Source of the DNA: Granulosicoccus sp.
Lineage (GTDB): Bacteria > Pseudomonadota > Gammaproteobacteria > Granulosicoccales > Granulosicoccaceae
Length of the DNA: 36,523 nucleotides
Direction: 5' to 3'
NCBI GenBank assembly: GCA_023300375.1
Contig: JALZWO010000137.1
Span: 1-36,523, forward strand
Within the stretch, counting starts at the first letter, position 1. The number at the start of each line of letters is the position of its first letter. Shown here piece by piece: positions 1 through 36,523 of this stretch. The notes beneath the pieces are model-generated. The model saw only the letters and a program-made list of their open reading frames with translations, had not been told where the DNA came from and ran no database searches. Both the position numbers and the translations under genes were made by a program.

Positions 1-411
1 TATTTCCTAGAGCACGCGAACTTTGTTCCGGCAGATCCATTGAAAACGCCAGAGCACATCGCTCCTGTCTGGTACTTCACGCCGTTTTACGCCATTCTGC
101 GTGCAATACCCGACAAGCTTGGTGGTGTAATAGCTATGGGTGCAGCGATTCTTGTGCTGTTTGTGTTGCCATGGATCGATCGAAGCCCGGTACGCTCAAT
201 TCGATACCGGTCTATCTGGTACAAAATCTTGTTGTTCACTTTTGTTGCAGCCTTCATCATGCTTGGTTTTCTGGGTATATCGCCAGCGACGCCTCTATAC
301 ACATTACTCTCTCGAATCGGTACTGCTATCTACTTCGGCTTTTTTGTCGGATTGTTTTTCGTCAGTAAATTTGAGACAACAAAACCATTGCCTACGAGGG
401 TAACCGCGTGA
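1..411 (+). CDS. petB: cytochrome b of the bc1 complex, C-terminal part (5' end outside window)
   Basis: Quinol-oxidising membrane subunit of ubiquinol:cytochrome c oxidoreductase in the inner membrane. The reading frame is open from base 1, so the visible 136 residues are the C-terminal portion only. It shows the conserved Qo-site stretch PEHIAPVWYFTPFYAILRA followed by IPDKLGGV, then three hydrophobic segments (about residues 43-58, 75-93 and 107-124 of the visible part). The Qo tetrapeptide reads PVWY rather than PEWY. The stop codon overlaps the petC start in GTGA. The neighbour petC confirms the operon; the Rieske gene petA would be expected upstream of the window. Family assignment is firm. 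Confidence 0.95.
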   Translation, partial: YFLEHANFVPADPLKTPEHIAPVWYFTPFYAILRAIPDKLGGVIAMGAAILVLFVLPWIDRSPVRSIRYRSIWYKILLFTFVAAFIMLGFLGISPATPLYTLLSRIGTAIYFGFFVGLFFVSKFETTKPLPTRVTA

Positions 412-1268
412 GTAGCTTTAACAGAGAGGAGCGAGGCGTAATTCGATCTCGCCGAGCGCAGCCCGTGGCACGCGCCCGGGCGGTACATACGTCAAGCATG
501 CCTAAACTCGTTCTCACGGGTTCAGCTATTGTGTTGGGTGTTGCGATGCTGTTTATCGCTGGTAAGTCATCCGCTGCAGGTTCAGCAGTGGCTCTGGAGT
601 CTCCCCGAATCGATCAAGGCAATCAGCGCTCTTTGCAGCGTGGAGCGCAGGCTTTCGTGAACAACTGCATGGGTTGCCATACGGCTAACTACCAGCGCTA
701 TAGTCGCCTTGCTCAAGACTTGGGCTTAAGTGAAGAAGATGTAGCGGCGAACCTGATATTTACCACTGACGAAGCTGGAGAGCCGACTAAGGTGGGTGCA
801 TTGATGGCCAACAACATGACAACTGAATACGGTCGTCAGTCGTTTGGTGTTGTGCCACCTAACTTAGCGTTGACAGCTCGATCTCGCGGGGTTGATTGGA
901 TTTATTCTTTCCTGAGAGCTTACTACGTTGATCCTTCACGATCTGGAACCGGTGTAAACAACCTCGTTTACCCCGGAACAGCAATGCCTCATATACTCTG
1001 GGAGCAACAAGGCTGGCAGACACCTATATTCGGTGAAGAGGAGCATGGTGCTGTTCCGATTACCGGTTTGGAGTTGGCCCAAGCTGGAACAATGTCGCCA
1101 GAAGAATACGACGATCTAGTTGCAGACATCACTAATTTCCTCGCTTACATGGCAGATCCTATCAAGCAGACGCGACATCGCATCGGCATTTTTGTCATGT
1201 TGTTTTTGTTTGGTTTGTTGGCTATTGCGTACATACTGAAGAAAGAATATTGGAAAGACGTCGTCTAG
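408..1268 (+). CDS. petC: cytochrome c1 of the bc1 complex
   Basis: Haem-bearing subunit of the bc1 complex that passes electrons to a soluble c-type cytochrome. The 286-residue product has a CMGCH haem c motif at residues 87-91, a later YPGTAMPHILWE segment whose Met is the likely sixth haem ligand, and a C-terminal membrane anchor at about residues 260-277 followed by a basic cytoplasmic tail. Between residues 33 and 52 lies a hydrophobic secretion signal. The GTG start at 408 overlaps the petB stop and has GAGGG 7 nt upstream, so I prefer it to the ATG at 498. It leaves an unusually long Arg-rich N-terminal region of about 31 residues before the signal. A terminator follows the gene. Confidence 0.95.
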   Translation: MSSFNREERGVIRSRRAQPVARARAVHTSSMPKLVLTGSAIVLGVAMLFIAGKSSAAGSAVALESPRIDQGNQRSLQRGAQAFVNNCMGCHTANYQRYSRLAQDLGLSEEDVAANLIFTTDEAGEPTKVGALMANNMTTEYGRQSFGVVPPNLALTARSRGVDWIYSFLRAYYVDPSRSGTGVNNLVYPGTAMPHILWEQQGWQTPIFGEEEHGAVPITGLELAQAGTMSPEEYDDLVADITNFLAYMADPIKQTRHRIGIFVMLFLFGLLAIAYILKKEYWKDVV

Positions 1269-1301
1269 CGCTTTCTTGGAGTATCAGAAGTGCTGTACGA
1301 C

Positions 1302-1332
1302 AAAGCCCGCCTTGTTTCAAAGCGGGCTTTTT
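1302..1332 (+). terminator. rho-independent terminator after petC
   Basis: AAAGCCCGC at 1302-1310 pairs perfectly with GCGGGCTTT at 1322-1330, with an 11-nt loop, and the stem runs into a short T run ending at 1332. It starts 33 nt after the petC stop and ends only 19 nt before the sspA start. Confidence 0.9.
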
Positions 1333-1351
1333 AACTTAAAGGGGTTGTCAC

Positions 1352-1990
1352 TTGTCACTTATCGGTAATCGAAGTTCTACCGTTATCATGTATTCACATG
1401 AGGATGCGTTGTCCTGGGCTGGGCTATGCTGCCATCGTGTGCGACTTGTACTCAGTGAGAAGAGTATTGATGCGCACATCGTTTCTGTTGCACAGGGTGA
1501 GGACAACAAAGATCTACTGCAACTGAATCCGGCTGGAACGTGCCCCACGATGGTAGATCGTGAGCTGGCGTTGTACGATGCTCGGGTTATCATCGATTAT
1601 CTGGATGAACGTTATCCACACCCGGCATTTATGCCTGTCGATCCAGTATCAAGAGCGCGAACACGACTGGCTTTGCACCGTATAGAATCTGACTGGTTAT
1701 CCCTGCTACCGGGCGCACCTACTAATAATTTGTCAAATGAAGAGGCGAAATCTGCTCTGGTGAAAGCTTTGACATCTTCTAACGATGTCTTTGCGGCAAT
1801 GCCTTTTTTCCTGAGCGAGGAATACTCTATACTGGACGCAACGCTGGCACCGATGCTGTGGCGGTTAGGTGCATATGGCATTGATTTGCCTGACTCTGCG
1901 TCCGCTGTACTCAAGTACGCTAAGCGAATGACGACTAGACCAGGCTTTGTTGCTAGCTTGGATAAAATGGAAAGTGAGATGGTGCAATGA
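1352..1990 (+). CDS. sspA: stringent starvation protein A (GST fold, RNA polymerase-associated)
   Basis: SspA is a glutathione S-transferase-fold protein without GST activity that binds RNA polymerase and affects stationary-phase, acid-stress and virulence gene expression in gammaproteobacteria. The 212-residue product carries the family's thioredoxin-like N-terminal part (VRLVLSEK, LNPAGTCPTMVDRELALYDA, IIDYLDERYPHP) and the helical C-terminal part with LAPMLWRLGAYGI. The TTG start is chosen because AAAGGGG lies 7 nt upstream and the N-terminus then aligns with E. coli SspA; the next candidate, ATG at 1388, would remove conserved residues. The stop overlaps the sspB start (ATGA). The bc1-sspAB order is also known from Pseudomonas. 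Confidence 0.93.
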   Translation: MSLIGNRSSTVIMYSHEDALSWAGLCCHRVRLVLSEKSIDAHIVSVAQGEDNKDLLQLNPAGTCPTMVDRELALYDARVIIDYLDERYPHPAFMPVDPVSRARTRLALHRIESDWLSLLPGAPTNNLSNEEAKSALVKALTSSNDVFAAMPFFLSEEYSILDATLAPMLWRLGAYGIDLPDSASAVLKYAKRMTTRPGFVASLDKMESEMVQ

Positions 1991-2397
1991 CTTCTAGCAG
2001 GCCGTACCTCATCCGTGCTCTGTACGAGTGGATTGTCGACAACGGATTTACACCTTATATGCTTGTGGATACAGCATTGGATGTAGTAGAGGTGCCTCGT
2101 GCGTTTGTGGAAAACGGGCGCATCATTTTGAATATCAGCCCCGAAGCCACACACAGCCTAGTGCTTGGCAATAAAGCAGTCACCTTCAATGCCCGCTTTA
2201 GTGGCACTGCTATGGATGTACATGTACCGGTTGTCAGCGTACTCGCTATCTATGCCCGTGAGAATGGTCAGGGAATGATGTTTGGCGATCAGGATGACAC
2301 TCCACCAGATCCAGGTGCCAGCGCAAAGCCTGAGGTAGATCGAGTGCCTGGTGCGCCGCCAGAAGTTAAACGGCCAAACTTGAAAATTGTAAAGTAG
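1987..2397 (+). CDS. sspB: ClpXP protease specificity-enhancing factor SspB
   Basis: Adaptor that binds ssrA-tagged proteins released from stalled ribosomes and hands them to ClpXP. The 136-residue product has the SspB substrate-binding domain in about its first 105 residues (RPYLIRALYEWIVDNGFTPY, ISPEATHSL, FNARFSG, VPVVSVLAIYARENGQGM), then a Pro/Asp-rich flexible linker, and ends in RPNLKIVK. That terminal octapeptide closely matches the ClpX-binding (XB) tail of E. coli SspB, which ends in a similar Leu-x-Val-Val-Lys sequence. The gene overlaps sspA by 4 nt and is probably translationally coupled to it. Confidence 0.96.
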   Translation: MTSSRPYLIRALYEWIVDNGFTPYMLVDTALDVVEVPRAFVENGRIILNISPEATHSLVLGNKAVTFNARFSGTAMDVHVPVVSVLAIYARENGQGMMFGDQDDTPPDPGASAKPEVDRVPGAPPEVKRPNLKIVK

Positions 2398-2400
2398 CGC

Positions 2401-2458
2401 AGTCTAGGTGTCACAGTAGCTGTGTGCTGAGCGATAACACTTAGTACTCAGCCAGACT
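2401..2458. repeat. nested inverted repeats between convergent sspB and yraN
   Basis: AGTCT (2401-2405) pairs with AGACT (2454-2458). Inside are CACAG/CTGTG (2412-2416 / 2420-2424) and GCTGAG/CTCAGC (2426-2431 / 2447-2452). The region could fold into a branched structure serving as a bidirectional stop for the convergent genes, but no T run follows on either strand, so function is only inferred. It overlaps the last codons of yraN. Confidence 0.4.
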
Positions 2459-2876
2459 CAATAGCGTTTTTTATCCACACAATGTGGTGACCGCGCCATT
2501 CAATCTCTCCCGTTGGTAGTGCGTCGGGCGATGTCTTTAAAGGTTGAATGGCAATAACGTCAATTCTTGCATTGGCTCTATTGCTGGCGTGTTGTTGTAA
2601 CCAAAGACTCGATACTCGAAGAAGTTTTCTTTGCTTTTTCCAGTCAACGCTTTCTAGCGCTCCACCGAAGCTTGCGTGGGTCCTGTAGCGTACTTCTACG
2701 AAGACGATGGTGCGCCGACCGTCCAGACCCGCAGGTTCAAGCATAACCAGATCTAGCTCACCAACGCGCCTTGCGTAATTGCTGTCTAAGTGGCGATATC
2801 TGATGCTTTCCAGATAACTTCGGGCTAGTGCTTCGCCGAGCGTTCCGGCCAATGCGCGTAATGATGGTGTGTTCAT
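2448..2876 (-). CDS. yraN: YraN family (UPF0102) nuclease-fold protein
   Basis: A 142-residue member of the UPF0102/YraN family, predicted to have a restriction endonuclease-like fold resembling Holliday-junction resolvases; the cellular role is not established. Family signatures visible are the N-terminal GTLGEALARSYLE segment, the acidic GELDLVMLE strand, FVEVRYR, and SVDWKKQRKLLRVSSLWLQ. The D of GELD and the E/V/K-type residues of FVEVRYR fit a PD-(D/E)xK-like active site, although the usual final Lys appears as Arg here. It lies downstream of lpoA on the same strand, as yraN follows yraM (lpoA) in E. coli, separated by about 180 bp holding palindromic repeats. Confidence 0.9.
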   Translation of the reverse strand: MNTPSLRALAGTLGEALARSYLESIRYRHLDSNYARRVGELDLVMLEPAGLDGRRTIVFVEVRYRTHASFGGALESVDWKKQRKLLRVSSLWLQQHASNRANARIDVIAIQPLKTSPDALPTGEIEWRGHHIVWIKNAIESG

Positions 2877-2967
2877 GATCGTCCTTGATCAATGTGCTGT
2901 GGTCTTAGGGTACCGCGAATTTGCGCGTGTCAGCCGAACATTTTTTATTCAAACTCGAACTCTGTTG

Positions 2968-3027
2968 TTCCCACCAAAGTGGGAATCTATCTTTCATAGG
3001 TGTAAGGATTCCCGTCTTCGCGGGAAT
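2968..3027. repeat. doublet of short GGGAAT-type palindromic (REP-like) repeats
   Basis: Two adjacent hairpins: TTCCCAC-caaa-GTGGGAA at 2968-2985 and ATTCCCG-tcttcg-CGGGAAT at 3008-3027, the second flanked by GG and GACGG. They resemble the dispersed GGATTCCCGC...GCGGGAATGACG elements common in proteobacterial intergenic DNA. They lie between lpoA and yraN, where they could stabilise the upstream lpoA transcript or reduce read-through into yraN. A related copy lies at 31337-31356. Confidence 0.75.
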
Positions 3028-3058
3028 GACGGCCTAGCTGGAGTAACAACCGTGTCAG

Positions 3059-5005
3059 TTAATTAATAACCCCAGTGCGCAAAGAAGGTAACGATGGAGC
3101 TTCAATATTTTCCACGTTTTCACTGACACCTCGTACGTATTGTGCCCAGTCGAGATAGCGTTGTAGGCGTCCGTTTGTTTGCAGTTCAAGCTCTCCAGTG
3201 AATCCCGTCAAGCGCTCACCGTTTTTCAGTTTTTCCAGATTGTTAATCACCATATAGGCGTCAGCGCCCAATGCGTAGAGTTTGCCGAATACACCGTTGG
3301 GGTTGCCGAAGCTTTCCATGATTTGTTGTTTGATTGGATTGTCGTCGAGCGAGGTACGAAGTGTCCAAGGCGCATCTGGATAATAAATAGTATTCAGATC
3401 GGCATTCTTTTTTGTGTCGCCATCCCGGCCCGCAATGCGTGACGTGCCTAATCGAGGGATTTCACGAGCGTAAAAGAAATCCAATTGGGTGCGTACTGAA
3501 CGAGCCTGATCATTGCTTAGCGCAAGGAAGACGACATCGGCGTCGCTTCGAATAGAAGGCTCGAAAAACAATTTGTCCCCAAGAGTATTACTAAGACGTC
3601 GAAATCTGGCGTCGCTTTCATCGATGGACAGTGCCTCTTTTATTTCTGCAGAGTAATCATAGCTGTCAGTAGGCAGTACAGAAATGTGCACCACATCACC
3701 TCCATAGAGAAACATGGCGTCTTGAAAAGCGCGAGCCTCTCGATCACCACGAGAGTCATCAGTTTGAAAGATAATGGCGTTTTTCAAGCCTAGTGCAGTT
3801 GCACGAGATGCCGCTGCAAGCGCTTCGTCTTCAGGGGCTAGTCCGAACTGGATGACTTTCGAAATATCGCTACTTAGCCCCGACGTGTCGACAGTGTTAA
3901 GAGTAAGAGTGGGTACGGGTATGTTCTGTTGTGAGACCACAGCGGCGACAGCGCTCTTGGTCAATGGCCCTATGATGGCGTTCGCACCGTCACTCACAGC
4001 GTTGCGATAAGCGGTTCTGGCGAAGCCGGGGTTGTCTCCTACATCGTAGAAGCGCAACACAGGCGTGCTCTGTCTCGAATTGGCTTGTTGATGGGCAGTC
4101 ACAATACCGTCACGGATGGCTGCAGCAACGGCTGCAGTGTCTTTTCCTGATAAAGGCAGCAGCACAGCGATCTGAGTCACGTCATCGCCGTTTAGGTCTG
4201 AGTCAAAGTTTGAGGGGTTGTACAGCGTGCTCACGAAAGAGGGGTTGGCAGGGTGATCAGGGAAGCGTTGTTGCCAGTCGGCAACCGAGTTTTGTCGTGC
4301 GCGTGTGTCGAGGCCATTCCCAGAGCCGGCGTGTGCTATGGCAAGTTCTATCCAGCCTTGATAGGTGTCGCCACGTACATTGGTTGTCATGCTGCGTAAA
4401 GTTGACAATGGATTTGTCGTTAGCAGCTGCCATATTTGTTGATGACTTCGCTCGATGACAGAGGGATCAGTGAGTTGGTTCTCAAGATTTATGCGAGCGA
4501 TGAGCTCATTATCTGGATCTTGCAAGATCTCGTAGGCCTGAGCGCGTGTTTCAAATATTCGGCCTCGATGAAGTTGTGAGTTCACGGTTGCTGGATCTGG
4601 GAGGGATATCAGGGCCGCTTCTGCGTCACGGTCGTAGATGGCGCTTTTTGCAGTGAGGATGTCTCGTCTTTGCGATAACGCTAGGGTGGCAAGTTCTACT
4701 GGAATGTCGGCAAGCTTTAGCTGTGCCTGCGCCTGCATGCCACGATCAAACAGAATTTCTGAGGCAATTAATAAGAAGTCGTCTCGTAGCGCGGGATCGC
4801 GGCTGTCTAGTGCGCGTTTTGAATAAATATCTGCTGCTGCCAATGCGTTGCCCAGTTGGAGCTGCCGACGCGCCTCGGGGTCTGTTATTCTGGCGTTCAT
4901 TGGGCTATCTGGCAAGGGTGATGTGCCCGGCGACGTTGCGCAGGCTGACAGTACGCTGGCTAGCAGGGCCAAAAATACCCATCGAAGAAAGGTCGAATTC
5001 ATCAT
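3059..5005 (-). CDS. lpoA: LpoA, outer-membrane lipoprotein activator of PBP1a
   Basis: LpoA is an outer-membrane lipoprotein that reaches through the periplasm to stimulate the class A penicillin-binding protein PBP1a. From the ATG at 5005 the product has 648 residues, near the E. coli size (678). It starts with a lipoprotein signal ending in LLASVLSAC (lipobox Cys at residue 22). An N-terminal helical repeat region follows, then a C-terminal periplasmic-binding-protein-like domain starting near QIAVLLPLSGKDTAAVAAAI and including ANAIIGPLTKSAVAAV and DADVVFLAL. The open frame continues upstream to 5092, but this would put extra residues before the signal peptide, so 5005 (or the adjacent ATG at 5002) is preferred. 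The start codon overlaps the rsmI start on the other strand. yraN follows. Confidence 0.92.
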   Translation of the reverse strand: MMNSTFLRWVFLALLASVLSACATSPGTSPLPDSPMNARITDPEARRQLQLGNALAAADIYSKRALDSRDPALRDDFLLIASEILFDRGMQAQAQLKLADIPVELATLALSQRRDILTAKSAIYDRDAEAALISLPDPATVNSQLHRGRIFETRAQAYEILQDPDNELIARINLENQLTDPSVIERSHQQIWQLLTTNPLSTLRSMTTNVRGDTYQGWIELAIAHAGSGNGLDTRARQNSVADWQQRFPDHPANPSFVSTLYNPSNFDSDLNGDDVTQIAVLLPLSGKDTAAVAAAIRDGIVTAHQQANSRQSTPVLRFYDVGDNPGFARTAYRNAVSDGANAIIGPLTKSAVAAVVSQQNIPVPTLTLNTVDTSGLSSDISKVIQFGLAPEDEALAAASRATALGLKNAIIFQTDDSRGDREARAFQDAMFLYGGDVVHISVLPTDSYDYSAEIKEALSIDESDARFRRLSNTLGDKLFFEPSIRSDADVVFLALSNDQARSVRTQLDFFYAREIPRLGTSRIAGRDGDTKKNADLNTIYYPDAPWTLRTSLDDNPIKQQIMESFGNPNGVFGKLYALGADAYMVINNLEKLKNGERLTGFTGELELQTNGRLQRYLDWAQYVRGVSENVENIEAPSLPSLRTGVIN

Positions 5006-5861
5006 GTCGTTGCAGCAGATTTTGTACATTGTGGCAACTCCCATCGGTAATCTGGGCGATTTTTCAGCCCGGGCAATCGAGGCGTTGCGCACTGTTGATC
5101 GGATATATGCAGAGGATACACGGCATAGCTTACCGCTACTTCGCCATCATGGCATTGAAACTCGTGTTTCAGCTTTGCATGAGCACAACGAACAGGCACA
5201 AATCGATGTGGTTATTGCGCATTTGCTGGCTGGCAATAGCGCGGCCCTCATATCTGACGCTGGCACGCCACTGATTAGCGATCCTGGCTTTCGGTTGGTC
5301 AGAGCTTGCCGTCAATCGGGTATTAAGGTGTCGCCGATTCCAGGTGCTTGTGCCTTCGTAGCGGCATTGAGTGTGAGTGGCCTGCCCACCGATAGATTTC
5401 AGTTTGTCGGCTTTGCGCCCCAAAAACGATCGGCACGCAAAGCGTTTCTCAAATCTCTTCTTCAGTTAGACCATACAGTGGCAATGTACGAGTCCCCACA
5501 TCGAATTGTGGAATGCCTTGCTGACATTAATGAGGTGTTTGGAGATAAGCACGAAATCTGTATAGCCCGTGAATTGACCAAGAAATTTGAAACGGTTATT
5601 TCAGGCACTGTGGCTTCCGTAGTGGCGCAGGTAGCCAGTGATGCGAACCAGCAGCGTGGTGAGTTTGTGGTGATCATTGCGGGTTCAGGCAAGGCACATC
5701 AGGGTGATGAGGCTGCCTCAATGGTAAGTTTGGACCGCACGCTGGGTGTCTTGCTTGAGCATTTGCCGATAAAGGTGGCAGCAAAGGCCGCAGCGGATCT
5801 GTTTTCTATCAATAAGCGCGATGCCTATGAGCGTGCTCTTGCGTTGCAAGGAAAGAGCTGA
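5004..5861 (+). CDS. rsmI: 16S rRNA (cytidine(1402)-2'-O)-methyltransferase
   Basis: RsmI methylates the 2'-hydroxyl of C1402 in the ribosomal P-site region using SAM. The 285-residue product has the tetrapyrrole-methylase-type fold: LYIVATPIGNLGDFSARA near the N-terminus, AEDTRHS at about 36-42, ALISDAGTPLISDPGFRLV, VSPIPGACAFVAALSVSGLP, FVGFAPQKRSARK and ESPHRIVECLADI. The frame is open upstream to 4848, but homology begins at the ATG at 5004. A purine-rich GAAGAAAGG ends 11 nt before it. The gene is divergent from lpoA with overlapping start codons, so the 5' regulatory sequence of each gene must lie inside the other's coding region. rnpB follows on the same strand. Confidence 0.96.
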   Translation: MSLQQILYIVATPIGNLGDFSARAIEALRTVDRIYAEDTRHSLPLLRHHGIETRVSALHEHNEQAQIDVVIAHLLAGNSAALISDAGTPLISDPGFRLVRACRQSGIKVSPIPGACAFVAALSVSGLPTDRFQFVGFAPQKRSARKAFLKSLLQLDHTVAMYESPHRIVECLADINEVFGDKHEICIARELTKKFETVISGTVASVVAQVASDANQQRGEFVVIIAGSGKAHQGDEAASMVSLDRTLGVLLEHLPIKVAAKAAADLFSINKRDAYERALALQGKS

Positions 5862-5872
5862 CGCGCTTCATA

Positions 5873-5894
5873 TCGCTCTAGTTACCCAGAGCGA
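5873..5894 (+). other. hairpin just after rsmI
   Basis: TCGCTCT (5873-5879) and AGAGCGA (5888-5894) form a perfect 7-bp stem with an 8-nt loop, starting 12 nt after the rsmI stop. No T run follows, so it is at best a weak or factor-dependent terminator. Confidence 0.35.
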
Positions 5895-5952
5895 ACAGCA
5901 CAGCGATACACTGGAGTTTTACGCGATGTGTACTTAGTGTTTAATCTGTGCG

Positions 5953-5979
5953 TTGTACGGGTGTTAACGGTGTTAGTAT
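5953..5979 (+). promoter_or_regulatory. putative promoter of rnpB
   Basis: TTGTAC at 5953-5958 and TAGTAT at 5974-5979 resemble sigma70 -35 and -10 boxes, with a short 15-bp spacer. The -10 box ends 7 nt before the predicted mature 5' end of RNase P RNA at 5987, which is the expected distance to a start site. Confidence 0.5.
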
Positions 5980-5986
5980 CCGCGTT

Positions 5987-6361
<375 letters not shown>

Positions 6362-6369
6362 TTTCTAAT

Positions 6370-7176
6370 TTACGCGGCGCGGCTGTTGTCATCGTCATAG
6401 GCTGTTGGATCTCGCCTTTTCGATCTCAATTCACCGGCCGCCGCTTGTGCGTCGGCATCCTCCTTCTTGCGCGCATCTGCTTCGTTGAGTTCTTGAAACA
6501 GACTTTCAAGTTCTTTAAAGCGCGCTGGCAAGATGTAGAGATACAAAACTAAGGTCTCCAGCAGTTGCATAAGCCCATCAGCTGTGGGCTTGTCTGTGCT
6601 GTGATGTTTTTTGAACAATGCGTGCAAGTCGCCTTGTTTAGCGGTGGACGCTGAAAGCTGGGCCAAAGGCTCGTTGTGATTTATGGTGCTTATTGAGTCC
6701 CTAATCATGTTCGATAGCGTACCGCGGCTACTTCCCGTAGGTAGAAAATCTTCAAATATGGTTTCTATTGCGGTCCTTATAAGGACATTGCTAGCCATGA
6801 GATTCCCTGAGAAAAAAATGTCTTGGGCGGTTTTGCAATATTTCAGAACATCTTCCGGAATGTTGTCCTCTTGTTCGTTCAGTTGCATATGTTCCACTGG
6901 CGATGGCAGCATGAAAATGCTGGGGTCACCCTCGCCGTCCTGACGGGCATGGGCAACCATATCGACAACCCAGAAATGGACAGTTGTGTCACAGGCCGAG
7001 CAATCAGCTGAGCAGGAAGATGTGTCTCGATTTGGGTCGTACTGGCGTCGCTTTGTGTTGAAAGTCACATGTAAGGAGCAGCCTGGGCAAACGGCAGCTA
7101 TCGATACGGGATGCGACAGTTTGTTGCCACTGGAGTAAGCCCATTTCTTAATGCTGTTGTTTGGTATCTGTTTCAA
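6370..7176 (-). CDS. DUF4145-like protein with N-terminal zinc ribbon, function unknown
   Basis: A 268-residue hypothetical protein with no signal peptide or membrane segment, so probably cytoplasmic. The N-terminus holds a likely zinc ribbon, C30-P-G-C33 paired with C59-S-A-C62 (an extra Cys at 55). The centre has a helical segment, KYCKTAQDIFFSGNLMASN then VLIRTAIETIFEDFLP (about residues 112-146), which resembles the DUF4145 domain (clustered amphipathic helices with a conserved R-x-A-[IL]-E). The C-terminus (about 215-268) is a charged, Ala/Arg/Asp-rich tail with likely coiled coil. The TTG start is supported by GGAG 5 nt upstream. DUF4145 domains occur alone or attached to nucleases and restriction-type proteins, but no such partner is nearby. 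It stands alone between rnpB (convergent) and mraZ (divergent). Confidence 0.65.
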   Translation of the reverse strand: MKQIPNNSIKKWAYSSGNKLSHPVSIAAVCPGCSLHVTFNTKRRQYDPNRDTSSCSADCSACDTTVHFWVVDMVAHARQDGEGDPSIFMLPSPVEHMQLNEQEDNIPEDVLKYCKTAQDIFFSGNLMASNVLIRTAIETIFEDFLPTGSSRGTLSNMIRDSISTINHNEPLAQLSASTAKQGDLHALFKKHHSTDKPTADGLMQLLETLVLYLYILPARFKELESLFQELNEADARKKEDADAQAAAGELRSKRRDPTAYDDDNSRAA

Positions 7177-7571
7177 TCTGACTCCAACACACTGGGTTGA
7201 CCACGTATAGCAGTAGGTAACGGCAGAATGTTGTCGTACGTAAGCTAGTTAGTGTAAGCCGGTATCAGGAGACGCTCGACAGATTGCGGTGATGTGGCGG
7301 TGGTATTGATCGATTGCAAGTGGGCGTTGAGCAATGCCAAAAAACTCAAAAAATGAATGCGCGAATCAACTGCAGACGCAGACGTGTAAAAAAAAGTTGC
7401 CAATATATTGCATTGTTTGCGAAATCCGTCACGTTTTATTAATGAGATAGCTCATTTACTTAACATCGAATTTACTAAACCTTGCTAAGTCATTGATTAT
7501 TTGGAGGTCATTCAGAGCCTTATGAACGACGCTTTTTCTTGAAAAAACAGGTGCTTAGACGTGCATAACCG
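7177..7571. other. long AT-rich intergenic region upstream of the dcw promoter
   Basis: About 395 bp without a convincing gene. It holds A and T tracts (7387-7395 region and 7351-7357), a 10-bp palindrome CAATATATTG at 7401-7410 in CAATATATTGCA, and an inverted repeat AATGAG-atag-CTCATT at 7441-7456. The leader of the DUF4145-like gene (minus strand) is at its left edge. These could be regulator or nucleoid-protein sites, but I recognise none specifically. Confidence 0.5.
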
Positions 7572-7600
7572 TTGACCACATCATTTAAGGGTCGTATAGT
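7572..7600 (+). promoter_or_regulatory. sigma70-type promoter of the mraZ/dcw operon
   Basis: TTGACC at 7572-7577 and TATAGT at 7595-7600 are separated by exactly 17 bp, close to consensus at both boxes. Transcription would begin near 7606-7608, about 40 nt before the mraZ start. The MraZ boxes begin on the -10 element. Confidence 0.85.
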
Positions 7601-7634
7601 GGGGCTACGTGCAATTCTGTGTCAAATCGTGGAG
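7599..7634 (+). promoter_or_regulatory. MraZ operator: four GTG boxes at exact 10-bp spacing
   Basis: GTG occurs at 7599, 7609, 7619 and 7629, each exactly 10 bp apart (boxes GTGGGG, GTGCAA, GTGTCA, GTGGAG). MraZ is a ring-shaped AbrB-fold DNA-binding protein known to bind G-rich direct repeats spaced one helical turn apart upstream of its own gene. Here the array overlaps the -10 box and start site of the promoter, and the last box overlaps the GGAGG ribosome-binding sequence, which fits autorepression. Confidence 0.8.
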
Positions 7635-7647
7635 GTCGTAGCAAGAA

Positions 7648-8106
7648 ATGTGGTTTCGAGGCCTCACAAATTTGAGTGTAGATGCGAAAGGTCGCGTTGC
7701 TGTGCCCAAAGATCATAGAGATACTCTTGAAGCCAGTGGAGTCAAAGAATTAGCGGTTACGGCGTCCCCCTCCGGTTGTCTGAATGTGTATTCAAAAGAG
7801 AATTGGTTGGAAATGGAAAAAAAGCTGATGTCGGTGCCCAATGCTGGGTCAAAAGCCGTCCAGCAGCTTCAGCACCTCTACATGGGTTACTGCGAAATTG
7901 TACAACTGGATGGTACCGGAAGACTGAGTCTCACAGCGCCGCAGCGCAAAAAAGCTGGTATTGATCGCAAGGCAATGTGGGTTGGGCAGGGTGACAAATT
8001 TGAAATCTGGGATGAGGTTACCTGGGAAGAAAAATTTGGCAAGCTCGATAGCGAAGAAATTGATTTGTCTGATCTGCCTCCTGAACTAAAAGCGCTCTCG
8101 TTCTGA
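7648..8106 (+). CDS. mraZ: transcriptional regulator MraZ
   Basis: First gene of the dcw cluster; a DNA-binding regulator that in E. coli represses its own operon. The 152-residue product has two SpoVT/AbrB-type half-domains, each with the diagnostic D-x-x-G-R turn: LSVDAKGRVAVPKDHRD (about residues 9-25) and VQLDGTGRLSLTAPQRKKAG (about 89-108). It is cytoplasmic and DNA-associated. The ATG at 7648 lies 12 nt after GGAGG, a slightly long spacing. An array of four GTG boxes in the promoter region is the likely binding site. The stop overlaps the rsmH start (TGATG). Confidence 0.97.
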   Translation: MWFRGLTNLSVDAKGRVAVPKDHRDTLEASGVKELAVTASPSGCLNVYSKENWLEMEKKLMSVPNAGSKAVQQLQHLYMGYCEIVQLDGTGRLSLTAPQRKKAGIDRKAMWVGQGDKFEIWDEVTWEEKFGKLDSEEIDLSDLPPELKALSF

Positions 8107-9056
8107 TGGATACCTCTAGCATCAGTGAGTTGCAGTCAGGCCATATTTCGGTGCTATTGCACGAGGCAGTCGAAGCGTTGACACTGAGCGATGAAGGTCG
8201 CTTTGTAGATGCCACCTACGGCCGAGGCGGCCACAGTCAGTATCTGCTGAGTCAATTAGCCCAAGAGGGTAGCTTGTTAGCAATAGATAGAGACCCAGAG
8301 GCTGTCGCTGACGCCACTGCACGCTTTGCTGATGAGCCCAGATTTACCATGTGCAAAGCAAATTTTGCTGAATTGGAAATGGTGCTGAGTGAGCAAGGCT
8401 GGTTTGGTGAGGTTGATGGTGTGCTTCTTGATCTTGGTGTGTCTTCGCCGCAATTAGACGTCGCAGAGCGCGGCTTTGGTTTTTCGCGCGATGGCGATCT
8501 CGACATGAGAATGGACCCTCAGAACGGGCAAAGTGCAGCGCAGTGGTTATCGCAAGTTGAAGCGCAAGAGCTTGCTGTTGTACTCAAAGAGTATGGTGAC
8601 GAGCGATATGCCAAGCGTATTGCTGCTGCGATTGTGTCTGCTCGCGACGAAATGCCGATAACCCGTACCTTACAACTGGCTGAGATCATAAAGGTTGCTC
8701 ATCCTCGATGGGAACGCCATCATCACCCTGCGACCCGAAGCTTTCAGGCAATACGTATTCAAGTAAATGGTGAATTGGATGCTATTTCTACTGTGCTTGC
8801 AGCCTGTGCCAAGGTGCTTAAGATTGGTGGCAGAGTTGCAGTAATAAGTTTTCACTCCTTAGAAGATCGTATTGCCAAGCGCACATTTCGGCAGCCGATA
8901 CCTGATCCAAGGATTCCACGGCATCTGCCTCAGCCGGCGTCCATGGCACATCCATGGCGTGTTGTAGGCAAGCCAATAAAAGCAGGAAGTGCCGAGCTTG
9001 ACTCTAATCCTCGCGCAAGAAGTGCTGTTTTGCGTGTGGCGGAGAGAGTGCTATGA
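8106..9056 (+). CDS. rsmH: 16S rRNA (cytosine(1402)-N(4))-methyltransferase
   Basis: RsmH (formerly MraW) adds the N4-methyl group to C1402 of 16S rRNA, the same nucleotide whose ribose is methylated by RsmI, encoded about 3 kb upstream. The 316-residue protein shows the family signatures HISVLLHEAVEAL, the SAM-binding VDATYGRGGHSQYLL, GVLLDLGVSSPQLDVAERGF, DGDLDMRMDP and ISFHSLEDRIAKRTFR. It overlaps mraZ by 1 nt and ftsL by 4 nt. Confidence 0.98.
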   Translation: MDTSSISELQSGHISVLLHEAVEALTLSDEGRFVDATYGRGGHSQYLLSQLAQEGSLLAIDRDPEAVADATARFADEPRFTMCKANFAELEMVLSEQGWFGEVDGVLLDLGVSSPQLDVAERGFGFSRDGDLDMRMDPQNGQSAAQWLSQVEAQELAVVLKEYGDERYAKRIAAAIVSARDEMPITRTLQLAEIIKVAHPRWERHHHPATRSFQAIRIQVNGELDAISTVLAACAKVLKIGGRVAVISFHSLEDRIAKRTFRQPIPDPRIPRHLPQPASMAHPWRVVGKPIKAGSAELDSNPRARSAVLRVAERVL

Positions 9057-9322
9057 GTCGCACTATCATGGCGTCATTGGTTCTTGCGGCTTTGTGCTTC
9101 TGTTCAGCACTGGCAGTGGTGTTTTGTAAGCACCTCACGCGTGAGGCATATGCAGAGATCAGTGAAAATCGTACGCTCATTAACGAGCTGGATGTTCAGT
9201 GGAGTCAGTTGCAAATTGAAGAGAGCACATTTTCTTCATATGGTCGTATTGAGCGCCAGGCGCGTGAACGTTTGAATATGAATTTTCCGGGCCTTGAAGG
9301 CTCTGTGATGATTGTGCGCTAA
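9053..9322 (+). CDS. ftsL: cell division protein FtsL (very short cytoplasmic tail)
   Basis: Bitopic inner-membrane protein of the FtsQLB divisome subcomplex, which activates FtsWI. The 89 residues comprise a 4-6 residue cytoplasmic N-terminus, one membrane helix at about residues 5-25 (with Cys residues in AALCFCSALAVVFCKH), and a periplasmic coiled coil with the family pattern LDVQWSQLQIEESTFSSYGRIERQARERLNM. The ATG at 9053 has GGAG 8 nt upstream and overlaps the rsmH stop. The frame upstream reaches a stop at 9005 with no usable start codon, so the short tail is real. E. coli FtsL is 121 residues with a tail of over 30. Confidence 0.93.
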   Translation: MSRTIMASLVLAALCFCSALAVVFCKHLTREAYAEISENRTLINELDVQWSQLQIEESTFSSYGRIERQARERLNMNFPGLEGSVMIVR

Positions 9323-9324
9323 CC

Positions 9325-11043
9325 ATGGTTACTTCAAAAACAAATCAATGGTCTTGGCGTCGAAGTGTCGTTACCGTTGGCTTTTGTACATTAGCGGTGG
9401 TGCTCTTGGTGCGTGCCGTTCAATTGCAAGTTGTCCAAAGCGAGTTTTATCAGGAGCAAGGTGCAAACCGTCACTTGCGAACGGTAGAAATTCCAGCGCA
9501 TCGTGGTGATGTATTTGATCGCAATGGCGACCCTCTTGCGATAAGCACGCCAATCGATTCGTTTTTTGGAGTTCCATCTGATCTTGCGAAAGAGCCTCAG
9601 AAGTTACAAGAAGCTGCGCAATTGCTGGATATTGATGCAAACAGATTGCAAGCGCGCGTCAATAGAGCGGTGAGTCAAAAACGAGGGTTTATGTATGTAA
9701 AACGACACGTGTTGCCCGATGTGGTTGCGCGTGTAAAGGCATTAAAGCTCAAGGGGCTTGATGTTCAGCGAGAGTATCGCCGTTATTACCCAAGTAGCGC
9801 CGCTGCATCACAAATTGTAGGTTTTACCAATATAGATGATCAAGGCCAGGAAGGCCTAGAGATGGCATACGACACTTGGTTGTCAGGTGATGCCGGTGCG
9901 CGTCGTCTCGTTCAAGATCGAACTGGTCGTGAAATTGCCGGTATGGATGTTCTCGCACCAGCGGTGGCTGGCAAGAGTCTGGCCTTGAGCATTGATAGCA
10001 AGCTTCAGTACTTCGCCGATAAAGCATTACGCGAAGCTATCGACACACATGATGCCGAGAGTGGTTCAGTTGTTGTGCTTGATGTTCAGACAGGGGAAGT
10101 GATGGGTATGGTTAATTATCCGAGTTATAACCCTAACAATATCAGCGACAGAGTGGGTGGACAACAACGCAATCGTGCCGTGACAGATGTATTCGAGCCA
10201 GGTTCAACGATGAAGCCATTCACCATTGCAGCCGCGCTCGAGTCGGGTGATTTCAAGCCAGAGAGCATTGTTCATACATCTCCCGGTAGATACCAGATTG
10301 GTAAGTATGAAATCAGTGATTTCAAAGATTATGGTTGGTTAGACCTCAAAGGCATTGTGACCAAATCAAGCAATGTAGGGATCAGCAAAATTGCGGGTCA
10401 ATTAGAGCCTGAACAAATGTGGTCGGTGTTTGATACGTTCGGGTTTGGTCATCCTACGGGTAGCGAATTTCCAGGTGAAGTGGCTGGATATTTTAATCAC
10501 TCAACGCTATGGCATCGCTCCGAACAAGCGAGTTTGTCTTTTGGATACAGTCTTTCTGTCACGGCATTGCAGCTTGTTCGCGCCTACGCTGCGCTTGCAA
10601 ATGAGGGCATCATGCCAGCGGTGTCTTTTATCAAGGATGAAAGCGATGAGGCTGGAAAGCGAGTCATTGATCGTTACATTGCTGCAGACATAAAAATCAT
10701 GCTTGAATCTGCGGTGACTAACGGCTCTGGCAAACTTGCAAAAGTGCCAGGCTATACGGTCGCTGGCAAAACAGGTACTGCACATCGTTCACAATCGGGC
10801 GGATACGCTGAAGATCGTTATGCCTCTTTGTTTGCAGGTTTCGCTCCGGTCGATAATCCGCGTTTGGCAGCTGTTGTCGTTGTGCATGATCCAAAGGCGG
10901 GTGAGCATTTTGGTGGTGCAGTAGCAGCGCCTGTATTTGCAGAAGTTATGTCTCATGCATTGCGACTGATGGGCGTTGAGCCAGATGATGTTGATGGCGA
11001 GAGAGCTCAGGTGCATATGAAAGCACCTGGAGAGCGATCGTGA
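9325..11043 (+). CDS. ftsI: septal peptidoglycan transpeptidase FtsI (PBP3)
   Basis: Class B penicillin-binding protein that cross-links septal peptidoglycan together with the glycosyltransferase FtsW. The 572-residue protein has a short cytoplasmic N-terminus, one membrane anchor at about 15-34, the non-penicillin-binding domain with RGDVFDRNGDPLAIST, and the transpeptidase domain with all three catalytic motifs: S294-T-M-K297, S348-S-N350 and K482-T-G484. It starts 2 nt after the ftsL stop, has no strong ribosome-binding sequence of its own, and so probably depends on coupling to ftsL. The stop overlaps the murE GTG start. Length and motifs look intact. Confidence 0.98.
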   Translation: MVTSKTNQWSWRRSVVTVGFCTLAVVLLVRAVQLQVVQSEFYQEQGANRHLRTVEIPAHRGDVFDRNGDPLAISTPIDSFFGVPSDLAKEPQKLQEAAQLLDIDANRLQARVNRAVSQKRGFMYVKRHVLPDVVARVKALKLKGLDVQREYRRYYPSSAAASQIVGFTNIDDQGQEGLEMAYDTWLSGDAGARRLVQDRTGREIAGMDVLAPAVAGKSLALSIDSKLQYFADKALREAIDTHDAESGSVVVLDVQTGEVMGMVNYPSYNPNNISDRVGGQQRNRAVTDVFEPGSTMKPFTIAAALESGDFKPESIVHTSPGRYQIGKYEISDFKDYGWLDLKGIVTKSSNVGISKIAGQLEPEQMWSVFDTFGFGHPTGSEFPGEVAGYFNHSTLWHRSEQASLSFGYSLSVTALQLVRAYAALANEGIMPAVSFIKDESDEAGKRVIDRYIAADIKIMLESAVTNGSGKLAKVPGYTVAGKTGTAHRSQSGGYAEDRYASLFAGFAPVDNPRLAAVVVVHDPKAGEHFGGAVAAPVFAEVMSHALRLMGVEPDDVDGERAQVHMKAPGERS

Positions 11044-12548
11044 ATGTCGCTACTGATTGGTTGCTCGACTCATTGATGAGTCCGTGGGTTGAACACACTG
11101 TACCCGCTGTCAAGGTTTGTGGGATAAATCTCGATAGCCGATTAGTCAGCAAGGGTGATTTGTATCTGGCTGTGGCGGGAAGTAGCACACACGGTATTCA
11201 CTACGCTATTCAAGCAGTCACTGCTGGAGCAGTAGCTGTTGCTTTATCTGCATCTGAAGCTGCCAGTTTTAGTGTCATTATTGAGCAGCTGCAACAGCGT
11301 GATGTGCCTGTGTTAGTGGTCAATGAGCTTGAACTTCACACTAGCGCTATCGCATCGCGTTTTTATAACAATCCTGATCAGTCTATGAAGCTGATTGCGG
11401 TGACTGGCACTGATGGTAAGACGTCGGTATGCCGATTCATATCACAAGCGTTGCGTGCTAATAATTCTGTTTGTGGCTACATCGGTACGCTAGGCTGGGG
11501 GCTTGGCGACGTTCTTAACGAAACCGCACTTACAACGCCTGATGGTGTGACGTTGCGGCGCATGTTGGCCACGCTGCGAGATCAGGGTGCACAATATGTA
11601 GCGCTTGAAGCCTCCTCGCACGGCATCGCTGAAGGCCGACTAAATAATTTATCCATAGATGTGGCTGTGCTTACTAACCTTGGCCGTGATCACCTCGATT
11701 ATCACATCACAGAAGAGGCTTATCGTGCAGCCAAAGAGCAATTGTTTGATTGGAAAGGATTGCAATCAGCGGTATTAAATGCAGATGATGTAATGGGACG
11801 TGGTTTGTTAGAGCGTTTGTCGGCTCCTCAGTGTGTTGCTTACTCATCTGGTGGGAAGCAATCGTTGCTTGGGGCTGCAACGGTACTTGCGTGCAACGTC
11901 CAAACTCATGATTCAGGTTTAACATTCGAGCTTGTTGAAAATGCGGATAGGTTCTCAGTTTCAAGCAGGTTGCTCGGTAGATTCAACGTGGACAACCTGC
12001 TGGCTTGTTATGCGTGTTTACGTGCATGTGGAGTGGCAGCTAACGATGCCTGTCACGGCATTGAGCAAGCAATGCCAGTTGCGGGGCGGATGGAGCGTCT
12101 AGGTGGCGGTCAACAGCCCACTGTTGTTATTGATTATTGCCACACACCAGGTGCTCTGCAAGTGGCGATTGAAGCTACCCGCGCACATTGCGCCAAATCT
12201 CTCTGGGTGGTTTTTGGTTGTGGTGGTGATCGAGATACCGGCAAGCGTATCCCTATGGCAAAAGCTGCCGAGGCTGCTGATCGAATAATTCTCACGGATG
12301 ACAACCCACGAACAGAGAATTCAAGCTCGATCATTGAGCAAGTCATGTCAGGATTCACTCAGCCCGCATCAGTCACAGTTATCAGTGATCGTGAGCAGGC
12401 CATTCGCTATGCCTTAGTGAACGCTACTAAGGGTGATTTGATTCTTGTTGCTGGCAAGGGGCATGAGGATTACCAGATCGTAGGCACCGAAAGACTTCAG
12501 TTCAGTGACCGTGAAGTCTCTTTGGCAGCGTTGGAGCTTGCGTCATGA
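11040..12548 (+). CDS. murE: UDP-MurNAc-L-Ala-D-Glu:meso-diaminopimelate ligase
   Basis: ATP-dependent cytoplasmic ligase adding the third stem-peptide residue. The 502-residue product has the Mur N-terminal domain, the ATP-binding loop TGTDGKT (K127), the central LEASSHGIAEGRL and LTNLGRDHLDYH segments, and a C-terminal domain with GCGGDRDTGKR. The D421-N-P-R424 motif is the recognised marker of meso-DAP-specific MurE, as opposed to the Lys enzymes. Translation starts at GTG 11040, overlapping the ftsI stop by 4 nt (GTGA); the ATG at 11044 is out of frame. It overlaps murF by 4 nt. Confidence 0.98.
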   Translation: MNVATDWLLDSLMSPWVEHTVPAVKVCGINLDSRLVSKGDLYLAVAGSSTHGIHYAIQAVTAGAVAVALSASEAASFSVIIEQLQQRDVPVLVVNELELHTSAIASRFYNNPDQSMKLIAVTGTDGKTSVCRFISQALRANNSVCGYIGTLGWGLGDVLNETALTTPDGVTLRRMLATLRDQGAQYVALEASSHGIAEGRLNNLSIDVAVLTNLGRDHLDYHITEEAYRAAKEQLFDWKGLQSAVLNADDVMGRGLLERLSAPQCVAYSSGGKQSLLGAATVLACNVQTHDSGLTFELVENADRFSVSSRLLGRFNVDNLLACYACLRACGVAANDACHGIEQAMPVAGRMERLGGGQQPTVVIDYCHTPGALQVAIEATRAHCAKSLWVVFGCGGDRDTGKRIPMAKAAEAADRIILTDDNPRTENSSSIIEQVMSGFTQPASVTVISDREQAIRYALVNATKGDLILVAGKGHEDYQIVGTERLQFSDREVSLAALELAS

Positions 12549-13918
12549 GCTTCTCTCTAAGGTTGCAAGATTGTGTGGCATCACTAGACGCAGAATTGAA
12601 AGGCGCTAACGCTATCGTTAGTGGTGTCAGTATTGACACTCGCACGCTGCAAGTCGGTGACATGTATGTGGCTATTGTTGGTGAGCGCTTTAATGGACAT
12701 GATTTTGTTCAAGCCGCTGAGGATGCTGGTGCTTTGGCTATTGTCTGCAGTGAGGATGTTAGTAGTGGGCTTCCTTGCTTAAAAGTGGCTGATACCACAG
12801 CAGCATTAGGCCAACTTGGTAAATTATGGGCGAGTCAATTTGCCATTCCTACCATTGCTGTTACTGGCAGTAACGGTAAGACAACAGTCAAGCAAATTGT
12901 GACAGGCATTTTGCAGCAGTTAGGTCCTGTGTTGTCTACGAAAGGCAACTTCAACAATGAAATTGGCGTTCCATTGACACTGTTGGCAATGCGTCGAGAG
13001 CATCTTTATGCGGTTATTGAAATGGGCGCAAGCCGTGCTGGTGATATTGCTACGCTGGTAGCGCTCGTTAACTCTGATGTTGCCGTTGTCACAAATATAG
13101 GTACAGCGCATCTTGAAGGGTTTGGCAGTGTGGAAGGCATAGCTTCTGCAAAGTCTGAAATTTATAGTGGTCTCAAGTCAGATGGATATGCGGTAATCAA
13201 TGCAGACGACCGTTTTGCTGATGTCATGCGCAATGCATCCACACACTGTCAGGTGAGGCAGTTTGGTCGTGGTGAAGACGCCAGTGTGCGTGGATTGCCC
13301 GGCAAAGAATTGGTTATTGAAACCATGCGCAGCTCGTTCTCACCGCAGTTTGCACTTGAGGGTGAGCACAACATCATGAATGTACTGGCGGCGGTAGCTG
13401 CTGTGCAATGTCTGGATGTGGAGGTTGATGTCATCACCGCAGGACTGGCTACGATTAAACCGGTACCGGGGCGGCTTGAGCGAAAACAAGGCTTGAATGG
13501 CTCTGTGATCATTGATGACAGTTATAACGCCAGTCCTGATTCTGTGCGTTCTGCGATAGCTGTGTTAGCGGGTTATTCTGGCAAGCGATACCTTGTGCTG
13601 GGCGATATGGCAGAGCTGGGGCCAACATCCAGCAGACTGCATAAAGACATAGGCAAGTATGCAAAGGCTCAGGGAATAGATGGTCTTTGGACAGTTGGAG
13701 TGTTGTCAGCATTTATTCAACATGCGTACAAGTTAAGCGGCGATGAGCATTACTCAATACAGGGTGATCATTTTAGTGACCAAGACGCACTGGTAAAAGA
13801 TATTAACCAACAGCTAGATAATGACGTCACTGTACTGGTCAAAGGGTCACGCAGCACAGTTATGGAGAATGTTGTCAATCAATTGCTGGCAATTTCCCCT
13901 GTGGAGCTGCTCTCATGA
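12545..13918 (+). CDS. murF: UDP-MurNAc-tripeptide:D-Ala-D-Ala ligase
   Basis: Adds the D-Ala-D-Ala dipeptide made by Ddl to the UDP-MurNAc-tripeptide, finishing the cytoplasmic stem peptide. The 457-residue protein has [19 protein letters not shown] near the N-terminus, the ATP loop T107-G-S-N-G-K112-[26 protein letters not shown] and [15 protein letters not shown], plus a C-terminal domain with [14 protein letters not shown] and VLGDMAELG. All are standard MurF features. It overlaps murE and mraY by 4 nt each (ATGA type). Confidence 0.98.
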
Positions 13919-14997
13919 TGCTGCTGATTAGTGACTGGTTAGCCAGCATAGATTCTGGTTTTGAAGTGGTTCGTTACATAACGCTACGCGCTATTTTTGC
14001 GGCATTAACGGCGTTGATTATCTGCTTAATCGTCGGACCGCGGCTGATTGCTTGGCTAACATCTGCAAAGATTGGTCAGTCGGTAAGAGATGATGGTCCA
14101 CAATCACATAAGGTCAAGCAAGGTACACCAACAATGGGTGGTGCCATGATCATCGTGGCGGTTGCATTCAGTACACTGATTTGGTCCGATCTTGCAGTAC
14201 GTCAGGTTTGGATCGTATTGTTTGTCACTATTGGCTTTGGTGGTATTGGCTGGGTTGATGATTACCGCAAGGTTGTATTGTCAAATTCTGTAGGTCTGAC
14301 AGCTCGAGAGAAGCTGATTGGGCAAACAGTTATTGCTGGTGTTGCCGTTCTTATGTTGTATGTGACTGCCACCGAGCGTGTTGAATTGGAGTTGGTTGTA
14401 CCGTTCTTTAAAGAGGCTGTTGTGTATCTTGGCTGGCTGTTTATACCGTTTGCTTTTCTAGTCGTTGTAGGCAGTAGCAACGCGGTTAATCTCACGGATG
14501 GTTTGGATGGCTTGGCTATTTTGCCCTCTGTCATGGTAGCGGCAGGTCTGGCTCTCATCGCTTATCTGTCAGGGCACGCCATATTTGCAGATTATCTGAA
14601 TATTCCGAACGTTAAGGGCGCTGGTGAATTAACTGTATTTTGTAGTGCTTTAATGGGTGCTGGTCTTGGGTTTTTATGGTTCAACACTTACCCAGCCCAA
14701 GTATTTATGGGTGATGTTGGTGCGTTGAGCATTGGTGCGGCATTAGGAATTGTGGCTGTTATGGTACGTCAGGAGCTCGTGCTTTTTATCATGGGCGGGA
14801 TCTTTGTACTGGAAGCAGTTTCCGTGATCTTGCAAGTTGGCTCTTATAAGCTGACTGGCAAGCGAATATTTCGTATGGCTCCTATTCACCACCATTTCGA
14901 ACTTAAAGGCTGGCCAGAGCCGCGGATCATCGTGCGCTTTTGGATTATTACTGTCATTCTTGTACTGGTGGGTCTGTCCACCTTGAAGATACGCTGA
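13915..14997 (+). CDS. mraY: phospho-MurNAc-pentapeptide translocase (lipid I synthase)
   Basis: Integral inner-membrane enzyme moving phospho-MurNAc-pentapeptide to undecaprenyl phosphate, giving lipid I. The 360-residue product has about ten hydrophobic segments and the catalytic signatures D115-D116-Y-R-K, N192-L-T-D-G-L-D198-G and the histidine triplet 325-327 in [13 protein letters not shown]. Two ATGs in tandem (13915, 13918) could start it; the first overlaps the murF stop. It shares 1 nt with murD. Confidence 0.98.
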
Positions 14998-16307
14998 TGA
15001 AAATTAGCGATATCATTCAAAAGCGTGTACTGGTTGCCGGTCTTGGAGTTACAGGTCTTTCGGTGGTGAAGTATTTGCTTCGCACTAGTGTAGATTTCGA
15101 CATTGCTGATGAGCGTGATGCACATCAGAGCATCGGTATCCATAACAAAAATGTACAACGCCACACGCAATTCTCTGCAGAGCTGTTCTGCAGCTTTGAC
15201 ATTATTGTCCTAAGCCCAGGGATTGCCCGTGCTCATCCTGCAGTTGCAGCGGCATTGCAGGCAGGTGTGGATGTGATTGGCGATATCGAACTGTTTGCTG
15301 ATGCGGTCGATGTGCCTGTTATCGCTGTAACAGGCTCCAACGGAAAAAGTACGGTTGTTGCCTGGTTAACCGATGTGGTTAACGAGTGTGGAACCCGTGC
15401 GATCGCTTGCGGCAACATTGGTGAGCCGGCATTAGATGCGTTGCTGGGCGATGCTCAGGTGTTGGTTCTTGAACTCTCCAGTTATCAGTTGGAGTCCACT
15501 CGTTCGTTGCGTCCAATAGCTGCTACCGTGCTCAATGTTTCCGAAGATCATCTTGATAGGTACGACGACATTGAACAGTACGCAGCAACTAAGCGGCGGA
15601 TCTATGAAAATGCGGAATACTGCCTTGCCAATTACGATGATGTGCGCACTTGGCCACAGCCTGCTGAAAATTTTTCGTGTGATTTCTTTTCTGTTAGTAC
15701 AACTGACAGTGGCTCGAAAGAAGAGTCAACAGCTCGTTGGCAAAGGGCTCTGGTTGCTGATGTATCTCTGGCTGTTCCAGGTGATCACAATAAATCTAAT
15801 GCACTCGTTGTGCTTGCCTTGTCGTCAGTATTGAACTTGTGTATTGAGCGCTGTATTAGCGCGCTTGGCAAATTTGGTGGCTTGGCTCATCGCAGTCAAT
15901 TCGTTGTTGAAGCGGCTGGGGTGCGTTGGTTTAACGATTCTAAAGGCACCAATGTTGATGCCTGCGAGAAGGCGATAGTTGCCATGGGCAGTCCAGTCAT
16001 ACTCATCGCTGGTGGCATAGCGAAGGGCGCTGACTTTACGACCTTGCAAGCAACGATGAAGGAGCATGTGAAATTGTTGCTGCTATTGGGACAAGACAAA
16101 CAAACAATCGCTGCAGATTTGCAAGGTAGTGCGGAGATTCAAATCGTCGATACACTGCATGAAGCAGTAACCACTGCACATCAGTGTGCTGTATCGGGAG
16201 ATGCAGTTCTGTTGTCACCGGCGTGTGCCAGTTTCGATATGTTTGATAATTTTGAGCATCGTGGCGAACAATTTGTCGCAGCTGTCAATGAGGTACTGGC
16301 CGCATGA
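14997..16307 (+). CDS. murD: UDP-MurNAc-L-alanine:D-glutamate ligase
   Basis: ATP-dependent ligase adding D-Glu as the second stem-peptide residue. Starting at the ATG at 14997, which overlaps the mraY stop (TGATG), the protein has 436 residues, matching the family. It shows the N-terminal dinucleotide-like fold RVLVAGLGVTGLSVVKYLL, LSPGIARAHP, the ATP loop T112-G-S-N-G-K117-S-T, GNIGEPALD, LELSSYQLE, LNVSEDHLDRYD and FNDSKGTNVDA. The frame extends upstream to 14940 but that part lies inside mraY and lacks homology. It overlaps ftsW by 4 nt. Confidence 0.97.
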   Translation: MKISDIIQKRVLVAGLGVTGLSVVKYLLRTSVDFDIADERDAHQSIGIHNKNVQRHTQFSAELFCSFDIIVLSPGIARAHPAVAAALQAGVDVIGDIELFADAVDVPVIAVTGSNGKSTVVAWLTDVVNECGTRAIACGNIGEPALDALLGDAQVLVLELSSYQLESTRSLRPIAATVLNVSEDHLDRYDDIEQYAATKRRIYENAEYCLANYDDVRTWPQPAENFSCDFFSVSTTDSGSKEESTARWQRALVADVSLAVPGDHNKSNALVVLALSSVLNLCIERCISALGKFGGLAHRSQFVVEAAGVRWFNDSKGTNVDACEKAIVAMGSPVILIAGGIAKGADFTTLQATMKEHVKLLLLLGQDKQTIAADLQGSAEIQIVDTLHEAVTTAHQCAVSGDAVLLSPACASFDMFDNFEHRGEQFVAAVNEVLAA

Positions 16308-17515
16308 GTGCCGTAATCTCAAGAGTGGCTAAGGCCCGAGTGTCGACGGTCAGACTGCATCGCGGTTCAAAATTTTCAGATCATGCATTGCTCGTGAGCA
16401 TACTGGTGCTTGCCTTGTTTGGTGCAGTCATGATTGCATCTGCTTCTATGGCTTTTGCCCAGCGAACGTATCTGTCACCGTTTTACTTCGTGACCAGACA
16501 AGTTATGTTTTTAGGGGTTGGGTGTCTATTTGGCGTACTCGCCTTTCAAGTACCTTTATCGTTATGGGAAAAATATGGGCCACATCTGATCTTGGTTTCC
16601 ATTCTAGGATTAGTATTGGTGTTGGTGCCTTTTATTGGTGTGAAAGTTAATGGAAGTCGGCGCTGGATAGACTTAGGCTTTTTTACGATCCAAGTGTCAG
16701 AAACAGTCAAGCTTTTTGTCGTTGTCTACCTGGCTGGATACTTGGTACGCCGAGGTCATCTAGTGCAGACCACGTTTGGTGGTTCTGGTAGAGCATTACT
16801 GCTAGTAACATTTGCCTGTTTCTTGTTAATACTTGAACCTGATTTTGGTGCGGCTGTGGTTATTGCGGTAACTGCCTCACTGATGCTTTTCGTTGCCGGC
16901 GTAAAGTTCTCTCAATTCGCTTGTCTGATTGGGGCACTTGGCGCTATATGCGCGTCTCTAGTGATATGGAGTCCTTATCGCCTAGAGCGTTTGGTCAGTT
17001 TCACGGATCCGTTTAAAGATGCCTATGAGTCAGGCTATCAGTTAACTCAGTCGCTTATTGCTATTGGTATGGGCGGTATCAGTGGAGTTGGATTTGGTAA
17101 TAGTGTACAAAAAATGCATTTTCTACCCGAGGCACACACTGATTTTCTATTCGCTGTTTTGAGTGAAGAGTTAGGGCTGATCGGCATCATTTTTACGATC
17201 AGCTTATATGTGTTTATAGTGTCTCGTTGCTTCTATCTATCGAAAAAGGCGGAAGCTCAGGGAAATGGTTTCGCTAGTTATATCGCATTGGGTATTGGTA
17301 TCTGGATCGGTTTACAGTCATTTATCAATATGGGTGTCAGCATGGGTGTTTTGCCAACCAAAGGCATCACACTGCCATTAATGAGCTACGGTGGAAGTAG
17401 TGCAGTTGTGTTTGCCATTACGTTTGGCTTGTTGTTGCGTGTGGAATGGGAGTTAGCTCAACGTGAGCGCCTTGCTTTGCATGTGGGCGATGCACTTCAG
17501 GAGGCTTACCCATGA
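16304..17515 (+). CDS. ftsW: septal peptidoglycan glycosyltransferase FtsW
   Basis: SEDS-family polytopic membrane glycosyltransferase that polymerises lipid II at the septum with FtsI. The 403-residue product has about ten membrane segments after a basic cytoplasmic N-terminus of about 28 residues. Conserved SEDS stretches include VNGSRRWIDLGFFTIQVSE, LEPDFGAAVVI, the SPYRLERLVSFTDPFKD to GYQLTQSLIAIGMGGISG loop, FLPEAHTDFLFAVLSEELGL, and the C-terminal LPTKGITLPLMSYGGSS. The Asp of the TDPF loop fits the catalytic region. It overlaps murD and murG by 4 nt each. Confidence 0.97.
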   Translation: MSAVISRVAKARVSTVRLHRGSKFSDHALLVSILVLALFGAVMIASASMAFAQRTYLSPFYFVTRQVMFLGVGCLFGVLAFQVPLSLWEKYGPHLILVSILGLVLVLVPFIGVKVNGSRRWIDLGFFTIQVSETVKLFVVVYLAGYLVRRGHLVQTTFGGSGRALLLVTFACFLLILEPDFGAAVVIAVTASLMLFVAGVKFSQFACLIGALGAICASLVIWSPYRLERLVSFTDPFKDAYESGYQLTQSLIAIGMGGISGVGFGNSVQKMHFLPEAHTDFLFAVLSEELGLIGIIFTISLYVFIVSRCFYLSKKAEAQGNGFASYIALGIGIWIGLQSFINMGVSMGVLPTKGITLPLMSYGGSSAVVFAITFGLLLRVEWELAQRERLALHVGDALQEAYP

Positions 17516-18636
17516 ATGCCTCTGTCAATACGTCGGTGCAAGCACCAGGCGATACTGGCTTGCGTCGCGCGGTGGTGATCGCTGCGGGTGGCACGGGTGG
17601 GCATGTGGTGCCAGCCTTGGCGGTTGCGGCTGCACTCAAAGCACAAAATATTCCTGTCATTTGGTTTGGTACGCGTGAAGGGCTCGAAGCTCAGATGGTT
17701 CCGTCAAGTGGTATAGACATGCGTTGGATAGACATTTTTGGCTTTCGGGGTAAGGGTGTACTGCACACTCTATTTGCACCCTTGAAACTGCTTCGTGCTG
17801 TTGTTCAGAGTGCGCAACAATTGCGTGTCATCAATCCTCGTGCCGTTTTGGGTATGGGAGGATTTGTATCAGGTCCTGTTGGACTGGCAGCTTTGGTATT
17901 ACGCACGCCTCTGGTACTTCATGAGCAAAATGCTGTTGCTGGTATGACCAATCAGTGGCTCAGCCGCATGGCTGCTCGTGTATTTAGCGCTTGGCCTAAT
18001 GTATTTCCTGTCTCCAGAGGTGCTGTGCATATAGGCAATCCCGTGCGAGCTGAGATGGAGCTACTGGCAGCTGAGCCATTGACATCACAAGCGAATCGTT
18101 TAGCAGCTCTACGAGTGTTGGTCGTTGGCGGTAGTCGTGGAGCACAGGTATTGAACGAGTTGGTTCCTCAAGCCGCAGCGTTAAGCGCTCTTCCTTTGTC
18201 TATTCACCATCAGTGTGGAGCTGGCAACGCCGAGTCAGTGCAAGAGTGCTATTCGAATTTATCCAACGAGGACGTGGTGGTCAGTGAATTCATTGAAGAA
18301 ATGACGGCTGCTTACCAGCAGGCCGATCTGGTTATCTGCCGAAGCGGTGCCATGACAGTTACAGAGTTAAGCGCCCTGGCAATGCCCAGCATACTAGTAC
18401 CTTTCCCGTTCGCTGTTGACGACCATCAAACGCAAAACGCTCGGCATTTAAGTGACGCAGGCGCTGCGAAGCTGTTGCCACAAGAATCCTTAAGTGCCGA
18501 GTCGCTGGCTGAGATGCTAGATACTCTAGCGGGTGATAGGGTTCAACTTCGCCAGATGAGTGAAGCAGCCCGTAGCCGATTCATGCCCAATGCAGCTCAA
18601 GCGGTTGCCTCGGCTTTGGTGGAGGTGTCACGCTAG
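17512..18636 (+). CDS. murG: lipid II synthase MurG (GlcNAc transferase)
   Basis: Peripheral inner-membrane GT-B glycosyltransferase that adds GlcNAc from UDP-GlcNAc to lipid I. The 374-residue product has the N-terminal glycine-rich loop G26-G-T-G-G-H31, [31 protein letters not shown], the second-domain loop [13 protein letters not shown], and the UDP-binding [20 protein letters not shown] followed by [14 protein letters not shown]. It has about 15-18 extra N-terminal residues compared with E. coli MurG; the ATG overlaps the ftsW stop (ATGA). The stop TAG shares its last base with the murC GTG start. Confidence 0.97.
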
Positions 18637-20072
18637 TGGCTGTCGATATCTCACCTGTTGTAAAAAGTCAGATGCGTCGTGTGCGCGCTATGCATTTCAT
18701 CGGAATCGGTGGAGTGGGTATGGGCGGTATAGCCGAAGTGATGCATCACCTGGGATTTCGAGTCAGTGGCTCAGACTTAGGAAGTAATGCACTGACTCAA
18801 CGCCTACAAAAATTAGGCGTCAGTGTTCAACGTGGTCACGCTGCAGAGCATGTCATTGATGCGGACGTGGTTGTGATATCCACAGCAGTGCCTGCTGATA
18901 ACCCAGAGTTGGTTCGCGCACGTGAGTTGCGCATTCCTGTAGTACGGCGTGCCGAGATGCTTGCAGAGCTCATGCGTTTTCAACAGGGTATTGCCGTTGC
19001 AGGGACTCATGGAAAGACCACGACTACCAGTCTTGTCGCCAGTTTACTGACTGAAGGCGGTATGGATCCCACATACGTTATCGGTGGGCGACTCACGAGT
19101 TCTTCCTCCAATGCTTATCTTGGTCAATCCGAATGGTTGGTTGCTGAGGCTGATGAGAGCGACGCATCGTTTCTTTACCTGCAGCCGGTGATTTCAATCG
19201 TTACTAACATTGATGCTGATCATTTGTCGACCTACGATGGTGACTTCGAAAAACTAAAGCAAACATTTGTCGATTTTCTTATGCATTTGCCATTCTATGG
19301 CTTAGCTATTGTGTGTATTGATGATGAGCATATTCGCGATGTACTGCCTCGTGTTGGCCGGCCGGTACGTAGTTATGGGTTCAGTGATGGCGCTGATGTA
19401 CAAGCATTGAATGTGCGCCAAGACGGCCTGCGCATGCATTTCGATGTGCGAATTGATGATGGTGGTGATGTCAGTAGTGAAATTCGTGGCTTCACACTCA
19501 ACATGCCTGGTAGGCACAATGTACTTAACGCTCTAGCTGCCATCACAGTGGCTATGGAGGTGGGCGTCGATGTTAAGTCATGCAAGCGCGCACTATTGCG
19601 CTTTGCTGGGATCGGCAGACGTGCTCAGCCTTATGGGCAACTTCAGCTCGAACAAGGTGTTGCAGATCTGATTGATGATTATGGCCATCATCCAACTGAG
19701 GTGGTTGCCACTTTGAAGGCGATTAAAGGCGGTTGGCCTGAGCGTAGGCTAGTGGTCATTTTTCAACCTCATCGATACACGCGTACCCGCGATCTATTTG
19801 AAGACTTCGCTGAAGCTTTGTCGCTGACTGATGTGTTGTTGTTAACTGAGGTTTATCCGGCAGGTGAAGACCCTATCACTGGTGCGGATGGCCGTGCTTT
19901 GGCCCGCGCTATTCGTAATCGTGGTGCGGTTGAACCCATATTCGTTGAGGGTATTGATGATGTTCCTGAAGCCTTACAACGCATTATTGAAGACGGCGAT
20001 ATCGTCCTGACACTGGGTGCTGGAAGTGTTGGCAACTTGGCTACTCGTCTTGTGGAGTGTTTCAATGACTGA
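18636..20072 (+). CDS. murC: UDP-MurNAc:L-alanine ligase
   Basis: First Mur ligase of the pathway, adding L-Ala to UDP-MurNAc. The 478-residue product has the UDP-binding N-terminus [20 protein letters not shown] (residues 19-38), the ATP loop G123-T-H-G-K-T-T-T130, [28 protein letters not shown], and a C-terminal [15 protein letters not shown] with [16 protein letters not shown]. Translation begins at GTG, sharing one base with the murG stop (TAGTG). It overlaps ddl by 8 nt. All key motifs are intact. Confidence 0.98.
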
Positions 20073-21066
20073 AGCACTCCCTAATATTCAATCCATAACA
20101 GCGCAACAGTTTGGCAAGGTTGCGGTAGTTATGGGTGGCTGGTCAGCTGAACGTGAAGTATCACTGATGAGCGGTCAACAGATTTTTGATGCATTAAGCA
20201 GTGCAGGTGTCGATGCCCATCCCGTTGATGCTGGGCGAGACATCGCCAGCGTTCTTAGTGCTGGCGGATTTGATCGTGCCTTCCTCATTTTGCACGGCAG
20301 AGGTGGAGAAGATGGATTAGTACAAGCTGCACTTGAGCTAGCTGGCATTCCTTACACGGGTACCGGTGTACTCGGATCTGCACTGTGTATGGATAAATGG
20401 CGTGCAAAAGCACTTGTCTCATTGCAAGGTGTTGCCACTCCCGCTGCACAACTGGCCAAGGACTTGGATGATGCGCTGGCAGTTGTGTCAAGCATAGGTT
20501 TGCCTGTTGTTATAAAGCCCACTAGCGAAGGGTCAAGTATTGGTGTGAGCATTGTTAGCGAGAACTCTCAAGTTGCCCCAGCGTTTGAACTTGCCAGTGA
20601 ATTTGGTGCGGTACTTATTGAAAAATTTATGAGTGGTTCTGAAGTGACTGCAGGTATAATAGACGGACATGTATTACCGCTTGTTAGCATGCGAGCTGCG
20701 GGCGAATTTTACGATTACCACGCTAAGTACATTGCTGAAGATACTGAGTATGTTTGCCCCGCCTTGCTTGATACAAAAACCACAGTTGATATTCAAGCAA
20801 TGGCGCTTAGGGTATACAAAGCTCTGGGTTGCTCAGGATGGGCACGAGTGGATTTCATGCTTGATGGGCAAGGTGTTGCGCATTTCATCGAATGCAATAC
20901 TGCACCTGGCATGACAAACCATAGTTTGCTGCCAGTGGCGGCTAAAAAATCAGGTTTAGATTTCGGTGCACTCTGTCTACGCATATTGGCAACTACTCTG
21001 TCAGGGCAAAATACAACAACACCTCTTTCAACTTCTGCAAAAGCTGAGAAGGTGTTAGATGAATAA
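20065..21066 (+). CDS. ddl: D-alanine:D-alanine ligase
   Basis: ATP-grasp enzyme making the D-Ala-D-Ala dipeptide used by MurF. From the ATG at 20065 it has 333 residues; the longer open frame from 20017 lies within murC and is not homologous. Motifs: [17 protein letters not shown] near the N-terminus, [49 protein letters not shown], and the metal-binding [21 protein letters not shown] at the C-terminal side. The dipeptide-ligase hinge has [19 protein letters not shown]; the Tyr of YDYHAKY is typical of D-Ala-D-Ala rather than D-Ala-D-Lac ligases. A C-terminal tail of about 20 Thr/Ser-rich residues is less conserved. It overlaps murC and ftsQ by 8 nt each. Confidence 0.97.
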
Positions 21067-21874
21067 AATTGATCCGACCTTTAGCGAGTTTCACGAAGTC
21101 TGGCCTTTAGATGGGTTATCCCCGGGTCTGAGCAAGCGAGCGGCATTTGCCATGCTAGGGCTCGTGGTGCTGATTGCACTGCTCGCTTTTGCGTCGCGCC
21201 TTGCTGTTGATCCCAAGCGGTTTCCAGTGGTACAAGTCGATGTACTGGGTACATTAGATTACGCAAATCGCGATGTGTTAATGGATATTATTCAGCGTCA
21301 CACTGAGATGGGTTTTTATGGTCTCGATATTGACGATTTGCGACAAGGTCTTGAGAGTAATGATTGGGTTGCCAGTTCCAGAGTCAGCCGTGTGTGGCCG
21401 GCTCGTATTACGCTGGATATAGAAGAGCATGAGCCAGCTGCGCGATGGAATGACGATCATCTGATCAGCAAACGCCTAGAGCTGTTCAAACCTCATCAAT
21501 TGAGGCGGGCGAGTGCAGATTTCAAACAATGGAGTGATGTGTTTAAACCATTGCCACAAGTACTTGGATCACTTGGGCGTCATGAAGTGTTGTTAGACGC
21601 TTATCGTGATTATGATCAGCAGTTGTCTCTCCTCGGGTTGAAAATGGCTTTGCTCGAAGAAGACGAGCGCTTATCTCAAACTCTAACTTTAGCTAATGGT
21701 GTGAGCGTGAAACTTGGGCGTGAACAACAAGTATTGCGCATGAATCGGTTTCTCGATGTCTATGAGTATTTAGCTGCCCAAGGTAGCGGTAGGCAAATGA
21801 GTTTTGATATGCGCTATGAAAGTGGTTTCGCTCTGGGTGACGTCAGCGCATCCACTATTGAATTTCAGGAATAA
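21059..21874 (+). CDS. ftsQ: cell division protein FtsQ
   Basis: Bitopic divisome protein that recruits FtsB/FtsL. The 271-residue product has a cytoplasmic N-terminus of about 28 residues, a membrane helix near 29-47 (AMLGLVVLIALLAFASRLAV), a periplasmic POTRA domain (VVQVDVLGTLDYANRDVL to WPARITLDIEEHEPAARWN) and a beta domain with LPQVLGSLGRHEVLLDAY and LANGVSVKLGREQQVLRMNRFLDVY. The segment after ARWN is diverged and charged compared with the usual short glycine turn. It overlaps ddl by 8 nt; ftsA starts 6 nt later. Confidence 0.94.
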   Translation: MNKIDPTFSEFHEVWPLDGLSPGLSKRAAFAMLGLVVLIALLAFASRLAVDPKRFPVVQVDVLGTLDYANRDVLMDIIQRHTEMGFYGLDIDDLRQGLESNDWVASSRVSRVWPARITLDIEEHEPAARWNDDHLISKRLELFKPHQLRRASADFKQWSDVFKPLPQVLGSLGRHEVLLDAYRDYDQQLSLLGLKMALLEEDERLSQTLTLANGVSVKLGREQQVLRMNRFLDVYEYLAAQGSGRQMSFDMRYESGFALGDVSASTIEFQE

Positions 21875-21880
21875 CAAACT

Positions 21881-23134
21881 GTGAGTGGATCTGTGGACAA
21901 AAAAGTATCAGCAGACAAGCAGATGGTTGTTGGTCTGGACATTGGCACCTCAAAAATTGTGGCGCTGGTAGCCGAGATTGACACTGATGGTAGTGTCGAA
22001 TTAATCGGCATGGGTACGCATCCTTCACAAGGTATGAAGAAAGGCGTTGTCGTCAACATAGAGCAGACGGTACATGCTATTGGGCGGGCAGTGGAGCAAG
22101 CAGAGCAAATAGCTGATGTGCAAATACGCTCAGTGTTTGCAGGCATTGCGGGCTCTCATATTAAAAGCCTAAACTCGCACGGCATAGTGGCGATTAAAAA
22201 TTCCGAAGTTACTCAGGACGATGTAGATCGAGTAGTCGATGCTGCCAAAGCAGTTGCCATTCCTGCTGACCAAAGAATCCTGCATGTACTCCCTCAGCAA
22301 TTCATCATTGACAGCCAAGATGGTATTGATCGCCCCATAGGCATGGCAGGTGTTCGTCTTGAGGCCAAGGTACATCTTGTTTCGGGATCAATCAGCGCAT
22401 CACAAAACATTGCCAAGTGTATTCAGCAATGCAATCTTGAAGTAGAAGAAATCATTTTGGAGCAGCTTGCTTCCAGTTATTCGGTGCTTACTCAGGATGA
22501 AAAAGATCTTGGTGTCTTGCTGGTTGATATGGGAGGAGGTACTACGGATATCGCTATATTTACTGAAGGAGCTATCCGTCATACCGCAGTTATCCCTATT
22601 GCTGGCGATCAAGTGACCAACGATATCGCGGTGGCCTTTAGAACGCCGACTCAGTTCGCTGAAGAAATTAAACTCAAGTACGCCTGTGCACTGCGCCAAC
22701 TGGCCAGCCCAGACGACATGATCGAAGTGCCAGGTGTAGGCGATAGAAATGCGCGCCGACTGGCACGACAAACTTTGGCCGAGGTTGTAGAACCTCGGTA
22801 TGAAGAATTGCTGGGACTGGTTCATGGTGAACTCAGACGCAGTGGTTTTGAAGACGCCTGTGCCGCTGGTGTGGTGTTAACCGGTGGTACATCAAAAATG
22901 GAAGGCGTTGTAGAACTGGCTGAGGAAATTTTCCATATGCCAGTAAAGCTAGGAGTTCCGCAACATGTGAAAGGGTTGTCTGATGTAACTCGCAATCCGA
23001 TACATGCCACGGGCGTAGGGTTATTGCTCTATGGGCAACAACGTCGCCAGAACCCACGACGCGATACGCTCGATGCTCGTTCTGAAAAGAGCATCTTCCA
23101 GCGTATGACTGAATGGTTTCAAAGAAATTTTTAA
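21881..23134 (+). CDS. ftsA: cell division protein FtsA
   Basis: Actin-like ATPase that tethers FtsZ to the membrane and recruits later division proteins. The 417-residue protein begins with the phosphate-1 motif VVGLDIGTSKIVALVAE (about 16-32). It also shows VFAGIAGSHIKSLNSHGIVAI, LLVDMGGGTTDIAIF as phosphate-2, and VVLTGGTSKMEGVVELAEEIF as the adenosine motif. It ends in SIFQRMTEWFQRNF, an amphipathic membrane-targeting helix. The GTG start follows an AGGA about 10 nt upstream. A 111-bp gap follows before ftsZ, unlike the compact upstream genes. Confidence 0.97.
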   Translation: MSGSVDKKVSADKQMVVGLDIGTSKIVALVAEIDTDGSVELIGMGTHPSQGMKKGVVVNIEQTVHAIGRAVEQAEQIADVQIRSVFAGIAGSHIKSLNSHGIVAIKNSEVTQDDVDRVVDAAKAVAIPADQRILHVLPQQFIIDSQDGIDRPIGMAGVRLEAKVHLVSGSISASQNIAKCIQQCNLEVEEIILEQLASSYSVLTQDEKDLGVLLVDMGGGTTDIAIFTEGAIRHTAVIPIAGDQVTNDIAVAFRTPTQFAEEIKLKYACALRQLASPDDMIEVPGVGDRNARRLARQTLAEVVEPRYEELLGLVHGELRRSGFEDACAAGVVLTGGTSKMEGVVELAEEIFHMPVKLGVPQHVKGLSDVTRNPIHATGVGLLLYGQQRRQNPRRDTLDARSEKSIFQRMTEWFQRNF

Positions 23135-23245
23135 ACGCATTATTTTTTTTACTACAGATTTAAAACACAAACGAAAAAGGTTCACCAGAAAACCAATTCG
23201 TTCGAGAACGTAACACTTTAACTTTATAAAATAGGAGATCTACCC
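23135..23245 (+). promoter_or_regulatory. AT-rich ftsZ leader with strong ribosome-binding site
   Basis: The first real gap in the dcw cluster (111 bp) is A/T-rich. It has an inverted repeat CGTTC-ga-GAACG at 23199-23210 and ends with AGGAG (23233-23237) 8 nt before the ftsZ ATG. This suggests separately boosted ftsZ translation. TATAAA at 23225-23230 looks like a -10 box but would start transcription inside the ribosome-binding site, so I do not call a promoter. Confidence 0.5.
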
Positions 23246-24472
23246 ATGTTTGAACTTGTCGACTCAATAAACGATTCCCCAGTAATCAAGCTCGTTGGTG
23301 TTGGTGGCGGTGGTAGCAATGCTGTGCAGCACATGGTTGCATCAGGTATTGAAGGCGTTGAATTCATTTGTGCTAACACCGATGCTCAAGCTCTTAAAGG
23401 TATGAACGCAGAGACTGTTCTGCACATCGGTCAAAGCATCACTAAGGGTCTGGGAGCTGGTGCTAATCCAGAGATCGGACGTCAGGCCGCTATGGAAGAT
23501 CGAGATCGTATTCAAGATCTTATCGAAGGAACTGACATGCTATTCATCACTGCTGGTATGGGTGGTGGTACTGGCACAGGTGCCATTCCAGTGGTTGCTC
23601 AGATCGCTCGTGAAATGGGTGTTCTTACCGTTGCCGTTGTAACCAAGCCGTTTCCTTTCGAAGGCAACAAGCGCATGCGTATGGCTGAAGCTGGCATTGA
23701 AGAGCTACGTGGACAGGTGGATTCGCTTATCACTATTCCAAACGAGAAGCTGCTGTCTGTGCTTGGCAAGAACATCAGCCTGCTTGACGCGTTCTCTGCT
23801 GCTAACGATGTACTTCGTGGTGCGGTTCAAGGCATTGCTGAGCTGATCACTAACCCTGGTCTGATCAACGTTGACTTCGCGGACGTTCGCACAGTAATGA
23901 GCGAAATGGGTCTGGCTATGATGGGCTCTGGTGTGGGTCGTGGTGATGAGCGTGCAACTGAAGCTGCCGAGATGGCGATTTCTAGCCCACTGCTCGAAGA
24001 CATCGATTTAGCGGGTGCTCGTGGCATTCTTGTCAACATCACTGCTGGTCTGGATATGGCAATTGGTGAATTTGAAGAAGTGGGTAACGTGGTTCGTTCA
24101 TTTGCAGCCGATGATGCCACTGTGGTCGTTGGAACAGCGATTGATGAAGCATTAGAAGGCGAATTGCGCGTTACCGTTGTTGCAACAGGTCTAGGCCAGC
24201 AGCAACAGACTCAGCAATTACGTTCGGTTCAACGCAATACTGTCAACGGTGCTCCCAGCTACTCAACTGGCGGTGGCAACGGCTCAACGGGCGGCATGAA
24301 TCAGGGACGACAGGTCAGATCTAACACACCGTCACCTTACGATAATTACGAAAAGCCCACAGTTGTACGCAAAACAGCACACGGTTCTTCTGCTGCCGTA
24401 GGGCTGTCACAGGCTGGCCACGACGTAGAATATCTCGACATTCCAGCTTTCTTGCGTCGTCAGGCGGACTAG
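23246..24472 (+). CDS. ftsZ: cell division GTPase FtsZ
   Basis: Tubulin homologue that forms the Z-ring. The 408-residue protein has IKLVGVGGGGSNAVQHM at the N-terminus, the tubulin signature GGGTGTG at 106-112 (same numbering as E. coli), PFPFEGNKRMRMAEAGI, and NVDFADVRTVMSE as the T7-type synergy loop. A Gln/Gly/Ser-rich linker of about 75 residues starts near GLGQQQQTQQL, and the conserved C-terminal peptide EYLDIPAFLRRQAD binds FtsA and ZipA. The strong ribosome-binding site and separate leader fit high expression. Confidence 0.98.
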   Translation: MFELVDSINDSPVIKLVGVGGGGSNAVQHMVASGIEGVEFICANTDAQALKGMNAETVLHIGQSITKGLGAGANPEIGRQAAMEDRDRIQDLIEGTDMLFITAGMGGGTGTGAIPVVAQIAREMGVLTVAVVTKPFPFEGNKRMRMAEAGIEELRGQVDSLITIPNEKLLSVLGKNISLLDAFSAANDVLRGAVQGIAELITNPGLINVDFADVRTVMSEMGLAMMGSGVGRGDERATEAAEMAISSPLLEDIDLAGARGILVNITAGLDMAIGEFEEVGNVVRSFAADDATVVVGTAIDEALEGELRVTVVATGLGQQQQTQQLRSVQRNTVNGAPSYSTGGGNGSTGGMNQGRQVRSNTPSPYDNYEKPTVVRKTAHGSSAAVGLSQAGHDVEYLDIPAFLRRQAD

Positions 24473-24750
24473 GCGAGCCAGACGTAAAGCACTTGTATCG
24501 GACGAGCACAAGTTAATTCGCGTAAACTTGTGTTCGGGCTGACCGAATCCTCCGTGTAAAGCGGGAGAAAGGTCAGCGTCCGATCTTGTGGGTATGTTGA
24601 TGCTGCCCAGACGATTGTTGGTGTACGTGTGTGGCCATTGCTTGGTTAACGCCAATGATGTAGCGGTGGCTGTGGTTGATGGTTGAGACCCGAAAGTTCA
24701 ACTTTCGGAGCGATGCTGGTCAAAGGTGCTGTGAAACTGAAAATCTACTG
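24473..24750. other. structured intergenic region between ftsZ and lpxC
   Basis: About 280 bp with no convincing gene but at least three inverted repeats: CGAGCACAAGTT/AACTTGTGTTCG (24503-24514 / 24525-24536), GCTGACC/GGTCAGC (24538-24544 / 24571-24577) and CCGAAAG/CTTTCGG (24690-24696 / 24702-24708). None is followed by a T run. It probably combines the 3' untranslated region of the dcw mRNA with the lpxC leader. Confidence 0.6.
24503..24536 (+). terminator. 12-bp hairpin after ftsZ, possible terminator or 3'-end stabiliser
   Basis: CGAGCACAAGTT (24503-24514) pairs with AACTTGTGTTCG (24525-24536) around a 10-nt loop, 12 bp with one G-U, 31 nt after the ftsZ stop. There is no downstream U run. 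An upstream ACTTGT (24491-24496) could pair instead with ACAAGT (24508-24513), giving an alternative fold. Confidence 0.45.
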
Positions 24751-24757
24751 CTATATA
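24730..24757 (+). promoter_or_regulatory. putative lpxC promoter
   Basis: A TATATA -10-like element at 24752-24757 sits 16 bp after a weak TGTGAA (24730-24735). Transcription would start near 24764, after the ATG at 24759 and about 30 nt before the GTG at 24795. This agrees with the GTG as the true lpxC start. Confidence 0.4.
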
Positions 24758-24794
24758 TATGAGGGCAGCGGTTTCAGATCAGCGGGAATTTATT

Positions 24795-25718
24795 GTGATT
24801 CGACAACGAACTCTAAAAAATTCAGTACGCGCAACAGGCGTGGGTTTACACACAGGTAAGAAGGTTTACCTTACGTTGAGCCCTGCACCCGTTAACACGG
24901 GTATTGTATTCCGCCGCACCGACCTATCCCCTGCAGCCCTTATTCCGGTCAGTGCGCTAGGCGTGCGCAACACGCAGCTAGCCACTCGGCTGCATAACGC
25001 CGATGGTGTGCACGTGTCTACCATTGAGCATCTGATGGCAGCGTTCGCAGGCTTGGGCATCGATAATTGCCAAGTCGATGTCAATGCCGAAGAAATACCC
25101 ATAATGGATGGCAGTGCAGCTCCGTTTGTGTTTTTGATGCATTCTGCGGGCATAGAAGAGCAGGCAGCTCCAAAACAATTTATTCGAATCATCAAACCCA
25201 TAGAAGTGCGTCTTGAAGACAAGTGGGCTAAATTCGAACCGTTCGACGGATTCAAAGTCGATTTCACCATCGATTTCAATCATCCTGCGTTCCATGCAGA
25301 TGCCCAGCGATTATGTGTTGACTTCTCGAAAACATCGTTTGTAAAAGACATCAGCCGAGCGCGCACTTTCGGTTTCATGCGTGACATAGAAGAGCTGAGA
25401 AAACACAACCTGGCATTGGGTGGCAGTATGGAGAACGCCATCGTTGTTGATGAATATCGCGTGCTAAATGCTGAAGGACTGCGTTATAAAAACGAATTTG
25501 TACGTCATAAAATTCTTGATGGAATTGGCGACATATACCTGATGGGGCACAGTTTGATAGGCTCATTTAGCGGTTACAAGTCAGGTCATAAACTCAACAA
25601 TATGCTGGTCCGCGAGATGCTGCTCCAGCCGCAGTGCTGGGAAAAAGTTGTCTTCAACGATGCAAAAGTCCAAGCCTCACCGATCACGTACGATCAGCCG
25701 GTGGCGCAACCCGCATAG
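24795..25718 (+). CDS. lpxC: UDP-3-O-acyl-N-acetylglucosamine deacetylase
   Basis: Zinc amidase catalysing the committed step of lipid A synthesis. The GTG at 24795 is chosen over the ATG at 24759. It has GGGA 7 nt upstream, gives the N-terminus [20 protein letters not shown] like E. coli, and places the zinc ligands at H79, H238 and D242 and the catalytic H265 at the same numbers as in E. coli LpxC. Other motifs are [51 protein letters not shown] and [12 protein letters not shown]. The 307 residues match the family. It follows ftsZ as in many gammaproteobacteria. Confidence 0.97.
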
Positions 25719-25765
25719 GGTTTTTCTGGCCAGCTTTGAGAGTAGTGCCGGTTAGTGATGTGAAA

Positions 25766-25779
25766 TGCAATATATTGCA
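25766..25779. repeat. 14-bp perfect palindrome TGCAATATATTGCA
   Basis: A perfect palindrome in the 146-bp gap between the convergent lpxC and dciA genes. Twelve of its bases (CAATATATTGCA) recur at 7401-7412 upstream of the dcw cluster. It may be a regulator site or a chance AT-rich palindrome. Confidence 0.4.
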
Positions 25780-25864
25780 GATTATGTGGGCGCACTCAGC
25801 GCTGATGCATTCGCGGATATTCGTAAACATCGACACACTGGATAACTCTCAGATCCTCAAACCC

Positions 25865-26320
25865 TTAGCGCTGAGATCGTAAGGTCTGAGCGAGCTTCAA
25901 TAATTGCAAGCTAAGCTCCTCATTGGCCTCATTCGGCGCTGATGTATCATCAGCAGCGGGGTTGGTTAATGCTCGGGCTGCCTGTTCAAGCGCTGACGCT
26001 CCTGATACATGGCGATGAGCTTTACGAACAGTTTTTCTAGTGACCGGCATTTCGCTCGGTGCGACGTGATAGCTGAGAGTATGACAATCAAAATTCAGTG
26101 CCCGCAGTGTGCTAATAATTTGCCGCTCAGAGAACCGTAAACGGGCAATCCATGTGGCGCTATCGACTGTTATTCGCATTCTACCGCCTTCAATTCGGCA
26201 GAACTCAATGTGATCCAGGGTGTTGGCTGGCACAATCTTTGAAATAACCTGCTTGATTTTCAGGTTTTCGCGCATCGCCTGCTTGGCCGCTACGTTAACC
26301 AAGGCTCCAAAGGGCTTCAT
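25865..26320 (-). CDS. dciA: DciA-like (DUF721) replicative helicase operator protein
   Basis: DUF721/DciA proteins are the widespread bacterial factors that help load the replicative helicase DnaB where DnaC or DnaI is absent. The 151-residue product has an N-terminal KPFGALVN segment, then IVPANTLDHIEFCRIEGGRMRITVDSATWIARLRFSERQIISTL (about 30-75). This pattern of a basic/hydrophobic strand and an invariant W-x-x-R-L-R matches Pseudomonas DciA. The C-terminal half (about 95-151) is Ala/Ser/Asn-rich and probably disordered. It lies between lpxC and secA as in Pseudomonas. The ATG lacks a clear ribosome-binding site, and a 12-codon ORF overlaps it as ATGA (26355-26317, minus). Confidence 0.8.
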   Translation of the reverse strand: MKPFGALVNVAAKQAMRENLKIKQVISKIVPANTLDHIEFCRIEGGRMRITVDSATWIARLRFSERQIISTLRALNFDCHTLSYHVAPSEMPVTRKTVRKAHRHVSGASALEQAARALTNPAADDTSAPNEANEELSLQLLKLAQTLRSQR

Positions 26321-26704
26321 GAGGGCTTCATCGCTGATTGCTTTATCCAGAGCATGCTCTCAGTTAGCTCCGGACGCGCGTTATTTGTTGATTCAATGTG
26401 CTTTCTGGTAATTATTTGAGCCTTGTTGTGTCGAAGGCTAGCATGTTGGCACTGTGTTTGGTCAGGCTAGGGGCGCACACGGAAGTTTTAAAATACGAGA
26501 TGTATTCAATTGGTTGAGGCGCTAGTAAAGGCGCTTGCAGTGGGGTTTACAGAGGTGCTCTGTGCTTGCAAAGTGCGTTGCGGGCCATATCACTCAATAA
26601 ACGATTGAACAGCTTGGTATCTCTGAGCTTAAGCAACAATGTAAACGCGTCACCCGAGCTTAGAAGGGACTTATGTGAAGCAAGTTACCGAGTGGTCAAT
26701 TCGG
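26321..26704. other. intergenic region upstream of secA and dciA
   Basis: Divergent control region without a convincing gene. It contains a 12-bp perfect palindrome AGAGCATGCTCT (26349-26360) close to the dciA start, a small hairpin ACAGAG-gtg-CTCTGT (26549-26563), the repeat GCTTGCA at 26533 and 26564, and an inverted repeat ACCGA/TCGGT (26687-26691 / 26701-26705) just upstream of the secA -10 box. No SecM-like gene is present between lpxC and secA. Confidence 0.5.
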
Positions 26705-26713
26705 TGACATAAT
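26705..26713 (+). promoter_or_regulatory. extended -10 promoter of secA
   Basis: TGACATAAT has the TGn extension before a five-of-six -10 box (CATAAT, 26708-26713). TTACCG at 26685-26690, 17 bp upstream, is a poor -35. Transcription should begin near 26720, at the foot of a hairpin. Confidence 0.6.
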
Positions 26714-26720
26714 AGGGGGT

Positions 26721-26745
26721 CTCTATGAGATGGAGTTTCATAGAG
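26721..26745 (+). promoter_or_regulatory. hairpin at the predicted 5' end of the secA mRNA
   Basis: CTCTATGA (26721-26728) pairs perfectly with TCATAGAG (26738-26745) around a 9-nt loop. Given the -10 box at 26708-26713, the transcript would begin almost exactly at the stem base. Such 5'-terminal stems are known to protect mRNAs (for example ompA) from decay. Confidence 0.5.
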
Positions 26746-26805
26746 AGAGCCACAGTCACAACAGCGGCACGGTGCTGCATCAAGGTTGGAATTCATGTTA
26801 GGTAA
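26725..26805 (+). other. possible leader ORF overlapping the secA start
   Basis: ATG at 26725 opens a 26-codon frame ([20 protein letters not shown], then six residues) ending with TAA at 26803-26805, 8 nt inside secA. AGGGGG lies 5 nt upstream but may not be in the transcript. Its start codon sits in the stem of the hairpin. The peptide has no SecM-type arrest sequence. Translation is unproven. Confidence 0.2.
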
Positions 26806-29584
26806 TTTGGTCAAGAAGTTCATCGGCAGCAGTAACGATCGTGCGGTCAAGCGGATGACAAAAGAAGTCGATGCCATCAATGCGTTCGAGCCGGTGTTGC
26901 AGGCTCTATCGGATGAGCAGTTGGCGGCCAAGACCGAAGAATTCAAAGCTCGCTTGGCCAAAGGCGACACGCTGGAGAGTCTCCTACCTGAGGCATTTGC
27001 AGTAGCTCGCGAAGCTGGGAAGCGTGCTATGAATATGCGTCACTTCGACGTCCAGTTGATCGGCGGTATGGTGCTGAACAGCAACAAGATTGCAGAGATG
27101 CGCACCGGCGAAGGTAAAACGTTGGTGGCTACCGCTGCTGTATATCTCAATGCACTCAGTGGTAACGGCGTGCATGTCATTACGGTCAATGATTATCTGG
27201 CGCAACGTGACTCCGAATGGATGGCCAAGCTCTACAATTTCTTAGGAATGAGTGTTGGCGTGATCATTGGCGGTTTAGGTACCGACGAGCGCCGTGCTGC
27301 CTATGCCTGCGATATTACGTACGGTACCAATAACGAATTCGGCTTCGACTACCTGCGCGACAACATGGCACACAGTGCCGAGCAACGCGTACAGCGTGGC
27401 CTCAACTTTGCCATCATCGATGAGGTTGACTCCATCCTTATCGATGAAGCTCGAACGCCGCTGATTATCTCTGGCCCGGCTGATGGCGATAGTGAGCTGT
27501 ATGGAAAACTCAATTCGGTTGTGCCTAGCTTGGTGCGTCAGCAAGATGAAGAGGGCGAGGGTGATTACTCGGTCGACGAGAAAGCCAAGCAAGTGCTTCT
27601 TACCGAAGACGGTATGGAAAACGTCGAACAAATCCTCGCGGGCCTAGATATTCTTGCTGAAAACAGCAGTCTGTACGATTCGGCCAATATCGCTGTTTTA
27701 CATCATTTAAACGCAGCCCTACGCGCGCACACTCTGTTTCAAAAAGACGTCGATTACATTGTCAGTAACGATCAGATCGTTATTGTCGATGAATTCACCG
27801 GACGTACTATGCCGGGCCGCCGTTGGTCTGAAGGATTGCACCAGGCTATCGAATCCAAGGAAAACGTTGCCGTTCAACGCGAAAACCAGACGCTGGCTTC
27901 CATCACGTTCCAAAACTATTTCCGCTTGTACAACAAGTTGGCAGGTATGACAGGTACGGCCGATACAGAAGCCTTTGAATTTCAATCTATTTATGGGCTT
28001 GAAGTGGTGGTTATCCCAACCAATCGTCCCACCACTCGCGATGATAAATCTGATCTTGTATTCCTGACGCAGCGTGAAAAATACGATGCCATTATTGAAG
28101 ATATAGAGGACTGTTCCAAACGACAACAACCGGTGCTCGTTGGTACTACCAGTATCGAAACCTCTGAGTATCTGGCGGGTCTGCTCAAGAAAAAAGGCAT
28201 CAAGCACGAAGTGCTCAATGCCAAGCAACATGAGCGTGAAGCTAACATCATTGAAAATGCAGGACGCCCAGGGGCTGTAACCATAGCCACGAATATGGCT
28301 GGGCGAGGTACTGATATTGTATTGGGTGGAAGCCTAGAGGCTGAAATGGCCGCACTAGTGACAGCTTCAGGTGGTGCAGAAGAGGCCAATATGTCAGAGC
28401 TTAAGTCCAACTGGCAAAAACGTCACGACGAGGTGTTGCAGTCTGGTGGTCTGCATATTATCGGTACTGAGCGACACGAATCCAGGCGTATAGACAATCA
28501 GCTACGTGGGCGATCTGGCCGACAAGGCGATCCGGGTTCCACACGTTTCTACTTATCTCTTGAAGATAGTTTAATGCGTATATTCGCCAGTGAGCGCGTC
28601 AGTGGTTTGATGCAAAAGCTTGGGATGGAAGAGGGCGAAGCCATAGAGCATCCGTGGGTTACCAAAGCTATTGAGAACGCCCAGCGCAAAGTTGAAGGGC
28701 ACAACTTCGATATGCGTAAGAGCTTGCTCGAATACGATGATGTAGCCAATGATCAACGCAAGGTAGTTTACGAGCTGCGCAATATGCTTATGGAAACCGA
28801 AGAAATGCGTGAACTGGTCGATGAACTGCGAGAAGAGGTGGTTCCTGATCTGATCAATCAGTACATCCCGCCCGGTTCACTGGACGAGGCGTGGGATCTT
28901 GACGGGCTGAAGGCCGAGTTGTTGAGTGCGACCAACGAGCAAATCGATGTTAAATCATGGCTGGAAGAAGATCCAAACTTGCCAGAGGCCGATATTCATC
29001 GGCGTGTTCTCGAAGCGCTTAGCCAGGCTTATGACGAAAAAGAAGCCACGGCAGGGGTTGAAGGCCTCAGAAATTTCGAGCGGTATGTATCCTTGCAGGC
29101 GCTTGATGATAGCTGGAAGGAACACTTGGCTGGCATGGATTACCTACGACAAAGTGTTGGCTTACGCGGATATGCGCAGAAGAACCCTAAGCAGGAATAC
29201 AAGAAAGAAGCCTTCGAATTGTTCACCACCATGTTGGGTGAATACAAAGCTCAAGTAGTCACCGTTCTGAGTAAAGTACAGGTTAGAAACGCTGCGCAAG
29301 TAGAGGAAGCTAAGGCTCAAGCAGAGGCACAAGATCAGAGAAAACCGCAGGTGAGTTACGAACACAAGCCGGCTGCCAGCTCGTTATCTGATGCGCCGGA
29401 AGCGGCAGGTGATGCAGCTGTTGCTGCGGCGGCTGCGCATAGAGGTGCCGCCTCTGATCAAGAGCAAGCTGATGCAACTCCAAGTCAACCTGTGCGTCGT
29501 GACATGCCTAAGGTAGGCCGCAACGAGGCATGTCCGTGTGGATCAGGTAAAAAATACAAGGCTTGTCACGGAAAACTGGGGTAA
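26795..29584 (+). CDS. secA: protein translocase motor ATPase SecA
   Basis: ATPase that drives preproteins through SecYEG. The ATG at 26795 follows AAGGTTGGA and gives the canonical N-terminus [20 protein letters not shown]; the frame is open slightly upstream to a TTG at 26786. The 929-residue product has Walker A G105-E-G-K-T109, [31 protein letters not shown] as Walker B, the helicase region [13 protein letters not shown] with [22 protein letters not shown], and the C-terminal zinc-binding tail [16 protein letters not shown] variable Ala/Gln-rich linker of about 70 residues precedes the tail. The stop overlaps argJ. Confidence 0.98.
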
Positions 29585-30831
29585 TGCCAGTCAATTTGAA
29601 CTTGCCGCAGGCCAAGCCTGTAGCAGGGGTTGAGTTATCCACCTTATCGGCAGGCATCAAGAAAGATGGTTCGCCAGATATGGTTCTGGTAAGACTGTCT
29701 TCTGGTTCCACGTGTGCAGGTGTATTTACACAAAGTGTATTTAGTGCGGCGCCAGTGGCTCTTTGCCGGTCTCATTTGCCATCGTGTGCGGGCAATGTGC
29801 GGGCCTTGTTAGTGAATTCGGGTAACGCCAACGCAGGAACAGGTGAGCCCGGTCTGGTGATGGCGCAAGGTCACTGTAATGCTGTTGCCTCAGCATTGGC
29901 AGTGTCAGCTGATGCGGTATTGCCTTTTTCAACGGGTGTAATCGGTCAGTTGTTACCTGATGAGCTGATACGTAAGGGTATTGATCAAGCTGCAAAGCAG
30001 CTTGATGCGCCCGAGGCATCCTCGCTGAATGCTTGGCAAGCGGCTGCGCTGGGTATCATGACCACCGATACACAACCCAAGTTAACGTCGCAAGTGTGTC
30101 AGGTATCGGGTAAGCAAATCACCATAACTGGTATGGCCAAAGGTGCTGGCATGATCCAGCCGAACATGGCCACAATGCTTAGCTATGTTTTTACCGATGC
30201 AGCTATCAGTGCAGATGATTTGAATCGCGCTTTGGTGGAGGCAGTTGATGTGTCGTTCAACGCCATTACTGTCGATAGCGATACCTCAACCAATGACTCT
30301 TTAATTTTGGCAGCGACGGGTGCTGCCGATGTGGCTTTGAGTTTCAGTGAGAGCCCTGGTGGCAACGACGACTGGTCTAGTTTTATGCAAGCGTTAACAA
30401 CCGTTTGCTCCGATTTGGCTCAAGCGATTATTCGTGATGCAGAAGGTGCGACTAAGTTTATTAGTGTCCATGTTACTGGCGGTAAAGAGCGTAGTGAATG
30501 CAAACAGGTGGCCTACGCGGTGGCCAACTCGCCATTAGTCAAGACGGCCATGTTCGCCAGTGATGCCAATGTAGGGCGCTTGCTAGCAGCCATAGGCAAA
30601 GCCGGTGTGAGCTTCGACCCTTGCAAAGTCAGTGTTAGCCTGGGCGATGTGCTGGCCTTTGAGGCGGCTGGGATCGCTGCATCTTATACAGAGGAGCGCG
30701 GTGCCGCGGTTATGGCGGCTAGTGAAATTGAGATCTTCATAGACTTGGCGCAGGGCTCGGCAAGCGCCACTGTCTATACATGCGATCTGTCACACGATTA
30801 CGTGAGCATCAATGCTGACTATCGATCCTGA
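29584..30831 (+). CDS. argJ: bifunctional ornithine acetyltransferase / N-acetylglutamate synthase
   Basis: Transfers the acetyl group from N-acetylornithine to glutamate (and possibly from acetyl-CoA) in arginine synthesis. The ATG at 29584 overlaps the secA stop (TAATG), giving 415 residues; the frame is open upstream to 29563 inside secA. Conserved segments are VLVRLSSGSTCAGVFTQS, LLVNSGNANAGTG, LPFSTGVIGQLLP and KGAGMIQPNMATMLSYVFTD. The self-cleavage site is A196/T197, where T197 becomes the catalytic N-terminal nucleophile of the beta chain. ARRDAEGATKF-like RDAEGATKFISVHVTGG and SPLVKTAMFASDANVGR follow. The secA-argJ-mutT order is also found in pseudomonads. Confidence 0.97.
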   Translation: MPVNLNLPQAKPVAGVELSTLSAGIKKDGSPDMVLVRLSSGSTCAGVFTQSVFSAAPVALCRSHLPSCAGNVRALLVNSGNANAGTGEPGLVMAQGHCNAVASALAVSADAVLPFSTGVIGQLLPDELIRKGIDQAAKQLDAPEASSLNAWQAAALGIMTTDTQPKLTSQVCQVSGKQITITGMAKGAGMIQPNMATMLSYVFTDAAISADDLNRALVEAVDVSFNAITVDSDTSTNDSLILAATGAADVALSFSESPGGNDDWSSFMQALTTVCSDLAQAIIRDAEGATKFISVHVTGGKERSECKQVAYAVANSPLVKTAMFASDANVGRLLAAIGKAGVSFDPCKVSVSLGDVLAFEAAGIAASYTEERGAAVMAASEIEIFIDLAQGSASATVYTCDLSHDYVSINADYRS

Positions 30832-30882
30832 TGGCATGTTGAGCAAGCACTAGCCTATGGCCCTCACTGGATGTGATGTCGT

Positions 30883-31284
30883 TTGGACGCAATAATCATT
30901 GAAGTGGTAGCTGGAATTATTTTTGATGCGGCCCGCGAACAGGTGCTGCTTGCATTGCGCAAACCTGATCAGCATCAAGGTAATTTGTGGGAATTTCCCG
31001 GTGGCAAGCTGGAACCCGATGAGTCGCAAGCTGATGCGCTAGCGCGCGAGTTATTCGAAGAAATTAATCTTGTTGTTGTCGGTAGTCAGCATCGGTGCTC
31101 ACTAGAGCATCGCTACTCCGATAAACACGTGCAATTACATTTCTGGGATGTAACGACATTCACTGGCGAGCCCAAGGGGTGTGAAGGGCAAGAGCTTCGC
31201 TGGGTGTCATTGACCGAGCTGTCAGCGTATGCGTTTCCGGCAGCTAATCAGGCAGTGGTTGACCAACTATTAGAGCGTAAATAA
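30883..31284 (+). CDS. mutT: MutT-like NUDIX hydrolase (8-oxo-dGTP diphosphatase)
   Basis: MutT hydrolyses 8-oxo-dGTP, preventing A:C-type transversions from oxidised nucleotides. The 133-residue product carries the full Nudix box, G41-x5-E47-x7-R55-E-L-F-E59-E60-I-N-L, in which the usual Gly near the end is Asn62. Beyond the box, EHRYSDKHVQLHFWDV, GCEGQELRWVSLTELSAYAFPAAN resemble E. coli MutT. An in-frame TGA at 30874 leaves the TTG at 30883 as the only good start, with a weak GGA 11 nt upstream. No fused thiamine-phosphate-synthase domain, present in Pseudomonas MutT homologues, is seen. Confidence 0.9.
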   Translation: MDAIIIEVVAGIIFDAAREQVLLALRKPDQHQGNLWEFPGGKLEPDESQADALARELFEEINLVVVGSQHRCSLEHRYSDKHVQLHFWDVTTFTGEPKGCEGQELRWVSLTELSAYAFPAANQAVVDQLLERK

Positions 31285-31336
31285 AAAGGTACTGCATTGC
31301 TCGTCACCCTCACGTCAATTCCGACCCATACCTTGG

Positions 31337-31356
31337 ATTCCCACCTTGGTGGGAAT
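31337..31356. repeat. single GGGAAT-type palindromic repeat between mutT and coaE
   Basis: ATTCCCAC (31337-31344) and GTGGGAAT (31349-31356) form a perfect 8-bp stem with the 4-nt spacer cttg, preceded by GG and followed by GACA. It is related to the doublet at 2968-3027. It lies between convergent genes, a usual place for REP-like elements. Confidence 0.75.
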
Positions 31357-31412
31357 GACAATGCCCAATAGTGTTGCGTGCGTGAGTATCCTTCGGGTTT
31401 GAATAGTCAATA

Positions 31413-32018
31413 TCAGTGGCTGATCATTGCCATGTACGTATCGTGTAGTGCACTGACCCGAGCCTGAGTTTCTTCTTTACTCAAGGAATTATCCACCACA
31501 TCATCTGCCACGTCTAATCTCTCCTGGCGAGTTGCCTGCGCATCAAGAATGGATCGAGCTTCCCATGAGGTGCTGCCATCGCGCATTTTCAAACGCTGAA
31601 TTTGCAGTGCTTCTGGTACATCAACGACCACAATGCGATCGAAACGCTCTTGCTGGGTGGTTTCCACCAATAAAGGCACTGCATACACCAGGTAGGGATA
31701 AGCCAGTTTTCTAGCCTCCGCTATCCGCGATTCTGATAATTCACGAATCATTGGATGCAGCGTTTGATCCAGAAATTCGCGTTCTTGTGGGTTGGCAAAA
31801 ATGATGTCTCGCAGTGCGCGGCGATTGAGTGAGCCATCACTGTGAATGATGGCGTCAGTAAAGTGAGCCGCTAGTGCCGCAAGGCCTTCGCCACCAGGCT
31901 CCACCACTTCACGTGACAGCTGGTCGGCATCAATAATAGGTGCACCGTGTGTTTCGAAGCACTCCGATACAAAACTTTTTCCACTGGCTATGCCGCCAGT
32001 GAGGCCAATCAATAGCAT
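31413..32018 (-). CDS. coaE: dephospho-CoA kinase
   Basis: Last enzyme of coenzyme A synthesis, phosphorylating the ribose 3'-hydroxyl of dephospho-CoA. The 201-residue protein has the P-loop G8-G-I-A-S-G-K-S15 near the N-terminus, IIDADQLSREVV, ALRDIIFANPQEREFLDQTLHP, YLVYAVPLLVET and VVVDVPEALQIQRLKMRDG. The ATG at 32018 has AAGG about 8 nt upstream. It follows pilD by 18 nt, as in Pseudomonas (pilB-pilC-pilD-coaE). The yacG gene that often follows coaE is not present here. Confidence 0.97.
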   Translation of the reverse strand: MLLIGLTGGIASGKSFVSECFETHGAPIIDADQLSREVVEPGGEGLAALAAHFTDAIIHSDGSLNRRALRDIIFANPQEREFLDQTLHPMIRELSESRIAEARKLAYPYLVYAVPLLVETTQQERFDRIVVVDVPEALQIQRLKMRDGSTSWEARSILDAQATRQERLDVADDVVDNSLSKEETQARVSALHDTYMAMISH

Positions 32019-32036
32019 GCTACTTACCTTAAATAC

Positions 32037-32942
32037 TCAACTAAGAGCGCTATAGTACCAAGTGCTGAGGTCATCGCCCCATAACATGGCCAGCCAGCCA
32101 GCAGCTGCCAGGTAAGGGCCGAACGGAATAGGAATATTTTTATCGCGTTTCGTGACAACTATCAGAGTGATACCCACTACCGCGCCAACTAGTGAGGATA
32201 GAAGAATAATCACGGGTAAAGACTGCCAACCCAGCAGTGCGCCTAGGGCTGCAAGTAGTTTGAAATCGCCAAAGCCCATACCTTCCTTGCCAGTGATGAG
32301 TTTGAACAGTTGATAGATTGTCCAAAGGACCATGTAGCCAAGCGCCGCACCCACAACAGCGGATTGCAGGTCGGCATACACAGGCACTAAGGCTGCCAGC
32401 AAGCCAATCCACATTAACGGCAGAGTAAGCGAGTCGGGGAGTAGCTGATGGTCGAAGTCAATCATCGTCATGGCTACTAGAAACCAAGTAACGACGATGC
32501 CTAAAACAGCGGCAGGCGTAGGGCCTAGTTTCCATGCCACAATCACTGATAGCAGCATGGTGATAAATTCGATAACAGGATATCTTATGGAGATGCCAGC
32601 TTTGCAGCCAGCACATTTACCACCGAGTTTCAGATAACTGACGATGGGTATATTTTGCATGGCGGTAATCGCGTGATCACACTGCGGGCAACGTGACCGT
32701 GGTGTTGCGATGTTGAACGGCTCGGCAGGTAGCTCGTTACGAAACTGTAAATCTGGCGCAGCCTTTTTGTCTGTCTGCTGATCGTTCAGATACTCAATGA
32801 CACCATCGCGCCATCCTCGCTCCATCATGATGGGCAGCCTATGAATGACCACATTCAAAAAGCTGCCGACCATCAAACTGATAAACGCTGTAACTGTGTA
32901 GAACACGAAAGCGTTGGATTGTATAAATTCGAGCAAAGTCAT
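32037..32942 (-). CDS. pilD: prepilin peptidase / N-methyltransferase PilD
   Basis: Polytopic inner-membrane aspartic protease that cleaves type IV prepilins after the conserved Gly and N-methylates the new N-terminus; it usually also processes type II secretion pseudopilins. The 301-residue product has an N-terminal membrane helix with GSFLNVVIHRLP, a cytoplasmic zinc region with C85-x2-C88 and C110-x2-C113, and catalytic aspartates in MIDFDHQLLPD (D162/D164) and GMGFGDFK (D226). About seven further membrane segments follow. No good ribosome-binding sequence precedes the ATG, so coupling to pilC is possible. Confidence 0.97.
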   Translation of the reverse strand: MTLLEFIQSNAFVFYTVTAFISLMVGSFLNVVIHRLPIMMERGWRDGVIEYLNDQQTDKKAAPDLQFRNELPAEPFNIATPRSRCPQCDHAITAMQNIPIVSYLKLGGKCAGCKAGISIRYPVIEFITMLLSVIVAWKLGPTPAAVLGIVVTWFLVAMTMIDFDHQLLPDSLTLPLMWIGLLAALVPVYADLQSAVVGAALGYMVLWTIYQLFKLITGKEGMGFGDFKLLAALGALLGWQSLPVIILLSSLVGAVVGITLIVVTKRDKNIPIPFGPYLAAAGWLAMLWGDDLSTWYYSALS

Positions 32943-32963
32943 TATAAAGGTATCTGTTGTTCG

Positions 32964-34178
32964 TTAGAACGCGTCGCCCATTTTGAAAATCGGCAGGTAC
33001 ATTCCCACCACAAGACCACCGATTACCACACCTAGGAACGACATGATCATAGGTTCCATGAGAGAGGTCATAGCATCTACTGCATTGTCCACTTCTTCTT
33101 CGTAGTAGTCTGCCACTTTGGCTAACATATCATCAATAGAGCCAGCCTCTTCACCGATGGCAACCATTTGCACCACCATGTTAGAGAACAGACCAGAAGC
33201 TTCGATAGATACCGTTAGCCTCTGACCGGTAGCTGCCTCGTCTCGCATTTTATAAATAGCTTTCTCAAAAACTGAGTTGCCTGCCACACCGGCTACTGAG
33301 TCCATTGCTTCTACTAGTGGAACACCCGCTTTAGACATGGTTGCCAGGGTTCTGGAAAAGCGAGCGATAGCTGCCTTGACCACGATGTCGCCGAATACTG
33401 GCGCCTTCAGGGCCACCCGATCCAGTAGCTCTGAAAACGCTTTGCTTCGTTTTTTGGCTTGTACGAATACCCAGACTACAGCACCAGCTCCACCAAATAG
33501 AACATACCACCAGGCTTGCATAAACTCAGAAGCCGTTACGATCATTTTTGTAAAAGCCGGTAATTCACCACCCATGCCTTCAAATAATGACTCGAATTGC
33601 GGCACTACGAATACCAGAAGGATGGCAGTTACTACGAAAGCGATAACGAGAACAGCAACAGGGTAGAACAGCGCCTTCTTAATTTTCTTCTTTAACGATT
33701 CTGATTTTTCTTTGTAAAGAGCGATTTCGTTGAGCAATGATTCAAGCGTACCCGACTGTTCGCCAGCCTCTGTCAGGCTGCAGAACAATTCGTCAAATTG
33801 TTCGGGGTATTTGCGCAAGGCGTTGGTGAGATTACTGCCAGCCTCAACTTCAGCTTTGATACCGTTGATCATGTCGCGCATGGCTTTGCTTTCAACGCCG
33901 TTGGCCACAATCTCAAATGATTGCACCATGGGTACGCCTGCACCCATCATGGTGGTGAGCTGTCGAGCAAACAAGGCGATATCGCTGGGCGTTATCTTAC
34001 CCTTGCCACCAAATTCTTTACGCTTCTTTCGAATTTTGGTAGGAATGATGCCTTGGCGGCGTAACTTTGCCTTAACCAGTTCCTGATTCGGAGCAGAGGT
34101 GAAGCCTCTTTGCTTCTGGCCGTTTTTGTTTTTTCCTTCCCACTCGAACATTACATGGGCTTTTGTTGCAGTGGCCAT
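32964..34178 (-). CDS. pilC: type IV pilus inner-membrane platform protein PilC
   Basis: Platform protein that works with the PilB (extension) and PilT (retraction) ATPases. The 404-residue product belongs to the GspF/PilC family: two repeated cytoplasmic helical domains (IALFARQLTTMMGAGVPMVQ at about 67-86 and IARFSRTLATMSKAGVPLVE at about 270-289) and three hydrophobic segments (about 171-194, 218-238 and 373-395). ATAAGEQSGTLE-type TEAGEQSGTLESLL and VAIGEEAGSIDDML are also repeated between halves. AAGGA lies 7 nt before the ATG. It begins 3 nt after the pilB stop. Confidence 0.96.
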   Translation of the reverse strand: MATATKAHVMFEWEGKNKNGQKQRGFTSAPNQELVKAKLRRQGIIPTKIRKKRKEFGGKGKITPSDIALFARQLTTMMGAGVPMVQSFEIVANGVESKAMRDMINGIKAEVEAGSNLTNALRKYPEQFDELFCSLTEAGEQSGTLESLLNEIALYKEKSESLKKKIKKALFYPVAVLVIAFVVTAILLVFVVPQFESLFEGMGGELPAFTKMIVTASEFMQAWWYVLFGGAGAVVWVFVQAKKRSKAFSELLDRVALKAPVFGDIVVKAAIARFSRTLATMSKAGVPLVEAMDSVAGVAGNSVFEKAIYKMRDEAATGQRLTVSIEASGLFSNMVVQMVAIGEEAGSIDDMLAKVADYYEEEVDNAVDAMTSLMEPMIMSFLGVVIGGLVVGMYLPIFKMGDAF

Positions 34179-34181
34179 AAT

Positions 34182-35882
34182 CTAATCCTTGGTTACCCGG
34201 TTAGCTTCTTCAAGACTCATGACACCTTCTGCTACTTTGTTAAGTGCTGATTCTCGTAAGTCGGGTATGTTCTCGTCTTTTGCTTGTTGAGCAATTTCAA
34301 TGGCGTTGCCACCAGCCATAATAATTTTTCCGATCGCTTCACTAATTTTCATAACTTGATAGATTCCCACTCGGCCTTTGTACCCGGCGTTGCATTTTTT
34401 ACAGCCTACCGCTTTGAACATGGTGATATTGTCCAACTGCTCTTCCTTAAAGCCTTCTTGTAAAAGCAGTTCGTGCGGTAGTTCATCCTCTGGCACCTTG
34501 CAGGCAGTACATAACCGACGTCCTAGTCGTTGAGCTATAATCAGTGAAACCGCTGTGGCTATATTGAACGGCGGTACACCCATGTTGATCAGGCGAGATA
34601 GTGTCTGAGGTGCATCATTGGTGTGTAGAGTTGACAGTACCAAGTGACCGGTTTGGGCCGCTTTCACGGCAATGCTGGCGGTTTCAAGATCACGTATCTC
34701 ACCTACCATTATGACATCTGGATCTTGTCGCAAAAATGACTTTAGCGCTTCTGCGAAAGTCAGTCCGGCTTTGGCATTGACGTTAACCTGGTTAATACCC
34801 GCAAGGTTAATTTCTGCCGGGTCTTCTGCTGTTGATATATTGGTGCCTGGCTCATTAAGAATATTCAAGCCAGTATAGAGCGATACGGTCTTACCACTGC
34901 CCGTAGGGCCGGTAACCAGAATCATTCCGTATGGATTCGCTAGAGCATCCATATATAAGCGTTTTTGTTCTGGCTCATAGCCAAGTGCATCGATGCCCAA
35001 CTGTGCACTACTCGGATCAAGAATACGCAGTACTGTTTTTTCGCCAAACAGGGTAGGGCAGGTGTTAACACGAAAGTCAATGGCTTTGGTTTTGCTGATT
35101 TTTAATTTGATACGGCCATCTTGTGGTATGCGACGCTCTGATATGTCCATTCTTGACATAACTTTGATACGAGCGGTAATTCTGTTTGCCATCTCCAATG
35201 GAGGGTGTGTGACCTCTTGCAGTACGCCATCTACACGAAACCGAATACGAAAAATCTTTTCATAAGGCTCCACATGAATATCAGAGGCACCTCGATTAAT
35301 AGCATCGAGAAGCACTTTGTTGACAAATTTTACGACTGGGGTTTCGTCAACACCAGAGTCATCCTCCTCTTCATCATCCTTAACCGCATTCTCAGCTTCT
35401 AGATCGAAGCCTTCGTCCATGCCATCGGTAAGTGCATTTTGGCCTTCCAATGCACGAGTTCTTAGCTCAGCAAGCTTGTGTTCTTCAACGACGACAGCCT
35501 CAACGCTAAGACCTGAGGCGAATTTGTACTTATCAAGCGCTTCACTATTCGTTGGATCTGAAATAGCAACAAACAACCGAGATCCGCGCTTTGCAATAGG
35601 CACCGCATTCTGTGTAGAGAGTAGTTCATCCTTGAAATATTCAACAGGCAGAGTGCCAGCTTGTATGCACTCCAAGTCGAATAAAGGGAGTCCAAAATCA
35701 ACGCTGATGTGTTGTGCGACTAATTTCGGATCCACTTCACTGTTGGACATCAGTGCCGTGATGAATGGCAATTTTTTTATCGCAGCTTCTTCGGTAGCCG
35801 CTATGGCTATGTCCGCAGAAACCAATCCATGGTTAACGAGTTGGCGGGCTATTCCGTTTAGAGAGGTACTTGCATCGTTCAT
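34182..35882 (-). CDS. pilB: type IV pilus assembly ATPase PilB
   Basis: Cytoplasmic hexameric ATPase that powers pilus extension. The 566-residue product has an N-terminal GspE/MshEN-like domain (about 1-140), an acidic linker with EEEDD near 171-175, the PAS-like N2 region with GASDIHVEPYE, Walker A G325-P-T-G-S-G-K-T332, the Walker B region DPDVIMVGEIRD (388-399), the His-box TGHLVLSTLHTN, and the tetracysteine zinc site C458/C461 with C494/C497. The start matches the PilB family N-terminus (MNDASTSLNGIARQLV). The leader lacks a ribosome-binding sequence; it reads CCTCCTC directly before ATG. It heads the pilB-pilC-pilD-coaE unit. Confidence 0.96.
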   Translation of the reverse strand: MNDASTSLNGIARQLVNHGLVSADIAIAATEEAAIKKLPFITALMSNSEVDPKLVAQHISVDFGLPLFDLECIQAGTLPVEYFKDELLSTQNAVPIAKRGSRLFVAISDPTNSEALDKYKFASGLSVEAVVVEEHKLAELRTRALEGQNALTDGMDEGFDLEAENAVKDDEEEDDSGVDETPVVKFVNKVLLDAINRGASDIHVEPYEKIFRIRFRVDGVLQEVTHPPLEMANRITARIKVMSRMDISERRIPQDGRIKLKISKTKAIDFRVNTCPTLFGEKTVLRILDPSSAQLGIDALGYEPEQKRLYMDALANPYGMILVTGPTGSGKTVSLYTGLNILNEPGTNISTAEDPAEINLAGINQVNVNAKAGLTFAEALKSFLRQDPDVIMVGEIRDLETASIAVKAAQTGHLVLSTLHTNDAPQTLSRLINMGVPPFNIATAVSLIIAQRLGRRLCTACKVPEDELPHELLLQEGFKEEQLDNITMFKAVGCKKCNAGYKGRVGIYQVMKISEAIGKIIMAGGNAIEIAQQAKDENIPDLRESALNKVAEGVMSLEEANRVTKD

Positions 35883-36001
35883 GAGGAGGTCTCGGTGTCT
35901 GCCGTCTTATGCACGGAAGTAGGAGCTATTACCAGTTAATCGGCCGCAAGAGTGTTTGCTTTAACAGCTTGTGGGCAATTTGGACTATTTACTCTGCCAA
36001 A

Positions 36002-36031
36002 AAAAAGGCCTCTCATCCGAGAGGCCTTTTT
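36002..36031 (-). terminator. strong rho-independent terminator after pilA
   Basis: AAAAAGGCCTCTC (36002-36014) pairs perfectly with GAGAGGCCTTTTT (36019-36031) around the 4-nt loop atcc. Read on the minus strand it ends in a U run, about 105 nt after the pilA stop, and separates pilA from pilB. The A/T tails make it usable in both directions. Confidence 0.92.
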
Positions 36032-36135
36032 AAAGAGCGTCCTGTGCTTATCATTAAAAATTGTATATTTAATACACTTTCAATGGCAGGTTTGAACGCT
36101 ACTTTTGTGAATTTCTGCTGGCTGACTTGTAAGAA

Positions 36136-36522
36136 TTAATTACAGTGCCTTGGGCTGTAACTTGGTTTCCAAGATGCGGCTGCAGAGGAGTCTATGGTAC
36201 AGAGCCAATCGCCATCTGCTTCTCGCGTAAGGGTAACAACAGCACCTCTTACAGCGGTACTTACGGCACCATCAAGAGTGCCAGACAGGGTGCCGCTTCC
36301 ATCAAACAAGAAATTAGTTGTTGGAGCTTGATTCATATAATACGACGATCGGAAGCCAACGTCATTGGCAGAAAATGAATAATTTCCCATGTGTAGCTCA
36401 GTTCCGATGTTTCTTCTTAAATTAGCCATTTCGCTGTGTGCACTTGCTACATGGGCTTGTGCTACATAGTCACCGTATTGTGGAACAGCAAATGCGGCCA
36501 AGATGCCAATGATGGCTACGAC
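36136..36522 (-). CDS. pilA: type IV pilin, major subunit (5' end outside window)
   Basis: Major subunit of the type IVa pilus fibre. The gene runs off the window end, so the prepilin leader and the F-T-L-I-E-L start of the mature protein are missing. The first visible residues, VVAIIGILAAFAVPQYGDYV, are the typical hydrophobic alpha-1 helix. The rest is a short pilin head (about 100 residues) with two cysteines near the C-terminus (WLCTIDS and RHCN), fitting the disulfide-bounded D-region. It stands directly upstream of pilB on the same strand but is cut off by a terminator, so it is probably its own transcription unit. Confidence 0.93.
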   Translation of the reverse strand, partial: VVAIIGILAAFAVPQYGDYVAQAHVASAHSEMANLRRNIGTELHMGNYSFSANDVGFRSSYYMNQAPTTNFLFDGSGTLSGTLDGAVSTAVRGAVVTLTREADGDWLCTIDSSAAASWKPSYSPRHCN

Positions 36523-36523
36523 A

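Follow-up and report, generated by a model that had tools for sequence, protein, structure and literature searches.

A putative MraZ operator with its first box inside the −10 element of the dcw promoter in Granulosicoccus and other Gammaproteobacteria

In the Granulosicoccus DNA analysed here (a stretch of 36,523 nucleotides, hereafter the window), an array of four GTG boxes lies directly upstream of mraZ, at the head of a dcw cluster that continues with rsmH, ftsL and an ftsI-like gene. Probably, this array is the autoregulatory operator of the dcw operon, through which MraZ would occlude the promoter and repress both its own gene and the dcw genes. As far as the DNA itself can tell, the lasting finding is that the −10 element incorporates box 1. 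We also propose a broader reading in two joined parts, which we hold only tentatively and would not yet favor over its negation: across much of the Gammaproteobacteria, the −10 element of the dcw promoter would itself be an MraZ box, spelled TATAGTG instead of TATAAT and read by both sigma and MraZ, and in the genus of the window the operator would have been re-weighted along with residues K21 and H23 of MraZ, suggesting a changed recognition. The features are collected in Table 1.

Table 1. Features of the mraZ promoter region and of the neighboring genes in the window.
Feature	Position	Strand	Basis or conservation
rnpB, bacterial class A RNase P RNA gene	5987-6365		Rfam RF00010, 312 bits
268-aa reading frame between rnpB and the mraZ promoter	6370-7176	−	no Pfam or NCBIfam match
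−35 element TTGACC	7572-7577	+	promoter match in sequence; at least 5/6 of TTGACA at a 17-bp spacer in 23/27 genus genomes
−10 element TATAGT, final two bases common with box 1	7595-7600	+	TATAGTG in 26/27 genus genomes
Putative MraZ box 1, GTGGG, fused to the −10	7599-7603	+	box-1 slot in genus: GTG 26/27, GTGG 23/27
Predicted transcription start (A), 7 nt past the last −10 base	7607	+	inferred from sequence
Putative MraZ box 2, GTGCA (GTG without GG)	7609-7613	+	box-2 slot in genus: GTG 25/27, GTGG 5/27
Putative MraZ box 3, GTGTC (GTG without GG)	7619-7623	+	box-3 slot in genus: GTG 27/27, GTGG 15/27
Putative MraZ box 4, GTGGA	7629-7633	+	box-4 slot in genus: GTGG 27/27
GGAGG, possible Shine-Dalgarno site, 12 nt 5' of the mraZ ATG (7648)	7631-7635	+	not kept in genus
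mraZ (152 aa, PF02381), intact, heads the dcw cluster	7648-8106	+	fold match to MraZ structures
MraZ residues K21 and H23	7708-7716
rsmH/mraW methyltransferase	8106-9056	+	reading frame and profile search
ftsL	9053-9322	+	reading frame and profile search
ftsI-like penicillin-binding protein (transpeptidase)	9325-11043	+	reading frame and profile search

A preliminary description of this DNA had set out a TTGACC-17-TATAGT promoter followed by GTG at 7599, 7609, 7619 and 7629, with the first box on the −10 element and the fourth on GGAGG, and the sequence agrees in each respect. The two hexamers and their 17-bp spacer give 10 of 12 consensus matches in a promoter search, the four consecutive boxes keep an exact 10-bp period, the −10 element and box 1 have the G and T at 7599-7600 in common, and box 4 overlaps GGAGG from 7631 onwards. 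The boxes of E. coli MraZ are said to have been given as TGGGN by Eraso in 2014. This form is absent from boxes 2 and 3, which rules out the E. coli sub-form but not an operator with a GTG core. The protein that would read the boxes is encoded immediately behind them. The mraZ product matches PF02381 at 81.1 bits (gathering cut-off 23) and falls just under the cut-off of the NCBIfam equivalog TIGR00242 (97.1 bits against 98.35), and its D-x-K-G-R motif is kept in 98-100% of 147 aligned rows. A structure model, weak in itself (mean pLDDT 59.9) and consulted for nothing beyond the fold match and the titles of the structure entries, retrieved five MraZ entries at Z 8.8-9.7, the next row being at 4.0.

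We then compared the site across the genus. TATAGTG followed by three phased GTG stands at mraZ in all 27 genus genomes, which share ancestry and so are not 27 independent cases; 24 of these sites are exact, and three (G003, G005 and G014) have one changed base (the loci are L001-L028 without L019). The only genome lacking TATAGTG has TATAGTC, and directly upstream of mraZ at least two of three boxes are phased with a −10-like hexamer in all 27. The preliminary description had taken the array for an MraZ operator and had proposed to see whether relatives lose the 10-bp GTG pattern; they keep it at mraZ throughout the genus, and this conservation, as a sequence argument, bears the operator out. 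In one genus genome (G001), the exact motif occurs once more, in a tandem repeat located away from mraZ. When two mismatches were allowed, extra matches appeared elsewhere in the genus genomes and many appeared in the reversed control, and only the matches at mraZ recurred across genomes.

Beyond the genus, we read the mraZ leaders of a class sample made of one genome per family. Ninety-three of the 106 class genomes with mraZ other than those of the genus were read, the 13 omitted being the weakest matches, and two others brought the sample to 95. Duplicate loci (L086, L087, L092, L094 and L115) were omitted before counting, as was L167, a second MraZ-like locus in G103, for which the upstream sequence examined holds no array. 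Within 150 nt, and tolerating one empty slot, 79 of the 95 leaders hold three or more phased GTG, against 0.25 expected from dinucleotide shuffles, and the remaining 16 have fewer than three. TATAGTG with a GTG ten bases on is found in 54 of the 95, against 0.04 expected from base shuffles. The scan reached 150-160 nt upstream, so that G089, with its operator at a distance of 249 nt, was scored as a miss. In two loci (L190 and L174), 249 and 115 nt separate the end of the operator from the estimated start of mraZ, indicating long leaders in some species. An MraZ match is absent from 17 of 124 class genomes, reflecting either loss of mraZ or incomplete assemblies.

The fused operator of the TATA type is not universal: it is absent in 40 of the 95 class genomes, in six of eight family members outside the genus, in E. 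coli, and in all eight usable named loci outside the genus (ten were named, of which L031 is G008, already in the genus count, and L037 has only 40 nt upstream). By eye, four named loci (L032, L033, L034 and L040) show a four-box array starting with GATAGTG, and those of the Lysobacterales and Alcanivoracaceae have three GTG in phase and lack a fused box. We also scanned 299 genomes of the phylum starting from the motif and not from mraZ. The exact 16-base motif was found in 24 genomes (12 of 181 genera), whereas the reversed control gave 0/299. By our own count from the table of the scan, 23 of the 114 genomes in the class (window included) and one of the 185 outside it carry the motif. In 23 of the 24 (window included), a mraZ start follows box 4 after 19-249 nt; in the lone genome outside the class, the 1,637 bases examined contain no reading frame for MraZ. 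Altogether, the site resembles a switch of a known kind, arranged as in many related bacteria.

How closely the first box and the −10 element are merged can be seen from positions that our selection left free. Fused operators were chosen by a [CT]ATANT hexamer phased with boxes 2-4, with neither position 5 of the −10 element nor the next base being specified, and 55 of the 95 class leaders qualified. Position 5 is G in all 27 genus operators and in 54 of the 55 class operators, and the following base is G in 26/27 and 53/55, respectively. The consensus −10 element, TATAAT, has an A at position 5. The simplest reading of this pattern is that the same base pairs serve sigma and MraZ. A genome-wide −10 comparison was uninformative, TTGACN18TATANT giving three sites in the window's own genome and nine for the reversed control. 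Among the literature matches listed, an MraZ box inside a −10 element appears in no title or abstract opening, which is no proof of absence.

The preliminary description had regarded the fourth box as unusual, a view that does not hold. According to a passage of PMC7761207 on Burkholderia cenocepacia and to the title of PDB entry 9sz7 ('CryoEM structure of MraZ in complex with 4 box promoter from Mycoplasma genitalium'), four-box MraZ operators are already documented, and an exact GTG fills the fourth slot in 37 of the 55 fused operators of the class sample. By that title, the M. genitalium operator (9sz7 and 9r4j, compared by entry titles) likewise has four MraZ-bound boxes, but it differs from that of the window if the Mollicute core site is (AAAGTGKN3)3, as quoted in a passage of PMC5282649. 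The B. cenocepacia operator shares with that of the window the 10-bp period, with four 7-nt repeats and 3-nt spacers, and the position over the transcription start; the promoter fragment with these repeats is shifted by MraZ in gel shifts. However, the same passage of PMC7761207 describes the repeats as lying downstream of the −10 element, with no bases shared. In E. coli K-12 (L085), the boxes also recur every 10 bp upstream of mraZ, in the form GTGGG and downstream of the −10 element. In contrast to the window, E. coli has three exact boxes and a degenerate fourth (GGG at 321), and its likely −10 element, TAAACT, has no box inside. The E. coli MG1655 boxes (291-324 of L085) fit a G-quadruplex pattern, unlike those of the window, and the box and quadruplex readings overlap there.

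The closest counterparts are the class fused operators, in which, as in the window, the −10 element runs into GTG, with further GTG at +10, +20 and often +30. Their spacer is most often 18 bp, against 17 bp in the genus, and the strengths of their boxes are distributed differently. GTGG occupies slots 1 to 4 in 9, 55, 54 and 36 of the 55 class operators, to be set against the genus counts of Table 1, where it is missing from box 2 in 22 and from box 3 in 12 of the 27 genomes. The class thus places a weaker box, mostly GTGT, on the −10 element and GTGG downstream in boxes 2-4, while the genus keeps GTGG mainly at the end boxes, 1 and 4. The protein of the genus differs as well. A lysine follows the conserved proline of the MraZ D-x-K-G-R...P motif (K21 in the window) in 27/27 genus genomes and in only 3/95 of the class, and a histidine stands two residues past it (H23) in 22/27 against 8/95. 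The class mostly has T, A or S at the first of these positions and Y at the second, the tyrosine being found in 79/95. It is possible that K21 and H23 mark a change of recognition in the MraZ of this genus.

The mechanism that we propose follows from this geometry. An MraZ oligomer would read the four GTG boxes, spaced by about one helical turn and therefore all on one face of the DNA. Since box 1 lies in the −10 element, the predicted start comes between it and box 2, and the first transcribed bases would be taken up by boxes 2-4, binding of MraZ and of RNA polymerase would be mutually exclusive: bound MraZ would cover the DNA from the −10 element past the start site into the beginning of the transcribed region, and would keep the polymerase out. 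Such promoter occlusion would result in autorepression of mraZ and repression of the downstream dcw genes, and the tight autorepression suggested in the preliminary description is plausible.

The sign of this control deserves discussion, since MraZ could bind the boxes and activate the operon, as has been reported for some other species. In Neisseria elongata, a passage of PMC9395523 reports that the first dcw genes fall upon mraZ deletion and rise upon its overexpression; therefore, the sign of MraZ control varies. Nevertheless, a box in the −10 element and three more in the start region would make a poor position for an activator, and the available passages of PMC8475190 and PMC7761207 state a repressor role for E. 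coli MraZ, so that we regard activation in the window as unlikely. Much less likely still is a control at the RNA level, which the preliminary description had entertained and in which MraZ or a leader structure would mask the ribosome site beside box 4. Its appeal lies in the overlap of box 4 with GGAGG, in the probable transcription of boxes 2-4, and in two of 27 genus leaders (L006 and L024) that fold better than their shuffles (z about −2). However, the Shine-Dalgarno sequence is not kept. A match of at least five bases within 22 nt of the start exists in one of the 27 genus genomes, that of the window, and one of at least four bases in 4/27; the closest relative has GGGGG in place of GGAGG. 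To judge by these leaders, the overlap with the ribosome site is peculiar to the window's species within the genus. Neither is there an overall excess of structure (z +1.25 for the window leader; mean z +0.56 over the 27 genus leaders, range −2.06 to +2.17), and the distance from the end of box 4 to the mraZ start varies from 16 to 39 nt across the genus. Conservation, folding and spacing thus leave RNA-level control of mraZ unsupported.

Two further explanations would dispense with an operator altogether. The G-rich repeats might form a G-quadruplex and not be protein boxes, as proposed for the mraZ promoter of Staphylococcus aureus, where one is reported in a passage of PMC11796246; the boxes of E. 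coli are compatible with such a pattern too. However, four runs of at least three G (loops of 1-9, last 150 nt) occur in 0/27 genus and 7/95 class leaders, which largely excludes, at the level of sequence, a quadruplex at the genus mraZ promoter and leaves this explanation with a negligible probability. The periodicity might also be a chance one beside an ordinary promoter. Indeed, the bare pattern is not rare. In the 4.58-Mb genome of the window we found one exact four-box match, at mraZ, and 23 one-mismatch matches, one of which is the mraZ operator shifted by one box; by arithmetic from these 23, about 0.6 exact four-GTG arrays are expected per genome by chance. As the 23 do not exceed the chance arithmetic and only the mraZ site is exact, the scan of this genome gives no sign of a wider MraZ regulon. 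Its reversed control was uninformative, the pattern being identical when read backwards, and a scan with two mismatches allowed was too loose to discriminate (one found, 1.02 expected). Three-box arrays number two in the window, overlapping and both at the operator, against a shuffle mean of 0.44, two being reached in 7 of 100 shuffles, and sigma-70-like sites near the operator are not above chance (two found, mean of 2.4 in shuffles). Because the bare GTG pattern is not rare genome-wide, the significance of the array rests on its position and conservation. Locally, when the bases of 7500-7647 were shuffled 200,000 times, the exact four-fold array with its 10-bp period arose once, and its recurrence at mraZ, in all the genus genomes and in 23 of the 24 exact pattern-first matches, refutes chance, for which we see practically no room.

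Under the preferred reading, autorepression by promoter occlusion, the position of the boxes relative to the −10 element provides a rule that predicts the sign of MraZ control and can be tested, by which fused operators should be repressors of the occlusion type. Furthermore, the shift in box strength that is specific to this genus may be regarded as a natural experiment on how the MraZ oligomer weighs its four contacts.
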